Assembly (NCBI RefSeq): GCF_002214385.1
Contig: NZ_CP014855.1
Span: 186,001-250,000 of the forward strand
Source of the DNA: Thermococcus gorgonarius
Lineage (GTDB): Archaea; Methanobacteriota_B; Thermococci; Thermococcales; Thermococcaceae
Reading direction: 5' to 3'
DNA length: 64,000 nucleotides
How positions within the stretch are numbered: the first letter of the stretch is position 1; every line of letters starts with the position of its first letter. A program made the translations under genes and the position numbers. The notes under the pieces are model-generated. The model saw only the letters and a program-made list of their open reading frames with translations. It did not search any database and had not been told where the DNA came from. Positions 1 through 64,000 of the stretch are shown in pieces.

Positions 1-1
1 C

Positions 2-181
2 CTCCAGGACCTCAAGGTGGCCTACGACGGAACGGTCAGGGATCCAACGGGAATCATAGTCCAGTTCAAGTACGGTGAAGACGGTGTCGATCCAATGAAG
101 AGCTGGCAGGGCAAGACGGTTGACGTTGACAGGGTCATTGTGAGAACCCTTCTCAAGGTGAGGGGGAACGGAAAGGCGTGA
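2..181 (+). CDS. rpoA1: RNA polymerase subunit A' (Rpo1N), C-terminal fragment
   Basis: The window opens inside this gene; the last 59 codons are read in frame from base 2 to a TGA at 179. The residues [18 protein letters not shown] match the end of the archaeal A' subunit, the N-terminal part of the split beta'-like largest subunit. It lies 9 bases ahead of rpoA2, the usual archaeal order, so the two halves of the largest subunit are probably co-transcribed. The active-site region is outside the window. Confidence 0.93.
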
Positions 182-190
182 GGTGAGAAA

Positions 191-1366
191 ATGGTAGCGG
201 CCAAGACCATTAAATCTTTAGTTGAGAAGACTCCCCTCCCGGATGCGGTTAAGGAAGAGCTCTACAACAAGCTCATCGAGTACAATAAGAAGTACAAGCT
301 CAAAAAGGCCGAGGTAGAGGCTATCGTTGAGGAAGTGGTGAAGGAGTACGAGAAGGCCCTTGTTGAGCCGGGAGAACCTGTTGGTACTGTTGCGGCACAG
401 TCAATAGGTGAGCCTTCAACGCAGATGACCCTCAACACCTTCCACTACGCGGGTGTCGCTGAGATAAACGTTACCCTCGGTTTGCCCAGAATTATCGAAA
501 TTGTCGATGCCAGGAAGAACCCATCAACACCAATCATGACGGTTTATCTTGACGAGGAGCACAGGCACGACATGGCCAAGGCCCTTGAAGTCGCCAGGAG
601 AATAGAGGGAACCACCCTTGAAAACCTCGCCAGAGAGGAGACAATAGACATCCTTAACTTCGAGTATGTAGTTGAGATTGATCCTGAGAGGCTTGAAAAG
701 GCAGGTCTTGACATGGAAAGGGTGCTGAAAAAACTGTCCAGCTCTTTTAAGAGCGCTGAGTTTGAGGCCGACGGGTACACGATCATCGTCAGGCCCAAAA
801 AGGTTGGTAAGCTCTCAGACCTGAGAAAGCTTGCCGAAAAGGTTAAAAAGCACCGCCTTAAGGGTCTCTCTGGCGTCGGGAAGACCATCATAAGGAAGGA
901 AGGCGACGAGTACGTGATATACACCGAGGGCTCGAACTTCAAGCAAGTACTAAAGGTCCCCGGCGTTGATCCAACCAGGACGAGAACCAACAACATCTGG
1001 GAGATCGCGGAAGTGCTCGGCATTGAAGCCGCCAGAAACGCCATAATAGAGGAAATAGTGAGCACAATGCGTGAGCAGGGTCTGGAGGTTGATATAAGAC
1101 ACATCATGCTCGTCGCCGACATGATGACTCTGGACGGGGCAATCCGTCCGATAGGGAGACATGGTGTGGTCGGAGAGAAGGCGAGCGTCCTGGCTAGGGC
1201 CGCCTTTGAGATAACTACCACGCACCTCTTCGAAGCAGCCGAGAGGGGTGAGGTCGATCCCCTCAACGGTGTCGTTGAGAACGTCCTCATCGGCCAGCCA
1301 ATCCCCGTTGGAACCGGGATGGTCAACCTGAAGATGGGCCTTCCCCTGAGACCGAAAAGGGAGTAG
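191..1366 (+). CDS. rpoA2: DNA-directed RNA polymerase subunit A'' (Rpo1C)
   Basis: This 391-residue protein is the C-terminal part of the split archaeal largest RNA polymerase subunit. The motif [20 protein letters not shown] (from about residue 58) begins the segment that forms the bridge helix/trigger loop part of the catalytic centre, followed by the conserved [19 protein letters not shown]. The C-terminal section [19 protein letters not shown] is also diagnostic. A ribosome site GAGGTGAG precedes the ATG. No intein or frameshift is visible. It sits between rpoA1 and rpl30e in the standard operon. Confidence 0.97.
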
Positions 1367-1379
1367 GGAGGTGTGAAGT

Positions 1380-2122
<743 letters not shown>

Positions 2123-2132
2123 GGTGATGATC

Positions 2133-2576
2133 ATGGCTGGAAAGAAGGCCCCGTATGGAGAATTCGCGGGAAGAAAGCTCAAGCTCAAGAGGAAGAAGTT
2201 CCGCTGGAGCGACATAAGGTACAAGAGGAGGGTCCTCCGCCTCAAGGAGAAGAGCGACCCGCTTGAGGGCGCTCCACAGGCCAGGGGAATAGTCCTTGAG
2301 AAGATCGCGGTTGAAGCAAAGCAGCCGAACTCGGCTATGCGTAAGGCAGTCAGGGTTCAGCTCATCAAGAACGGTAAGGTCGTCACCGCCTTCACCCCCG
2401 GTGACGGTGCCATCAACCACATCGACGAGCACGACGAGGTCATCATCGAGGGAATCGGCGGTCCTAAGGGCGGTTCGATGGGTGATATCCCCGGTATCAG
2501 GTACAAGGTCGTCAAGGTCAACAGGGTTTCCCTCAAGGAGCTCGTCAAGGGAAGGAAGGAGAAGCCGAGGAGGTGA
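2133..2576 (+). CDS. rps12: 30S ribosomal protein S12
   Basis: S12 (uS12) lies at the decoding centre of the small subunit. The conserved segment [20 protein letters not shown] and the later [20 protein letters not shown] are unmistakable. I chose the ATG at 2133 (protein starting [10 protein letters not shown], 147 residues) because GAGGTGAT at 2121-2128 is correctly spaced for it and 147 is the usual archaeal length; in-frame GTG and ATG codons at 2124 and 2127 overlap that ribosome site. Part of the rpo-ribosomal operon. Confidence 0.97.
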
Positions 2577-2581
2577 AGTGA

Positions 2582-3229
2582 ATGGCCAAGCCACTAACCG
2601 AGAGGTTCTTCATCCCGAAGGAAGTCAAGGTCATGGGCAGGTGGAGCGTTGAGGACGTCGAGGTTACCGACCCGTCCCTCAAGCCCTACATAAACCTCGA
2701 GCCGAGAATACTCCCGCACAGCCACGGAAGGCACGCAAAGAAGCCCTTCGGCAAGGCCAACGTCCACATCGTTGAAAGGCTCATCAACAAGGTCATGAGG
2801 AGCGGCGCCAGCCACTACAAGGCTGGTGGCCACTTCATGAGAAGGGAGCACCGCTCGATAATGAGCAAGAAGATGAAGGCCTACGAGGTCGTTAAGGAGG
2901 CCTTCATGATCATCGAGAAGAGGACGAAGCAGAACCCGATTCAGGTCCTCGTAAGGGCTATTGAGAACTCCGCCCCGAGGGAAGATACAACAACGATAGC
3001 CTTCGGTGGAATCCGCTACCACATGTCAGTTGACGTCTCCCCGCTCAGGAGGCTCGACGTTGCCCTCAAGAACATCGCCCTCGGTGCGAGCATAAAGTGC
3101 TACCGCAACAAGACCACTTACGCCCAGGCTTTGGCCGAGGAAATAATCGCCGCCGCCAACAAGGACCCGAAGAGCTTCGCCTACAGCAAGAAGGAAGAGA
3201 TCGAGAGGATTGCCCAGTCCTCACGCTGA
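2582..3229 (+). CDS. rps7: 30S ribosomal protein S7
   Basis: A 215-residue archaeal S7 (uS7), the primary assembly protein of the small-subunit head. Typical stretches are [20 protein letters not shown] near the start, [20 protein letters not shown] and the C-terminal [20 protein letters not shown]. It follows S12 by five bases and closes the operon. In many archaea elongation factor 1A and S10 follow here, but in this window the next gene is an unrelated small protein behind its own TATA-like sequence, so that part of the operon is elsewhere. Confidence 0.97.
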
Positions 3230-3314
3230 GGGCTGGTTCCGTCTTACACTTTTCTCCCCTGTTTCTTGGGTGAACTTTTTAACCCTGGGCACCAACTTGT
3301 TGTGGTGTGATATC

Positions 3315-3701
3315 ATGATATTCCTCATAGGATTTTCCGAAGATGAAGTTGAGCTCGTAAGGAACGCTTTTGGGGACGTTCCGGTGTATGAAATTCCCGA
3401 GGAGTGCAGGGGCTGGATTCTGAGTGAAATCATCGAAAAGGCCGACTCGCTGAAGGGCAGTGGAAACTGGCACGAGAGGAAGTTCTTCCTAATGCACGAC
3501 CTGAGCAACGAGGAGATAAAGGACGCCCTGAGGAAGATGAAGTCCCTCGGCTTTAGGGGAGTCATCTACGCAACAACAACGCCGAACTCCCTCACCATGA
3601 AGCTCGACGAGCTTATAGAGGAATGGCTCGAGGAGGATGAGTACTTCAGGCAGCTGAGAAAAATGAAGAAAGGGCCTTACCTGAACATAGGCAGTAGTTA
3701 A
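3315..3701 (+). CDS. DUF3783-like small acidic protein
   Basis: A 128-residue protein beginning MIFLIGFSEDEVELVRNAFG. The fold looks like alternating helices and strands, with LSNEEIKDALRKMKSLGFRG and a charged helical tail. It resembles the DUF3783 family of archaeal and bacterial proteins of unknown function, by memory of the family pattern only. The open frame extends upstream, but the ATG at 3315 has GGTGTGA at the right distance and a T/A-rich ACTTTTTAACCC element lies about 45 bases upstream, so it is probably transcribed separately from rps7. No membrane segment or catalytic motif is visible. Confidence 0.7.
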   Translation: MIFLIGFSEDEVELVRNAFGDVPVYEIPEECRGWILSEIIEKADSLKGSGNWHERKFFLMHDLSNEEIKDALRKMKSLGFRGVIYATTTPNSLTMKLDELIEEWLEEDEYFRQLRKMKKGPYLNIGSS

Positions 3702-3853
3702 GGCAACCGTTCTCGCCTTTTGGATACAGCTTCTTTCTTTTGGCTCCTTCGCCCCCAGTATTGTTCTCTCTGGGGGGAAATAGTGTGGGGCTTATGAAAG
3801 GCGGAATCATTAGCTTTGGAGAATATCTTGGATTTTTCCAGCAATGCTCTTGT

Positions 3854-4258
3854 TTAACCTTCCTTGTCAACTTTTTCGAAGGGGTTGTATATCTTGAGAC
3901 CCTCAACTTTCTCGAAGTCCTTGACGTTCCTTGTAACCAGTGTTAAGCCGTGAAGGAGTGTTGTGGCGGCTATAACCGCATCAGGGAGCTTTATGCTGAC
4001 CTTCCTCCTGAGTTCAATCGCAACGTCGGCTATCTCATTGGTGAGCGGTATAACGTGCGCGAAGCTTATGAACTCCTTTGACTTCTCAAAGCCTTCTGGT
4101 GTATGGCCTTTCCAGCCGAGGAACTCTATCTTCGTGATTATGGAGACGTTGAAACTTTTCCTCAGGATTTCCTCCACTTTGGGGAGTTCATCCTCAGGAA
4201 TAGTATCGGCCAGATAGTAGATGAGAACGTTTGTGTCAATCAGAAACCCCTCTCCCAT
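3854..4258 (-). CDS. vapC: VapC-type PIN-domain toxin (predicted RNase)
   Basis: A 134-residue PIN domain. The acidic Mg-binding residues are visible: D8 in FLIDTN, E45 in KIEFLGW, D93 in LPDAVIAAT and a final Asn/Asp pair in TRNVKDF. PIN toxins of VapBC modules cleave RNA when not held by the partner antitoxin. It overlaps the upstream small gene by 19 bases, the usual arrangement of such modules. The RNA target cannot be told from the sequence. The frame is intact, so the toxin is probably functional. Confidence 0.88.
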   Translation of the reverse strand: MGEGFLIDTNVLIYYLADTIPEDELPKVEEILRKSFNVSIITKIEFLGWKGHTPEGFEKSKEFISFAHVIPLTNEIADVAIELRRKVSIKLPDAVIAATTLLHGLTLVTRNVKDFEKVEGLKIYNPFEKVDKEG

Positions 4259-4428
4259 TCCTCCCTCAGCTCCCTGAGGCTTTTTTCTAGGTCTTTTCTG
4301 CCCCTGTAGATCCCCCTGTACTTAGAGGGCTCGAAGAACTCAGCTTTTATCTTTTCCCAGAGTTCCGGGGGAATTATGACACCCTTAACTTTTCCGTGCT
4401 CATCGTAGATGTATTCAATTCCTTCCAT
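4240..4428 (-). CDS. vapB: VapB-like antitoxin
   Basis: A 62-residue protein encoded directly upstream of, and overlapping, the PIN toxin. It begins MEGIEYIYDEHGKVKGVIIP, a short beta segment typical of small archaeal antitoxins that carry only a minimal N-terminal module, followed by a highly charged helical tail (KDLEKSLRELREEWERGF) expected to wrap the toxin. Start supported by a GGTGGGGAT ribosome site. Neutralisation of the toxin and autoregulation are inferred from context. The family might equally be called a RelB-like or DUF-type antitoxin. Confidence 0.8.
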   Translation of the reverse strand: MEGIEYIYDEHGKVKGVIIPPELWEKIKAEFFEPSKYRGIYRGRKDLEKSLRELREEWERGF

Positions 4429-4595
4429 ATCCCCACCTGAAGTAGTTTTGTTTTTCGCATATTTAACCCCTTCGTCCTCAGTATTGTACTCTGACTATTA
4501 TTTCATACCGTCGCAAACGCTCCATCGAGAAGACCCTTTTTAACCATCCAGCTCAAGAAGACCTATAAGGCAGAGCTTTCAATAAATCTCTGATT

Positions 4596-5717
4596 TCATC
4601 CCTTTATCAAACTCCTCCCCACCATGTTGGCAGGCTTATCCACGCCAAAGAAGTCCAGTATCGTCGGAGCTATGTCCATGAGCGAGGCGTTTTCAAGGTT
4701 TGCTTTCTCAAAGCCCCAGAGGATGAGCGGAACCTTAACAACCGGCTCGTTGTTGGAGCCGTGCATACCCTTAACCCAGTGGCTTACTCCCTTAATCCCC
4801 TTGCACATCCTGTGGGAGCAGAACCAGTAGCCCGGCTTGGCTGAAACTATAAGCTCGCCGCTGTTGGGGCTGTTCAAATGGGGAAGTTCGTCGCGGAAGA
4901 AAACGTCTTTAACGCCCGGCGCTTTCCTTAAAACCTCGAAGGCATCCTCAGCGTCGCCCGGGTTTCTCAGGTAAACATGAACGCCCCCGCCAGAAGAGAC
5001 CCTCCTAACTCCTATCCCGCTATCCACGAGGAGCTCCCTGATGTTCACCCAGGTGTGCACCTCTTCCTGCCCGTGGTCGGCGAAGATTACGAATGCGTAC
5101 TCGTCTTTAAGCCTTTCCCACAGGGTTCTAACGGCGGTATCGACAGTTTCCACGGCTTTGAGCGCGCCCTCGCTCAGGGGCCCGTGGTCGTGGCTCATCC
5201 CGTCTATTGAGGCGAAGTGGACGAGGAGCAAATCCGGTTTACATTCCTCGTAGATGTAGATGGCTGAATTCAAGACCCATACATCTTTCCTCCAGTCCCT
5301 GCCGTGTTTTCTATAAAGCTCGTTGCTCGCGAAGAAGGGCGGGAAAATCCTAACGTCCGTTCCACTGAAGGGGGGCATCGTGTAGCCGCTGACGGAACCC
5401 GTCCTGATGCCCCTCCCCCGGAGGATATCAACGATAGTTGGAGCTCTGATGACCCTGTGCGGGTTGAAAGCCACCTCGTAGTCGTAGAAGTTAATCTTCC
5501 TGTCGGCCAGCCTGTCATAGTAGCCGTTCTCGACGACGCCGTGGTCCTTCGGCCAGACCCCGGTCATGACGCTCGTGTGAACGAGGTCGGTAAGGGTTGG
5601 GAAGATTGAGTCAACTACCACGAAATCGCCGTTTTCTGCCAGCTCGCTCAGGAAGGGCATGTGTTTGAGGTTGTAAACCCCGTTACCGTCTAGGCTTATT
5701 AGGGCGAGCTTTTTCAT
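4596..5717 (-). CDS. Alkaline phosphatase-superfamily phosphodiesterase / nucleotide pyrophosphatase
   Basis: A 373-residue protein of the type I phosphodiesterase/nucleotide pyrophosphatase family. Expected metal-site elements are present: D10 in LISLDGNG, a nucleophile Thr in PTLTDLVHTSVMTG, Asp/His in SIDGMSHDHGP, the FADHGQ pair and GMHGS towards the C terminus. It should hydrolyse phosphodiester or phosphonate bonds; the substrate is unknown. I chose the ATG at 5717 because GGTGATC lies just ahead, although an in-frame GTG exists at 5726. No signal peptide is visible, so it is probably cytoplasmic. Upstream lies a possible C/D box sRNA. Confidence 0.85.
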   Translation of the reverse strand: MKKLALISLDGNGVYNLKHMPFLSELAENGDFVVVDSIFPTLTDLVHTSVMTGVWPKDHGVVENGYYDRLADRKINFYDYEVAFNPHRVIRAPTIVDILRGRGIRTGSVSGYTMPPFSGTDVRIFPPFFASNELYRKHGRDWRKDVWVLNSAIYIYEECKPDLLLVHFASIDGMSHDHGPLSEGALKAVETVDTAVRTLWERLKDEYAFVIFADHGQEEVHTWVNIRELLVDSGIGVRRVSSGGGVHVYLRNPGDAEDAFEVLRKAPGVKDVFFRDELPHLNSPNSGELIVSAKPGYWFCSHRMCKGIKGVSHWVKGMHGSNNEPVVKVPLILWGFEKANLENASLMDIAPTILDFFGVDKPANMVGRSLIKG

Positions 5718-5731
5718 TTCGATCACCGGTG

Positions 5732-5781
5732 TCGGCCTGACGTGCAGTCATCACCGTTCAGTGGGATGGAGTGGTCGTCAT
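5732..5781 (-). ncRNA. Possible C/D box sRNA (weak D box)
   Basis: On the minus strand the order is ATGACGA (C box with one change, 5781-5775), 13 bases, CTGA (D', 5761-5758), a three-base spacer, GTGATGA (C', 5754-5748), 12 bases, then CCGA (5735-5732) where a CTGA D box should be. The spacing fits an archaeal 2'-O-methylation guide, but the terminal D box is off consensus. The C box overlaps the nreA stop codon and the 3' end runs into the leader of the next gene, so it could be processed from their transcript or be chance. Confidence 0.38.
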
Positions 5782-7046
5782 CCACCTGCATTATCTCTAT
5801 CGAGGCGGTATATATTCTTTCCGAGCCACTGGTCTAAAGTTTTCTGCCTCGCGAGATTTCTTAGGATGTAGCTCCTCTCAAGGTATTTCTCGAACGGGTG
5901 CTCAAGGCGTCTCTTAATGGCCTCCAGCGCCTCGTTTAACGTCTCAAAGCGCCCTATGGGGTTCTCCATCGCTTTCTTCACGCCGAGCCTTATCTGCCAC
6001 ACGCCAAGAGGGGCGTAGTACTCCGGAGTAACCTCGCGGAAGACGACGGCCCTTGCCTGCCTTTTCCTTTTCCTCAGGGCTTCAAGGACGCTTAGACGGG
6101 CCGCGTAGTAGGCCCCAGCCGTTTCCTTGACGTATTCCTTCCTTCCGCGGAAGTCCTCGTAGTCGTGGATTACACTCGGTTCACTCGAACCGAAGAGCGA
6201 ACCCTTCAGCCAGACCTCAAGGAGCTCGAAGGCGTAGCTCTCGGGCATCAGGAGAACAGCGTAGCGATTTCCAAGGAAGCGGTAAAAGTAAACCTCGTAA
6301 TCGCTGATGGGCGGATAGTGGAGAATTTCCCCCCTCAGGTTCTTCCCTATCGTGTCCTGCACCGCCGTGATGCTCCACCTCGTCGGGACGAGTTTCTTTT
6401 CAACCCCAAGCAGTCCGGCTGAGAGGAGCCTCACGATGTAGTACTCGTCAAAGCCCCAGTTGTAGAGCCTCATTATTGCTTCCTCTGCCTTCAGCTCGTC
6501 GCTCACAACGTAATCCGTCTTCCTCGGTATCCTCGGGTTCTCGGTGAGCTCGAAGTCAAGGAGCTCGGCCCGCGGACCGAGAGGCGGTGCAAACTCGCTT
6601 GGGATGACCTTGAGAACAGGTCTTTTCTTGAGAAGGATTTCGCTGTCCACGGGTTTTATTGACATGGCTAGCTCCTGAATCTCGCTCAGAACTCTTCCGC
6701 TCTTCCTCACGTTCACGTCCACCTTGCTCTCGCCCATAACGAGGAGGGAGCGGTAGTAGAGGATGTCGCGTATAGTTTTGTCCTCCCATTTGAGGGGATT
6801 ATCGAGGTAGCTCGTGTTCCCCTCTATCGGGGGGACGAGCGGGCCTATTCTAACCTTCGGGTAGCCATACTCACCGACGAAAACACTTGGTGGGGAAGAG
6901 CCGAAGAGATGCCTCTTGTTCAGCTTCCCCTCTACCCTTTGGGCTACCCTGAAGCGCTCAAGGATTGGACAGGTCGGTCTTCCGCAGAGCAGCTTTCTGC
7001 CCTTGCAGACGGCACAGAGTTTTGAGTTGAAAACGCGCGCATTCAT
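5778..7046 (-). CDS. nreA: DNA repair protein NreA with C-terminal PCNA-binding motif
   Basis: This 422-residue protein matches the archaeal Nre family. An N-terminal four-cysteine cluster (C11, C14, C21 and C26: CAVCKGRKLLCGRPTC) is a predicted zinc or metal site. The extreme C terminus carries QKTLDQWL, a PCNA-interacting (PIP) box as reported for haloarchaeal NreA, linked to repair of alkylation or mitomycin-type damage. The ORF can be extended upstream by 49 codons, but that part overlaps a promoter region and looks non-coding; the ATG at 7046 places the cysteines as expected. It is divergent from aor. Confidence 0.88.
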   Translation of the reverse strand: MNARVFNSKLCAVCKGRKLLCGRPTCPILERFRVAQRVEGKLNKRHLFGSSPPSVFVGEYGYPKVRIGPLVPPIEGNTSYLDNPLKWEDKTIRDILYYRSLLVMGESKVDVNVRKSGRVLSEIQELAMSIKPVDSEILLKKRPVLKVIPSEFAPPLGPRAELLDFELTENPRIPRKTDYVVSDELKAEEAIMRLYNWGFDEYYIVRLLSAGLLGVEKKLVPTRWSITAVQDTIGKNLRGEILHYPPISDYEVYFYRFLGNRYAVLLMPESYAFELLEVWLKGSLFGSSEPSVIHDYEDFRGRKEYVKETAGAYYAARLSVLEALRKRKRQARAVVFREVTPEYYAPLGVWQIRLGVKKAMENPIGRFETLNEALEAIKRRLEHPFEKYLERSYILRNLARQKTLDQWLGKNIYRLDRDNAGG

Positions 7047-7141
7047 CGAATTTGCTTTTGTACTGTGATATTTATGGCTTTCCCCCGAAAAACCGAAGAC
7101 CTTTTTGTAAACAGCAGTGGCTAACAAAAGGGATTTTTGCG

Positions 7142-7169
7142 TATAAGGGTGTTTTCCTAAACCCTTATA
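7142..7169 (+). promoter_or_regulatory. aor promoter with inverted repeat overlapping the TATA box
   Basis: The arms TATAAGGGT (7142-7150) and ACCCTTATA (7161-7169) are a perfect 9-bp inverted repeat with a 10-base spacer. The right arm contains the TATA box of aor, about 40 bases before its ATG. Such a placement would let a dimeric regulator block TBP binding. This is seen in the sequence; the regulator is unknown. Confidence 0.55.
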
Positions 7170-7204
7170 TACTTCGATGTACTGATATGTCATGAGGTGT
7201 TTTT

Positions 7205-9022
7205 ATGTACGGCAACTGGGGAAGGTTTCTGCGCGTGAACCTCTCCACTGGAGAGATAAAGGTTGAAGAGTACGACGAGGAGCTCGCCAAGAAGTGGCTG
7301 GGCAGCAGAGGCCTGGCGATATACTTCCTTCTGAGGGACATGGACCCGAAGGTCGACCCGCTTAGCCCCGAGAACAAGCTGATAATTACCCCCGGCCCGC
7401 TGAGCGGAACGAGCGCTCCAACCGGTGGAAGGTACAACGTCGTCACGAAGAGCCCGCTGACGGGCTTTATAACCATGGCCAACTCCGGCGGCTACTTTGG
7501 TGCCGAGCTGAAGTTCGCCGGCTGGGACGGAATCATCGTCGAAGGAAAGGCAGAGAGCCCGGTCTACATCTATATCAAGGACGACAATGTCGAGATCCGC
7601 GACGCGAGTCACCTCTGGGGCAAGGTCGTGAGCGAGACCGAAGAGGCCATAAAGAAAGAGATAGGGAGCAAGAAGCTCCACATAGCCAGCATAGGCCCGG
7701 CTGGAGAGAACCTCGTTAAGTTCGCGGCCGTTATGAACGACGGCCACAGGGCGGCTGGAAGGGCTGGCGTTGGTGCTGTCATGGGAAGCAAGAACCTCAA
7801 GGCGATAGCAGTGGAGGGAAGCAAACAGGTTCCGATAGCGGACAGGCAGAAGTTCATGCTCACCGTCAGGGAGAAGATAAACAAGCTGAGGAACGACCCC
7901 GTTGCTGGTGGAGGATTGCCGAAGTACGGTACCGCCGTTCTGGTCAACATAATTAACGAGAACGGTCTCTATCCAACGAGGAACTTCCAGACGGGTGTCT
8001 TTGAGCACGCCTACGAGCAGAGCGGTGAGGCGATGACTGCCAAGTACCTCATAAAGAACCAGCCGTGCTACGCCTGTCCGATAGGCTGTGGAAGGGTCAA
8101 CAAGCTCCCGACCGTTGGTGTCACTGAAGGGCCTGAGTACGAGAGCATCTGGGCGCTCGGAGCGAATTTGGGCATAAACGATTTGGCCAGCATAATAGAG
8201 GCCAACCACCAGTGTGATGAGTTCGGTCTCGACACCATCTCGACAGGTGGAACTCTGGCAGCTGCGATGGAGCTCTATGAGAAGGGCTACCTCACGGACG
8301 AAGAGCTGGGCGACGCTCCGCCCTTCAGGTGGGGCAACACGGAGGTTCTTCACTACTACATCGAGAAGATAGCCTACAGGAAGGGCATAGGCGACAAGCT
8401 CGCCGAGGGAAGCTACCGCTTCGCCGAGATGTATGGTCATCCAGAATACTCGATGAGCGTCAAGAAGCTTGAGCTTCCGGCATATGACCCGCGTGGTGCA
8501 GAAGGACACGGTCTCGGTTACGCAACCAACAACCGTGGTGGCTGTCACATCAAGAACTACATGATAAGCCCAGAGATACTCGGCTACCCGTACAAGATGG
8601 ACCCGCACGACATAAGCGACGACAAGATAAAGATGCTCATCCTCTTCCAGGATTTGACGGCCCTCATCGACGCCGCTGGACTGTGTGTCTTCACGACCTT
8701 CGGCCTTGGAGCAGACGACTACCGCGACATGCTCAACGCTGCCCTCGGCTGGGACTTCTCAACTGAGGACTACCTCAAGATTGGAGAGCGCATCTGGAAC
8801 GCCGAGCGCTTGTTCAACCTCAAGGCCGGACTCGTTCCGGAGAGGGACGACACCCTGCCAAAGCGCTTCTTGGAAGAGCCGATGCCCGAGGGGCCGAACA
8901 AGGGTCACATTGTCCGCCTGAAGGAGATGCTCCCGCGCTACTACAAGCTCCGCGGCTGGACGGAGGACGGAAGGGTTCCGAAGGAGAAGGCGGAAGAGCT
9001 AGGCATAGCGGAGTTCCTCTGA
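7205..9022 (+). CDS. aor: Tungsten-containing aldehyde:ferredoxin oxidoreductase
   Basis: A 605-residue enzyme, the same length as the Pyrococcus furiosus AOR, to which it appears to align without gaps from memory. AOR oxidises aldehydes to acids with ferredoxin as electron acceptor, using a tungsto-bispterin cofactor and a [4Fe-4S] cluster. Three cluster cysteines are in CYACPIGC near residues 288-295 and the fourth in the AAGLCVFTTFG segment near residue 494. Pterin-binding segments such as AGRAGVGAVMGSKNLKAIAV and YDPRGAEGHGLGYATNNRGG are intact. GAGGTG precedes the start. A MoaD-like gene and a radical SAM maturation gene follow. Confidence 0.97.
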   Translation: MYGNWGRFLRVNLSTGEIKVEEYDEELAKKWLGSRGLAIYFLLRDMDPKVDPLSPENKLIITPGPLSGTSAPTGGRYNVVTKSPLTGFITMANSGGYFGAELKFAGWDGIIVEGKAESPVYIYIKDDNVEIRDASHLWGKVVSETEEAIKKEIGSKKLHIASIGPAGENLVKFAAVMNDGHRAAGRAGVGAVMGSKNLKAIAVEGSKQVPIADRQKFMLTVREKINKLRNDPVAGGGLPKYGTAVLVNIINENGLYPTRNFQTGVFEHAYEQSGEAMTAKYLIKNQPCYACPIGCGRVNKLPTVGVTEGPEYESIWALGANLGINDLASIIEANHQCDEFGLDTISTGGTLAAAMELYEKGYLTDEELGDAPPFRWGNTEVLHYYIEKIAYRKGIGDKLAEGSYRFAEMYGHPEYSMSVKKLELPAYDPRGAEGHGLGYATNNRGGCHIKNYMISPEILGYPYKMDPHDISDDKIKMLILFQDLTALIDAAGLCVFTTFGLGADDYRDMLNAALGWDFSTEDYLKIGERIWNAERLFNLKAGLVPERDDTLPKRFLEEPMPEGPNKGHIVRLKEMLPRYYKLRGWTEDGRVPKEKAEELGIAEFL

Positions 9023-9057
9023 TTCTTCTTCCCATTTTTGTCCAGCAACTCTTTTAT

Positions 9058-9074
9058 GTTCTCCCAAGGAGAAC
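9058..9074 (+). promoter_or_regulatory. Inverted repeat between TATA box and start of the moaD-like gene
   Basis: GTTCTCC and GGAGAAC form a perfect 7-bp inverted repeat around a CAA centre. It lies immediately after a TATA-like CTTTTATG sequence (9051-9058) and about 20 bases ahead of the moaD-like start, a position suited to an operator or a short leader hairpin. Confidence 0.45.
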
Positions 9075-9093
9075 CTGAGTTAAGGTGATCTTC

Positions 9094-9342
9094 GTGCTGG
9101 TTAAGCTCTTCGCGACTCTAATTGAATTCACTGGAAAGAGAAAGCTGGAAATAAATGGCCCGAAAACAGTTGGGGAACTTTTGGAAGAGCTGGATCGAAT
9201 GTTCCCCGGCTTTAAAAAAGAGCTTGAGCAGGGATACATAATTCTGGTGAACGGAAAGAACATCGAACACCTTCAGGGCCTTGATACACCCCTCTCGGAT
9301 GAAGACACCGTTAGCATATTCCCACCAGCAGGGGGCGGTTGA
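9094..9342 (+). CDS. MoaD-like ubiquitin-fold sulfur carrier
   Basis: An 82-residue beta-grasp protein ending in PPAGGGG-type residues (IFPPAGGG), the di-glycine tail that is activated as a thiocarboxylate in MoaD/SAMP proteins. In molybdopterin or tungstopterin synthesis MoaD donates sulfur to precursor Z; archaeal homologues can also act as protein modifiers. The GTG at 9094 is favoured because GGTGAT at 9085-9090 is at ribosome-site distance; a GTG at 9085 is the alternative. Its place between aor and the cofactor-modifying gene supports a role in tungsten cofactor supply. Confidence 0.87.
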   Translation: MLVKLFATLIEFTGKRKLEINGPKTVGELLEELDRMFPGFKKELEQGYIILVNGKNIEHLQGLDTPLSDEDTVSIFPPAGGG

Positions 9343-9343
9343 G

Positions 9344-10495
9344 ATGGGCATAAAGTTCACCTTAGACAAGGAGTACACCTTCTCCCTCTGGGACGGAAAG
9401 GTTATAGTCAGGCCGAAGCTCGACATGAAGTACCTCTACCTCGAGATTACGAGCCGCTGTAATCTGAAGTGCGAGATGTGCTTCAAGCAGTACTGGGAAG
9501 ATGAAGAAGGAGACATGGACTGGGAGCTATTTCTCAAGATCCTCGACGATGCTGAGGAGTTCCCGGAGCTTAAGATGATCTACTTCGGTGGTATAGGGGA
9601 GCCGACCGTTCACCCACGCTTCATGGACATGGTAAGGGAAGTTAAGAAGAGGGGCTTCGCCCTCGGAATGAGCAGTAACGGAACCCTCCTGACCGACGAC
9701 ATGCTCCGCGAGTTCGCGAAACTCGGCGTTGATTTGATTTACTTCTCCATGGACACGGTTCCAACGGCTCAAAACGCCATAACCCTCGGCCACATAGCGG
9801 CCGCCGTAACTGCCGACAAGATAAGGAAGCTCGTCAAGTACCGCGAGGAGTACGGGACGCACAAGCCGAGCATCGGCGTTGAGGTCGTTGTCACCAAAGA
9901 GAACTACCAGGAACTCCCCGAGCTGGCCAAGTTTCTCCTCGACCTGGGGGTCGATGCGATGCTCGTCTCGAACCTTCTTCCGCTGACGCCGGAACAGGTC
10001 GATGATATAGTCTACGATGGTAGCGTTGACATGACGCCGATCCTTGACGAGCTCTACAAGATAGCCCACAGCGGCCTCTCCATAAAGCTGCCCAAGTTCG
10101 AGCTGAGGACCGAGAGGCAGTGCGACTTTGACGAGAACAACGTCGCCGTTGTCCGCTGGGACGGTGAGGTTGCACCCTGCTACCGCTTCCTGCACACATA
10201 CAAGGAGTACATCTTCGGCAGGGAAAAGAAGGTGAACGCCTACTCCTTCGGCAACGTCAGGGAGAAGAGCCTTGCTGAGATATGGACGAGCGAGAAGTAC
10301 ACGTGGTTCCGTTTCACCATGAAAAATTACATGTATCCCTCCTGTACCGACTGTGACCTAAGGGACGCGTGCGACTTCGTCAAAACGACCGACATAGACT
10401 GCTGGGGCAACGAGCCCAGCTGCGCCGACTGTCTCTGGTCAAGGAGGATAGTCCAGTGCCCGATTCCGCAGTACATGTTCGGGAAGTTCTTCTGA
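9344..10495 (+). CDS. cmo: Radical SAM protein, AOR cofactor-modifying (Cmo-like)
   Basis: A 383-residue radical SAM protein. The [4Fe-4S]-SAM motif is C39-N-L-K-C43-E-M-C46. The C-terminal third has many cysteines (CTDCDLRDAC, CWGNEPSCADC, QCPIP), a SPASM-like or twitch domain for extra clusters. Proteins of this type are encoded next to tungsten AOR genes and have been called cofactor modifying protein; the reaction is unproven. The ATG at 9344 starts one base after the MoaD-like stop, so the two are translationally linked. The longer upstream frame overlaps moaD and is discarded. Confidence 0.9.
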   Translation: MGIKFTLDKEYTFSLWDGKVIVRPKLDMKYLYLEITSRCNLKCEMCFKQYWEDEEGDMDWELFLKILDDAEEFPELKMIYFGGIGEPTVHPRFMDMVREVKKRGFALGMSSNGTLLTDDMLREFAKLGVDLIYFSMDTVPTAQNAITLGHIAAAVTADKIRKLVKYREEYGTHKPSIGVEVVVTKENYQELPELAKFLLDLGVDAMLVSNLLPLTPEQVDDIVYDGSVDMTPILDELYKIAHSGLSIKLPKFELRTERQCDFDENNVAVVRWDGEVAPCYRFLHTYKEYIFGREKKVNAYSFGNVREKSLAEIWTSEKYTWFRFTMKNYMYPSCTDCDLRDACDFVKTTDIDCWGNEPSCADCLWSRRIVQCPIPQYMFGKFF

Positions 10496-10548
10496 GATTC
10501 CAAAAAGCTTAAAAACCCTCACAGGCCCATATACGTTGGGCGTCAAGT

Positions 10549-10634
10549 GCCGCGGTAGCCTAGCCTGGTAGGGCGCCGGCCTGCTAAGCCGGTGGGCGGT
10601 GCCCACCGGGGTTCAAATCCCCGCCGCGGCGCCA
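10549..10634 (+). tRNA. tRNA-Ser (GCT)
   Basis: The acceptor arms GCCGCGG and CCGCGGC pair, with discriminator G and an encoded CCA (10632-10634). The anticodon stem CCGGC/GCCGG encloses CTGCTAA, giving anticodon GCT. A long variable arm (GTGGGCGGTGCCCAC) is the serine class II feature. A TATA-like GCTTAAAAACC lies about 40 bases upstream. Confidence 0.97.
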
Positions 10635-10655
10635 TCGTCTTTCTTCGGGTCAAAC

Positions 10656-10730
10656 GCCGGGATAGCCTAGAGGCGAGGCGAGGGACTGCAGATCCCTTCC
10701 ACCCGGGTTCAAATCCCGGTCCCGGCTCCA
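10656..10730 (+). tRNA. tRNA-Cys (GCA)
   Basis: GCCGGGA pairs with TCCCGGC; the discriminator is T (the usual cysteine identity base) and CCA is encoded. The anticodon loop CTGCAGA gives GCA. It follows tRNA-Ser by 21 bases and is probably co-transcribed with it. Confidence 0.96.
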
Positions 10731-10750
10731 ATTTTCCTCGTTAAAAGAGA

Positions 10751-11962
10751 TCAAAAAGAGCTTTGTCTTCTATGATTCTTTTTTCTTCCCCACCTTTGTC
10801 GGTACTCTCTTTCAAGCTCTTCGTTCCTGAACGGGTCTCTGTAGGATGGGATTAAATCTGTGCTTATCTTTGACTTCCTGACCTCTACTCCTGCCTGTTT
10901 GGCTATGTATCTGAATCTTCTAAATTCTCCTGGCTGGAGAAGGGTTACTGCTTTGCCTTTTTTCCCCATTCTTCCAGTTCGTCCTATCCTGTGGATATAC
11001 TGTTCTGAGTTCATTGGAATGGAGTAGTTAATAACGTGGGTGATTCCAGTTACGTCTAGACCTCTGGCGGCAACGTCAGTAGCGACCAGTATCTTGGTTC
11101 TTCCCTCTTTGAACCTTCTAAACGTCCTTTCTCTGGCCGCTTGGCTCATGTCCCCGTTAAGGGCCTCTGCTTGATAACCATCTCCCCTCAGTCTGCTTTC
11201 AAGTTCCCTGGTTTCTCTCTTGGTCTGGCAGAAGATTATCCCGTAGAAATCTTCCTTAAGAATTTCCTTCAGTACTCTGTACTTTCTTCCCCTGGGTACT
11301 TCCACGTATTCCTGCTCAACTTCCCCTGGAACAAGCTCATCTCTGCTTACTATGACTATCTCCGGATCCTTCATGTATTTCTTGGCTAGAAGAAGAACGT
11401 CCATCGGCATAGTGGCCGAGAACATGAGCGTTTTCTTTTCTTCGGGTAGTTCTTTGAAGATGGCTTCGATGTCCTCCTGAAAGCCCATATCGAGCATTCT
11501 GTCCGCCTCGTCAAGGACAAAAAACTTCACATCGTCCAGTTTAAGAGTACCGCGTCTTATATGGTCAAGTATTCTCCCTGGAGTGCCGACGATGACGTGA
11601 ACTCCTTTGCTGAGGGCCTTTATCTGTGGCCCTATTGGCTGGCCTCCATAAATAGCATAAACGTAAATCCTCTTCTCTCCCCGGAGACTTTTGATTTCAT
11701 CCGCGACTTGGAGGGCAAGTTCTCTGGTAGGCGTGATTATCATTGCCTGAACGGATTTAACTTTTGGATCAACGGTCTCGATTATGGGGAGGGCAAAGGC
11801 GGCAGTTTTTCCGGTTCCAGTCTGGGATTGGCCTATTAAATCCCTCTTCCCGGACATCAGAAGGGGTATAACTTCCCTTTGAATGTCCGTTGGTTTGCTA
11901 AAACCTTTTTTCCTAACCGCCACTAACGTGGCCTCGGATAAACCTAATTTTTCAAAACTCAT
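10751..11962 (-). CDS. DEAD-box ATP-dependent RNA helicase
   Basis: A 403-residue helicase with the full set of motifs: Q-motif region (SKPTDIQREVIP), motif I GQSQTGTGKTAAFALP, Ia PTRELALQV, II VLDEADRMLD, III SATMP, V VATDVAARGLDV and VI YIHRIGRTGRMG. It should unwind structured RNA using ATP and in hyperthermophiles of this group may act in ribosome assembly or RNA decay. The ATG at 11962 gives the normal start MSFEKLGLSE; the ORF can extend 11 codons upstream. The tail (WGRKKNHRRQSSF) is basic. It lies between tRNA genes. Confidence 0.95.
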   Translation of the reverse strand: MSFEKLGLSEATLVAVRKKGFSKPTDIQREVIPLLMSGKRDLIGQSQTGTGKTAAFALPIIETVDPKVKSVQAMIITPTRELALQVADEIKSLRGEKRIYVYAIYGGQPIGPQIKALSKGVHVIVGTPGRILDHIRRGTLKLDDVKFFVLDEADRMLDMGFQEDIEAIFKELPEEKKTLMFSATMPMDVLLLAKKYMKDPEIVIVSRDELVPGEVEQEYVEVPRGRKYRVLKEILKEDFYGIIFCQTKRETRELESRLRGDGYQAEALNGDMSQAARERTFRRFKEGRTKILVATDVAARGLDVTGITHVINYSIPMNSEQYIHRIGRTGRMGKKGKAVTLLQPGEFRRFRYIAKQAGVEVRKSKISTDLIPSYRDPFRNEELEREYRQRWGRKKNHRRQSSF

Positions 11963-12033
11963 TTTCCTAAACTCCTTATGCTTTTTCAAACGCATTCCTT
12001 CTCAAACGGAACGCGTCGAGAAGAAACGCGATC

Positions 12034-12111
12034 TGGCGGGCCGGGGGGGATTCGAACCCCCGACCTGCGGATTAAGAGTCCGCCGCTCTAACCAGGCTAA
12101 GCTACCGGCCC
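12034..12111 (-). tRNA. tRNA-Lys (CTT)
   Basis: On the minus strand GGGCCGG pairs with CCGGCCC; discriminator G, CCA encoded at 12036-12034. The anticodon stem GCGGA/TCCGC encloses CTCTTAA, giving CTT. A TATA element (TTTATAAATC) lies upstream on the same strand around 12140. Confidence 0.96.
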
Positions 12112-12220
12112 GCAACCCGAAAGCATAGACGGGAAGTTGATTTATAAATCTTTTGGTTGTTCGGTTCGTCTGCTGAGGGAAAACTTTATAAATACACTCT
12201 GAGCCCTATAATTGGGCAAC

Positions 12221-12308
12221 GCGGGGGTTGCCGAGCCTGGTCAAAGGCGCGGGATTGAGGGTCCCGTCCCGCAGGGGTTCCGGGGTTCAAATCCCCGCCC
12301 CCGCACCA
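12221..12308 (+). tRNA. tRNA-Leu (GAG)
   Basis: A class II tRNA with acceptor GCGGGGG/CCCCCGC, discriminator A, encoded CCA and a long variable arm. The anticodon loop TTGAGGG gives GAG. The TATA box is CTTTATAAATAC near 12184. The whole 88-base sequence is identical to the tRNA-Leu at 29141-29228 except at 12257, the first anticodon base. Confidence 0.97.
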
Positions 12309-12578
12309 GTATCGTGTTGATTCTCCTTCTGTAAAATTGCTATTGAGAGGCTTCTAGAATTGTGGACTTTCAAAGGTTCTACTCCCCGGTCGTCGATCAG
12401 GGGAACATCTTTTCTGCTGTCTCAAAACTGACTATTGAGTTTTGATATTTTGGGCAGGAATTCTTTTTTGGAGAGGTTTACGGCGATATCTCCCGTCCAA
12501 ACCCTCCAATTACCGAAAGCTTTATATATCTCCAATTCGTTAGAAAATAACGAAAAGCCCTTTAAGGAGGTGTTGGGA
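12309..12578 (+). other. 270-base gene-free stretch ahead of the histone gene
   Basis: No coding frame looks real. Two hairpin-capable sequences stand out: CCCC/GGGG around 12384-12403 and an 8-bp perfect inverted repeat, TCAAAACT (12422-12429) with AGTTTTGA (12438-12445). The last 60 bases hold the histone promoter and ribosome site. The function of the repeats is unknown. Confidence 0.5.
12514..12529 (+). promoter_or_regulatory. Histone gene promoter (BRE/TATA)
   Basis: CGAAAG followed by CTTTATATAT is a strong archaeal BRE-TATA combination. The predicted transcription start would be near 12553-12556, leaving a short leader that contains the ribosome site AAGGAGGTG at 12564-12572. Confidence 0.75.
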
Positions 12579-12782
12579 ATGGCTGAGTTGCCGATTGCCC
12601 CAATTGACAGGCTTATAAGGAAGGCCGGTGCCGAGAGGGTCAGTGAGGAGGCCGCCAAGGTTCTCGCCGAGTACCTCGAGGAGTACGCCATAGAGATCGG
12701 TAAGAAGGCTACCGAGTTTGCCAGGCACGCTGGCAGGAAGACCGTTAAGGCCGAGGACATCAAGCTCGCCATCAAGGCTTGA
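12579..12782 (+). CDS. Archaeal histone
   Basis: A 67-residue single histone fold of the HMf/Hpk type, starting [20 protein letters not shown]. The three-helix pattern is intact, with the conserved [20 protein letters not shown] long helix and the R-K-T loop ([17 protein letters not shown]). Dimers polymerise along DNA as hypernucleosome-like stacks in Thermococcales. The ATG at 12579 has the best ribosome site in the region (AAGGAGGTG); the longer upstream frame is spurious because it crosses the promoter. A T-rich tail follows the stop at about 12785-12805 as a probable terminator. Confidence 0.98.
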
Positions 12783-12850
12783 AGTCTTTTGGCTTTTCTC
12801 TTCCATTTCTGAACCGTTACCGTTTTAAGTTCCTTCTCGGGCATCAGACC

Positions 12851-14125
12851 ATGCCCGAGATAGCCGTTAGGATGACCAAGAGAAATCACAACGCCTTTGT
12901 CCACCTCCTTGGAGCTTTGGAAAGTCAGGGATTTGATCTAAGCGAGCTTCTCATAACCAAGGATTTTAACGAGATTCTAAAGGCGCGACCAAAGGTTGTC
13001 CTCTACTCATTCTTCACAGAGGAGATATGGGGTTCCCTTCCGAGGGAAGTCAAACTCCTAAAGGAGCAAGGTTCTCTGCTGGTTGCCGGCGGTTATCATG
13101 CCATAGCTATGCCAAAGCATACGCTAAACCAGCTCGGTTTTGATATTGCAGTCATTGGCGAGGGTGAAGAAGTTCTATTTCAGCTTCTCACAACGCTCAG
13201 GAGAACCGGCTACAGAAGAACTAAAGACCTGCTGGACATTAAGGGCCTCGCATTCTACCTCAACGGCGAGTTTGTTTTCACCGGCTTTACAAAGGTTGAG
13301 GACTTCTGGCGCTTTCCACCTTATCCCGAATCCGTGGGGCTTATCTCACCGATAGAGATTACCCGGGGCTGTCCCTTCGGCTGCTACTACTGTCAGACTC
13401 CTTATATTAAGGGGTTCCGTATGAGGCACAGACCAATAGACCAGATAGTGAAATACTCACGCAGAATGAAGGACATGCGCTACATCACCCCAAACGCTTT
13501 TGCCTATGGTTCCCCTGGTGCGATACTGAAGCTGAACAAGCTTGAGGCCCTCCTAAAGGCGCTTCAGCCGCTGAGGAAGGAGGGCAGACGGCTTTTCTAC
13601 GGCACCTTCCCAAGTGAGGTAAGACCGGAATTCGTCCTGCCCGAGACCTTGGAACTCCTCATTGACTACGCTGACAACAGAAAACTAGCCATCGGCGCCC
13701 AGAGCGGAGATGATGCAATGCTCAAAGCAATGCACAGGCTTCACAAAGTCGAACACGTTAAACGGGCTGTAGAATACATGATAGAGTACGGCTTCGAGCC
13801 TGTTGTGGATTTCATAGTCGGCCTGCCCAACGAGAGCGTTGAAAGCCAGAGGAAGAGCATCGAGCTTATGAAGTGGATTATGAGGGAGGGTGGAAAGGTT
13901 CGCGCCCACTACTTCATGCCCCTTCCGGGAACACCATGGGCGAGGTGCAAGCCAACCCCCTTGAGCGACGAGATGAAGAAGTTCTTGGGTAGAATGGCGG
14001 CAAAAGGTAAAATAGAGGGCTCCTGGGGGGTTCAGATAGAGCTCTCCAGAAAGCTCCAGAGGCTAATGGAGGAGTTCTACGAGGAGCCCATGAGCCACAC
14101 GGTTCCGGTAAGGAACGCCTGCTAA
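12851..14125 (+). CDS. B12-binding/radical SAM protein, MJ1487-like
   Basis: A 424-residue protein. The first third resembles a cobalamin-binding Rossmann domain that often lacks the DxHxxG lysine-box (LLVAGGYHAIAMPKHTLNQL followed by IAVIGEGEEVL). It is followed by a radical SAM core with CPFGCYYCQTP and the later GAQSGDD and VDFIVGLPNES strands. This order matches a family of euryarchaeal proteins of unknown reaction. The ATG at 12851 has no clear ribosome site, but GTTTTAAGT lies about 28 bases upstream, so the mRNA may be leaderless. The substrate cannot be predicted. Confidence 0.83.
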   Translation: MPEIAVRMTKRNHNAFVHLLGALESQGFDLSELLITKDFNEILKARPKVVLYSFFTEEIWGSLPREVKLLKEQGSLLVAGGYHAIAMPKHTLNQLGFDIAVIGEGEEVLFQLLTTLRRTGYRRTKDLLDIKGLAFYLNGEFVFTGFTKVEDFWRFPPYPESVGLISPIEITRGCPFGCYYCQTPYIKGFRMRHRPIDQIVKYSRRMKDMRYITPNAFAYGSPGAILKLNKLEALLKALQPLRKEGRRLFYGTFPSEVRPEFVLPETLELLIDYADNRKLAIGAQSGDDAMLKAMHRLHKVEHVKRAVEYMIEYGFEPVVDFIVGLPNESVESQRKSIELMKWIMREGGKVRAHYFMPLPGTPWARCKPTPLSDEMKKFLGRMAAKGKIEGSWGVQIELSRKLQRLMEEFYEEPMSHTVPVRNAC

Positions 14126-14172
14126 CGAAAAAGTTTTATATGTTTTTTTACAGAGATTAAACCGGTGAGAAT

Positions 14173-14517
14173 ATGGAGAAAAAGTGGCTCCTCCTGATGA
14201 TCTCGGCGGCTCTGTTTATAGCTTTCTCGTACCTTGTATGGAATACCTCGGGCCTTATGTTTTCGATCCCCTTCTCAGCGCTGCTTCTGCTCTCGGCATC
14301 AAACCCAAGGTGGGCCGGGATGATCTTCTACTTTTTCATAGGTTTTCTGGCGGGCTTTGTGGTGGCCTTGATAATAGGTGTAGAAACCAATGCAACCGGC
14401 TGGAAATCGGGAGCACTCATGATTCTACCGTTTATCGGGGCATTCCTGGCCCTGTATTATGGAAAGAAAAGCAACTATCTTTCTTGGCCGGTTTTTGGAT
14501 TCAGGTACAAGCTTTGA
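14173..14517 (+). CDS. Small four-helix membrane protein, unknown
   Basis: A 114-residue, very hydrophobic protein with four likely membrane spans: near residues 5-24, 28-43, 49-70 and 80-95, ending with a polar tail (KKSNYLSWPVFGFRYKL). No motif that I recognise. It has its own promoter (AAAGTTTTATATG at 14130) and GGTGAGAAT before the ATG. It stands alone between the radical SAM gene and the Toprim gene. Function unknown. Confidence 0.7.
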   Translation: MEKKWLLLMISAALFIAFSYLVWNTSGLMFSIPFSALLLLSASNPRWAGMIFYFFIGFLAGFVVALIIGVETNATGWKSGALMILPFIGAFLALYYGKKSNYLSWPVFGFRYKL

Positions 14518-14571
14518 GTACCCGCCAATAAACTTATAACCACATTTTGTTGTCATCAGAACGACGGCGAA

Positions 14572-14964
14572 ATGTACGCCGAAAACTATAAAAGGTTCCT
14601 GGAGCTTATAGACAAACTGCGAGAGTTTGAGGGGGCCATCATAGTTGAAGGCCCGCGAGACGAGGTAGCTCTGAGGAATTTGGGGGTCAGAGCGGAGATA
14701 ATAAGGCTGTCACGCTTACCGCTCGCTGAAATAGCGCTCATCGCATCCCGGTATCATGAGGTCATGATCCTTACAGACTTCGACAAAAAGGGCGAGGAGC
14801 TTGCCAAAAAGCTCCTCTGGTACCTGGAGGGTTATCCCTGCAGAGTCGATGCAGAGACCCGCAGAGAACTCAGGAAAATCCTTAAAAAGGATATAAAAGG
14901 CATTGAGGATCTCTATGGGCTGTACCTCTCCGTTTCTGGCCCCCATTTGGAGGGGTTTCAATGA
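14572..14964 (+). CDS. Toprim-domain protein (UPF0292-like)
   Basis: A 130-residue stand-alone Toprim domain. The conserved Glu is in AIIVEGPRDEVAL (about residue 27) and the DxD-like pair in VMILTDFDKKGEELAKKL (about residues 69-71), which together bind Mg2+. Such small Toprim proteins of archaea are near the size of RNase M5-like or primase-associated domains; their activity is unknown. Its stop overlaps an ATG of the dnaG frame, so the two Toprim genes probably form one operon. The promoter is AAACTTATAACC at 14530. Confidence 0.82.
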   Translation: MYAENYKRFLELIDKLREFEGAIIVEGPRDEVALRNLGVRAEIIRLSRLPLAEIALIASRYHEVMILTDFDKKGEELAKKLLWYLEGYPCRVDAETRRELRKILKKDIKGIEDLYGLYLSVSGPHLEGFQ

Positions 14965-15035
14965 AGAGGAAGAAGCACGTCCTTCATCAGATTTTGTCCG
15001 AAAAGAGAAAGGCAGAAAAGATAAGGGGTGATAAC

Positions 15036-16379
15036 ATGTCAGCCAAAGATGAATTTGGGACGACTAAATATATAATCTACGCTGAGTTTGAGGCAAACGG
15101 CGTTGTTGAAAGGCCCGACGTCGTCGGTGCCATTTTTGGCCAAACTGAAGGTCTTCTCGGGGACGATCTCGATCTTAGGGAGCTTCAGAAGACCGGAAGG
15201 ATTGGAAGGATCAGAGTTGAGGTCCACACAAAGGCCGGAAAAACCTACGGAACGATAACGGTTCCATCTAGCCTTGACAGAGTTGAAACCGCTATTTTGG
15301 CCGCTGCACTGGAGACTATAGACCGCGTTGGTCCGGCAGAGGCCCACATAAAGGTCCTCCGCATCGAGGATGTAAGGGCGACCAAGAGAAAGTACATCAT
15401 AGAGAGGGCCAAAGAGATACTTGAGACCCTCATGGAGGAAGAGATCCCCGAAACGCAGGAGCTCACGGAGGAAGTTAAAAAGGCTGTCCGTGCCAAGGAG
15501 CTCATAGAGTATGGCCCCGAGAAGCTCCCCGCTGGACCTCACGTGCCCTTCTCAGACTCTATCATAGTCGTGGAGGGCAGGGCAGACGTTCTCAACCTTC
15601 TCAAGCACGGCATAAAGAACGCGATAGCCGTTGAAGGGACCTCAATCCCAGAGACGATAATTAAACTCAGCAAGGAGAGAATCGTCACAGCCTTCACCGA
15701 CGGCGACCGCGGTGGGGAGCTTATACTTAAGGAGCTCCTCCAGGTTGCCGATGTGGACTACGTTGCCAGGGCACCGGAGGGGAAGGAAGTTGAAGAGCTC
15801 ACCAAGAAGGAGATAGTGAAAGCCCTTAGGAGCAAGGTGCCTGCAGAACAGGTCATAACCGAGATGTTTTACAAGGGAAAGAGCTTCTACGACATCGTTA
15901 AGGAGAGGGAAAAGACCTCACAGATAAAGCCCGCGGAAAGACCCGAGGTCCCGCCTGAGGTGAAGGTTGAGAAGAAACCGAAGGCGGAAGCCCAATTCAA
16001 TGAAAAAACAGGAGAAGAACCAAAAGAAAAGGCTGGGATTAAGGCGGAGGAGGCCAGGATAATCAAACCCATCCAGCAGCAGCCAAAGAAGGCCCCCGAG
16101 CTGGAGGAGTTTGCGGACTTCATAGAGAGAGTTAAGAAGGAACAGACCGCCGTTCTGCTCGACAAAAACAAGAACGTCATAGCGGAGATCCCCGTCAGGG
16201 ACTTGCTGACGACGATAAGCAACAGGGACAACGTTTACGCCGTGATATTCAATGGTATAATCACCCAGAGGCTTATAGACATCGTCAGCGAGAAGGGCGT
16301 CAAGTACTTGATCGGGGCTAGAAAGGCCAACGTGGTCAGAAGGCCAATAGACCTGAAGATAATCACTTTTGCCGAGTGA
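15036..16379 (+). CDS. dnaG: Archaeal DnaG-like protein (Toprim, exosome-associated)
   Basis: A 447-residue archaeal DnaG. The N-terminal domain (GVVERPDVVGAIFGQTEGLL) is typical, followed by a Toprim core with SIIVVEGRADVLNLLKHG and VTAFTDGDRGGELILKEL, then a charged, low-complexity linker and a C-terminal domain. Archaeal DnaG is found mainly with the RNA exosome, although primase activity has been reported. The start at 15036 has GGGGTGAT at ideal distance. A start at 14961 would add 25 basic residues and overlap the preceding stop; I cannot exclude it. Confidence 0.93.
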   Translation: MSAKDEFGTTKYIIYAEFEANGVVERPDVVGAIFGQTEGLLGDDLDLRELQKTGRIGRIRVEVHTKAGKTYGTITVPSSLDRVETAILAAALETIDRVGPAEAHIKVLRIEDVRATKRKYIIERAKEILETLMEEEIPETQELTEEVKKAVRAKELIEYGPEKLPAGPHVPFSDSIIVVEGRADVLNLLKHGIKNAIAVEGTSIPETIIKLSKERIVTAFTDGDRGGELILKELLQVADVDYVARAPEGKEVEELTKKEIVKALRSKVPAEQVITEMFYKGKSFYDIVKEREKTSQIKPAERPEVPPEVKVEKKPKAEAQFNEKTGEEPKEKAGIKAEEARIIKPIQQQPKKAPELEEFADFIERVKKEQTAVLLDKNKNVIAEIPVRDLLTTISNRDNVYAVIFNGIITQRLIDIVSEKGVKYLIGARKANVVRRPIDLKIITFAE

Positions 16380-16429
16380 TTTGGGCTAACTTTATAACTC
16401 CTCCTTTTCTTCTCTTCCCGGTGGTGAAA

Positions 16430-18151
16430 ATGGAAGTTGAGACGCTAATCTGGAAGTACGCTCTGGTTAACGCTTACACCCACAAGGGAAAGGCAAACCC
16501 GAAAGCCGTTATCGGAAAGGTTCTCGGTGAGAACCCCGAGCTAAGACCAAAGGCCAAGGAGATAATCCCCCTCGTTAATCAGATAGTTGAGAAAGTTAAC
16601 GCCATGAGCATCGAGGAGCAGGAGGGAAAGCTAAAGGAGCTTTATCCCGAGTTCTTTGAGGAGAAGAAGGAGAAGAAGGAAGAGAAGAAGGGCCTTCCAC
16701 CACTCCCCAAGGCTGAGAGGGGAAAAGTCGTCACGCGCTTTGCCCCTAACCCCGACGGTGCCTTCCATCTCGGAAACGCGAGGGCGGCTATTCTAAGCCA
16801 CGAGTATGCCCGCATGTACGACGGCAAGTTCATCCTCCGCTTCGACGACACGGATCCGAAGGTCAAGAGGCCCGAGCCCATCTTTTATGAGTGGATTAAG
16901 GAAGACTTGGAGTGGCTTGGCTTTAAGATTGACGAAATCCACATAGCAAGCGACAGGCTTGAAATCTACTATGACTACGCCGAGAAGCTGATCAAGATGG
17001 GCAAGGCCTACGTCTGCACCTGCCCGCCCGAGAAGTTCCGCGAGCTTAGGGACGAGGGGATTGCCTGCCCGCACAGGGACGAGTCTGTGGAGGTTCAGCT
17101 GGAGCGCTGGAGGAAGATGCTCAACGGTGAGTACAAGGAGGGCGAAGCGGTAGTCAGGATAAAGACCGACCTCAAGCACCCGAACCCCGCCGTAAGGGAC
17201 TGGCCGGCTTTAAGAATCATAGACAACCCAAACCACCCAAGGACGGGCAACAAGTACCGCGTCTGGCCGCTATACAACTTCGCATCGGCCATAGACGACC
17301 ACGAGCTTGGAGTTACCCACATCTTCCGCGGGCAGGAGCATGCTGAGAACGAGACAAGGCAGAGGTACGTTTACGAGTACTTGGGCTGGGAATACCCGGT
17401 AACGGTACACCACGGAAGGCTGAGCATTGAGGGAGTTATCCTCAGCAAGTCCAAGACGAGAAAGGGCATTGAGGAAGGTAAGTACTTCGGCTGGGACGAC
17501 CCGAGGCTTGGAACCATCAGGGCACTTAGGAGGCGCGGAATCCAGCCTGAGGCCATTAGGGAGCTCATTATAGAGGTCGGCCTCAAGAGGAGCGATACGA
17601 CGGTGAGCTGGGACAACCTGGCGGCCATAAACAGGAAGATAGTCGAGCCGATAGCCAACCGCTACTTCTTCGTCGCTGATCCTGTTCCGATGTACATTGA
17701 GGGCTATGACAAGGAGTTCGTCGCCGAAATACCTCTCCATCCAGACCACCCGGAGAGGGGAACGAGAAAGCTGAAGTTTGAGCCAGGCAAGCCGGTGTAC
17801 GTTTCCAAGGACGACATTGAGCTGTTCACGCCAGGCAACTTCGTCCGCCTGAAGGACCTCTTCAACGTTGAGATAGTTGAAGCCAACGAGAACGGCATCA
17901 AAGCTAAGTTCCACAGTGTTGAGTACGAGATAGCCAGGGAAAACCGCTGGAGGATGGTTCACTGGGTAACCGAGGGCAAGCCCTGCGAGGTCTGGGTTCC
18001 GGAGGGCGAGGAGCTGATAATAAGGCAGGGCCTCCTCGAGGAGGATGCAGACGTTAAGGTTGACGAGATTGTTCAGTTCGAGCGCTTTGGCTTTGTGAGA
18101 ATAGATGAGGTAAAAGACGGAAAAGTCAGGGCGATATTCGCCCACAAGTAA
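16430..18151 (+). CDS. gltX: Glutamyl-tRNA synthetase (archaeal, class I)
   Basis: A 573-residue archaeal/eukaryotic-type GluRS, probably non-discriminating, so it would charge both tRNA-Glu and tRNA-Gln. An N-terminal helical extension (residues 1-95, ending in a Lys/Glu-rich linker) precedes the catalytic Rossmann fold with RFAPNPDGAFHLGNARAA; HLGN (113-116) is the HIGH signature. LSKSKTRKGIEEG is the KMSKS equivalent. The beta-barrel anticodon-binding region of the GlnRS type follows. The ATG at 16430 has GGTGGTGAAA; a TATA-like ACTTTATAAC is at 16389-16398. Confidence 0.96.
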   Translation: MEVETLIWKYALVNAYTHKGKANPKAVIGKVLGENPELRPKAKEIIPLVNQIVEKVNAMSIEEQEGKLKELYPEFFEEKKEKKEEKKGLPPLPKAERGKVVTRFAPNPDGAFHLGNARAAILSHEYARMYDGKFILRFDDTDPKVKRPEPIFYEWIKEDLEWLGFKIDEIHIASDRLEIYYDYAEKLIKMGKAYVCTCPPEKFRELRDEGIACPHRDESVEVQLERWRKMLNGEYKEGEAVVRIKTDLKHPNPAVRDWPALRIIDNPNHPRTGNKYRVWPLYNFASAIDDHELGVTHIFRGQEHAENETRQRYVYEYLGWEYPVTVHHGRLSIEGVILSKSKTRKGIEEGKYFGWDDPRLGTIRALRRRGIQPEAIRELIIEVGLKRSDTTVSWDNLAAINRKIVEPIANRYFFVADPVPMYIEGYDKEFVAEIPLHPDHPERGTRKLKFEPGKPVYVSKDDIELFTPGNFVRLKDLFNVEIVEANENGIKAKFHSVEYEIARENRWRMVHWVTEGKPCEVWVPEGEELIIRQGLLEEDADVKVDEIVQFERFGFVRIDEVKDGKVRAIFAHK

Positions 18152-18474
18152 TCGTTTCCACTTTAATTTTTATTCTGGAAAATAGAAAAAAGCTCCGGCC
18201 TCCTCGGGAGCCGACGGGTGCCACTATCAAAGCCAGGAATGCTGGGGCATAGAACCGCTTTGAGTGCCATTTCGGTAACTTGATGGAAGTTAGTAAAGTA
18301 GTACTTGGGCCACCATAATAATCTCAGTCGCGTTTATGGCAAGAACCGGTAAGAGGAGCAGCGCATTACTTGAACTGCAAGTCATTTAATGCCGTATTTC
18401 AGCAAGATCCATAGAAACAGGCCTAAATGGTACCCCTTCAGGACCATCATAAAAAGAATGGGAGATTAAAAACC
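18152..18474. other. 323-base gene-free stretch with bulged hairpins
   Basis: No open frame looks real between gltX and the phosphorylase gene. Three folds can be seen. CACT-AT-CAAAGC pairs with GCTTTG-AGTG around 18222-18274, enclosing a CCAG/CTGG hairpin. GCATT-ACTTG pairs with CAAGT-(CATTT)-AATGC around 18363-18393. GCTCC/GGAGC (18192-18211) on the minus strand is followed by a run of six T, resembling a terminator for leftward transcription. This could be an untranslated RNA or a decayed element. Confidence 0.4.
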
Positions 18475-20967
18475 TCAATCGAGGCCAATCCACTTTACAA
18501 GTCCGAGGAGGAACTTGTGTGGGAGCTTTTCGTGGTGGGGGTGAATTCTTACCGCGTAGTGCCAGCAGGGATCGCCAAGATGCCTGAGAGCGTTGCCCTC
18601 GTAAACGTAGAGCCACTCGCCTTCTCCAATTTCCTGAGGATGTCTGAGCTCGACTATGTGGGGTTTCTCTATCTCATACCCCTTGGCGCGAACACCGTAG
18701 TAGAGCTCCACCCTCACGTCTTCGGGTCTAAGGCCGTCCAAGTAAACCCTGACCTCAAGCTTGCCGTTATTAACGCTGGCCTCCCTAATTTCAACATTCG
18801 GCCACGCTGAGGTGACGCGGTCCTTCCATGCGGCAATCTCCTTTGCCCCACTGTAGTTATCCCTCGTGAGCCAGATGTAGTTGCTCATGGCCTTTGAGTA
18901 GAACTTGTCCATATACTCCTTGACCATCCTGTGGGTGCTGAAGCGCGGGGCTATGCTCTTTATGCTCTCCTTCATCATGTAAATCCAGCGGCTCTTGTTC
19001 TCGTAGTAAGTCGGGATGACCTCCTCCTCAAGGAGTCTGTAAAGGGACTCGGCGTCCTTTGCATCATCTTCCTCGGTCTCAGGCTCGGTGGTTTCCTCTC
19101 CAATAACCCAGCCGTTCTTGCCGTTGTAGCCCTCGACCCACCAGCCGTCGTAGATGCTTGCGTTGAGGACACCGTTAAGGCCGGCCTTCATGCCGCTCGT
19201 CCCGCTGGCTTCAAGCGGTCTGCGCGGGTTGTTTAGCCAAACATCAACTCCAGCTACCATAAGCCTCGCGCTTCCCATGTCGTAGTTCTCGAGGACGAAT
19301 ATCTTGCCCCTGAACTCGGGCATCTGGCTGACCTCGTACACTCTCCTCAGGAACTCCTTTCCAGCTTCGTCGCGCGGATGGGCCTTTCCACCGAAGACTA
19401 TGTACACTGGTCTCTCCGGGTTGTTGAGGATCTTCTTCAGCCTCTCAAGGTCGTTCAGGATGAGTGTTGCCCTCTTGTACGTGGCAAAGCGTCTGGCAAA
19501 GCCTATTATGAGGGCGTTCTCGTCTATCGCTGGTATTGGATCATCAATTCCAAGTCTCTTGTTTCTCTCCATTACCTTTCTCCTGAGGAGCTCTATGAAC
19601 TGTCTCTTGGCTTCGAGGTGAGCCTCCCATAGTTCTTCATCGGGAATTCTCTCGACGGCGTACCAGACACCCTCAAGGTTCGTGTGCTCACGCCAGACCC
19701 GGCCTATGTACCTGTCAAAGAGCTTCCTCATCTCGTTGTGGACCCAGGTCATGGTGTGGACTCCGTTGGTTATGCCTTCTATTGGGATCTCGTCGAGAGG
19801 AACCCCTGGCCAGAGGTTCTGCCACATGCGCTTGCTTACCTCTGCGTGGAGCTTGCTGACACCGTTGACGTAGCTTGAAGTCCTTATTGCAAGCAGTGTC
19901 ATGTTGAGGTGGTCACCCTCGCGGCCGAGTTCGAGGAGCTCGTCTCTCCCCTCAAGGAATTTTGAAAGCCTCTTTCTCACCTCTTCAATAGGAAACCTGT
20001 CGTGGCCTGCAGGGACCGGCGTGTGGGTTGTGAAAATGGTAGTTCCCCTGACGATGCTCAAAGCTTCCGTGAAGGTTAGCCCTTCTTCCATGTACCAGGC
20101 AATTCTCTGGATGTTGGCAAAGGCGGGATGCCCCTCGTTGAGGTGGACGACGCCAGGTTCGATGCCTAGAGCCTTCAAGAGTCTCATCCCACCAATTCCG
20201 AGGAGGATTTCCTGTTTTATTCTCTTGTCCATCTCGGCGTTGTAGAGGTAGTCGCAGACCGTTCTGTCCTCTGGGCTGTTCTCGGAAACGTCCGTGTCGA
20301 GGAGGTAGAGCTTGACCCTACCGACGTTAACCTCGAAGGCTCTCGCATAGACGATCCTGTCCTCAATTGGAACTTCAATGAGGAGAGGTTTTCCATCCTT
20401 GCCCAGAACGGGTTTTATGGGCATTTCTTCCGGCCTGTATTCGGGGAATATCTCCCTCTGCCTCCCGTTCTCGTCTATCTCCTGCCTAAAGTAGCCGTGC
20501 TTGTAAAGGAGGCCTATCGCTATGAACGGAAGGCCCAGGTCGCTGGCGGTCTTGACGTGGTCTCCGGCGAGGATTCCGAGGCCACCGGAGTAGATCGGGA
20601 GACTCTTGCTTATTCCATATTCCATACAGAGGTAGACTATCGGCTTGTCCCATTTGGGGTAGTTGGTCGAGAACCACGTTGATCTCGGATTCATGTATGC
20701 CGTGAACTGGTCCATAACGAGCTCATAGAGGTTCATGAAGTCGTCGTCCTTAAGGAGTTCTCTGAACCTCTCTTCGGGTGTGTCCAGAAGGAGTTTGACC
20801 GGATTCTTGTACTCGCGCCAGTGCTCCGGGTCTATGTACTCCCAGAGCTTGGTGGCACGTCTGTTCCAGCTCCACCAGTAATTATACGCCACATCAACGA
20901 GATCGCCCAGGGGATAAGGAAGCTTCTCCCTTATTAGATCTTCAACCGTTCCTGGACTATCTGTCAT
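18475..20967 (-). CDS. malP: Maltodextrin (alpha-glucan) phosphorylase
   Basis: An 830-residue glycogen/maltodextrin phosphorylase of the archaeal type, close in length to the Thermococcus litoralis MalP. It releases glucose 1-phosphate from alpha-1,4-glucans using pyridoxal phosphate. The PLP lysine is in EASGTSGMKAGLNGVLNASI; the glucan/phosphate site segments IYSGGLGILAGDH and LNEGHPAFA are present. The ATG at 20967 follows GGTGGTTGCC; a GTG three codons upstream overlaps this site. A glycolytic motif lies in the leader, indicating repression by the TrmBL1/Tgr regulator when sugars are absent. Confidence 0.96.
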   Translation of the reverse strand: MTDSPGTVEDLIREKLPYPLGDLVDVAYNYWWSWNRRATKLWEYIDPEHWREYKNPVKLLLDTPEERFRELLKDDDFMNLYELVMDQFTAYMNPRSTWFSTNYPKWDKPIVYLCMEYGISKSLPIYSGGLGILAGDHVKTASDLGLPFIAIGLLYKHGYFRQEIDENGRQREIFPEYRPEEMPIKPVLGKDGKPLLIEVPIEDRIVYARAFEVNVGRVKLYLLDTDVSENSPEDRTVCDYLYNAEMDKRIKQEILLGIGGMRLLKALGIEPGVVHLNEGHPAFANIQRIAWYMEEGLTFTEALSIVRGTTIFTTHTPVPAGHDRFPIEEVRKRLSKFLEGRDELLELGREGDHLNMTLLAIRTSSYVNGVSKLHAEVSKRMWQNLWPGVPLDEIPIEGITNGVHTMTWVHNEMRKLFDRYIGRVWREHTNLEGVWYAVERIPDEELWEAHLEAKRQFIELLRRKVMERNKRLGIDDPIPAIDENALIIGFARRFATYKRATLILNDLERLKKILNNPERPVYIVFGGKAHPRDEAGKEFLRRVYEVSQMPEFRGKIFVLENYDMGSARLMVAGVDVWLNNPRRPLEASGTSGMKAGLNGVLNASIYDGWWVEGYNGKNGWVIGEETTEPETEEDDAKDAESLYRLLEEEVIPTYYENKSRWIYMMKESIKSIAPRFSTHRMVKEYMDKFYSKAMSNYIWLTRDNYSGAKEIAAWKDRVTSAWPNVEIREASVNNGKLEVRVYLDGLRPEDVRVELYYGVRAKGYEIEKPHIVELRHPQEIGEGEWLYVYEGNALRHLGDPCWHYAVRIHPHHEKLPHKFLLGLVKWIGLD

Positions 20968-20980
20968 GGCAACCACCTTA

Positions 20981-20997
20981 TATCATCGTCGGTGATA
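20981..20997 (-). promoter_or_regulatory. Thermococcales glycolytic motif (TGM) in the malP leader
   Basis: The sequence TATCATCGTCGGTGATA matches the consensus TATCAC-N5-GTGATA with one change. On the malP strand it lies downstream of a TATA-like CTTTTTAAGG near 21013-21022 and 14 bases before the ATG, covering the predicted transcription start. Published work on Tgr/TrmBL1 places repressed glycolytic genes in this arrangement. Confidence 0.75.
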
Positions 20998-21066
20998 CCA
21001 GATTGATTCCGACCTTAAAAAGTCTGTCCCTCGGCAGGTGACGAAAGTGAAGAAAACAGAAGGGAA

Positions 21067-22941
21067 TCAGGCGCCCTCAAAAATGAAGGGACTTATGTAG
21101 TCGCCGTACTTTTCCCTGGCCTCAAGCAGGCGTTTCCTCTCCTCTTCGAGAACCTGGAACAGCTCTTCTGGTACGTTATCGAGCTTCCTGTAGATCTCTT
21201 CGATGCGGTCTATCTTTGCCAGAAGCTCCGGAACCCTTATCGTGAACTGCCTCTCGTAGGCCTCTCTCGTGTATTCTTTGTTCAGGACCTCCTTGAAGAG
21301 CCTCTTTAAGTCCTCGTACTTCGGTATGTAGCCTATCGGGGTCTCTATTGCATCGACGTCGCCGTGAACCCTCAGCTCCATCCACTTGAGCCAGACCGCC
21401 TTGTCGAGCTTGTGGTTGAGCCAGTTGCCCTTTTCATCGCGGAGGAAGTAGTTGACGGCAAAGATTTTCGGCGATTTCCTGAGCTTTCTGCCGAACTCAA
21501 GGTAGTTCCTGAGGTAGTCGCCGAGGTGGACGCTCATGAAGTCGAGGATGGCCATTGGATTAAAGGCCCTAACTCCTTCCTTGCCGAGCGTTGCCGCCGT
21601 TGTCTCGCTCTCAAGAGAGGCACCCATGGTTATGACACCGTGCTCCCAGTCGAAGGCTTCTCTCACCGGTGGCCAGGTGTCCGCGTCCCTGCCACCGAAT
21701 ATCATGCCGCCAATTTCGACACCGCACGGGTTCTCAAGGGCTTCTAAATCTGCGTTGGGGAAGTGTTCAAGCGAAACGGTGAAGCGCGCGTTCTTGTGGC
21801 TCGGCGGTATCTCGTTGCCCTCTTTATCTTTCTTTCCGCGCCACCACTTTCCGCTGTGGTTTTCGCCCTCGTCGGGGATCGGGACGCCCATGTCGTTCCA
21901 GTAGGGCTTTCCATCCTTCACCAAAACGTTCGAGAAGATTATCTCGACCGGCGAGTGGAGAACCTGCCATATTATCGGATCGTCTTCGGGGTTTACGCCC
22001 TGGATGATGCCGAAAACACCCTTCTCGACGTTCGCTCCCCTGGCAACTCCGTTGACCGGCAGGATGAACGTTAGGTCGTCGCCGACTATGTTCTCCCACG
22101 GAATCATGGCCGTCGATGTCTTCCCACACATGCTCGGGTATGCTCCTGTGAAGTAGGTCTTCCTGCCGTGCGGGCCGTTCACTCTCATCAGGAACATGTG
22201 CTCGCTGAGCCACCCCTCCTCGACGGCCCTCTTGATGGTCAGCCTGAAGGCGAGCTTCTTGAGGCCTATCGTGTTCCCGCCGTACTGGGTGTTGACTGAG
22301 TAGACGGTCTCGTCCTCGAGGTCAATGTAAATTCTCCTCTTGTCGAGGTTCTTGCTCGTCTTCCTCTCGTCCAGCTCTCCAGCCGAGTGAACGAAGCGGA
22401 AGAACTTGGCCTGTCTTCCAAGCCTTTTAAACTCCTCGTAGCCTTTCCTGTAGAGAATGAACTCAGAGTGGGCAACGTAAGCGGAATCGGTGAGCTGGAC
22501 GGCCGGAATCGTGAAGATCGAGTTTTTAGGTCCGAGGACGAAGAAGCAGATGAAGAGCTCCTTGCCCTTCATAACGCCCCTCATGAGCTCGCGTATCTCT
22601 TTCAGGCCTTCGTCCCGATCCTTGGTGTTTATATAGGGGAGCTTCTTTCCGCCCGGCAGGAGGATTGCTGTGTTTGCCTTGTCCCTCGCCTGGTCGTAGT
22701 AGTTGTCGTAGTGGACGGTGTGGTTCGGGGTTTCGAGCATCTTCTCCTCGCCGTAGTAGAGGGCCTTCCAGCGGACGTACTGCTCGTCCTCTTCGCTGTC
22801 TGTACAGACGAAGACCTTATCCGGCTCAAGCCACTCAATCCAGTCCGCCAGAAAAGCATGAAGTTCAGGGCTGTCTATTGCCTTTATCTTCTCGAACTGC
22901 TCTTTATCGAGGAGCTTTTCAAGCCTCTCAAGGGGTTCCAT
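21067..22941 (-). CDS. pckG: Phosphoenolpyruvate carboxykinase (GTP)
   Basis: A 624-residue GTP-type PEPCK, which converts oxaloacetate plus GTP to phosphoenolpyruvate, CO2 and GDP and links the C4 acids to gluconeogenesis. The P-loop-like segment is TGAYPSMCGKTSTAM with the reactive cysteine of GTP-PEPCKs; upstream RRIYIDLEDETVYSVNTQYG and GGNTIGLKKLAFR fit substrate-binding sections. The ATG has GGAGGCGAT ahead. TATA-like elements are at 22973-22981 and 23012-23019 on the minus strand. A near-TGM lies further upstream in the shared intergenic region. Confidence 0.96.
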   Translation of the reverse strand: MEPLERLEKLLDKEQFEKIKAIDSPELHAFLADWIEWLEPDKVFVCTDSEEDEQYVRWKALYYGEEKMLETPNHTVHYDNYYDQARDKANTAILLPGGKKLPYINTKDRDEGLKEIRELMRGVMKGKELFICFFVLGPKNSIFTIPAVQLTDSAYVAHSEFILYRKGYEEFKRLGRQAKFFRFVHSAGELDERKTSKNLDKRRIYIDLEDETVYSVNTQYGGNTIGLKKLAFRLTIKRAVEEGWLSEHMFLMRVNGPHGRKTYFTGAYPSMCGKTSTAMIPWENIVGDDLTFILPVNGVARGANVEKGVFGIIQGVNPEDDPIIWQVLHSPVEIIFSNVLVKDGKPYWNDMGVPIPDEGENHSGKWWRGKKDKEGNEIPPSHKNARFTVSLEHFPNADLEALENPCGVEIGGMIFGGRDADTWPPVREAFDWEHGVITMGASLESETTAATLGKEGVRAFNPMAILDFMSVHLGDYLRNYLEFGRKLRKSPKIFAVNYFLRDEKGNWLNHKLDKAVWLKWMELRVHGDVDAIETPIGYIPKYEDLKRLFKEVLNKEYTREAYERQFTIRVPELLAKIDRIEEIYRKLDNVPEELFQVLEEERKRLLEAREKYGDYISPFIFEGA

Positions 22942-23084
22942 GATATCGCCTCCTGAAATCCTTGGGAGAATGTATTAAATAGTTTGTCAGAAACACTAAG
23001 TACTGTACGGAATATTTAAGTCCATCGAACCACAAAGTTTATCATGAGGGCGGCGTGTATATTAAGGGAAAGCTTGAAAAAGAA

Positions 23085-23101
23085 TAACACTCCTGGTGAT
23101 A
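23085..23101 (+). promoter_or_regulatory. TGM-like site in a divergent promoter
   Basis: TAACACTCCTGGTGATA differs from TATCAC-N5-GTGATA at one position. It lies about 20 bases after the TATA box TATATTAA (23058-23065) of the rightward gene, so it overlaps that gene's predicted start of transcription. For the leftward pckG gene it lies well upstream of the TATA boxes, where activation of gluconeogenic genes has been described for closer sites. Confidence 0.65.
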
Positions 23102-23116
23102 CATGGAGGTGATAGC

Positions 23117-23824
23117 ATGGAACTGTACCATTCAGAAAAGTTCAAGCCAGAAGAGCTGGCGCTGTTGGGGCGTGCAGTGGGTACGGTTGCCCATGGGACA
23201 ACCATAGTGGGAAGGGACGGAAGGGCTCTCTCAAGGTACGGTAAGAGAGCCATGGTCGTTGGAATCGTCAGTACTGGATCAACCATAATGGACGTCAGGT
23301 TGATCCCTCTCATTGCTCTCAAGGACTTCGCTCACAAAAAGGGCCTCCCCCTGGCGTACGTCTACTACTACAACGGGGTAAGAGTTGAGGTCAGCGGCCT
23401 CGACGTTGAGGAAATCGAAACGATACTCCAGACCAGGAGTTTTATTGAGGCCCATCCAAGTGATATCGGCGCGACGGTTTATTATCCCAACGCTCTCGAC
23501 GATTTCATGAACGAACTTCTCAAGAAGTACCACATGAACCTCGAGATGAAAGTCCTTGTTGATGCCATGAACACCCCGGCAGTACTCTTCTTCCCGCGCC
23601 TCTCGGAAGCCCTTGGAATTGACGTTGAGATAATGAACGACATGATGACCAGCTACCTTCCACCGAAACCAAAGGAGGTCTTTCTCCATAAGTTGAAGAA
23701 AGAGGGCTACGACTTTGGACTACGTTTCAGGCCAGATGGATACGTTGAACTCCACATTGGAGGGGAAGAATTGGAATTTGGAAGCATGTGGGCTCTGATG
23801 GACCACATTAAGAAGGCCTTCTGA
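23117..23824 (+). CDS. Phosphohexomutase-like protein, probably not a standard mutase
   Basis: A 235-residue protein. [20 protein letters not shown] and [18 protein letters not shown] resemble the first domain of alpha-D-phosphohexomutases, and the stretch around [12 protein letters not shown]...[19 protein letters not shown] resembles a later domain. Two hallmark sites are missing: the phosphoserine TASHNP loop and the metal loop GDGDR. It is also about half the normal length. It may be a regulatory or ligand-binding derivative. The ATG has an excellent GGAGGTGAT site. A TGM overlaps its promoter, which ties it to sugar regulation. I am sure of the gene, less of the family. Confidence 0.72.
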
Positions 23825-23901
23825 CTTTGTTTTCTCGCTTTTCTGTTCGCAAAACCATTAAAAGGCTAGTGAGATTATCCTCTCCAGTGGGGGTGAAATC
23901 C

Positions 23902-24528
23902 GTGGGGATATTCATTGTCTTGGAGGGCATTGATGGTGCTGGAAAATCCACTCAGGCTAAAATGCTGGCTGAATGGTTTGAAAAAAGAGGTTATGAAGTT
24001 GTTCTGACGAAAGAACCCACCGACACCGCCTTTGGAAAGCTCATCAGAAGACTCGTTCTGACTGGCGGTAGGGAGGGTATCATAGACGGAGCCAGGATAA
24101 GCCATGAAGCGGAAGCGCTTCTCTTTGCCGCAGATAGAGCAGAGCACGTGGACAAGCTTATACGCCCCTCTCTTGAGGCTGGAAAAGTCGTTATCTCGGA
24201 CAGGTACTTTTACTCCTCCCTAGCTTATCAGTGGGCCAGGGGCCTTGACCTGGAATGGCTCATAGACCTCAACAGGTTCGCCATCAGGCCTGACTTGGCG
24301 GTTCTTCTTGACCTTCCCGTGAAGGAGAGCATGCGGAGGATAAACCGGAGAAGCTTGAAGAGTGAGTTTGATAAAATCGTTGAATTGCAGCGGAGGGTCA
24401 GGGAGAACTACCTTAAGCTGGTCGAAATGTTCCCGGAAATGCGTATAGTCAACGCCCAGAACAGCATTGAAGACATACACAACGACATAGTGGGCCTTAT
24501 CGAAGAAGAGATCCTTAAAAAGACTTGA
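23902..24528 (+). CDS. tmk: Thymidylate kinase
   Basis: A 208-residue dTMP kinase that makes dTDP for DNA synthesis. The P-loop is [16 protein letters not shown]; the DR(Y/H) motif is in [14 protein letters not shown] and the lid region is [14 protein letters not shown]. The GTG at 23902 (protein MGIFIVLEG) is preceded by GGGGGTGA at ribosome-site distance. The frame continues 25 codons upstream through what looks like the promoter (CATTAAAAGG), so that extension is rejected. Confidence 0.94.
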
Positions 24529-24604
24529 CACCTTGCTATTTTTCTTTTCCTGCGAACTGAACTTTTTTGGAAAGCCAGCTCAAGAAATGTCGCCCTTGGA
24601 GGAG

Positions 24605-24618
24605 TACAAAATTTTGTA
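24605..24618. repeat. 14-bp perfect palindrome
   Basis: TACAAAATTTTGTA is fully self-complementary. It lies between tmk and the tRNA-Val gene, with no clear promoter within 30 bases, so its role as an operator or a termination signal is undecided. Confidence 0.4.
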
Positions 24619-24672
24619 ATCGAACGGTTGTGAATACTTGCCCAGATTCTATCCCCGCAGAAGAGGTTTTGC

Positions 24673-24750
24673 TGGTGGGCCCGCGGGGATTCGAACCCCG
24701 GACCTCCACCTTGTCAGGGTGGCGTCATAACCAGTCTAGACCACGGGCCC
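24673..24750 (-). tRNA. tRNA-Val (GAC)
   Basis: On the minus strand GGGCCCG pairs with CGGGCCC; discriminator A, CCA encoded (24675-24673). The anticodon stem CCACC/GGTGG encloses CTGACAA, giving GAC. It follows tRNA-Ala by 12 bases and is probably co-transcribed. Confidence 0.96.
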
Positions 24751-24762
24751 GCCCAAAATTTG

Positions 24763-24840
<78 letters not shown>

Positions 24841-24913
24841 GCCTGAACGCCGTAATCACCTATCTGGGCGGGTTTATAAATTTTGCGGTGGTAACAAACA
24901 AAAAGTGAGGAAA

Positions 24914-26425
24914 TCAGATGTTCCCTATCCTCTGGAGAACCATACCCTCTATCCTTATTGGCTCCGTTCTCCTGGCATAGACTATAGCTTGCTCCAGCCT
25001 AGCCTCGTTCTCTGCGTGAATCGTGAAGAGGGGATCGCCCTCCTTGACCTTCTCACCCACTTTGACGTAGAGCTCTATTCCAGCCCCTTTGTCTTCGGGT
25101 GCTCCCGCGGCCCTGGCTATTCCCGTTATCGCGCGGTTGTGAATGGCGGTGACGTATCCACTCGTGGGAGCGACGAAGGTGTATGTTTTGTCCCCCACTG
25201 GTATATCTTCCGGCTTGATATTGGGATCTCCCCCCTGGGCTTCTATGATCTCTTTCATCTTCTCCCAGGCTTTGCCGCTCTCAAGTATTTCCTTGGCCAT
25301 TCTCTTTCCAGCCCCTGGAGGGGCAACTCCACCCATCTCGAGCAGTATTCCTGCCAGTCCGGTGGCTTTCTCTATTAGGCTTCCGGGACCTTTGCCGGTC
25401 ATCAGAGCTGAAAGGGCCTCTCTAGCTTCGAGAGCCGGTCCGACGGTGTGTCCTATCGGCTGGCCACCGTAGGTTATCGCAACTTCAACGTACTGGCCGA
25501 GCCTCTTGCCGAGCTCTATGAAGTCCCTGGCTAGAGCCCGTGCCTGATCGATGGTTTCGACTTTGACTCCTTTTCCGGTGGGTATGTCGATGAGGACGTA
25601 CTGGCTTCCCATGGCGTACTTCTTTGACATTATGCTCGCCAGCATGAGTCCCGTTGGGTCAATGCTGAGGGCGCGCTCAGCTTTTATCGTTATATCATCG
25701 GCCGGGGCGAGGTTCAAAGCGCCGCCCCAGACAAGGCAAGCTCCCACCTTCTCCACTATCCTTTTGATTTCGTCGAGGGAGAACGTCACATTCGCAAAAA
25801 CCTCAACGACGTCGGCCGTTCCGGCGGCGCTGGTTATAGCCCTCGAGCTGGTCTTGGGTATGGTGAGGCCGGCCGCGGCGACGATAGGTACAACGAGGAT
25901 GTTGGTTTTGTTCCCCGGAACGCCGCCGATGCTGTGGACGTCCATTATCGGCTTTCTGTCGATGTCAAGCATGTCTCCGGTTTCGGCCATCGCTATGGTC
26001 AAAGCAGCTATCTCATCCATGTCGAGGCCGTTTATCTCGAGTGCGGTTACAAAGGAACTTATTTCTATGTCACGGAGTTTTCTATCAACGATGTCCCTAA
26101 CAATAGCCTCGATCTCAACTTTTCTGAGTTTCTCACCGTGCATCTTTTTCTTTATGTAGCGGACGCTCTCGGGAGTTCCTGCCGGCACGACTTCCACAAC
26201 TTCGCCCTCTGAAAGATGATACAGTTGTAGGACATCCTTACTGACGCCCACTTCTCCTGGCTGAACAAAGCTGCTTATTACCAGGCTTCCGTAGATGCTC
26301 CTTTTGCCGGATTCTATTTTAACAAGGTCATCGGGGTGTAGCTTCGCGGCCTTCGCGTCCTCGGGGTTTATGAAGATGGAGTACCTGTCAGTATATGCAT
26401 CCAGTATCTTCACGGTCGCCCTCAT
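24914..26425 (-). CDS. deoA: AMP phosphorylase (archaeal DeoA-like)
   Basis: A 503-residue protein related to thymidine phosphorylase, with an N-terminal double-psi-like extension (residues 1-85) that is characteristic of archaeal AMP phosphorylase. It releases adenine (or other bases) from AMP to form ribose 1,5-bisphosphate, first step of the archaeal nucleotide pathway that uses ribose-1,5-bisphosphate isomerase and RuBisCO; those two are not in this window. Conserved regions include [37 protein letters not shown] and [20 protein letters not shown]. Ribosome site GGAGGGAAAG. Confidence 0.95.
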
Positions 26426-26507
26426 AGTCTTTCCCTCCTGATGACGGGTATCGGGATAATAGGATAAAACCCTTTTAACGTCTTCGCCAGTGTGAACAAA
26501 AAAGAAT

Positions 26508-26753
26508 TCAGTAAGTGGGGCTATTCTGTGCTACTGGCGGATATGACTTTGGGGGAGATCTAAACCTTTCGAGAACCCGGGCAACGTCCTCGGCAACTTC
26601 AAGGAATACTGCGGGTATGGGAAATGTGGGATCGTACCTTGCCCTTATAACGTCCGAAACGTCGGCCGAATAGAGCTTCCTCTTAAAGAGGTACACCCGA
26701 TCCCCCCTAATTTCCACGATCCGGTCTGGGTACCCCAGCCGGATCATGGCCAT
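26508..26753 (-). CDS. Small hypothetical protein
   Basis: An 81-residue protein (start [12 protein letters not shown]; a start six codons upstream is possible). A beta-hairpin-like [23 protein letters not shown] is followed by a helix ([16 protein letters not shown]) and a proline-rich tail. I do not recognise a family. Codon use resembles neighbours, and it has an AATTTAAAAAATTAAC stretch upstream suitable for a promoter. Confidence 0.5.
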
Positions 26754-26846
26754 CACCGAAATTAGAAACAATAGGTAATTTAAAAAATTAACGGGACAAT
26801 TATGGGAAATAGAAGGGTGATAAGTTAGGAATTTGAAAAAGACGGC

Positions 26847-27095
26847 TCACAGGTTTCTAACCTCTTCTTCAATACTCCTTTCGAGTTCTTTTTCCCATTC
26901 CTCTATGTCGAAGTCAACCAGTTCCTCTTCGAGTTCCTCTTTTAGGTTTGTGACACGTCTTTTGAGAGCGTTCTTGGTTTCCTCATCGTAGACAACGTAG
27001 TACGGGTTCTTCTTGGCCGAGAGGTACAACAGGAGGACTATCAAGTTCGTGAAAATAAGGACTATAAGCAGTGCCGCGTAGATTCCATCGGCCAT
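26847..27095 (-). CDS. Membrane-anchored coiled-coil protein linked to minD
   Basis: An 82-residue protein with one N-terminal membrane span (ALLIVLIFTNLIVLLLYLSA, about residues 6-25) and a long acidic helix (LKEELEEELVDFDIEEWEKE) facing the cytoplasm. The ATG at 27095 lies after GAGGTGAT, and its ribosome site overlaps the minD stop, so the two genes are translationally coupled. The topology suggests a partner or membrane anchor for MinD. No family is recognised. Confidence 0.7.
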   Translation of the reverse strand: MADGIYAALLIVLIFTNLIVLLLYLSAKKNPYYVVYDEETKNALKRRVTNLKEELEEELVDFDIEEWEKELERSIEEEVRNL

Positions 27096-27100
27096 TTCAA

Positions 27101-27889
27101 TCACCTCTTTCCGCCGAATATTGCCTTGAAGACCCTCTTAATCGGGCTCTCTGGTTCGGGCGGCTGCCATTTGATTCCAGCCAGCTTTGCAGCGAGCTGT
27201 TTGATCGCTATCGCAGCTGGACTCGTTGGGTTCTTTATGACGAGCGGGACACCGTAGGCGCTGGCTCTCTTAACCTCTGGATCCTCGGGGATAACTGCTA
27301 GAACGGGAACTTCGAGGATGGCCTCTATTTCCTCCTGCGTGAGCTCGGTCTTCTCGTTGGTGACCCTGTTGAGTACAGCACCCAGAGGGAGCGTCCCGAG
27401 CTTTTCGGCGATCAGCTTCGTCTTGAGGGAGTCTGTTATGGCCGATATCTCCGGGTTCGTGACTATTATGAGCTCCTTACCGATGAGCAGAGCAGTAACA
27501 GATGTCATCTCAAGACCAGCGGGGGCATCGATGAGAATAAAATCGGCCATCTGGCTGATCTCCCTTATAACCTCCCTCAGTCTTTCGGGCTTGGCTTTCT
27601 TTATCTTCTCCAAGCTGAGTCCACCGGGAATGACTTTTACTCCGGCGGGCCCTTCGTAGATTGCCTCCTTGAGATCGGCCTCCCTCGCCAGAACGTCGTG
27701 GAGTGTTATTGGTATGTCTTCCATTCCGAGGATGAGGCTCAGGTTTGCCATCGTTATGTCTGCGTCTATCAGGATTACTTCCTTTCCGAATTGAGCGAGT
27801 GCCACACCTAGATTTGCAACCGTAGTGGTTTTACCAGTACCACCCTTTCCAGAGGCAAAAACTATGGATCTACCCTCCAAAGCCGGCAC
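27101..27889 (-). CDS. minD: MinD-like ATPase with membrane-targeting tail
   Basis: A 262-residue MinD/ParA ATPase. The deviant Walker A motif [18 protein letters not shown] includes the signature lysine; switch regions are [17 protein letters not shown] and FILIDAPAG. The C-terminal [15 protein letters not shown] is an amphipathic helix like the MinD membrane-targeting sequence. MinD in bacteria positions division with MinC and MinE, which are absent here; archaeal MinD homologues have been linked to placing surface structures. It is coupled to a small membrane coiled-coil protein. Confidence 0.93.
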
Positions 27890-28053
27890 CTCCCGATATT
27901 TGATACATAAGCGCGGGGTTTGAGTAACCTATATTCCTTTTAAGGCGAAACAACTTTTATCTTTTGTGGTAGGCATGTACATAAAAAAGCCCTCTCAAAA
28001 GGTCTAGCAAACTTTTAAAAGACTTGGAAAAAGCAAATGGGTGGGTGAAAAAA

Positions 28054-28404
28054 GTGAGGCCGGACAATAAATTTGCACTCATCGTGTACCTCTGGGGGGC
28101 AATAACCGGGACCATTAGCGGGTTGCTTTCAACTTACTATCGTCCCGCTTGGATTATTGGTGCCCTTATGTTTCTAGCAACAGATCTCTTTGTAAAATTG
28201 CTCCTGGGGGATGATTTGCCCCAAGACATAAAGGAGCTTCCCGAGAGCGAAAGACGGAAGGCTATCCTGAGGAGGGGTTTCTGGGGATGGTTGCTGTTCT
28301 GGCTGTACTTCACGATGCTCGTATACACAATTGGAATAGAGTTTGAACCAAGGGCTTACAACAACCAGAGCCTTCTCTCAAAGATGATAAACGGAACTGG
28401 ATAA
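28054..28404 (+). CDS. EMC6/Rab5ip-like three-span membrane protein
   Basis: A 116-residue membrane protein with spans near residues 10-28, 33-50 and 80-100. The layout (TM1 rich in Gly/Thr, TM2, a polar charged loop LPQDIKELPESERRKAILRR, then GFWGWLLFWLYFTMLVYTI) follows the pattern of the EMC6/Rab5-interacting family, a subunit of the eukaryotic ER membrane insertase complex with archaeal relatives. That match is by eye. The GTG at 28054 has GGTGGGTGA just upstream; the longer frame starts with TTG. It lies 12 bases ahead of rpiA. Confidence 0.6.
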   Translation: MRPDNKFALIVYLWGAITGTISGLLSTYYRPAWIIGALMFLATDLFVKLLLGDDLPQDIKELPESERRKAILRRGFWGWLLFWLYFTMLVYTIGIEFEPRAYNNQSLLSKMINGTG

Positions 28405-28416
28405 TGAGGTGGTAGT

Positions 28417-29103
28417 ATGGATTTGGAAGAACTGAAAAAAACCGTCGCAATGGAGGCACTGTCATTCGTTGAAGACGATATGGTGATTGGCCTCGGTACT
28501 GGTTCGACAACTTCTTATTTCCTGAAGTTTCTGGGCGACAGAATCAGGGAGGAAGAGCTTGAGATATACGGCGTTCCAACATCCCACCAGTCAAGACTTC
28601 TGGCCCTTGAATACGGGATACCCATTCGGGCCCTCGACGAAGTAGACGCCATAGACATAGCGGTTGACGGTGCGGATGAGGTTGACCCCAACCTGAACCT
28701 GATAAAGGGCCGTGGGGCCGCTCTGACTATGGAAAAGATAGTCGAATACAGGGCAGGTACTTTTATAGTCCTCGTTGACGAGAGCAAACTGGTGAACAGA
28801 CTGGGAGAAAAGATGCCCGTTCCAGTTGAGGTGATTCCTGCTGCTTGGAGGGCCATAGCTGAAGAAATAGAAGTCTTCAACGCCAGGGCTGAACTCAGGA
28901 TGGCGAAGAAAAAAGACGGCCCTGTTATAACTGACAACGGCAACTTCATACTGGACGTTAAGTTCGAAAGAATCGACGATCCACTTGATATGGAAATAGA
29001 GCTCAACACCATCCCTGGCGTTGTTGAGAATGGGATATTCGCGGATATAGCCGATATAGTCCTCGTTGGAACTCCTCAGGGAGTTAAAAAGCTGGAACGT
29101 TAA
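28417..29103 (+). CDS. rpiA: Ribose-5-phosphate isomerase A
   Basis: A 228-residue RpiA that interconverts ribose 5-phosphate and ribulose 5-phosphate. Signatures: VIGLGTGSTTSYFLKFLG (phosphate loop), DIAVDGADEVDPNLNLIKGRG (catalytic Asp), and GTFIVLVDESKLVNRLG. In Thermococcales it supplies ribose phosphate made from the reverse ribulose monophosphate route. GAGGTGGTAGT precedes the ATG and it probably shares a transcript with the upstream membrane gene. Confidence 0.96.
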   Translation: MDLEELKKTVAMEALSFVEDDMVIGLGTGSTTSYFLKFLGDRIREEELEIYGVPTSHQSRLLALEYGIPIRALDEVDAIDIAVDGADEVDPNLNLIKGRGAALTMEKIVEYRAGTFIVLVDESKLVNRLGEKMPVPVEVIPAAWRAIAEEIEVFNARAELRMAKKKDGPVITDNGNFILDVKFERIDDPLDMEIELNTIPGVVENGIFADIADIVLVGTPQGVKKLER

Positions 29104-29140
29104 GTTTATAAGGTGGCTTTAATTTTCTCTCTCTGGCGGC

Positions 29141-29228
29141 GCGGGGGTTGCCGAGCCTGGTCAAAGGCGCGGGATTCAGGGTCCCGTCCCGCAGGGGTTC
29201 CGGGGTTCAAATCCCCGCCCCCGCACCA
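29141..29228 (+). tRNA. tRNA-Leu (CAG)
   Basis: Class II tRNA with acceptor GCGGGGG/CCCCCGC, discriminator A and encoded CCA. The anticodon loop TTCAGGG gives CAG. It differs from the tRNA-Leu(GAG) at 12221-12308 by a single base, C for G at 29177, the wobble position. Confidence 0.97.
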
Positions 29229-29415
29229 CAAAACCCCAAAGAACCGGGAAGGTGCTTTTTCTGGAGAAGTTTATTTTGTTTCTCTGATGCCTCCACCGTC
29301 CAAAGCACTTGAACATACTGAATAAGTCGAAAGTTTCATCCATCCCGATTTTCAGGCCAAACCCTGCCGATTGAGTTAAAAAGACCAAAACCCCTTTCAT
29401 TCCCCGGTGATAAAA

Positions 29416-30264
29416 GTGAAAATCCACTACGAGTGCCTTGCCTGCGCCGCCAATCAGTGTCAGAAAATCGTGGAGATGGGGACGGACGACTTAGGGCTCA
29501 GGAAGAGGGGTGTCATCGAGGCGGCAAAGCTCATGGCGAGGATAAACGAAGATTCCGTTCCTGCTGTTTTTGGGAGTGAGGTATTCCTAGGCGTTTACAG
29601 AGTTATAGGCAACGACGACCCGTTTAAAGAGTACAAAGAGCTCTCGAACAAGCTGGCTGAGAAGGTCGTCTCAGACCTTGAGGGAGAAGATATAGACCTT
29701 AAGACCGCTCTAAAGCTTGCCATAATCGGCAACGTCATAGACTTCGCCGTCGGCTACTCCCCGGAGAGGATTGAAGAGGACGTTAAGGCGATGCTCGGCG
29801 AGGAGCTCTACATTGACCACTCCGACGAGCTCTTTGAGAGGTTGGGGAAAGCCAAAACCCTCCTCTACCTCACGGACAACTGCGGGGAGATATACTTCGA
29901 CAGGCTCTTCATACGGAAGCTAAAGAAGGCCTTCCCACACCTGAAAATCTACGTCGCTGGAAAAGAAGGGCCGATAATCAACGACGCAACTGTTGAAGAT
30001 TTGAGAAAGGCAGGCTTTGGGGAACTTGCCGAGATAGTCTCAACTGGCACGAGGATAGTCGGCGTTCCGCTCGACAGGGTCTCCCCCGAGTTCAGGGAGG
30101 TCTTTGAGAAAGCTGATGTCATAATTGCCAAGGGACAGGGCAACTTCGAGACGCTGAGCGAGGTGAAAGATAACCGCGTCTTCTACCTGCTAAAAGCGAA
30201 GTGCAGGCCGGTAGCGAGGGAACTCGGAGTGCCGCAGGGGAGCATGGTGTGTTTGAGGGGTTAG
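29416..30264 (+). CDS. DUF89 metal-dependent phosphatase (damage-control type)
   Basis: A 282-residue protein of DUF89 subfamily I, metal-dependent phosphatases proposed to remove damaged or excess phosphometabolites. N-terminal cysteines HYECLACAANQC belong to this subfamily. The conserved core segments LTDNCGEIYFDRLFIRKL, VAGKEGPIINDATVEDL and IIAKGQGNFETL hold the Asp/Asn metal ligands. The GTG at 29416 has GGTGATAAAA ahead; the in-frame GTG at 29407 overlaps it. Its stop overlaps the end of the convergent ATPase gene by four bases. Confidence 0.85.
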   Translation: MKIHYECLACAANQCQKIVEMGTDDLGLRKRGVIEAAKLMARINEDSVPAVFGSEVFLGVYRVIGNDDPFKEYKELSNKLAEKVVSDLEGEDIDLKTALKLAIIGNVIDFAVGYSPERIEEDVKAMLGEELYIDHSDELFERLGKAKTLLYLTDNCGEIYFDRLFIRKLKKAFPHLKIYVAGKEGPIINDATVEDLRKAGFGELAEIVSTGTRIVGVPLDRVSPEFREVFEKADVIIAKGQGNFETLSEVKDNRVFYLLKAKCRPVARELGVPQGSMVCLRG

Positions 30265-31349
30265 TGGCTGAGTGCGAACTCAAGCACTGGATCTGCTATG
30301 CTGTAGGCTATGTTTCTCCCCTCGACCCTCTTTTCTATGAACGAAGCTTTCAGAAGCGCGTTGAGGAGCCTCGCCAGCGTGGCGTCCTCTATTTCTCTCT
30401 TCTCCTTCCCTTCGAGCTCTCTCTTCAGCTCGCTCCACGTGTTCTTGCCCGAGGCTATCGCCCGGAGAACCGTCAGATAGCGCCTCCTCGCGAGGGGGCG
30501 CTTTTCAAGGAAGCGCTCAAGCTCTGCCAAAGCGAGCTTTGATGCCTCCTCAAGGACTTTATCGATAACCTCCTCCCGAAGACCTTCCCTGAGCGAAACC
30601 ACACCGAACTTCACGAGCCAGCCCACTATTCCGTCGAGCCTATCAACGGCCTCTTCCAGAAGCTCCTTGGGGGCATCAACGCCAGCCTGTTCAAAGCCCC
30701 TCCTGAGGAAATCAAGGCTCTGCTCCCTTGAAAACCTTGAAAGCTCTATCTCGTGGAAGGCCCTCCCGTAGAGAGGAGCGTCCGGGTTCTCAACGCCGAG
30801 GAAGTCGTAGAGGAGGCCCACTTCAGAGCCGGTCAGGATGAAGGTGGTCTCGCCGTAGTCGTAGAAGTGGGCTATCAGCGAGGCGAGCTCCTTTCCGGCC
30901 GGCCCCCTTGCCTCTTGGACTTCATCGAAAGCTATCACAAAGCCCTCGCTTTCGAGCGCCGAAATGAGGGAATAGAGTGTTTCAGGGTTCTTCCACGAGA
31001 GGGAGACACCGATTCCCGAAAGGCTCACGCCGTCTATGAGCTTTATCTTCCCCTTCAGCCTCGCGAAGAGGGGGGCGTTTTTTGAGAGATGCTCGTTGAG
31101 CGCCGCCTGAAAGCGGAGGTAGAGGTCGCGCCTTGAGTTCGGGTTCACCCCGCGGAGGTCGACTATCACGTGAGGTTTTTTGGCCTCGTTGAGGGCAACC
31201 CGCAGGAGGGAAGTCTTCCCGAGCCTGCGGAGTCCCTTGAGAACCACCAGCGGCTTTTGATGCTTAATGGAGGCAAGCATCCCCTCAAGCTCCCCCTCCC
31301 TGTCGTACAGGTCCTCCCTCCTGCTCTTGGGCCTCTCGTCGAAGTACAT
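30261..31349 (-). CDS. AAA+ archaeal ATPase (Pfam Arch_ATPase type)
   Basis: A 362-residue ATPase. Walker A is LKGLRRLGKTSLLRVAL, Walker B is FVIAFDEVQEARG, and a sensor-like FILTGSEVGLL follows; the C-terminal third looks like a winged helix (RRRYLTVLRAIASGKNTWSELKRELEGK). These ATPases are expanded in archaea and often border mobile or variable DNA; functions are mostly unknown. The ATG at 31349 touches a tandem operator; the longer frame upstream runs through this operator and is rejected. Confidence 0.88.
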   Translation of the reverse strand: MYFDERPKSRREDLYDREGELEGMLASIKHQKPLVVLKGLRRLGKTSLLRVALNEAKKPHVIVDLRGVNPNSRRDLYLRFQAALNEHLSKNAPLFARLKGKIKLIDGVSLSGIGVSLSWKNPETLYSLISALESEGFVIAFDEVQEARGPAGKELASLIAHFYDYGETTFILTGSEVGLLYDFLGVENPDAPLYGRAFHEIELSRFSREQSLDFLRRGFEQAGVDAPKELLEEAVDRLDGIVGWLVKFGVVSLREGLREEVIDKVLEEASKLALAELERFLEKRPLARRRYLTVLRAIASGKNTWSELKRELEGKEKREIEDATLARLLNALLKASFIEKRVEGRNIAYSIADPVLEFALSH

Positions 31350-31385
31350 ACTAACACCCCGATAGTATACTATCACCCCGATAGT
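31350..31385 (-). promoter_or_regulatory. Tandem 17-bp operator units at the ATPase promoter
   Basis: Two units, ACTAACACCCCGATAGT (31350-31366) and ACTATCACCCCGATAGT (31369-31385) on the plus strand, are separated by AT. Each is an inverted repeat (ACTATC...GATAGT) around a CACCC-type centre, and the junction forms the perfect palindrome GATAGTATACTATC. They fill the gap between a TATA-like CTTTTAAC (31385-31392 on the minus strand) and the ATG, so occupancy should repress the gene. Confidence 0.75.
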
Positions 31386-31543
31386 TAAAAGGGTTGCGAT
31401 TGAGTGGCAGGGAGGATTAATATTAACCGAAGGGCGAAAACGTCTTCGAAAGGGACTCAAAGATGCTTGAAACCGAGGACAGTGGCGTAACTGGCTTAGG
31501 AGTTGGGGATTTTGAGGTCATACCATGCTAAGTTTTTCCTCAG

Positions 31544-31605
31544 TTTGTGCACTTGAAACACCACACTGCACAAAATCCTTAGAATTTGTGCACTGTACTG
31601 CACAA
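31544..31605. repeat. Two inverted-repeat pairs of TTTGTGCA
   Basis: TTTGTGCA (31544-31551) pairs with TGCACAAA (31567-31574), and TTGTGCA (31586-31592) pairs with TGCACAA (31599-31605). The four half-sites share the same core. They lie in the 313-base gene-free stretch (31350-31662) between two leftward genes. No gene starts close by, so this may be a protein-binding cluster, a pair of transcript hairpins or a remnant of an element. Confidence 0.55.
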
Positions 31606-31662
31606 CTTGAGAAACGGTTAGCAGTTGCAGCACGATTAGACTACTCATGATGAAACAATTCG

Positions 31663-32808
31663 TTAAGTTGCCCTCTTCTCCCCCTCCGGGAACTTCCAGT
31701 TCTTCGTTATCTTGGTGACGTTCCTCACGAGGGCCCTCTCCTCTGGGTGCCTTGAGACGAGCTCCTCAAGGAAGGAAATCAGCTCGTCGTAGGCCGGCTT
31801 GTCTATCGGGAAAGGAACGCGATCCTTGCCGCCAACGGCGTAGCTGAACTTGAACGGATCAGGAGGGTGAGTTACCGGGTCCTTCCAGCTCGGGTGGACG
31901 TCGTAGACCAGCTCAAGGACGAGCGATAAAGCCCTCAGAGTGCTCGGCCCGAGGCCCTTCAAAAGCAGAAACTCCTCGTAGTTCGAAACGCTGAGTTCTC
32001 TCGCAAATTCTAAGGCCCTCCTGTTCAGCTCGAACTTTCCGAGGCTCTCGTAGCGCTTTAGCAGGTCTTTCTCCCAGGGCTCGCGGGGCTTGTAATAGAC
32101 CAGCGGACGGTAGCCCTTTGCTATGGCCTTCAAACCCTCAAGCTCGCGCTCTATCTTAACTGGATTTTCCTGGATGACGTCGAGGAGGGTCTTCTGGTAT
32201 TCCCTCGCTTCCCTTGATACGGTGTTGAGGGCGAACTCCCTTTTAAGGCCCGATATGGCTTTGTGAGGATCGAGGGTGAAAGTTTCAGCGTCGAACCAGT
32301 GGAAGCGCCTCGCGAGCCTTTCCCTCTCGTTCATCCCCTGCTGAATCACCGCCCAGTTGCCCTCCTCATCGAGGAAGAAAACGTGGTGGTAGAGCTGGTA
32401 GCCGGTCTGGAGGGCGACTGTGTCAATCTTGGCGACCAGCCTCGAAGTCCTGACGTAGGGCCCGGGGTCGAGTTCGTAGAGCTCCGCGATGGTTTTCAGT
32501 TCCTCCGGCGTCGCCCGGCTCTTCTTTCCCTTTCCGCCGGCCGCTTTTACTCCAAGTTCCTCCCTCCAAAGGGCGTCCTTTATCATGCCGGCCGTTACCG
32601 TCGTCGAGCCACTGCTGTCCCAGTCCATCCCGATGACGTTGTTGAAGGCCTGAAACCACACCGGGTCGGAGAGCCTCTCGAGGAGGCCCTTCGTGCCGTA
32701 TTCCTCGACGGCTAAGATTAGAACTAACCTCGTCAGCTTCCTCATTCGCTGGGCGAGCCACCCCGGGACGTGGCCGCCGTGGAGGGGCAGGTCAGCGACG
32801 TTCCTCAT
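31663..32808 (-). CDS. DUF763 protein
   Basis: A 381-residue protein of the DUF763 family, conserved in archaea and some thermophilic bacteria, without a known function. It begins MRNVADLPLHGGHVPGWLAQ and has the conserved GMDWDSSGSTTVTAGMIKDAL block and a helix-hairpin-helix-like segment LLLKGLGPSTLRALSLV near residue 285, which hints at nucleic acid contact. A TATA-like GTTAAAACA lies about 28 bases before the ATG, so the mRNA is likely leaderless. The gene is followed by a repeat-bearing gap. Confidence 0.85.
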   Translation of the reverse strand: MRNVADLPLHGGHVPGWLAQRMRKLTRLVLILAVEEYGTKGLLERLSDPVWFQAFNNVIGMDWDSSGSTTVTAGMIKDALWREELGVKAAGGKGKKSRATPEELKTIAELYELDPGPYVRTSRLVAKIDTVALQTGYQLYHHVFFLDEEGNWAVIQQGMNERERLARRFHWFDAETFTLDPHKAISGLKREFALNTVSREAREYQKTLLDVIQENPVKIERELEGLKAIAKGYRPLVYYKPREPWEKDLLKRYESLGKFELNRRALEFARELSVSNYEEFLLLKGLGPSTLRALSLVLELVYDVHPSWKDPVTHPPDPFKFSYAVGGKDRVPFPIDKPAYDELISFLEELVSRHPEERALVRNVTKITKNWKFPEGEKRAT

Positions 32809-32925
32809 CGGAGCTATTTGGGCCTTTGGTGTTTTAACGGTTGTCCCTTAAAATCCTCAGGCTTTATCCCGCTTTTCCGCAAAATGCCCGGGGAATGTTG
32901 TCCTTATGAAAGGGAAAGCCTTTTT

Positions 32926-32946
32926 ACCCCTCGTTTCGAGAGGGGT
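32926..32946 (+). promoter_or_regulatory. Hairpin in the serK leader
   Basis: ACCCCTC (32926-32932) pairs perfectly with GAGGGGT (32940-32946) around a seven-base loop. It begins right after the TATA-like GCCTTTTTA at 32918-32926 and ends 31 bases before the start codon. It may be an operator or a transcript hairpin. Confidence 0.4.
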
Positions 32947-32977
32947 CTGAAGGTTTAACGCTTACGGAGGGTTGAGA

Positions 32978-33706
32978 ATGGGAGTGGAAAAGGTTCCGAA
33001 GTATGACATCCCGACCAAGAAGGTCGACTACGTTTTTATCGAGCTCGACAAGATGAAGCCCCACGAGCAGCTCGTCCAGAAGGAGCTTGAAGCCTTCATC
33101 GAGAGCGTTACTGGAAGCGGTATCTTCTGGAAGCCGATGCTCCTCGCGAAGGTTCCGGGCGAGGACATGTACCTCATCGTTGACGGCCACCACCGCTGGG
33201 CGGGTTTGCAGAAGCTTGGAGCGAAGAGGGCCCCGTCAGTCATACTCGACTACTTCAGTGACGACGTCAAAGTTTACACCTGGTACCCGGCCTTCAAGGG
33301 AGACCTCAACGAGGTCATTGAGAGGCTCAAGGCTGAGGGCCTTGAGGTCATCGAAGATCTGGAGGCCGAGGAGAAGGCCGAGAGGGGAGAGATAGCCTTC
33401 GCCCTCGTCGGCGAGAAGAGCTTCGCCATTCCTGGCGGCCTTGACGAGCAGAAGAAGGTAAGTAAGGTTCTTGACGAGATGAGCGTTGAAGGAAGGATAG
33501 AGCTCATCTACTATGGCCTCAAGGAAGACGCCAGGGAGGACATGGCCAAGGGCGAGATTGACTACGTCTTCATCAGGAAGGCCCCGACCAAGGAGGAAGT
33601 TATGGAGCTCGTCAAGCGCGGTGAAGTTTACTCTCCGAAGACCACCAGGCACGTCCTTCCCTTCAACCCGGACAAGATTGACGTCAAGCTTGAAGAACTG
33701 TTCTGA
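32978..33706 (+). CDS. serK: ADP-dependent L-serine kinase (ParB/Srx fold)
   Basis: A 242-residue protein matching the Thermococcus kodakarensis serine kinase SerK, which phosphorylates free L-serine with ADP to give O-phosphoserine for cysteine synthesis and serine catabolism. The ParB-like nuclease fold is seen in VDGHHRWAGLQKLGAKRAP, and E30 in KMKPHE corresponds to the reported catalytic glutamate. Earlier annotation would call it a ParB-like chromosome protein. The ATG at 32978 is preceded by GGAGGGTTGAGA. A hairpin lies in its leader. Confidence 0.93.
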   Translation: MGVEKVPKYDIPTKKVDYVFIELDKMKPHEQLVQKELEAFIESVTGSGIFWKPMLLAKVPGEDMYLIVDGHHRWAGLQKLGAKRAPSVILDYFSDDVKVYTWYPAFKGDLNEVIERLKAEGLEVIEDLEAEEKAERGEIAFALVGEKSFAIPGGLDEQKKVSKVLDEMSVEGRIELIYYGLKEDAREDMAKGEIDYVFIRKAPTKEEVMELVKRGEVYSPKTTRHVLPFNPDKIDVKLEELF

Positions 33707-33742
33707 AGGTTTTTAACCTCTCCACCTTTCATTCTTCACCCG

Positions 33743-33791
33743 ATGACGAAGGATTAACCGGCTGAACCGTGATGACATCGGCCTTGTCTGA
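33743..33791 (+). ncRNA. C/D box sRNA (2'-O-methylation guide)
   Basis: The order is ATGACGA (C, 33743-33749, one change from RTGATGA), a 12-base guide, CTGA (D', 33762-33765), ACC, GTGATGA (C', 33769-33775), a 12-base guide and CTGA (D, 33788-33791). Both guides have the ideal archaeal spacing. The guides AGGATTAACCGG and CATCGGCCTTGT should pair with rRNA or tRNA; the first would pair with CCGGTTAATCCT, similar to a conserved 23S rRNA segment from memory. It lies in the serK to DUF835 gap; the mature ends are estimated at a few bases either side. Confidence 0.8.
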
Positions 33792-33881
33792 GGGTGCTTT
33801 ATTTTTTCTACACAGACACTTACACAACCACCTGCAAAAAAGGCCTTTAAATTTTCGGGCGTTTAGACTTATGGTGGGAAA

Positions 33882-34334
33882 ATGCTGCCTATTAGAGGCT
33901 TAGTAACCCTCATTGGCCAGCTCCTTTCGGTGTCGGTCTCATCTCAGACCTACGCCCGCCGGACCCGTGGGGTGGAGATAGTACGCTCCCGGGGGCAGGC
34001 GAGGGAGTCAAAAGTTCTTACCGTTGGCAGGCCGGGGACTCGGGTGGAGGGGGATGCTATTTTTGTGGGCTCTGCCCCCGGCTTTGTGGGCCCCCGGGAG
34101 CTCCACAGGCTTTTACACATGCTCATCTCACACCTGCAGGAGAACCCGGATGTTCCAGTGGTTATAGAATGCCTTGAGTACCTTGCACTTCACAACGGCT
34201 TCAACAGCCTCCTGAAGTTCCTGAATACCCTGAGGGACTATGCAATTCTCTACGGCGGGACGGTTTATCTCGTAACTGATCCATTGGCGTGGACTGATAG
34301 GGAGTATGCCCTTCTCGAAAGGCTTATCCTTTAG
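33882..34334 (+). CDS. DUF835 family protein
   Basis: A 150-residue protein whose second half fits DUF835: ELHRLLHMLISHLQENPDVP, VVIECLEYLALHNGFNSLLKFL and the ending LVTDPLAWTDREYALLERL. DUF835 domains are frequent in Thermococcales, often near signalling or gas-vesicle-like/KaiC proteins; the fold resembles part of a RecA-like ATPase without the P-loop. Promoter CCTTTAAATTTTC near 33842 and ribosome site GGTGGGAAA. It overlaps the convergent small gene by 11 bases. Confidence 0.78.
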   Translation: MLPIRGLVTLIGQLLSVSVSSQTYARRTRGVEIVRSRGQARESKVLTVGRPGTRVEGDAIFVGSAPGFVGPRELHRLLHMLISHLQENPDVPVVIECLEYLALHNGFNSLLKFLNTLRDYAILYGGTVYLVTDPLAWTDREYALLERLIL

Positions 34335-34590
34335 TCAGCCACCTATCCAGCTTTACCGGATTTCTCCTGATGTCCCTGAGTGTGAGAACGTAGAGCTTCC
34401 TTCCGTCTTTGGCTCTTTTTATTCTTATCTCTCCCGCTTCCTCGAGAAGAACCAGCGCGTTCTTTATCTCCTTCTCCTTTAGGCTGGCCCTTTTGACTTC
34501 CTCCCAGAAGTTGCCCGATAGCGAGTATCTCGAGGCCTCTCTAACGATCTTCCAGGAGCGTTTTATTTTGACGTCTTTTGCTCCCGTCAT
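34324..34590 (-). CDS. Small winged-helix-like DNA-binding protein
   Basis: An 88-residue basic protein. The middle (NFWEEVKRASLKEKEIKNALVLLEEAGEIRIKRAKDGRKLYVL) reads as a winged helix with a recognition helix and beta-wing. It is convergent with the DUF835 gene. It could regulate nearby genes, but no target is visible. The first residues are polar and contain no membrane segment. Confidence 0.62.
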   Translation of the reverse strand: MTGAKDVKIKRSWKIVREASRYSLSGNFWEEVKRASLKEKEIKNALVLLEEAGEIRIKRAKDGRKLYVLTLRDIRRNPVKLDRWLTKG

Positions 34591-34693
34591 GCTGCTCCCA
34601 TTATTCTGTATCTAGCATGGATTATAAAACCTCATCGAACCGCTTAAAAACAAAATGAGTGCAAACTTTTTAAACTTTCATGAGTACCAAACG

Positions 34694-36052
34694 ATGGCGA
34701 TGAAAATGCGAGTGAGAACATTGGTTGGTCTCATCCTCCTGGTTTCCCTTTTAGTCCTCCCCTCAGCTACCGTTTCAGCCGACCGGACCAGGGTGGTTTA
34801 CGTTGCCACCTTCGAGGGGGTAATCACCAGCTATTCCGTTGATCAGTTTTCACGGTACATTGAGATCGCAGAGTCCAATCACGCCGAAGCCCTGATAATA
34901 GAGCTCGACACCCCCGGCGGAAGGGGAGATGCAATGCAGGAGATAATCCAGCGGATAAAGGAGTCACGGGTTCCGGTTATCATCTACGTCTATCCCCCGG
35001 GAGCAATAGCGGCATCGGCCGGTACGTACATAGCCCTTGGCTCCCATCTAATAGCCATGGCGCCCGGAACAAGTATAGGCGCCTGCGAGCCGATACTTGG
35101 CTATTCTTCAAACGGGAGCATTGTGAAGGCCCCCGAGAAGATCAGGAACTTCTACATAGCCTACATCAAAAGCCTGGCCCAGGCAAGCGGGAGGAACGAA
35201 ACCGCGGCTGAGCTCTTCATTACGGAGGATTTAAGTCTCACGCCCGAGGAAGCCCTGAAGAGCCATGTTATAGAGGTTGTGGCGGATGACCTCGATGATC
35301 TCCTTCAGAAGGCTAACGGAATGACGACCAAGATTCCCGTCGCCGGAAGAGGCAAAGTAACCCTGAACTTCACAGATGTTCGGGTTGTGAGGATTGGTCC
35401 GTCACTTAAAGACGAGGTAGTCAGATACATATCCGATCCGACCGTAGCGTACGTGCTGATAAACATTGGAATCCTTGGACTGATATTTGGATTTCTAACT
35501 CCTGGCTGGCATGTTCCCGAGACAGTGGGGGCAATACTTCTAGTTCTTGGCGTTATAGGCCTGGGTTACTTTGGATACAACAGCGCGGGTCTGCTACTCG
35601 TTGGGCTCTCGATAATCTTCTTCATAGCCGAGGCACTGACGCCGACCTTTGGCCTCTTTACCGTTGCGGGGGTAGTAACCATGGTAATCGGCGGAATTCT
35701 CCTCTTTGGAGGTGGAAACGAGTACCTGATACAGAGTTCAACGTTTTCGACTCTGAGAATAGTCATTATAACAATAGCCCTGCTTCTGGGCCTGTTCTTC
35801 GCCTTTGGTGTTGCGGCGATAATCCGAGACAGGAAAAAGAAAGCCCAGACCGGCAGAGAGGAAATGATAGGGGAAACCGGAAAGGTCGTTCAGGACCTCA
35901 GCCCGGAGGGAATGGTGAAGATAAGGGGCGAGCTCTGGAAGGCAGTGAGCAGGAACGGGGAAACGATAAAGGCCGGAGAAGTCGTCGAGGTTGTTGATAT
36001 GAAGGGTCTAACTCTTATTGTTGAGAAAGTTGAAGAAAAGGAGGTGCCGTGA
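34694..36052 (+). CDS. NfeD-like membrane serine protease (1510-N type)
   Basis: A 452-residue protein with a signal-like N-terminal span (LVGLILLVSLLVLP), a ClpP-fold protease domain and four further membrane spans (about residues 250-380), ending in a soluble OB-like NfeD domain. The catalytic Ser is S108 in IAASAGTYIAL and the partner Lys is K149 in KAPEKIRNF, matching the Ser-Lys dyad of Pyrococcus 1510-N. That protease cleaves a hydrophobic region of its stomatin partner, which is the next gene here, with the stop TGA and the start ATG overlapping. The exact start could be 34694 or 34703. Confidence 0.92.
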   Translation: MAMKMRVRTLVGLILLVSLLVLPSATVSADRTRVVYVATFEGVITSYSVDQFSRYIEIAESNHAEALIIELDTPGGRGDAMQEIIQRIKESRVPVIIYVYPPGAIAASAGTYIALGSHLIAMAPGTSIGACEPILGYSSNGSIVKAPEKIRNFYIAYIKSLAQASGRNETAAELFITEDLSLTPEEALKSHVIEVVADDLDDLLQKANGMTTKIPVAGRGKVTLNFTDVRVVRIGPSLKDEVVRYISDPTVAYVLINIGILGLIFGFLTPGWHVPETVGAILLVLGVIGLGYFGYNSAGLLLVGLSIIFFIAEALTPTFGLFTVAGVVTMVIGGILLFGGGNEYLIQSSTFSTLRIVIITIALLLGLFFAFGVAAIIRDRKKKAQTGREEMIGETGKVVQDLSPEGMVKIRGELWKAVSRNGETIKAGEVVEVVDMKGLTLIVEKVEEKEVP

Positions 36053-36859
36053 ATGGCGGGTGTAGGAAGTTTGATTTTGGGAATTGTTTTGCTTTTTGTT
36101 TTGATTTTCCTTGCAAGTGCCATAAAGATCGTGAAGGAGTACGAGAGGGCAGTGATATTCAGGCTCGGTAGGGTCGTTGGTGCAAGGGGACCGGGACTGT
36201 TCTTCATCATCCCGATATTCGAAAAGGCCTACATAGTCGATTTGAGAACCAGGGTTCTCGACGTCCCGGTTCAGGAAACCATAACCAAGGACAACGTGCC
36301 CGTTAAGGTGAACGCCGTCGTTTACTTCCGCGTTGTCGATCCGGTCAAGGCCGTAACCCAGGTGGCCAACTACATAATGGCAACCAGCCAGATAGCCCAG
36401 ACAACGCTGAGGAGTGTCATAGGCCAGGCCCACCTTGATGAACTCCTAAGCGAGAGGGAGAAGCTCAACATGGAGCTCCAGAAGATCATAGACGAGGCAA
36501 CCGATCCCTGGGGAATAAAGGTCTCCACGGTGGAGATAAAGGACGTTGAACTTCCGGCGGGAATGCAGAGGGCAATGGCAAGGCAGGCAGAGGCCGAGCG
36601 TGAGAGGAGAGCGAGGATAACCCTGGCTGAGGCAGAGAGACAGGCCGCCGAGAAGCTCAGGGAGGCGGCTGAGATCATAAGCGAGCACCCGATGGCACTC
36701 CAGCTGAGAACGCTCCAGACCATAAGCGACGTCGCGAACGACAAGAGCAACGTCATAGTACTGCCACTCCCGATGGAGATGCTCAAGCTCTTCAAGAGTT
36801 TTGCCGATGCCGGCGAGGCTGTAAAGAAAGTCCTAGAAGAGAAAAAGGCCTCCGAGTGA
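36053..36859 (+). CDS. Stomatin/prohibitin-like SPFH membrane protein
   Basis: A 268-residue SPFH protein: N-terminal membrane span ([20 protein letters not shown]), SPFH core with [20 protein letters not shown] and [20 protein letters not shown], followed by an Ala/Glu-rich coiled coil ([20 protein letters not shown]) and a short hydrophobic tail. It forms oligomers at the membrane and is the known partner and substrate of the NfeD protease encoded directly upstream. The ATG overlaps the nfeD stop region, so the pair is coupled. Confidence 0.95.
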
Positions 36860-36934
36860 GGCCGCTACCTTTTTAAACTCTTTTCTGTCGATTCATTCAG
36901 CCAAGCTTTTGAAAGTTTAAACAGGTGTGTCAAA

Positions 36935-37483
36935 ATGAGCGAAAGGGAGAGGCTTATCGAGAAGATGTTCGAGGCGAAGGCCGTTCTCTTCGGCCGCTTT
37001 GTTCTGGCTTCAGGAAAGGAAAGCAACTACTACATCAACGTCAAGAAGGTAGTCACCGATCCTGAGGCACTGAAGCTCATAGCCCGCCTGATGGCCAAAA
37101 AAGCTGAGTCGGAAGGGATCGAGTTCGACAGAGTGGCCGGTCCCGAACTCGGTGCGGTGCCAATAGCGACCGCCTTATCCCTTGAAACCGGAAAGCCCCT
37201 CGTTATAGTCAGAAAGAAGCCCAAAGGGTATGGAACCAACAGTCAGATCGAGGGGGAAGTAAGAGAGGGAGAAAGGATCCTGCTCGTCGAGGACGTTACA
37301 ACGACCGGGGGGAGTGTTCTGAAGGCAGCCAAGGTTCTCGAGTCTCTTGGAGCTAAGATAGCTGCCATATCAGTTGTCGTTGACCGCGAGGAAGGGGCAG
37401 AGGAGAACATAAGAGGGAACGGCTACAGGTTCCTGCCCGTTCTCAGGGTATCAGAGCTGCTGAACTTTAACTCCAGTGAATGA
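36935..37483 (+). CDS. pyrE: Orotate phosphoribosyltransferase
   Basis: A 182-residue enzyme that joins orotate to PRPP in UMP synthesis. The PRPP loop is RILLVEDVTTTGGSVLKAAK; other conserved parts are ASGKESNYYINVKKVVTDP and DRVAGPELGAVPIATALS. It has an upstream GTTTAAAC-containing AT element and AGGTGTG ribosome site. The last five codons overlap the end of a convergent MinD-like gene by 17 bases. Confidence 0.96.
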   Translation: MSERERLIEKMFEAKAVLFGRFVLASGKESNYYINVKKVVTDPEALKLIARLMAKKAESEGIEFDRVAGPELGAVPIATALSLETGKPLVIVRKKPKGYGTNSQIEGEVREGERILLVEDVTTTGGSVLKAAKVLESLGAKIAAISVVVDREEGAEENIRGNGYRFLPVLRVSELLNFNSSE

Positions 37484-38294
37484 CCCTGTGGATGATCTCC
37501 ATGATCGAGTGCCCGTATTCGCTCCATTTTGACTTTTTGTGATGCTTTTTCCCGAGAGTCCATGTGGCCAGGTTTTCTCCGAGTTCCAGAAGATCCCTAG
37601 AAGCTTGAGTTCGGGGGAACTTTGCAAGAACCGGTGTTCCGTAGTTCGAAGCTAGGGGAACATTGCTGTCAAAGGATATAATACCCAGAACGGGTACCTT
37701 AACAACGTCCTCAATGAAATCCATGACCTCGTCAAGATCTCCCCTGGCTTCTCGGACCTTGTTGATGACAACGCCCACTTTCAGGCCGAACTCTTCCCCC
37801 AGGGCTTTCAGCTTTATGAGCTCGTTTTCCAGCATTCTCTTGAAGCTGTATATCGGTGACCTCTCCAGCTCTAAAACTATCAGCTGGTATTCCACAAGGT
37901 TGAACGTCGATAGTGTGTCGAAGGGTATCCCAACCGGGGAATCCACTATTGTCATGTTGTATCTCCTTCGATATTCGGAAACTACCCTGGCCATGTTCCT
38001 CGGGTCTAGATGGAGCACGTCGTATATGTTGGAGCTTCCCGGAACTATGTAGACTCCCGTCTTTGGATCCCTGTAAACGGCGCTGAAGGGGTTTGCCTTC
38101 GGGTCTTTGAGAATCGAGTGCAGGTTCACCACCGGGTTGTATATCCCAAAATGGAATGCAAGCTTGGGTAAGAACAGATCACCGTCGATAACAACGGTGT
38201 CCAGTCCCTCTTCTCGGGTAAAATACACACCAAGGTTGCTGGCTATTGTTGTTTTCCCCGCCCCTCCCCTTCCGGTGATGATGATGCCTGGCAT
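37467..38294 (-). CDS. MinD/ParA-like ATPase with Arg in the signature position
   Basis: A 275-residue P-loop ATPase of the MinD/ParA superfamily. The motif IIITGRGGAGKTTIASNLG has Arg where the deviant Walker A normally has the signature Lys (KGGxGKT). TVVIDGDLFLPKLAFHFGIY and MTIVDSPVGIPFDTLSTFN are switch I and Walker B regions. A C-terminal amphipathic stretch (HSIMEIIHRVIHWS) could bind membrane. Its start at 38294 is preceded by GTGCACACA rather than a strong ribosome site. Function may be positioning of an unknown cargo. Confidence 0.85.
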   Translation of the reverse strand: MPGIIITGRGGAGKTTIASNLGVYFTREEGLDTVVIDGDLFLPKLAFHFGIYNPVVNLHSILKDPKANPFSAVYRDPKTGVYIVPGSSNIYDVLHLDPRNMARVVSEYRRRYNMTIVDSPVGIPFDTLSTFNLVEYQLIVLELERSPIYSFKRMLENELIKLKALGEEFGLKVGVVINKVREARGDLDEVMDFIEDVVKVPVLGIISFDSNVPLASNYGTPVLAKFPRTQASRDLLELGENLATWTLGKKHHKKSKWSEYGHSIMEIIHRVIHWS

Positions 38295-38378
38295 TGTGTG
38301 CACCCGTACTTCTCAATGTAACCTTACTGGTAGAAATAGTTTTCTGTACGACCTAAAAACAAAATGGGGTAGAGAGGA

Positions 38379-38600
38379 TTAAACTCTAACGTAATCGGTG
38401 AGAGTTTTTGCCTTTACAAAGACGCTGGCCTTGTCCTTTCCGTAGAAGAGCTCAACTAAACCGTCGGATTCAAGTTCTTTCAACGTTGAGAGAAGGGCTG
38501 GGCGGGGTGTTTCGAGCTCGGCGCTTAGGTTTTGGAGAGCAACGGCTTTTTTCTTTGTTGCCAGAACCTTGTATACAAGTTCTTTCCTGCGCCCTAACAT
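38379..38600 (-). CDS. Small winged helix-turn-helix regulator
   Basis: A 73-residue protein that is almost only a wHTH: KELVYKVLATKKKAVALQNL, a recognition helix ETPRPALLSTLKELESDGLV and a beta-wing ELFYGKDKASVFVKAKTL. It is transcribed away from the methyltransferase gene, with a TATA element (GTTTATTTATAG) on its own strand about 30 bases upstream. It may control itself or the divergent gene. Confidence 0.68.
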   Translation of the reverse strand: MLGRRKELVYKVLATKKKAVALQNLSAELETPRPALLSTLKELESDGLVELFYGKDKASVFVKAKTLTDYVRV

Positions 38601-38711
38601 CCAACAAACACCAGTGTAATGTACGACTCACTATAAATAAACTTTGCTGGAAAAATTTGGGCAATGTGGCAACCGCCATAATTTATAAACCTTTCTTTCC
38701 ACAGTTAACTC

Positions 38712-39977
38712 ATGCCGTTTGAAATCGAGATCAAAAGCCTGAGTGACGAAGGCCTTGGGGTTGGCTTTCTGGGCAGGAAGAAGGTTTACGTCCCTTTTTC
38801 TGCTCCGGGCGATCTGGTTAGGGTTTATAAAACACGAAGAAAGAAAAGAAAAATCCTGGCAGAAGAATTCGAGTTTTTAAGGCGATCAGATCTGGTCGTT
38901 GATCCAACGTGCCCCTACGCGGGAAAATGCGGAGGCTGCCTTCTCCAGCACCTCCCCTACGATGAACAAATGCGCTTTAAAGAGGCAAAACTTAGACGGC
39001 TTCTTGGGATGGATATTAAAGTTATCCCTTCTCCAAAAATTTTTGGCCACAGAAACAGGATTGACGTTGTCATTTCGACAAGCGGTATTGGGTTCAGACG
39101 TTATGGAACCTGGTGGGATGCGGTGGACATAGACCACTGCCCCGTGTTCGGTGACTCCTCCAAGAGGGTTCTCTCTTCTTTGAGGGAGTTTATTGAGGAT
39201 CACGAGGTTACCCTTTATGAAATCCAGAAAAACGAAGGTTTCCTTCGCTACATTGTTCTCCGGGAAGGTAAGTTTACTGGGGAACTCATGGTGAACTTAG
39301 TTACATCACCTGGAGAACTGTCGGAGGAGTTTCCCGACTACTTTGACTACGCTGACTCCATATACTGGAGCATCAATAGAACGCCGAGTGATGTCTCCTA
39401 CGGAGAGATCGAAAAGTTCTGGGGGGAGGAGTACATAAAAGAAAAACTCGGGGACGTGATCTACTTAATCCATCCAAACAGCTTTTTCCAGACGAACAGC
39501 TATCAGGCTGTCAATCTCGTTGAGGTGGTAAGCGGATTCTCTGAAGGCGAGCGGATTCTCGATCTTTACTCGGGTGTGGGCACCTTCGGTGTTTATCTCG
39601 CCAAGCGGGGCTTTAAAGTTGAAGGAATTGAGATCAACCCCTTCGCGGTGGAGATGGCCAGAAGGAATACGGAACTCAACGGTGTTGAAGCGGACTTTAA
39701 AGTTGGCTCCGACCGCGATGTGGAGAGTCTCTCTCGTTACGACACCGTTGTTGTGGATCCGCCCCGGGCGGGGCTTCATCCCAAGCTCGTTGGGAGAATT
39801 CTAAAGGACGAACCCGAAAACCTTATCTATGTTTCCTGTAATCCGAAGACGCTCGCCAGGGATCTCGACGAGCTCTTGAAAAAATACTCCGTATTGGATG
39901 TCGTGGGGCTTGACATGTTCCCCCACACTCCCCACGTGGAAGTCGTCGTTAAGTTAGGTTTGAATCGGAACCAATAA
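38712..39977 (+). CDS. RNA (uracil-5-)-methyltransferase, RumA/TrmA type with Fe-S cluster
   Basis: A 421-residue SAM-dependent m5U methyltransferase. An N-terminal TRAM domain (FEIEIKSLSDEGLGVGFLG) precedes the [4Fe-4S] cysteines in DPTCPYAGKCGGCLLQ. The SAM motif is ILDLYSGVGTFGVYLAKRGF, the proline motif VVDPPRAGL, and the catalytic Cys is in LIYVSCNPKTLARDL. Pyrococcus has two paralogues, one modifying tRNA U54 and one modifying 23S rRNA; I cannot tell which this is. Promoter AATTTATAAACC lies 30 bases upstream, so it is probably leaderless. Confidence 0.9.
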   Translation: MPFEIEIKSLSDEGLGVGFLGRKKVYVPFSAPGDLVRVYKTRRKKRKILAEEFEFLRRSDLVVDPTCPYAGKCGGCLLQHLPYDEQMRFKEAKLRRLLGMDIKVIPSPKIFGHRNRIDVVISTSGIGFRRYGTWWDAVDIDHCPVFGDSSKRVLSSLREFIEDHEVTLYEIQKNEGFLRYIVLREGKFTGELMVNLVTSPGELSEEFPDYFDYADSIYWSINRTPSDVSYGEIEKFWGEEYIKEKLGDVIYLIHPNSFFQTNSYQAVNLVEVVSGFSEGERILDLYSGVGTFGVYLAKRGFKVEGIEINPFAVEMARRNTELNGVEADFKVGSDRDVESLSRYDTVVVDPPRAGLHPKLVGRILKDEPENLIYVSCNPKTLARDLDELLKKYSVLDVVGLDMFPHTPHVEVVVKLGLNRNQ

Positions 39978-40031
39978 GTTAATATACAATTCCGCCATAG
40001 TTTGGATTTAGAAGTGAAGAGGTGATAGAAA

Positions 40032-40457
40032 GTGCTGGATGAGAGAGATAAGATCATCATCGAAATGTTGACCAAAGACGCCAGGACACCGTTTACCGAG
40101 ATAGCCAAGGTTCTGGGCATAAGCGAGACCGCCGTGAGGAAACGCGTCAGGGCCCTTGAAGAGGCAGGAATCATAAAGCAGTACACAATAGTCGTGGATC
40201 CCTCCAAGTTGGGCTACAACTTGGTTAGCATAACCGGGGTCGATACTCTCCCGGAGAAGATCTTTGAAGTGGCCCAGAAGCTCAAGGAGTTTGAGTTCGT
40301 GAAGTCCGTCTACCTCACGAGTGGGGACCACATGATAATGGCGGAGATATGGGCGAAGGACGGCGAGGACCTCTCTGACATAATCTCAAACAAAATCGGG
40401 AAGATCGACGGAGTTACAAAGGTCTGCCCGGCGATAATCCTGGAGAGGCTCAAGTGA
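40032..40457 (+). CDS. lrpA: Lrp/AsnC family regulator LrpA
   Basis: A 141-residue feast/famine regulator very close, from memory, to Pyrococcus furiosus LrpA. N-terminal HTH ([20 protein letters not shown]) and C-terminal RAM domain ([20 protein letters not shown]) are complete. P. furiosus LrpA represses its own promoter by blocking RNA polymerase recruitment. GTG start with GAGGTGAT ahead; TATA GTTAATATAC at 39979-39988. Confidence 0.95.
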
Positions 40458-40465
40458 GTTCCTAA

Positions 40466-41557
40466 TTAGAACAGACCAAGGGCCTTTGCTTCGAACTCCC
40501 TTTGGATCCTGACCCCTTCGAGGAACAGCCTACGTGAGAACTCCCTTAGTCTTTCGTTTTTTCTTCTCTTTGATTCGTCGAGGAGCTCAACGGCCAGAAA
40601 CTTCAGGGTTCTCGCGAACAGATAGTCGTTCTTTTCCAGTCCCAGGGCTAGCCTGTACGTTTCTTCATCGTATATCCCTTTAAGGGCAAGCTCCCAGGTA
40701 AAGAGGAGTCTCTCTTCTCCCCGAGGGGATTTGGCTAGATAACGTGCGGCTTCTTTTGGCTTATCTATTGTTTGGAACGCCAGCTTTACAGCTAGTTCCC
40801 CCGGATATTTCGTTTTCTGATAAATCTCTACGGTCTTTTCGAAGTTTCCGATCTCTAGGTAGATAAGCCCGGCCTTTTCCAGGAGCCAGCTTCTCAGGGG
40901 TTCTTCCGTGAGCTCGGCTAACGTCTCCATACTGAAAACGTCCCCAACGTCTTCAAGGAGTTTGAAGTACTCGATGAGGTAATTCTTCCTCTCAAGGCCA
41001 AACTCCTTGAACTGGGGCTTTGGAGGGGCTTTTTTGGGCCTTTCAAAACGGGGAACTATTCCGGTTTTAATCTCTCCCCTCATGCGTAGAAGCTCTGCCC
41101 CGGGCATTAACTTTCCGTCTTTGAACACTATCCCCTGCGGGAGAGGTTTAATGTGCTCTATATCATCCTCTGTGAGGCCTAATTCACTCAGTGAGACCCC
41201 AGCAGTTCCCTTCTGGACTATTACCTTGGCCAACATGTCTGAGATGCTTTTTAGGGCTTTTTTCTTTAGGTACTGGCTTTTGATTTTTGTGGCCGCGTTT
41301 ATAGCCAGTTTGAACTTTTCAGCCCTGGAAAAAATGTATGAAAGATTTCTGAGGACTTCATCTCGGAGTGATTCGGTCGATATCTTGAGCGCTATCTCAA
41401 CGGCCCGCTCTGGGACTTTCACTGCGTATGCCTCGACAACTCATTTAAGGGCGTAGTCCCGCCAGTAGGGATTCTTTATCTCCATTGCAATGGAGTATGC
41501 TCCATCCAAGTTTTCTCTGTTCAAAAGCTCCCTAACTTTCAGCACTTTCTCGTCCAT
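40466..41557 (-). pseudogene. Helical-repeat protein gene interrupted by an in-frame TGA
   Basis: An ATG at 41557, one base after the udp stop, opens MDEKVLKVRELLNRENLDGA and runs 38 codons to RDYALK, where TGA (41443-41441) occurs. The same frame then continues VVEAYAVKVPERAVEIALKI for another 325 codons. The repeats (A..IA.KI.....R..AL) run smoothly across the stop, so one base change, for example TGG or CGA to TGA, explains it. A GTG at 41422 could restart a 318-residue product. The protein looks like stacked helical repeats followed by a linker rich in Lys/Pro; no family is recognised. It could be a sequencing error. Confidence 0.72.
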
Positions 41558-41558
41558 C

Positions 41559-42392
41559 TCAACCCCTCAGCCCAGGGAACCATATTTTTTTGCCTTTCCT
41601 TTCTTTCTCCTCGTCCCACTCGTGGAGTATCTTCACTGCCTCGCTCGCCACCAAGGCAGCTTCCTTTTCTCCCGCCTTGCCGAACTCGTTGGTGATCCTG
41701 TTGGCGAAGACAGCACAAACACAGCCTGCTCTAAGGCCGTAGATGTTGGCTAACGTGTAGAGCGTCGCCGCCTCCATTTCGAAGTTAGTAACCCTCGCCT
41801 GCCTGAGGTCGTCGAGGATGTTCCTCGCGAAACTTGGGAAGTAGCCGTTTAAACCGGGCCTTCCCTGCCCGAGATAGAAGCTGTCCGTCGAGGCGGTTAT
41901 GCCTATGTGGTACCTGACGCCCAGATTCTCGGCCGCTTCAATTAAAGCCATCGTGACCTCTAAATCAGCGACTGCCGGGTACTCAACCCTAACGTACTGC
42001 TTTGAAGTTCCCTCGAGCCTTACCGCCGCCTTGGCAATGATTAAGTCCCCTATCTCTATCCCGGGCTGTATCGCACCGGTCGAGCCAACGCGGATGAAGG
42101 TGTCTGCCCCTATCGCGGCTAGTTCTTCAACCGCTATGGCCGTGGATGGTCCACCTATACCCGTTGAGGTTACGCTTATTGGGACGCCCTTATACTTCCC
42201 GGTGTGTGTCCTGTACTCGCGGTGGAACGCTATCTCCCTCGCCTCGTCCCAGAGCGAGCTTATCTTCGGGACTCTATCAGGATCTCCGGGAAGGAGAACG
42301 TAGCGCGCGACATCGCCCGGCTTGCAGGCTATGTGGTACTGGTAGCCCTCCTCTGTTTGAGGCCTCTCGGCGGAGATGAACTTCTCTCCCAT
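41559..42392 (-). CDS. udp: Uridine phosphorylase
   Basis: A 277-residue nucleoside phosphorylase I family protein, most like uridine phosphorylase. It begins MGEKFISAERPQTEEGYQYH; the phosphate-binding GDPDRV and the conserved IRVGSTGAIQPGIEIGDLII and TNFEMEAATLYTLANIYGLR blocks are present. It frees uracil and ribose 1-phosphate. The ATG at 42392 follows GGTGGTTGCC; longer frames upstream run into the divergent gene. The following helical-repeat gene begins one base after its stop. Confidence 0.92.
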   Translation of the reverse strand: MGEKFISAERPQTEEGYQYHIACKPGDVARYVLLPGDPDRVPKISSLWDEAREIAFHREYRTHTGKYKGVPISVTSTGIGGPSTAIAVEELAAIGADTFIRVGSTGAIQPGIEIGDLIIAKAAVRLEGTSKQYVRVEYPAVADLEVTMALIEAAENLGVRYHIGITASTDSFYLGQGRPGLNGYFPSFARNILDDLRQARVTNFEMEAATLYTLANIYGLRAGCVCAVFANRITNEFGKAGEKEAALVASEAVKILHEWDEEKERKGKKIWFPGLRG

Positions 42393-42461
42393 GGCAACCA
42401 CCTTTTTATGTCGGTGAACTATAATAGGGCTTGAAGCTAAAAAGCCTTTGGGGCTGAAAGC

Positions 42462-43526
42462 ATGCTCAGGTGTACGCGGTGTGGTAAGACCTATCCCGAG
42501 ACATTCAGGCTGAGGTGCGACTGCGGTGGAACCCTGCTGGTGGAGAGGGAGGTCTATGACTTCTTCGGCAACCTCATGCCGTACTTCGACGCCAGAAGAT
42601 ACGTTCAGTTTCTTCCCGTTAGCGGGAGCCTTCTGCCCCCTCCGGTTCCGGCCATAACACCGGTTGTAGAGCTTGAGGTCGAATCTGTTAATGCCCTCTT
42701 CAAACTCGACTACCTTCAGCCGAGTGGCTCTTTCAAGGACAGGGGGACGTGGGTAACCGTGGCAAAGCTCATGGAGGAGGGGATAAACGAGGTTGTCCTC
42801 GACAGCTCTGGAAATGCCGCCTTGAGTATGGCCCTCTACTCCCTTCCAGCTGGGATTACGGTTCATACGTTTGTTTCTTACGGTGCCCTTCCCGAAAAGC
42901 TTGCCCTCCTTCAGAGGCTCGGGGCGGTTATCCACTTCGTAGACGGCGACAGAATGGCCGTTCACGAGAGGGCAGTTGAGTTTGCCGAGAAAACTGGGCT
43001 AACCTATGTTTCCCACTGGCTCAACCCCTACTTTCTTGAGGGAACCAAGACGGCCGCCTTTGAGGTTTACGAGCAGGTTGGAGTCCCAGACTACGTTTTG
43101 GTCCCAACTGGTTCTGGGACACTGTTCCTCGGCCTCTGGAAGGGTTTCACGGAGCTCAAGAGGATGGGAGAAATAACGGATCTCCCGAGGCTTGTTGCGG
43201 TTCAAGCAACTGGCTACGAGAGCTTATGTAATCGCTCGCCCTTAAAGAACAAACTCGCCGACGGAATAGCGATTCCAGAGCCTCCGCGCCTTGACGAGAT
43301 GAAGCGAGCCCTAAAAGAGACTAACGGCCTCTGCGTGAGCGTTACCTGGGAGGAGACTGAGGAGGCTTGGGAATGGCTGAAGAGAGCAGGCTTTCTCGTT
43401 GAGCCCACCTCTGCTGTTGTTCTTGCCGCCCTGTGGAAGCTGGTCGAGACCGGTGAAATCCCTGATGGTTCGAAGGTTCTGCTCCCCCTCACAGGCTCGG
43501 GCCTCAAGCTGACCGAAGGGATTTAA
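42462..43526 (+). CDS. thrC: Threonine synthase-like PLP enzyme
   Basis: A 354-residue fold type II PLP enzyme. The N terminus is a zinc-ribbon-like [20 protein letters not shown], usual in archaeal threonine synthase. The PLP lysine is in [17 protein letters not shown], and the glycine-rich phosphate loop is [13 protein letters not shown]. Threonine synthase acts on O-phosphohomoserine. Related families (cysteate synthase, threonine dehydratase) share the fold, so the assignment to threonine synthase is likely but not certain. It is divergent from udp. Confidence 0.82.
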
Positions 43527-43561
43527 ACTTTGACGTCGATTACCTTGCGGAGGTGAGGGAA

Positions 43562-44440
43562 ATGGGTGTTAGATACCCTGCCGTCGCTGGGAGCTTCTAT
43601 CCCGCTGACGAGGAACTGGTAGAGATGCTTGAGAGGTTCTTCAGGGATCTCGGTGAGGAGGGGAGCGAGAGGAAAATCACGGCTGGCGTTGCACCGCACG
43701 CTGGCTACGTCTTCTCGGGGTACACAGCGAGCAGAACCTACAAGGCAATCTTTGAAGACGGTCTGCCAGAAACCTTCGTGGTACTCGGGCCGAACCACAC
43801 CGGGTTGGGCTCACCAATAGCGGTCTATCCAGAGGGTGAGTGGCTAACTCCCCTTGGAAGCATTGAGATCGATGCGGAGATGGCGAAGGCGATAGCTAGA
43901 CTCTCTGGAATAGCAGATCTCGACGAGATGGCGCACACCTACGAGCACTCCATAGAAGTGCAGGTGCCGTTCATCCAGTATCTGGCCGAGAAGGCCGGAA
44001 AGGACGTCAAAATCGTTCCCATAACCCTCGGAATTCAGGACGAGGAAGTGGCCAAAGATCTCGGCAGGGCCATCTTTGAAGCCTCTAAGGAGCTCGGAAG
44101 GGACGTTGTGGTCATAGCGAGCACCGACTTTACCCACTACGGCCCCGTTTACGGCTATGTACCGTTTAGGGCCAGGGCTGATGAGCTTCCCCACAGGATA
44201 AAGGAGTGGGACTTTCAGGTAATAAGGCACATCCTCGACTTCGACGTCGATGGGATGTTCAATGAGATCAGAAAGCTCGACCACACGATGTGCGGGCCCG
44301 GTGGTGTCGGAACCGCGATAGTCTACTCCCGCCTGGCTGGAGCGGTTGAAGCCGAGCTTTTACACTACACGACCAGCTTTGAGGTGAGCCGCTCGACTGA
44401 TGCGGTGGTTGGCTACGCGAGCATCGTGATGAGGAAGTGA
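43562..44440 (+). CDS. MEMO1 family protein (AmmeMemoRadiSam system protein B)
   Basis: A 292-residue MEMO-like protein. The metal-binding histidines of this family are visible in [35 protein letters not shown] and STDFTHYGP. These proteins resemble extradiol dioxygenases; in many archaea they occur with AMMECR1 and a radical SAM protein, neither of which lies next to this gene. GGAGGTGAGG precedes the ATG at 43562. The function is unknown in archaea. Confidence 0.9.
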
Positions 44441-44477
44441 GCGAAAGGGTGATAAGATCCTTTTCTTTATTTATACC

Positions 44478-44786
44478 ATGCAGGTTTCCCGAGTGAGAAC
44501 CCTTAGGGACGTCCAAAGGATACTCCGCGTGCATAAGGAGGAGCTTAGGGAAAAATACGGAGTTAAGAGAATTGGGATTTTTGGCTCTTATTCTCGAGGA
44601 GAGCAAAGGGAAGACAGCGACGTTGACATCCTCGTCGAGTTTGAGAAGCCGATAGGACTCATAGACTTTATACGGCTCCAGGAGTACCTTGAAGGTCTCC
44701 TTGGGGTTAAAGTTGACCTTGTGACCAGAGGGGCGCTCAAAAAGAGAATCAAGGAGAGAATTCTCCGTGAGGTGAAGTACGTATGA
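44478..44786 (+). CDS. mntA: MntA-like nucleotidyltransferase antitoxin
   Basis: A 102-residue minimal nucleotidyltransferase. The motif GSYSRGEQREDSDVDILVEF contains G36-S37 and the Mg-binding D48 and D50, so it should be active. In the HepT/MntA module the MntA enzyme adds AMP units to the toxin's active-site Tyr and inactivates it. The gene overlaps hepT by four bases. The ATG at 44478 is very close to a TATA-like TTTATTTATA; a GTG at 44493 would suit a leaderless start better. Confidence 0.9.
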   Translation: MQVSRVRTLRDVQRILRVHKEELREKYGVKRIGIFGSYSRGEQREDSDVDILVEFEKPIGLIDFIRLQEYLEGLLGVKVDLVTRGALKKRIKERILREVKYV

Positions 44787-45118
44787 GAGACCCTCTTTTG
44801 TACGTTGAAGATATCTTGGAAGCCATCGAAAAAATAAAGCGCTACACTGAAGGCATGGAATTTGAGGATTTTGAGGACGAGAAGACGGTGGATGCTGTTA
44901 TATGCAACCTTGAAATCATTGGGGAGGCCGTTAAGAACCTTCCGGAGGAATTTAAAGAAATGCACCCGGATGTGCCCTGGAAGGAAATCGCTGGAATGAG
45001 GGACAGACTGATTCATGCGTACTTTGGGGTTGATCTCTCAATAGTCTGGTACACAATCAAGAACGACCTCGATGATATTGAATTTCGCTTAAAAAGTATT
45101 CTGGAGGGTCAAAGATGA
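44783..45118 (+). CDS. hepT: HepT-like HEPN-domain toxin (RNase)
   Basis: A 111-residue HEPN protein with the catalytic RX4HXY motif: R73-DRLI-H78-A-Y80. HepT cleaves RNA until its Tyr is AMPylated by MntA. The start overlaps mntA and the stop overlaps the mevalonate kinase start by four bases (ATGA), so an addiction module is translationally chained to an essential lipid-synthesis gene. Both module genes are intact. Confidence 0.9.
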
Positions 45119-46119
45119 GGGTTCTAGCTTCGGCTCCCGCTAAAATTATCCTCTTCGGTGAGCACAGCGTGGTTTACGGAAAGCCAGCAATAGCGGCCGC
45201 CATAAACCTCCGAACGTATGTCAGAGCCGAGTTCAACGACTCTGGAAGGATAAAAATAGAGGCCCACGACATAAAGACGCCCGGTTTGATAGTTTCCTTC
45301 TCCGAGAACGAGATATACTTCGAGAGCGACTACGGAAAGGCCGCTGAGGTTCTCAGCTACGTCAGGCAGGCGATAGAGCTCGTCCAAGAAGAGGCAGATA
45401 AAAATGGCAGAGGTATAACCGTCTCGATTACCTCCCAGATTCCGGTTGGAGCTGGACTTGGAAGCTCGGCCGCCGTTGCTGTTGCCACAATTGGGGCGGT
45501 TTCAAAGCTCCTCGGCCTTGAACTCACCAACGAGGAGATAGGAAAGCTCGGTCACCGCGTTGAGCTCCTGGTTCAAGGTGCCTCAAGCGGCATAGACCCG
45601 ACGGTTTCTGCCATAGGGGGAATAATCCACTACGAGAAAGGTAAATTCGAGCACCTTCCCTTCATGGAACTGCCGATAGTCGTCGGCTACACAGGTTCGA
45701 GCGGCTCAACCAAAGAGCTGGTGGCGATGGTGAGGAGAACCTACGAGGAGATGCCTGAGATAGTCGAACCAATCCTGACTTCGATGGGCAAAGTTGTGGA
45801 GAAGGCGAGGGAGACCCTTTTGTCGGAGCTTGAAGAGGGGCAGAAGCTCGCCCGCCTCGGTAGGCTCATGAACATCAACCACGGCCTTTTAGATGCCCTT
45901 GGCGTCTCCACCAAGAAGCTGAGCGAGCTGGTCTATGCAGCTAGAACCGCTGGAGCTCTGGGGGCAAAGATAACGGGAGCTGGAGGAGGTGGCTGTATGT
46001 ACGCTCTGGCCCCGGAGAGGCAGAGTGAAGTTGCCACAGCTATAACGATAGCCGGTGGGACGCCGATGATAACCGAGATAAGCCGCGAAGGGCTTCGCAT
46101 TGAGGAGGTTCTACCATGA
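45115..46119 (+). CDS. mvk: Mevalonate kinase
   Basis: A 334-residue GHMP kinase that phosphorylates mevalonate. Signatures: [20 protein letters not shown] at the start, [20 protein letters not shown] (ATP loop) and [16 protein letters not shown] near the C terminus. It begins the isoprenoid cluster of this window and overlaps ipk by four bases. The archaeal route then uses other steps to reach isopentenyl phosphate, and ipk acts on this. Confidence 0.97.
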
Positions 46120-46907
46120 TAATCGTCAAGGTCGGTGGAAGCGTCTTCAGCGACAAGAAGGGGAAGCCGGAGAACTTCGATGTGGAGACGGTGAGAGATA
46201 TTGCGAGGGAGATAGCGAACTTTTATCCCAGAGAGGACTTTATCGTAGTTCACGGCGGAGGGAGCTTCGGGCACCCGGAGGCGAAAAAATACGGCATAAG
46301 AGATGGCCTGCCCGAGGACTGGGAGTCAGCAAGCCTCAAAAGGATCGGCTTTACTCTAACCCACCAGGCGATGCTTAGGGCCAACGCTAAGTTCATAGAG
46401 GCCTTCGTTGCAGAGAACCTGCCCGCCTTCTCGGTATCTACCTCCTCCGTCTTCATAACCGAAAACGGGGAAGTGGCCTACGGCGACGTTGAGGTCATCC
46501 AAAGGCTCGTCGACCTGAAGTTCATCCCGGTTCTCTTTGGCGACGTCTCCATCGACCTGGCGAAGGGAATAGACATCCTCTCTGGCGACCAGATCATCAC
46601 CTACCTCGCCAAGATGCTTGAGCCGGAGAAGGTGATCTTCCTCATGGACGTCGACGGGATCTACGACGGAAAGCCCGGAGAGGGGGAGTTAATTCAGAAC
46701 CTCTCGAAGGACGAGATTGACGCCCTGCTCGAGAGGCTCCACTGCTCCGCCGCCGGAACCGACGTCACCGGCGGAATCTGCAACAAGCTCCGTGAGGCAA
46801 AAAAGATAGCCGAGCACTCCGAGGTCTGGTTCGTGAACGGGAAAGTTCCCGGAAGACTGAGCGGGGCGATAAGGGGGGACGGCTTCGGGACGAGGCTGAG
46901 GGGGTGA
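46116..46907 (+). CDS. ipk: Isopentenyl phosphate kinase
   Basis: A 263-residue amino-acid-kinase family enzyme that makes isopentenyl diphosphate from isopentenyl phosphate in the archaeal mevalonate pathway. Conserved parts are [37 protein letters not shown] (with the catalytic His in GSFGH), and [20 protein letters not shown]. The start overlaps the mvk stop. Together with mvk, fni and idsA it completes much of the route to geranylgeranyl diphosphate. Confidence 0.95.
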
Positions 46908-46911
46908 GAGC

Positions 46912-47673
46912 TTGCTAGCCGAGGTAATGACGGTAGGTGATGAACTCCTCACGGGAAACACCGTTGACAGCAACTCCGCCTTCATAGCGAAGAAGCTCAC
47001 CGAGAGGGGCTACTGGGTGAGAAGGATCACCACCGTTGGAGACGACGTTGAGGAGATAAAGAAGGCAATCAACGAGGTTCTTGGGAGAAGGCCCGAGGTT
47101 CTCGTTATCTCCGGCGGATTGGGTCCGACCCACGACGACGTTACCATGTTAGCCGTCGCCGAAGCTTTGGGAAGGAGGCTCGTTCTCTGCAATGAGTGTC
47201 TGGAAAAAATCAAGGCCTTCTACGAGCGCCTTTACAGGGAGGGCTACATAGACGACCCGGCTTTGAACGAGGGAAGGAGGAAGATGGCCTACCTGCCAGA
47301 GGGAGCCAAACCACTTGAGAACAGCGAAGGGGCGGCTCCTGGTGCTTATATCGAGCACAATGGCGTTAAGATCTTCGTCCTCCCCGGAATGCCGCGGGAG
47401 ATGAAGGCCATGCTGGAGAGAGAAGTCCTCCCGAGGCTTGGCGAGAGAAAGTTCGTCCAGCTCAAGTTCCTGGCCGAGATAACTGACGAGAGCAAGCTTG
47501 CACCCATATTAAAAGAGGCCCTGGAGCACTTCAATGTCAGAATCCACTCCTCGCCAAAGGGTTTTGGGAAGTACATAGGCGTGATAATCTTCGCCGAGAG
47601 CGAGGAGGGGGCAGAAAAGGCCGCCCGCTTTCTGGAGGAAAGGGGGATCTCACTGGAAAGGTGGAAGCTCTGA
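46912..47673 (+). CDS. CinA N-terminal-type (molybdopterin-binding-like) protein
   Basis: A 253-residue protein with the MoCF/CinA fold: AEVMTVGDELLTGNTVDSNS, VISGGLGPTHDDVTMLAVAE and VLPGMPREMKAML. The C-terminal nicotinamide-nucleotide amidase domain of bacterial CinA is absent. Bacterial CinA N-terminal domains hydrolyse ADP-ribose; the archaeal role is unproven. The start codon is TTG at 46912, four bases after the ipk stop, with GGGGGTGAGAG as ribosome site. Confidence 0.87.
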   Translation: MLAEVMTVGDELLTGNTVDSNSAFIAKKLTERGYWVRRITTVGDDVEEIKKAINEVLGRRPEVLVISGGLGPTHDDVTMLAVAEALGRRLVLCNECLEKIKAFYERLYREGYIDDPALNEGRRKMAYLPEGAKPLENSEGAAPGAYIEHNGVKIFVLPGMPREMKAMLEREVLPRLGERKFVQLKFLAEITDESKLAPILKEALEHFNVRIHSSPKGFGKYIGVIIFAESEEGAEKAARFLEERGISLERWKL

Positions 47674-47829
47674 TCATCAAGCTTTTCGTCTTTTTTCGCA
47701 GAAATTTCCATCAAGGCTGACAGCTCGGAACCCTCTGCAAAAATTAAAGCATTATAGAAAATAGAAACCTGCACACAACTGACCTTCTCCGCCCTAAAGG
47801 ACGAAGCTGGCAAAAGAAAAAGGTCAAGC

Positions 47830-48510
47830 TTAATAGAGCTCTTTCTCGGGCATGAAAATAAGCCCGTCCTTGGTGACCATATAGCTCCAGGACTTGAGGT
47901 TGTACTCGAGGAACGGGCTTCTGACGACGGTCAAAACCCTCTTTAAACTCTCACCTTCAACCTTAACGCTCAGTCTGAAGACGCTCAACGAGAAGCTGTT
48001 TACGAGCTCCACGATGTTCTCTGGAAACAGCCTGACGTTGAATGTCATCAGTATTCCGTTGTTGCCGCCCAGGGACAGGGTTTTCGTTATTGCGGGGATC
48101 ATGAGGGGAAGATCCTTGGTGTGCCTGACGCCATAGATGTCGAGGCCCAAAACGACGTAAAGAACGTTGCTCATCCCGCTAAAGGTTACTCTCATGCGTC
48201 CTCCTATTATTTCGGGATCGTTGGTACTTAAAACCATATCCGGGTTCATACTCTCCTCCAGGAGGGGGTTTATGGAAACTAAGGCAACGTTTTTGAGAGT
48301 GACCTCTGCATCAGGGTAAACCGTCCGTAGATATTTAACTACTGAGTAATAAGCATCGTTGAAGGAGATAACGACGACCTTCTCGTAGTCGGGCTGGAGC
48401 CTTTTGATTAAGTGGTAGATTATCAACTCGACGTCACTCCCTATCTCGTGGCTTATTAACGTGGGGCTCAGCTGTCTGGTGGACATCGCCATTATGTCCA
48501 GTGGATCCAT
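47830..48510 (-). CDS. KaiC-cluster protein, P-loop-less RecA-like
   Basis: A 226-residue protein. The predicted strand-helix pattern (VELIIYHLIKRLQPDYEKVVVISFND, then VVLGLDIYGVRHTKDLPLMI) recalls a RecA/KaiC-type fold that has lost the Walker A motif; no GxxxxGK(T/S) is present. It is the last of three leftward genes, coupled to the preceding one: its ribosome site GGTGAGTGATC overlaps that stop. Function unknown; a partner or sensor for the KaiC-like ATPase is a reasonable guess. Confidence 0.65.
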   Translation of the reverse strand: MDPLDIMAMSTRQLSPTLISHEIGSDVELIIYHLIKRLQPDYEKVVVISFNDAYYSVVKYLRTVYPDAEVTLKNVALVSINPLLEESMNPDMVLSTNDPEIIGGRMRVTFSGMSNVLYVVLGLDIYGVRHTKDLPLMIPAITKTLSLGGNNGILMTFNVRLFPENIVELVNSFSLSVFRLSVKVEGESLKRVLTVVRSPFLEYNLKSWSYMVTKDGLIFMPEKELY

Positions 48511-48512
48511 GA

Positions 48513-48812
48513 TCACTCACCGTAAATCCTCTTGAGCTCGGAAACGAGGTCCTCAAGGCTTTCCACTGTTACAGAACCTCCAAAGCGATCCTTAAGGCTG
48601 TCTATGACGACCATCTCAAGCAACCTTGCGCTGTACTCCCCGAAGAGCTTTCCAACGGCGGCCTTGAAAGCTGAAGGATCCTCGTAGGCGAGTTCGAGGC
48701 CCTTCCCGGTGGTGACCCTCAGGTGGGTCTCCAGGACGGCCTTTAACCCCGGGTTGACTTTCTCAAGGGCAGCGGAGAGGGCCTTTGTCAGTATCTCGGC
48801 GCCTTTACTCAT
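48513..48812 (-). CDS. Small helical protein of the KaiC cluster
   Basis: A 99-residue mostly helical protein starting MSKGAEILTKALSAALEKVN. The section VTTGKGLELAYEDPSAFKAA followed by VGKLFGEYSARLLEMVVIDSL resembles a small archaeal domain found near signalling ATPases (often called DUF3227/NitrOD5-like); this is a loose similarity. It overlaps the end of the ATPase gene by eight bases and the next gene follows at once. Confidence 0.65.
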   Translation of the reverse strand: MSKGAEILTKALSAALEKVNPGLKAVLETHLRVTTGKGLELAYEDPSAFKAAVGKLFGEYSARLLEMVVIDSLKDRFGGSVTVESLEDLVSELKRIYGE

Positions 48813-50168
48813 AAATAACCACCCCCTCATCGGTTATCTCGTAGCGGTAAATCTTCCTCGAATGGTTCGAGCCCCTGGCCTTTATAATGGCCAGCCGGCG
48901 CTCTATCCTGTCATTGACCACTTCATAGCGGAGGCCGATTATGACGTCGCTGAGGGTGCTGGCTCCGGTCATCGGGACGACCCTAAAGTCGGTCTCATCG
49001 TTCAGGGTGAAGTAGATTGTGGTCCTGTACTCCTTGGTGAGCAGGGTAAGGTAGCGGAGCATCTTGGTAAGCTCTTTCTCGTTCATGTGCTGCTTCAACG
49101 CGGTGAGGCTGTCCACGACGAGGACTTCCGGCTTATGCTCCTCTACAATCCTCTTTATCCTGATGAAGGTCTGGACCGGGGTATAGGCTTCGGGGATTAT
49201 GTTGAGAATGGTAAGGCTTTTGTCGTTGAGAACTTTCTCTATTGGGAGGCCGTAGTTCTTGGCCGCCCTGAGGAGCTGATCCATCGGCTCTTCGAAGGCC
49301 AGGTAGAGTGCCTTCCTTCCCTCCAGCGCGTTGTTCACGGCGAAGTGGAGGGCGAAGGTGGTCTTCCCAGTTCCCGTCATGCCAACGAGCAAAACGCTGG
49401 AGCCCCTGTAGAGGCCTCCACCCACAAGCTCGTCGAGTTTCTTTATTCCCGTGCTTATCTTCTCCCACGTCGGCTCGATCTCAGCCCTCCTGAGCTCGGG
49501 GATGTCCAGGAACTCTATACCATGTGAGCTTATGGTGTACTCGAACTGGGGCTTCTTGATGCCCCTGCGCCTCATCTTCCTGACTTCCATCCGCCGGATA
49601 AGGGACTCCCCACGGCTCTTCGACTTGAGGACTATAACCCCATCGACCACGAACTCCTCCATACCGCAACCGACCTTTTCCTCGCCCATGGGCTTCTCGG
49701 CTATGAGAAGAACCGTGGCACCGGTGGCCTTCATGAACCTTCCCAGTGTTGTATGGAGGAACGCTCTGAGCTTTGCCTGTCCCATGAGCTGGCCGAAGAC
49801 GCTTATGGAGTCTATGACCACCCTCTGGGGCTGGAAAGTCAGTAACTCGCTCATTATGAGCTCTATCTCCTTCGCTATGGCATCAGAAGAGACCGTGACC
49901 AGGTCTATGAACTTGAAGAGGCTCTTCTGTTCGAGTTCCCCGAAGTCCATTCCAAGCTGCTTCATCTCCTCGAAGAAGTCCTCCCTGGTCTCGGCGAACG
50001 ATATGTAAACGCCCTTCTCACCAAATTTTTTGGCACCGTTGTAGAGCCACGTAGCGGAGAAGATAGTTTCCCCGAACCGGGTTCTCCTGCTACGAGGACG
50101 AGCGCTCCCTCTGGAAAGCCTCCCTCCACAACCTGCTCATCGAAGAAATCTATATCCATCTTTCTCAT
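48805..50168 (-). pseudogene. KaiC-like double RecA-domain ATPase, frameshifted in the first P-loop
   Basis: The 5' frame (50168 leftward) encodes MRKMDIDFFDEQVVEGGFPE and reaches the Walker A motif VAGEPGSGK, then shifts out of frame. Restoring one A in the AAA run at 50069-50067 lets translation continue TIFSATWLYNGAKKFGEKGV and then MKQLGMDFGELEQKSLFKF into the intact 3' frame (49965-48805). The restored protein would have about 454 residues and two RecA domains; the second P-loop is LLVGMTGTGKTTFALHF. Only the second domain can now be made intact from an internal start. A true pseudogene or a homopolymer sequencing error. Confidence 0.8.
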
Positions 50169-50448
50169 GCATTTCTCACCGTTTTTATTATGTAGTCTGG
50201 GTCTTTAAGTTTATCTTTCGAACCTCTCATACTTTCAGGTAACGAGGACATAACCCCCAGAAGATATTCAGTAACACCTTTTGGGGCACCAAACCTAGAA
50301 TGAACCATAATAAAGTCTACTCGAACGTGAAAATGAAACTAAGCCCCTGGGCTCTCTTAACTACAATGTCCAAGCATCTATCCTAAAGCATGCCATGACA
50401 GTGACAAAAACTTTTTATTTCTCTTGGTACTAATTAAATTGGATAACT

Positions 50449-51189
50449 ATGTCGCGTAAGGTATACCTCTTTGTAATGTTCTTTGTCCTCACACTGTGGG
50501 GACTCCAAAAAGCATCTTCCAAAGGGTACTTGAGTGAATTCGACGCCCCTCCTGAGAACCTGAACCTGAGTGTAAGAGCATACAACACCACGCTCACCGT
50601 TGAGTGGACGCTTAAGGGTGGAGAATTGGTTAGAACACTCGCTAGAGGTAGGGACGCGGTGATTCTGATTTATCCCGGCTGGATAAGGGAAAAGGAAGAC
50701 GATGTTGGGTTCAGCATTGCTGATGTCTCTAACGTCTCGGTGATTTTGGGCGACAGAAAAGTTGAATTCAATGTCATGTATCATCCCTATAATATCATCG
50801 TTTCAAACGGGAGTAAAAACGGGGAAATTTGGGTCGTTGATGTCCCCTTTGACTTTCCTTCAACGGTAAAATCAGGAAAGATTGAGCTCCGCTTTAGTAC
50901 CTACCACACATGCAACAACATCACAGTGGGCGTTATCTACTTCCACAGCACGGGCAGGGGACAATACCACGACCTCGTGCTCCCCATGTCAATAGACCTG
51001 GGCGAGGGATTTCCAATGTTTCCCAACTTCAGGTCGGAGTTCAACTTCACGATCGATTCCTCCAAGATGCAGCACTTCTTAAGCTCCGCGGTGAACGCCC
51101 ATTACCTGGTCGACTGGATTGACGAGCCCCGCGGCTGGCTGAGTGTGAAGACTGTGAACGTCAGGGTCTGCCCACCCAAAACCTCTTAA
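50449..51189 (+). CDS. Secreted or membrane-anchored protein, unknown
   Basis: A 246-residue protein with an N-terminal hydrophobic segment (VYLFVMFFVLTLWGLQKA) that fits a signal peptide or anchor. The rest is rich in beta strands and Asn-x-Ser/Thr sites (NLSVRAYNTTLTVEW, NGSKNG, NNITVG, NFTIDS), as expected for a glycosylated outer-surface protein. There is no second membrane span. Promoter: ACTTTTTATTTCTC near 50409. I recognise no family. The 280 bases upstream carry no other gene. Confidence 0.65.
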   Translation: MSRKVYLFVMFFVLTLWGLQKASSKGYLSEFDAPPENLNLSVRAYNTTLTVEWTLKGGELVRTLARGRDAVILIYPGWIREKEDDVGFSIADVSNVSVILGDRKVEFNVMYHPYNIIVSNGSKNGEIWVVDVPFDFPSTVKSGKIELRFSTYHTCNNITVGVIYFHSTGRGQYHDLVLPMSIDLGEGFPMFPNFRSEFNFTIDSSKMQHFLSSAVNAHYLVDWIDEPRGWLSVKTVNVRVCPPKTS

Positions 51190-51221
51190 CTTTCCCTGCC
51201 CTTCTCCTTCCGGTGGTGTGA

Positions 51222-52346
51222 ATGCAGACATTTGATAAAGAGGAACTCACGGTCATCAGGAAGTTCGAGCACATAGAGCACTGTCTCAAGAGGAACGTGC
51301 AGGCACACGTTTCCAACGGTTTTGAGGACGTCCACTTCGTCCACATGAGCCTTCCCGAGATCGACAAGGATGAAATCGACATGAGCGTCGAGTTCCTTGG
51401 AAGGCGCTTTGACTACCCGATTTTCATAGCGGGAATGACCGGCGGAACTAAAGGCTCCCAGCTGGCTGGAAGGATAAACAAGACCTTGGCCAAAGCCGCC
51501 CAGGAGCTTAACATACCCATGGGCGTCGGAAGCCAGAGGGCGATGATAAGAAAGCCAGAAACGTGGGAGAGCTACTATGTCAGGGATGTTGCTCCAGACA
51601 TTTTTCTCGTTGGTAATCTTGGTGCCCCCCAGTTCTCTGAGACGATTCCAGAAAGGTATGGCATTGAGGAAGCATTGAGGGCAGTTGAGACGATTCAGGC
51701 CGATGCCCTTGCTATTCATATGAATCCACTCCAGGAGAGCGTCCAGCCCGAGGGAGATACGCAGTACAGGGGCGTTCTAAAAGCCCTAGCAGAGCTTAAA
51801 GCCGAGTTCCCGTACCCGATAATAGCGAAAGAAACAGGGGCGGGAGTTTCCAAGGAAGTTGCAATAAGGCTTGAGAGCATAGGGATTGACGCGATAGACG
51901 TCGGCGGCCTCGGCGGGACGAGTTGGAGCGCGGTCGAGTACTACCGCGCAAAGGACGAGATTGGAAAGGACTTGGCCCTGCGCTTCTGGGACTGGGGGAT
52001 TAAAACGGCCATAAGCGTTGCCGAAGTGCGCTATTCGACCGACCTGCCGATAATAGCCACGGGCGGAATGCGCGATGGAATAACGATGGCGAAGGCTCTG
52101 GCAATGGGTGCCACCTTCGCCGGCGTGGCCCTTCCGCTCCTCAAGCCGGCTGTAAAGGGCGACGTTGATGGGGTGATCAAAATCCTGAGGCGCTACATCG
52201 AAGAGATCAGGAACGCGATGTTTTTGGTTGGGGCTAGGAACGTTGAAGAGCTGAGGAAAGTTCCGCTCGTGATTACGGGCTTCACAAGGGAGTGGCTGGA
52301 GCAGAGGATTGACCTTTGGGCCTACCTCCGAGATGGCAGGCTCTGA
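51222..52346 (+). CDS. fni: Isopentenyl-diphosphate delta-isomerase type 2 (FMN-dependent)
   Basis: A 374-residue type 2 IDI that interconverts isopentenyl and dimethylallyl diphosphate using FMN and NADPH. FMN/substrate motifs: [37 protein letters not shown] with QPEGD, and [14 protein letters not shown], then [11 protein letters not shown]. The ATG follows CCGGTGGTGTG. It lies in the same neighbourhood as mvk, ipk and idsA. Confidence 0.96.
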
Positions 52347-52408
52347 CCTTTTTTCTCCCTTTGAAATGCACACCTTTTTAAACCCTTCAGAGAAGTAATG
52401 CCAACGCA

Positions 52409-52436
52409 GCCCCACGCCTCATGAGAGGCCTGGGGC
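52409..52436 (+). promoter_or_regulatory. Leader hairpin of the RNase J gene
   Basis: GCCCCA (52409-52414) pairs with TGGGGC (52431-52436) and GCCTC (52416-52420) pairs with GAGGC (52425-52429), leaving one C-C mismatch and an ATGA loop. This 11-bp stem begins a few bases after the start predicted from the TATA-like CTTTTTAAA (52373-52381) and ends 15 bases before the ATG, so it would lie in the 5' UTR. Confidence 0.7.
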
Positions 52437-52451
52437 GGGAGGCTGGTGAGG

Positions 52452-53786
52452 ATGATAAAAATCTACACGATTAGCGGCTACGAAGAAGTCGGCAAGAACA
52501 TGACAGCGGTGGGCTACAGCGACGGAGGCAGGGAAGAGGTAGTTATAATCGACATGGGTATTCGCCTTGATCGCGTTCTCATCCACGAGGACGTTAATAT
52601 TCAGCAGTTCCCGACAAAGGAGCTCCAGAGGCTTGGAGCTATTCCCGATGACTCGATTCTCAGGAATAAAAAGGTAGTGGCAATAACCTTTACCCACGGC
52701 CACCTCGACCACATAGGTGCCGTTGCAAAGCTGGCCCCTCATTATCCCGATGTTCCAATCTACGGCACACCCTACACTGTAAAGCTCGCCAAAAGTGAGG
52801 TCAAGAGCGAGCAGTACTTCGAGGTCAAAAACCCGATGTACGAGACCCAGTTCGGCGAAATAGTCCAGGTCAGCGAGAACCTCGCGATAGAGTTCGTTCG
52901 CTCAACTCACTCGATACCGCAGGCGGCGATGGTGGTCGTTCACACGCCTGAAGGGGCGGTGGTTCACACCGGCGACTTCAAGTTCGACAACAACAACCCG
53001 CTCGGCGAGAGGCCCGACTACAAAAGGCTGAAGGAGCTCGGAAAGGAGGGCGTTAAAGTCCTGATTCCCGAATCCACGCGTGTTGCTGAGCCCACAAAGA
53101 CACCCAGCGAGGCCGTTGCCCAGATGCTCCTTGAGGACTTCTTCCTCTACGAGGGAGCCGACGAGAAGGGCTTAATAGCGACGACCTTCGCTTCCCACAT
53201 AGCCCGCCTTCAGGAACTGATCTGGATAGCCAACAAGATGGGCAGACAGGCGGTTTTTGTGGGCCGCTCCCTCGCGAAGTACACGGGCATTGCCAAACAG
53301 CTCGGCCTCATAAAGATGAAAGGTGCCAGGGCAGTTAGAAGCCCCAACGCGATAAGGAAGGTTCTTGCAGAGGTTTCTGGCGCGAGGGAGAACTACCTCC
53401 TCGTCGTTACCGGCCACCAGGGCGAGCCCGGGGCTGTCCTCACGAGGATGGCAAACGGCGAGCTCTACGACATAGGAAAGGACGACACTGTGGTCTTTTC
53501 CGCTGGAACGATACCGAACCCGCTCAACAGGGCCCAGCGCTACGTCCTCGAGACGAAGCTCAAGATGAGGGGCGTCAGGATGATAAAGGATCTCCACGTT
53601 TCCGGACACGCAAGCAGGGAAGACCACCGCTATCTCATCAGGATGCTTAATCCTGAGAACATCGTTCCGGCCCACGGCGAATTCAGGATGCTGACCCACT
53701 ACGCTGAACTGGCCGAAGAGGAAGGCTATCTCATCGGCAGGGATGTCTTCGTTTCGAGGAACGGCTACACCGTGGAGATACGATGA
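52452..53786 (+). CDS. rnj: Archaeal RNase J (metallo-beta-lactamase/beta-CASP RNase)
   Basis: A 444-residue aRNase J, a 5'-3' exoribonuclease of the metallo-beta-lactamase/beta-CASP family that in Euryarchaea works with the exosome and helicases. It starts MIKIYTISGYEEVGKNMTAV; the zinc motif HGHLDH is at residues 82-87, and later motifs VVHTGDFKFDNN, the beta-CASP ATTFASHIARLQELI and HVSGHASREDHRYLI are complete. The ATG at 52452 has GGTGAGG ahead. A stem-loop lies in the leader, and a hairpin with a T-run follows the gene. Confidence 0.96.
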   Translation: MIKIYTISGYEEVGKNMTAVGYSDGGREEVVIIDMGIRLDRVLIHEDVNIQQFPTKELQRLGAIPDDSILRNKKVVAITFTHGHLDHIGAVAKLAPHYPDVPIYGTPYTVKLAKSEVKSEQYFEVKNPMYETQFGEIVQVSENLAIEFVRSTHSIPQAAMVVVHTPEGAVVHTGDFKFDNNNPLGERPDYKRLKELGKEGVKVLIPESTRVAEPTKTPSEAVAQMLLEDFFLYEGADEKGLIATTFASHIARLQELIWIANKMGRQAVFVGRSLAKYTGIAKQLGLIKMKGARAVRSPNAIRKVLAEVSGARENYLLVVTGHQGEPGAVLTRMANGELYDIGKDDTVVFSAGTIPNPLNRAQRYVLETKLKMRGVRMIKDLHVSGHASREDHRYLIRMLNPENIVPAHGEFRMLTHYAELAEEEGYLIGRDVFVSRNGYTVEIR

Positions 53787-53811
53787 GGGACTATCGGGGA
53801 ATCCTTCAATG

Positions 53812-53845
53812 GGGCAAAAAACTGATAAAGGGTTTGCCCTTTTTT
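53812..53845 (+). terminator. Hairpin-plus-T-run terminator after RNase J
   Basis: GGGCAAA (53812-53818) pairs with TTTGCCC (53833-53839), followed directly by six T. The T-run alone would suit archaeal RNA polymerase; the hairpin makes it look like a bacterial intrinsic terminator. Confidence 0.65.
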
Positions 53846-53885
53846 CTCTCGGCTTAAGATCAACGCTCATTCAAGGGGTGATAGG

Positions 53886-54917
53886 ATGGGCAAGTACGAT
53901 GAACTGTTTGCGCGGATCAAAATCGCCGCGAAGGACGTTGATAGGGTTATCCTTGACCTGATTCCGGAGAAAGAGCCCAAGAACCTTTACGATGCCGCCA
54001 GACATTACCCTCTCGCCGGCGGAAAGCGTGTAAGGCCCTTTGTTGTTCTCCGTGCGGCTGAAGCAGTTGGCGGTGACCCTGAGAAAGCCCTTTATCCAGC
54101 TGCCTCGGTTGAGCTAATCCACAACTACTCCCTCGTCCACGACGACATAATGGACATGGACGAGCTCAGGAGAGGAAGGCCGACCGTCCACAAGCTATGG
54201 GGAGTTAACATGGCAATCCTTGCCGGCGACCTCCTCTTCAGCAAGGCCTTCGAGGCGATAGCGAAGGCCGACGTTTCCCCGGAGAAGAAGGCCAGAATTC
54301 TGGACGTCCTCGTCAGGACTTCCAACATGCTCTGCGAGGGACAAGCTTTGGACATAGAGTTCGAGACGAGGGAAGAGGTGGGCGTTGACGAGTACCTCAG
54401 GATGATAAGCGGAAAGACCGGTGCACTGTTCCAGGGCTCGGCTGAAATAGGGGCCATAGTCGGAACCGATAACGAGGAGTACATTCAGGCTCTGTCAAAG
54501 TGGGGCATGAACGTCGGCATAGCCTTCCAGATATGGGACGATGTTTTAGACCTCATAGCGGATGAGGAGAAGCTGGGCAAGCCCGTCGGCAGCGACATAA
54601 GGAAGGGCAAGAAGACCCTCATCGTGAGCCACTTCTTCGACCACGCGAGCGAAGAAGATAAGGCCGAGTTTCTTAAGGTCTTTGGAAAGTACGCCGGCGA
54701 TGTCAAGGGTGATGCGCTCATACACGACGAGAAGGTGAAAGAAGAAGTTGCCAAGGCCATTGAGCTCCTCAAGAAGTACGGGAGCATTGACTATGCCGCT
54801 CAGTACGCCAAGAACCTCGTAAAAGAAGCAAACGAAGCTTTGAAAGTCCTCCCGGAGAGTGAGGCGAGGAAGGATCTGGAGCTTCTCGCGGAGTTCTTAG
54901 TGGAGAGGGAGTTCTGA
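53886..54917 (+). CDS. idsA: Short-chain (geranylgeranyl) isoprenyl diphosphate synthase
   Basis: A 343-residue trans-prenyltransferase that builds geranylgeranyl diphosphate for archaeal lipids. First Asp-rich motif DDIMDMD (from residue 86) and second DDVLDLIADEEKLGKPVG are complete; AGGKRVRPFVVL binds diphosphate. The residues ahead of the first motif (HNYSLVHDDIMD) are consistent with C15-C20 products, but chain length cannot be fixed by eye. The ATG follows GGGGTGATAGG. It ends the isoprenoid neighbourhood. Confidence 0.94.
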   Translation: MGKYDELFARIKIAAKDVDRVILDLIPEKEPKNLYDAARHYPLAGGKRVRPFVVLRAAEAVGGDPEKALYPAASVELIHNYSLVHDDIMDMDELRRGRPTVHKLWGVNMAILAGDLLFSKAFEAIAKADVSPEKKARILDVLVRTSNMLCEGQALDIEFETREEVGVDEYLRMISGKTGALFQGSAEIGAIVGTDNEEYIQALSKWGMNVGIAFQIWDDVLDLIADEEKLGKPVGSDIRKGKKTLIVSHFFDHASEEDKAEFLKVFGKYAGDVKGDALIHDEKVKEEVAKAIELLKKYGSIDYAAQYAKNLVKEANEALKVLPESEARKDLELLAEFLVEREF

Positions 54918-55006
54918 ATCTTATCCCTCTTTTCCTGCCACAATCCAGCCTACCGGCGGATGCTCCGCACCGGATCGAAAATTTTATACATTCTCACTTC
55001 CAATTA

Positions 55007-56146
55007 ATGTCTCAGGGATACCCAATGGATATTCCATGGATTGTCTCCACTGTGAACATATTGAATATTGTAAGTGACGTAAGGGCATTTAAACAGTGAC
55101 TTTTAGACTTTCATGGAATTGACGTGGAAACGGATAGGAAAAAGGCCTCAGAGATTATACTAGGATACAAGTTTTTCTTTGATACTGCTTTTAGGGAACT
55201 TTTAGAAGATTTAGCACACGTAGAGGAATTTGGTGAGGCAGACATTGTTCTTCAAAGAGCCACATTTAAAGGTATATCCATAGAAGACCTTCCAAACTCA
55301 TGTGAAAAAATATTGCTATTGAAGAACCTTTGGTACAAATATTTTGAAAAAGTCTTAACTGCGCGAAGCTGGAGAGACCTAGAAAAACGACTTGACGTGT
55401 TAAGAACACGAGTATTGTCAAAATTCCTCAAACTATTTCAGTGCTGGATAGTTCCCGAGAAAAATCATTCATTAGAGGAGTTATATAAAGTTTGGAGTAT
55501 TAACGGCGCTTTAGTATGGTTTACTGACACTGGAAAAGGAGGTCCTAAGCCATATTATTATGGCTTACTGCCAATAAGGAAAGAGTACTATGGCAACAAC
55601 AGTTATTTCATGGATACGGTATTCAGAGGATATGCATATACTTTACAGTTTCTCTGGTATTCACTATTAGGAAAGGACTCTTTTAAGAAAGTGCCTCACT
55701 TGGATAAAATGCATATTGCAGAGGAGATATTTTATGACGACTGCAGAGAATTATTGGCACTGTGGAATCTTGGTGGATCTTCTGAGGAGGGCTCTAAAAC
55801 TTATTTAAAATGGAAGTGTTTAGATAGGTTTTTTGGAATCCTACAGGAACATGTTGTTGAGAAGATCGAAGAACAATATGGTGTTTCTTTTGGAATATCC
55901 GACTATAAGTTATTCCAATTAAATCCAAACTGCTCGCAGAAAGAGTTCCTGGCTGGATTGTATTCTGACAAAGTTCCAGAGCCTTCATACATTAAAGCTA
56001 AATCCTCTCCTGAAGAGTGGCAGAAATGGCTAGACCTCAAGTTTTTGTGGTATCCCTTTGAAGTACTGGACACCTTTGGTACTAGAGTGTTTAATGGTGC
56101 AATTGCATTTGTGTACATCCTGACAGGAATGCTAGAATATAGATAA
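55007..56146 (+). pseudogene. Unknown AT-rich gene with in-frame TGA near the start
   Basis: An ATG at 55007 lies about 20 bases after a TATA box (ATTTTATACA, 54980-54989). Its frame reads MSQGYPMDIPWIVSTVNILN to RAFKQ, hits TGA at 55097-55099, and continues without change of frame as LLDFHGIDVETDRKKASEII to a TAA at 56144. The codons across the TGA read like one protein. A GTG at 55124 could start a 340-residue product, but has no clear ribosome site. The protein is rich in Trp, Tyr and Phe, without membrane spans. No family is recognised. Base composition is clearly more AT-rich than both neighbours. Confidence 0.68.
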
Positions 56147-56173
56147 AGTCAGGGAATCTTTGACCCGATTAGA

Positions 56174-56936
56174 GTGTTAAGAATAAAACATCCTGAAGAT
56201 GTAGGGAATGTTATATCCTATGCAGTCCTTGTTGAAGTTTCAAGCTTCATTGCAGACTACTCTGGTTGGATAGTTTTCTATCAAGTGGGCACTGATTTTT
56301 CAGGGATGGGAGGATTTTTACACAACTTAGCAGAGAGTGTCATTGAAAAATACCAAGACTCTCTCATTGTCGAAGAAATAACCGTTGATGGAGAGATTTT
56401 CGAGCAGTATCTAACTAGAAACCACTCTGATAAATTCCCAGAGGACCTCCAATTTCAGTTTGAGAAGCTCAGTCGAGATATTATCAAATATCAAGGGGAT
56501 ATAACTTCACTTGAACGATTACTAAGCATTCATAGGGGAGTTTTTTCAGAACTTTTAACTTATTATTTATTGTCCTCCAATAGATTGCATAGATCTTGGG
56601 AAAAAGTTGATTGGAATGTTCCCGTCGGCGGTGAACAAATTGATGTATTCGCAATTGACGCAGAAGGACATCCATGGATATTTGAGTGTAAGTTTGATGT
56701 ACACAAAGAAGATTTTCCACAAGATTTTAAATCAGGTATCTCGAAAACGTAAGGCAGTACTTGAAAAATACAAGAAAGATCCTACTGTCATGGTGGTTTA
56801 TGTACGAAACAGACACAAGTACCAAATCAATACTCTAGAAGAGCATGGAATTCATGTTCTAGTTCTAGAACCACTTCTCAAAAAATTACTAGAAAGCAAA
56901 GATTTGGATACACTAAAAGAAATACTAAAGGAATAA
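56174..56936 (+). pseudogene. PD-(D/E)XK-like nuclease gene, frameshifted
   Basis: A GTG at 56174 (no ribosome site) opens 192 codons ending at TAA 56750; the frame +1 continues SRKRKAVLEKYKKDPTVMVV to 56936. A single extra base around 56722-56736 (TTTT or AAA run) explains the break; corrected, the product has about 253 residues. The core GGEQIDVFAIDAEGHPWIFE followed by CK has the spacing of PD-(D/E)XK restriction-like nucleases (Asp, Glu-x-Lys). The frame is the same as the gene upstream, separated only by the TAA at 56144, so both may once have been one protein of about 640 residues. Confidence 0.66.
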
Positions 56937-56942
56937 AAATCC

Positions 56943-59846
56943 TCACTCCACAAACACCGCGGGCTTCAGTGGCATGGCCTGCCTCTTCTTTCCTCCCTTG
57001 TCCTCCGCGGCGTTGATGATTATCTCCAGGCCGAGTTCTTTCTCCATGAAGTCCTTCGCCTCTCTCAGCGCTTTCTCCTCGTTGATGCGCTTCACTTCAA
57101 AGGCGCGCTCCTTGATGAGCCTCTGGATGAGCTTGCTTACCTCCTTGCCGTGCTTCCTCATCTCCGGGTCCTTCATCAGCTCGGCCATAGCTGACTTGAA
57201 GTCCTTCTTTTCTGCAACAACTTCAACTACCTTCCACTTCCACTCTGGAGCAGTGTAGATGTAGGCCCTCTTGGCGTCTTCGAGCTTGGCAACCCTTATT
57301 ATCTCCTTGATGTCCTCGATGACGGACTGGACGAACTGCTCTTCAGCCTCTACCGTCTCGTTCCACCACTCCTCAACGGGTTCGGGCCACTTTGCTAAGC
57401 TCACGAAGCCCTCCCCTCCGAGCTTCTCCCAGAGTTCTTCGCTTATGTGGGGTGTGAAGGGCGCCATGAGCCTGACCCAGACCTCGGCGAGCTTTCTAAG
57501 CATGTAGCGCTTCGCCTCGTCGTCTCTGCCTTCTGTTCTCCTTAGGTACCAGCGCAGGTCGTTCAGAACCGTGTAGAACGCCCACTGCACTGCCGTCCTC
57601 GTCCTGAACTCCTCGAGGGCCTTTGTTGTTTCTTCGATGGCCTTGTTCAGGCGGTGGAGCATCCAGCGGTCGATGTCCCTGAGCTCAACCCCCTCTCTGG
57701 CCTCATAGCCCGCGAACTCGCTTACGAGCTCGTAGAACCTCTCAACCTGCCTGCGGAGCTTTCCGACCTCCTTCCTGCGCCAGTCGAAGTCGCTGTCGTG
57801 CTCGGCAAGGCCCATTATGTAGAGCCTCACGACATCTGCCCCGTTCTCCTCGATGGCATCGATGAAGTTCAGCACGTTGCCCTTGCTCTTGCTCATCTTC
57901 TGGCCTTCGAGGGTTCCGAAGCCGTTTACCGCTATGCCCTTCGGCCAGTGTTCCCTCTTGAATATCGCCACGTGGTTGAATATGAAGAACGTCAGGTGGT
58001 TCGGGATGAGGTCCTTGGCGGAACAGCGCCAGTCGAGCGGGTACCAGTACTCGAACTCCTCCTTCATCTCGTGGATTATCTCCGCTGGAATTCCGGTCTT
58101 CTCGGCGAGTTTTCTCTCCTTCTCTTCGCTGAATTCCTCGCGGAAGATGTAGTCAAAGAACTCCCTGTCGAGCTTCTCTGGGTCGAGTTTACCCTCTTTC
58201 ATGAGCTGGTTGATGTGCCTGCTTATCGTGTAGTAGGCCATGTAGATTGTTGAGTCGCTCAGGCTCTCGATGACCCAGTCAGGGTCCCATGGTAGGGGAG
58301 TTCCCAAACCAACTTTTCTGGCGCAGGCCTTCTTGTCGAGCCAGTCTATTACCGCCTCGAACTGGGCGCGCCTGCTCTCTGGGAGTATCTTCATGTTGGC
58401 CAGGGCCTCCTTCGCCTTGGCCTTCCATTCGGGGTTGCCGTAGTCTATGAACCACTGGTCGTGGATTATCTTGATTACCGCTCTGTTCCCGAAACGGCTT
58501 ATGACGGGTTTATCGGCGAACTCGTACATTATCTCGGCAATTCCCTTCTCCTGGAGCTCCTTCGCTATGATATCTTTTACCTCCTGGACTGGTTTGCCCG
58601 CGTAGGGCTCTACCTTGAAGATTCCCTTATGATACTCTGCCTTGTAAATGTTCTTAGTCGCTTCTTCAAGCTTCTCCTTGTCCTTCTGGCTCTTGACTCC
58701 GAGCCTCTCGGCCTCTTCAACTGCCGGGAACTCACCGTAGCCTTCAAGTTTGATCAGCGAGATGTAGCTTATCTCCTCAACAACGCGCGGGTCAATGTCG
58801 TATTTAAGGAGTATCTCAGTCTCCTTCTTCAGGTCTTCCAGAGCGATGTGGTCGAAGGGGGCATGGGCTGGGACGCTCATGACAACGCCGGTAGCGTTGT
58901 CCGGGTCAACGAACTCCGCTGGCAGAATTATGACCTCGTCGCCCGTTACCGGGTTCTTCACGTACTTTCCGATGAGCCTCTCGCCCTTGAACTCCTCGAT
59001 TACCTCTATCTCCCTGTCCTGGAAGGAGAGCTTGTAGGCGGCCTCCTTGCTGACTATCCAGGTTTCCTCTTTTCCGTTGCACCTGACCTTCGCCTTGACG
59101 TAGGTAGCGTTGGGGTTCAGCCACATGTTTGTGACGCCGTAGACTGTCTCGGGCCTCAGCGTTGCCGCGGGCAGGTAAATAACCTCGCCGTCCTCCTCGA
59201 GGATGAACTTGATTATGACGTACTCCAGAATCTGGATGTCCTCACCTTCCATGATGTCGTGGTCTCCCAACGGCGTCCCAACAACGGGGTCCCAGCGAAC
59301 CCTGTGTGCACCTTTAACCACCAGCCCCATGTCCTTGAGCGTCCAGAACTGCCACTCGATGAACTTGCTGAAGGGCGGGAACAGGCTTGTGGTGTGGAAC
59401 TCCCTCGTCCAGTCAACGCTAAAACCTGCCCTGATGAACGTCTCCTTCGCGGCCTTCATGAAGTACTTCACTATTTCCTTCGGGTCTTCGAACTTCCAGA
59501 GGATTTCCTCGGGGACTTTGTAGACGTCGCGGTAGATGTGGATGGTCTTCGGGTCGCGGTTCTTTATTCTCTCGGCGATGCCAACTATCGGCGCGCCGGT
59601 GATGTGCCACGCCATCGGGAAGAGCACGTTGTAGCCCTGCATTCTCTTAAAGCGCGCTATTACGTCCGGAATCGTGTAGGTTCTCGCGTGGCCGACGTGG
59701 AGGTGGCCCGAGAGGTATGGAAACGCGACGGTTATGTAGAACTTCTTCTCCTTGGGCTTCGCGTTCCTGTCGGGCTCGAAAATCCTCGCCTCCATCCAGC
59801 GCTTCTGCCACTTCTCCTCAATGGCCTTGAAGTCGAGCTCAGCCAT
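56943..59846 (-). CDS. leuS: Leucyl-tRNA synthetase (archaeal type)
   Basis: A 967-residue class I synthetase. HIGH signature: PYLSGHLHVGHARTYTIPDV; KMSKS equivalent: GQKMSKSKGNVLNF. The large editing domain (CP1) spans roughly residues 170-470 with TLRPETVYGVTNMWLNP. The archaeal C-terminal extension is present. GGAGGTTTTAGCC precedes the ATG. It borders the AT-rich locus, whose last gene converges with it at seven bases. Confidence 0.97.
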   Translation of the reverse strand: MAELDFKAIEEKWQKRWMEARIFEPDRNAKPKEKKFYITVAFPYLSGHLHVGHARTYTIPDVIARFKRMQGYNVLFPMAWHITGAPIVGIAERIKNRDPKTIHIYRDVYKVPEEILWKFEDPKEIVKYFMKAAKETFIRAGFSVDWTREFHTTSLFPPFSKFIEWQFWTLKDMGLVVKGAHRVRWDPVVGTPLGDHDIMEGEDIQILEYVIIKFILEEDGEVIYLPAATLRPETVYGVTNMWLNPNATYVKAKVRCNGKEETWIVSKEAAYKLSFQDREIEVIEEFKGERLIGKYVKNPVTGDEVIILPAEFVDPDNATGVVMSVPAHAPFDHIALEDLKKETEILLKYDIDPRVVEEISYISLIKLEGYGEFPAVEEAERLGVKSQKDKEKLEEATKNIYKAEYHKGIFKVEPYAGKPVQEVKDIIAKELQEKGIAEIMYEFADKPVISRFGNRAVIKIIHDQWFIDYGNPEWKAKAKEALANMKILPESRRAQFEAVIDWLDKKACARKVGLGTPLPWDPDWVIESLSDSTIYMAYYTISRHINQLMKEGKLDPEKLDREFFDYIFREEFSEEKERKLAEKTGIPAEIIHEMKEEFEYWYPLDWRCSAKDLIPNHLTFFIFNHVAIFKREHWPKGIAVNGFGTLEGQKMSKSKGNVLNFIDAIEENGADVVRLYIMGLAEHDSDFDWRRKEVGKLRRQVERFYELVSEFAGYEAREGVELRDIDRWMLHRLNKAIEETTKALEEFRTRTAVQWAFYTVLNDLRWYLRRTEGRDDEAKRYMLRKLAEVWVRLMAPFTPHISEELWEKLGGEGFVSLAKWPEPVEEWWNETVEAEEQFVQSVIEDIKEIIRVAKLEDAKRAYIYTAPEWKWKVVEVVAEKKDFKSAMAELMKDPEMRKHGKEVSKLIQRLIKERAFEVKRINEEKALREAKDFMEKELGLEIIINAAEDKGGKKRQAMPLKPAVFVE

Positions 59847-60052
59847 GGCTAAAACCTCCTTTAGCTTCGATTTTCACCGCTAAAAAGGAACTGCCAGCTT
59901 CAAAAGCGCGAGAGTCCAAAATAGGGGGGTTATCGGTGAAATCAGTTGCTGCTGGAATTACGGTGGAGAAGACACTCCCCCCTCATCGGCATCGGAAGCG
60001 GTAAAGGCTTTGGGTATTTAAGGTTTTTGGATGAAAAAAGAAGAAAAGCAAA

Positions 60053-61243
60053 TCAGGAGTGAGCCACTATGAACTTCTCAACATCCTGGAGCAGACCCAG
60101 GCCGATCCCAAAGTGGGCCTTTGCCTCCTTGGGCCTCCCGCGTTTCGCAAGCTCAAAACCGAGCTTGAACTCTTGGATAGCAGTCCTGAGCTTCAGCTCA
60201 GCCCCCTTGACGTCCACTCCCTCTCTCTTGAGCTTTTCCAGCGCCCTGGAATCCTTCCTGATGCGTTCCTGGACCTCCTGTCCAAAGGCTTTCAGATCCT
60301 TCATCTTCTCCTCCACGACCCTCTCCCTTGCCTCTCTGAGGATGAACCCAACGGCCTTGTAGAACTCCCTCACCGTTTCGCGGTTCTCATGGATGAGCGT
60401 TAAAGCCGCAGTGTAGTTGCCCTGGTCGGCCAGCTCCTTCACCTGGTCGTATAGGGCTCTGAAAGCGTCCAGCCTCTCCTGGAGCTCGGTGGTGTTTCTA
60501 TCTGTCTCGTTTGCCTTTGAGATGACATTCTCGACGAACGCCATGGCCTTCTCTCCCTTGGCCAGGAACGCGTTCACGATCTTATCGGAGTGAGCATAGG
60601 CCAGTTCCTTTCTGAGCTCTCTGAGCTCGGCATCAAGCTCCTTCTTGAGTTCGCGGGCCTTTTCCAGGTCTTCCTTAGCCTTTTCAATGTTCTTCTCCTT
60701 TATGTCTTCCACGACCTGCAGGTAGGCCTCCTTAGTTTCATTTAAGAGCTCCTTGGCCTTTGAGGTGTCAAGACCGGCTTTCTCCGCAGCAGCGATGGTT
60801 CTCTGGGCAGCTTCGAAGTAGCCGCGCATCCTCTCCATTGAGACCCTAACCTCTTCCCTGGCATTTTTGATGCTCTTAAGAACTTCCTTGTACTGATGCA
60901 TGGCCAGCAGTCCCTCAGTTACTGCCATCGGGTAATCTCCGTTCTGGTAGGCGGTCTCCGCCCTCTCCCTGTACTCCTCGGCGAGGCTGTAGTGCTCCAT
61001 CACGCTTGAGTTCTCCGGCAGGGTGGCATTCTGGAGGAGCCTTTCCGTTATGTTGTGGAGCTTTTCAACTATGTTTATTATCCTCTCCGCCAGCTCCTTC
61101 TCGGGTGTTGTGTTAGTGGTATTGGAAACCGGTGAGTATGCCTCAATCTGCGTTGATGTGTTTTCAGCTGCTAAGCTCATTCCAGCCGGGATCAAAGACC
61201 CGACCAGTACGGTCAATACTACGAGGGCCTTCACCCATTTCAT
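60053..61243 (-). CDS. Secreted coiled-coil protein, unknown
   Basis: A 396-residue protein with a signal peptide (MKWVKALVVLTVLVGSLIPA, then GMSLAAEN). A Thr/Asn-rich segment (NTSTQ, NTTNTTPEKE) follows, with many N-glycosylation sites, and then about 350 residues of Ala/Glu/Lys-rich helices with TPR-like spacing (YRERAETAYQNGDYPMAVTE; AFVENVISKANETDRNTTEL). No C-terminal anchor. It is probably a surface or extracellular protein. The ATG at 61243 has GGTGGTTGCC; an ATG six codons upstream is less likely. Confidence 0.78.
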   Translation of the reverse strand: MKWVKALVVLTVLVGSLIPAGMSLAAENTSTQIEAYSPVSNTTNTTPEKELAERIINIVEKLHNITERLLQNATLPENSSVMEHYSLAEEYRERAETAYQNGDYPMAVTEGLLAMHQYKEVLKSIKNAREEVRVSMERMRGYFEAAQRTIAAAEKAGLDTSKAKELLNETKEAYLQVVEDIKEKNIEKAKEDLEKARELKKELDAELRELRKELAYAHSDKIVNAFLAKGEKAMAFVENVISKANETDRNTTELQERLDAFRALYDQVKELADQGNYTAALTLIHENRETVREFYKAVGFILREARERVVEEKMKDLKAFGQEVQERIRKDSRALEKLKREGVDVKGAELKLRTAIQEFKLGFELAKRGRPKEAKAHFGIGLGLLQDVEKFIVAHS

Positions 61244-61416
61244 GGCAACCACCTCGTTCAACCCTACGAACTTCGACTATTTTAGGGATTCGAGAGAAAA
61301 GAGGTCGAAACGACCGTTTCAGCACCAATCTGCGTCCAACCCGCTCAAATTAGTGGTTTCATCGTTTCCATAGTATTTAATCCTAAAAGAAAGGGTTAGA
61401 AACCAGAAAAATTATC

Positions 61417-62493
61417 TCAAAGCACCACAAGCTCTCTCTCGGCCTTCGTTAATCTTGTCCCTCTCCCATCTATTACGGCCACGTCATCCTCTATCCTAAC
61501 GCCGCCGAGTCCTGGCACGTAGATCCCTGGCTCTATCGTAAAGGTCATGCCGTTTTTGAGGACAACTTCCCCGTCGGGGCCAATGTACGGTTCCTCATGC
61601 ACGTCCAGACCGAGGCCGTGGCCCGTCCTGTGGGTGAAGTATTCACCGTAGCCCGCCTTCGCTATCGTCTCCCTAGCTACCCTGTCTACTTCTTTGGCCT
61701 TTATCCCCTCTCTTACTGCCCTGTAAGCGTTCTCCTGGGCCTCCTTAACGACGTTGTATATCCCAATTAGCTTCTCGTTGGGCTGACCCACCGCTATCGT
61801 CCGGGTTATGTCTGAGCAGTAGCCCCCAACCTTCGCACCGTAGTCGAGGATTACCATGTCCCCTTTCCTGATACGCCTTTCCCCGGGGGCATGATGCGGA
61901 TTGGCGGCGTTTTCCCCGCTGGCCACGATAGGTTCGAAGGATATCCCATCGGAAAGTTCTCTGATCTTCAGCTCGATCTTAAGGGCCAGCTCCTTCTCGC
62001 GCATGCCAAGGATGTCCCAGCTTAATACCTCTTCAAAAACCCGATCCACTACCTTGGCGGCGTGCTTCATCATTTCTATTTCCTGGGAGTCTTTTATCAT
62101 CCTCAGTTCCCTCATTACTAGGCTTAATGGATGAAACTCGAAGGAATTGTTTCCGAGCCTCATAATGCCTATGAGCCAGTCGGCCCTCATGGTGTCCTCA
62201 ATTAAAATCCTTCCTGAGGACAGTTTGAGATCGGCTAGAATCCAGGAGAGCTTCTCATAAGCGTTCTCCCCGTCACGCCAGAACGTGGTGGGAAAACCCT
62301 GGATGACGTTTTCGTAGAGGCTCGGGGCTAAGAGGTGGTAGTCCCCGTTGGCGTTTACGGCCAGAACCGTTAATCTCTCACCAACCTCGTGGAGATTAAG
62401 CCCCGTGAGGTAGTAGAAATTTGTGCTTGGACTTATGAGTGCCCCGTCAAAACCTTTCTCCTCGATCAGGGAAACAAACTTTCCGATCCGCAA
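61417..62493 (-). CDS. pepQ: Xaa-Pro dipeptidase/aminopeptidase P family
   Basis: A 358-residue M24 metallopeptidase. The creatinase-like N-terminal domain precedes a pita-bread domain with the five metal ligands: Asp in VILDYGAKVGGY and SDITRTIAVG, His in HRTGHGLGLDVHEEP, Glu in FTIEPGIYVP and RIEDDVAV. It cleaves X-Pro bonds. The best-characterised Pyrococcus prolidase differs in many positions, so this may be a paralogue. Start uncertain: TTG at 62493 has GGTGATCGAC ahead; a GTG at 62502 is the alternative. It lies a few bases after the PAP2 gene. Confidence 0.9.
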   Translation of the reverse strand: MRIGKFVSLIEEKGFDGALISPSTNFYYLTGLNLHEVGERLTVLAVNANGDYHLLAPSLYENVIQGFPTTFWRDGENAYEKLSWILADLKLSSGRILIEDTMRADWLIGIMRLGNNSFEFHPLSLVMRELRMIKDSQEIEMMKHAAKVVDRVFEEVLSWDILGMREKELALKIELKIRELSDGISFEPIVASGENAANPHHAPGERRIRKGDMVILDYGAKVGGYCSDITRTIAVGQPNEKLIGIYNVVKEAQENAYRAVREGIKAKEVDRVARETIAKAGYGEYFTHRTGHGLGLDVHEEPYIGPDGEVVLKNGMTFTIEPGIYVPGLGGVRIEDDVAVIDGRGTRLTKAERELVVL

Positions 62494-62511
62494 GTCGATC
62501 ACCGCTGTTCT

Positions 62512-63183
62512 TTATCCTCCGGAGTTAAAAAAATTCCTGGAGTACCGATCAACTAGCCATCCCAAGAAGATTCCCGAAAGGGCGTCCCAGAGCCAGTGCT
62601 CTGCAAGGAGAACCGTTGAGAGGGGAATTAATACAACCAGAAAGGCCATGATCCTTGCGAGAACTTCCTTTCTCCTAGCCAGAGCTAGGAAACTTATCGT
62701 GTCGATGGTGCAGTGAGGAGATGGAAGAACGAACTGGGGTCTAGCATCCCAGCCGGGCGGGGCGTACCTTCTGGGGAGATCGGGATAAACCAGATGGGGC
62801 GGAAAAACGTACGCAACCAGGAAGATCGCACTCAACACCAAGAACGAGAGAAGGTAACTCTTTGCAGTTCTTTCGGCCTCCGTGGGGCTGATATAGAGAA
62901 GGTAAGCGACGGTACCTACCATCACCCACGTGAAGCCAAGCTTGTAGAGAGCGTCCATCAAGAGATACAGGAAGAAATGGCTTTTTGTCCACAGGAGAAG
63001 GCCGAGAACAAAGTCATGAGAGGTTCCAGGGAGTCTAAGGAGGAAATCGGTATAATTGACACTCCAACGGCCAACGATGGGGTAAATCAGGCTGTAAAAA
63101 GTCCAGTAGGCATATGCCATCAGAAATAGAATTATCGAACGGCGGTTGGACTCTTGGGGGATTGAACAGGCCTTCCTTTTCAT
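62512..63183 (-). CDS. PAP2-type membrane phosphatase
   Basis: A 223-residue integral membrane protein with about six spans. PAP2/IPCS-like motifs are present: LPSPHCTIDTISFLALARRKE carries the P-S-x-H element and LIPLSTVLLAEHWLWDALSG the second His and Asp. Such enzymes dephosphorylate lipid phosphates or transfer phosphate-linked head groups. The Arg-rich first motif is less clear. It is upstream of pepQ and probably co-transcribed with it. Confidence 0.8.
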   Translation of the reverse strand: MKRKACSIPQESNRRSIILFLMAYAYWTFYSLIYPIVGRWSVNYTDFLLRLPGTSHDFVLGLLLWTKSHFFLYLLMDALYKLGFTWVMVGTVAYLLYISPTEAERTAKSYLLSFLVLSAIFLVAYVFPPHLVYPDLPRRYAPPGWDARPQFVLPSPHCTIDTISFLALARRKEVLARIMAFLVVLIPLSTVLLAEHWLWDALSGIFLGWLVDRYSRNFFNSGG

Positions 63184-63250
63184 GTCAAGCCCTATGGTTA
63201 TGAGACCGCAAGATTTATAAATGCACCCTGTGTTCCCTACATTGGGTCGA

Positions 63251-63326
63251 GCCGCCGTAGCTTAGTTGGTAGAGCGCCGGACTGTTAATCCGGCGGTCCC
63301 CGGTTCGAATCCGGGCGGCGGCGCCA
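63251..63326 (+). tRNA. tRNA-Asn (GTT)
   Basis: GCCGCCG pairs with CGGCGGC; discriminator G, CCA encoded. The stem CCGGA/TCCGG encloses CTGTTAA, giving GTT. A TATA element (GATTTATAAATG) lies about 40 bases upstream. Confidence 0.97.
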
Positions 63327-63332
63327 GTGAGT

Positions 63333-63410
63333 GGGCCCGTAGCTCAGCCTGGTCAGAGCGCGCGGCTCATAACCGCGTGGTCGGGGGTTCAAAGCCCCCC
63401 GGGCCCACCA
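63333..63410 (+). tRNA. tRNA with CAT anticodon (elongator Met or Ile2)
   Basis: GGGCCCG pairs with CGGGCCC; discriminator A, CCA encoded. The loop CTCATAA gives CAT. It is not the initiator, whose acceptor differs. It could be elongator tRNA-Met or the tRNA-Ile whose C34 is changed to agmatidine. A73 and the C4-G69 pair agree with isoleucine identity in bacteria but do not decide. It follows tRNA-Asn by six bases. Confidence 0.9.
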
Positions 63411-63462
63411 TAGCTTTTCAGTAACAGTCCTTCTCAGTAAAAAGTTCAAAAATGTAGAGAAC

Positions 63463-64000
63463 TCAAAGGTTTCTAAGCTTCTTGACCTTTCCAGCCTTCC
63501 TGTCCACGTAGCCTTTCTTTTCCAGAAACCGCAGAAGATCTTCAAGGAACTCTCTGGAGGCGTTTATCACAAGGGTTCCCCTTTCCGTTGGTATCTCCAT
63601 CGGCATGGCCTTCAAGAACATTGTTTTTAGTTCCTCCTCTTCGATCTTCCGTTCTCCTATAACACGAAGAAGCTCTGAGGACAGTATAGCCCTGCTTATT
63701 AACCCAAAATAGAGTTTTAGCACCTGCTCCTCGGGGAAGTACTTCCCGAGTATCGAGGCTAACTCGTTGATCTTGCCTATATCAAGTTCGTTTATTTCAA
63801 ATTCGTACTCTTCTACCAGATCCGTGAACACGAACTGCTTCGCTATTTTTTCCACCTTTTCTGGGTTGTGGACGAGTTCGAACGGAAACTTAAATTGGAA
63901 CCTGACGGATGACACGTCAAACCCGTCTTTGAGTTTTACAGTGCCGTTGGAATACTCCAGCGCTCCCGCCCTAAAGAGCTGGTCAAGAATGTCAGCTACC
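63463..64000 (-). CDS. Unknown helical protein with end wHTH-like domains, 5' end outside the window
   Basis: The frame is open from base 63463 to the window edge (179 codons visible), so the gene is cut. The visible N-terminal part (VADILDQLFRAGALEYSNGT) looks like a winged helix, as does the C terminus (REFLEDLLRFLEKKGYVDRK). The middle contains YEFEINELDIGKINELASIL and a hydrophobic helix (LKLYFGLISRAILSSELLRV). A possible DNA-binding regulator, family not recognised. Confidence 0.7.
   Translation of the reverse strand, partial: VADILDQLFRAGALEYSNGTVKLKDGFDVSSVRFQFKFPFELVHNPEKVEKIAKQFVFTDLVEEYEFEINELDIGKINELASILGKYFPEEQVLKLYFGLISRAILSSELLRVIGERKIEEEELKTMFLKAMPMEIPTERGTLVINASREFLEDLLRFLEKKGYVDRKAGKVKKLRNL

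Follow-up and report, generated by a model that had tools for sequence, protein, structure and literature searches.

A decaying, acquired gene for a nuclease-like protein in Thermococcus gorgonarius, with a possible role in defence against mobile elements

Between the convergent genes idsA and leuS of Thermococcus gorgonarius lies an AT-rich segment that is almost certainly an acquired pseudogene. We identified it in a stretch of 64,000 nucleotides (hereafter, the window; contig NZ_CP014855.1, positions 186,001 to 250,000). It appears to be the recently wrecked remnant of a single, horizontally acquired gene, whose product belongs to an archaeal protein family that has not been described. That the family as a whole is a horizontally spread single-gene nuclease, probably a defence against mobile elements, and caught here in decay, we regard as about an even call.

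Results

A broken gene at a site of variable content

The idsA-to-leuS spacing in the window is 2.0 kb, and the GC content over positions 55000-56999 is 0.36-0.39 (about 37%), as against 0.52-0.58 on both flanks, which bears out the remark of a first-pass annotation that this interval is richer in A+T than its neighbours. A single frame can be read from 55007 or 55025 as far as a frameshift, barring two in-frame stops (Table 1). The family profile crosses both stops (E = 1.7e-259), and the tail is matched in the next frame (E = 3.2e-10). Homology comparison puts the frame change, a shift by one, at about 56706-56730: the match to the family stops at 56719 in the first frame and starts at 56703-56706 in the next, so that the two overlap over about 56706-56719. 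The first-pass annotation had listed these lesions as TGA at 55097, TAA at 56144 and a frameshift near 56730, correctly within a few bases, and had read them as a gene failing in this genome, which the three lesions and the profile match uphold. The stop codon of the pseudogene is 6 bp from that of leuS. Because the putative active-site residues (E, D and ExK) are retained in this copy, its decay looks recent.

Table 1. Features of the window discussed in the text, with positions counted from its first nucleotide
Feature	Position	Strand	Comment
serK-like gene, left flank of the empty site in the window genome	32978..33703	+	nuclease gene follows serK in G018 and G029
C/D box RNA sR14, directly 3' of serK in the window genome	33739..33793	+	RF01145, 49 bits, cut-off 38
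idsA, left flank of convergent pair	53886..54917	+	pair kept across the genus
TATA-like TTTTATAC, 5' of the pseudogene	54982..54989	+	candidate, read from the sequence
Pseudogene, nuclease-like protein of ~640-660 aa	55025..56936	+	aligned over the full stretch to two single intact ORFs; a further in-frame ATG lies at 55007
N-terminal region, ~375 aa, mostly helical (low-confidence model)	55025..56143	+	no recognised family; Haloarcula N-terminus homologous
Lesion 1, in-frame TGA	55097..55099	+	sense codon in intact relatives
Lesion 2, in-frame TAA	56144..56146	+	sense codon in intact relatives
Middle region, alternating strands and helices (low-confidence models)	56168..56410	+	motifs SYA-L and GW--F--V--DF kept in Haloarcula relative
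PD-(D/E)XK-like nuclease domain	56510..56936	+	DUF234 and Card1 profile matches; motif residues kept
Putative active site	E 56549-56551, D 56642-56644, E 56684-56686, K 56690-56692	+	D-to-ExK spacing of 14 residues
Lesion 3, frameshift by one	56706..56730	+	homology switches frame
leuS, right flank	56943..59846	-	pair kept across the genus

Could the gene be intact in the organism, and its lesions be errors of sequencing or assembly? Short A/T runs occur close to the frameshift, and some assemblies do contain such errors. We nevertheless consider this very unlikely, as two independent stop substitutions and a frameshift fall within 1.9 kb between intact flanking genes, in a single-contig genome of 99.98% completeness.

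The convergent idsA-leuS pair is retained in 43 of the 44 genomes compared, at distances of 1.3-10.6 kb; in the last one it seems to wrap around the contig end. The genes between the two vary from species to species, and by eye we take them to include an MFS-type transporter, an M20-type peptidase, a methyltransferase and others. For instance, the closest relative of the window genome (G026) has a peptidase and a methyltransferase there instead. The comparison of this junction across the genus, as the first-pass annotation had proposed, thus found an adjacent pair with variable contents, and not two housekeeping genes at the site in all Thermococcales. Across the 44 genomes, the junction (window 54918-56942) has the look of a genus-wide spot of gene turnover, with unrelated genes coming and going. 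The flanks of the window copy carry no target duplication or flanking repeats, only short chance repeats.

Intact relatives are single genes

A search of 94 genomes of the family with the first 340-codon open piece returned relatives in only two others, both of the same genus (hereafter, G018 and G029). The gene family is therefore carried by three of the 94 genomes, the window genome included. Both relatives are intact: the G018 protein has 656 aa and is 48% identical to the window copy over a long stretch (E = 5.6e-99), and the G029 protein has 662 aa and is 43% identical (also over a long stretch, E = 3.7e-95). The two are 65% identical to each other, with a dN of 0.245 between their genes and saturated synonymous sites, as expected of a pair under purifying selection. 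GC content is 0.36-0.38 in all three copies.

Because both relatives are single unbroken ORFs, the window region is one gene, and the two-gene option that the first-pass annotation had left standing is excluded. Its other proposal, a single large protein that ends in a PD-(D/E)XK-like core, agrees with these ORFs and with the DUF234 and Card1 matches described below. Two separate housekeeping genes conserved between idsA and leuS are so improbable that we reject them: nothing was found in favour of such a reading, the sequence is absent from 91 of the 94 genomes, its relatives are single ORFs and the content of the site varies. Neither intact copy has a partner gene, each being the sole insert between serK and the RNA gene sR14, and no CRISPR genes or mobile-element genes adjoin them.

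A nuclease domain behind a long part with no family match

The C-terminal part of the protein has the succession of residues typical of PD-(D/E)XK nucleases (a helix E, then D, then (D/E)-x-K), and its motifs RG-L-EL, GEEID and ECK are invariant in the G018 and G029 proteins and in a more distant relative from Haloarcula (see below). The Pfam family DUF234 (PF03008) is matched weakly by three sequences (E = 0.0016, 0.0036 and 0.035), with scores of 14.9, 19.3 and 18.1 bits that all fall under the Pfam gathering cut-off of 22.5 bits. Profile-profile comparison of the C-terminal part with the DUF234 domains of Thermococcus ATPases gives an E-value of 4.3e-9, against 0.2-0.9 for column-shuffled controls. 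Moreover, the top match in the PDB is the nuclease domain of Card1; the match is weak (E = 0.027) and spans about 50 residues, with D...ExK aligned in register and the same spacing of 14 residues from D to ExK in Card1 and in the window-family proteins. Two single-sequence models (pLDDT 41) give the order H-E-E-E in the nuclease part, where the superfamily has an alpha-beta-beta-beta-alpha-beta core, but at a confidence too low to trust. Judged by motifs and profiles, the C-terminal domain is very probably a nuclease domain of the PD-(D/E)XK type, and the intact protein is predicted to be catalytically active.

The ~450 aa that precede this domain have no match in Pfam, NCBIfam, PADLOC, PHROGs or the PDB. 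A search with the whole protein gave no match in the PDB, PHROGs, PADLOC and NCBIfam yielded no usable match, and no PADLOC model matched the G018, G029 or Haloarcula proteins. No CARF family was matched in Pfam or PADLOC; a CARF fold recognisable by structure alone may remain. There was likewise no match to an ATPase family, and the G018 and G029 sequences contain no Walker A motif, GxxxxGK(S/T).

Two intact copies at one chromosomal spot

In G018 and G029 the intact gene lies exactly between the C/D RNA sR14 and a gene that we take to be serK, a name that, like idsA, was assigned by inspection of the sequence and not drawn from a family search. An sR14 motif follows serK by 38-74 nt in 28 of 29 other genomes compared, and by ~2.1 kb in G018 and G029; the window genome's own junction is unoccupied (window 32978-33793). 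By pattern, the empty form is present in 41 of the 94 genomes and in two genera, and for this reason we take it to be ancestral and the occupied form derived. Insertion at one site, with empty alleles elsewhere, thus holds for the G018 and G029 copies and is false for the window copy. The first-pass annotation had called the gene acquired, and the low GC content, the presence in so few genomes, the differing locations and the empty junction in nearly all genomes compared all agree with it.

A tree of idsA, leuS and serK pairs G018 with G020 (support 1.0) and joins G029 to G023, G027 and G069 in one clade (support 0.996). The carriers are thus non-sister species, and all four of their tree neighbours have the empty form. 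In both occupied alleles serK ends in TTT TAA, whereas the empty alleles end in TTC TGA (28) or TTC TAA (1). Since non-sister carriers share both the spot and the serK end, either the gene entered twice or one old occupied allele was spread by recombination. The two copies are 34% identical at four-fold sites, compared with 45-46% for idsA and serK; because these sites are nearly saturated, the copies were not recently exchanged.

Several observations concern the junction itself. The TTT TAA ends of serK (L007:9596-9640 and L008:9464-9500) look as if rebuilt by the insert. In G018, the sR14 directly 3' of the nuclease gene was recognised by motif only, and the Rfam match to sR14 (L007:12712-12766) lies ~1 kb past the sR14-like motif at 11691, which suggests two such RNAs nearby. 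One genome (G034, locus L064) has no sR14 motif after serK, and in another serK is seemingly split into two overlapping frames (G028:C1:1672948-1673672), suggesting a frameshift or a sequencing error.

The exact repetition of the site makes a selfish homing-type gene the main rival to defence. Its nuclease would cut the empty serK-sR14 junction, or some other target, and repair would copy the gene in without an integrase; the copy in the window would then have strayed to another site and decayed there. Such a gene would account for an insert that consists of a single nuclease gene, for the identical position, in non-sister species, of the two copies that alone are intact in the genus, for the lack of other cargo at that spot in 28 of 29 genomes, for serK ends unlike those of all empty alleles, and for an ancestral empty form that spans two genera. 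We still find it doubtful, given that the window copy sits at an unrelated site without direct repeats while the serK-sR14 junction of the window genome is neither cut nor occupied, that two insertions are few, that homologous recombination of a single old occupied allele would also explain the common junction, and that homing nucleases are usually smaller than 660 aa. A related proposal, that this is a so far undescribed family of large archaeal PD-(D/E)XK proteins whose genes move singly, without an integrase, into a precise target where the 3' end of serK adjoins sR14 and rebuild the end of serK, as homing-like or defence nucleases with a novel architecture, also seems unlikely to us. Neither an integrase nor terminal repeats were found with the gene.

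A distant relative on a haloarchaeal plasmid

In a tblastn search of plasmids, the G029 protein matched pHMA133 of Haloarcula marismortui (E = 1e-4). The protein encoded there, WP_011222360.1, has 614 aa, is annotated as a hypothetical protein, and is about 21-25% identical to its Thermococcus relatives. The match spans its full length with an hhalign E-value of 3.8e-11, where controls made by shuffling and reversal give 0.25-0.98, and the N-terminal part also matches by itself (E = 4.5e-6). Motifs common to the Haloarcula and Thermococcus proteins run through all parts: GY--F, IP-SSE, GY--TLQYLW, SYA-L, GW--F--V--DF, RG-L-EL, GEEID and ECK. The plasmid neighbours of this gene include a PIN/AbrB pair, a HEPN protein and an Mrr-like nuclease, and defence-like neighbours were found only at this one distant locus. 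The search for intact relatives and their neighbours that had been proposed at the outset yielded the two intact copies at serK-sR14 and a plasmid relative in defence-like surroundings. Near the Haloarcula gene, a protein at L019:10135-11247 matches Mrr_cat weakly (E = 0.0055) and the PADLOC model Aga_REase-TIR (E = 9.2e-9).

Wider searches revealed no relative in the plasmid collection beyond two records of one Haloarcula plasmid, none in 50,697 phage records and none in scans of IMG/VR viral contigs. Contig-scan matches at three loci (L004-L006) were rejected as chance, a string EEWQKWLD in acetyltransferase and phosphoglycerate-mutase-like proteins. In tblastn, the G018 protein also weakly matches a Priestia megaterium plasmid, at a place that has no annotation (NZ_CP045273.1:76245-76535; 35% over 95 aa, E = 0.1).

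These searches bear on a further alternative, namely that the nuclease served a plasmid or virus in its own replication, recombination or packaging and was stranded in chromosomes. An AT-rich, sporadic gene with a plasmid-borne distant relative is what such an origin would leave, but its near absence from the phage, viral and plasmid collections, and the lack of element genes beside the intact chromosomal copies, make it rather unlikely.

Discussion

The gene is probably either an anti-virus or a selfish DNA-cutting gene. Of the roles considered, defence is the likeliest, judged by the analogy of sensor-nuclease effectors and by the PIN/AbrB pair, HEPN protein and Mrr-like nuclease that lie near the Haloarcula relative; a role in defence has roughly the same chance of being right as of being wrong. 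The first-pass annotation had spoken of an acquired, failing gene of defence or of a mobile element, with a nuclease-like core. Acquisition, failure and core stand, and the role can be stated only as a likelihood: neither a PADLOC match nor a partner gene, integrase or terminal repeats came to light.

Under the defence reading, the intact protein would most likely work on its own as a metal-dependent nuclease. The ~450 residues at its N-terminus would serve both to recognise some trigger or target and to restrain the C-terminal PD-(D/E)XK domain, and so control the nuclease. That domain would cleave the DNA or RNA of invaders, and the gene would thus be a one-gene system against mobile elements.

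The analysis adds an unannotated family, found in Thermococcus and on a haloarchaeal plasmid, that combines a familiar nuclease core with a ~450-residue part that has no match in the protein libraries searched. It also offers a clean example of a single gene that takes up precisely the same chromosomal position in two species that are not sisters. With the good genetics available in Thermococcus, both the defence and the homing readings are directly testable.

Comparison with known systems

DUF234, the C-terminal domain of archaeal ATPases, has a core in which E is followed by GEEID and then by E-x-K, as in the window family. In DUF234 proteins an ATPase domain comes first, whereas the window family has ~450 aa of unknown sequence in that place and scores under the cut-off. 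The Haloarcula protein is alike over its full length, with shared motifs in its N-terminal, middle and nuclease parts, and differs in its low identity and in being plasmid-borne. PD-(D/E)XK homing endonucleases are a further candidate for comparison. They resemble the family in that a single nuclease gene occupies one precise site in non-sister species; the family differs in lying outside any intron, intein or coding sequence, in having a third copy elsewhere and in encoding a much larger protein.

Enzymes of the Card1/Can2 type are PD-ExK nucleases that depend on metal and are switched on by cA4 (PMC7969007). Like these CARF-PD-ExK proteins (DUF1887), the window family joins an N-terminal, sensor-like part to a C-terminal nuclease with D...14 residues...ExK in register; unlike in them, no CARF domain was detected and no CRISPR genes were seen beside the intact copies, and the match between the two is weak and short. 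The family is a new architecture within the known PD-(D/E)XK nuclease superfamily.
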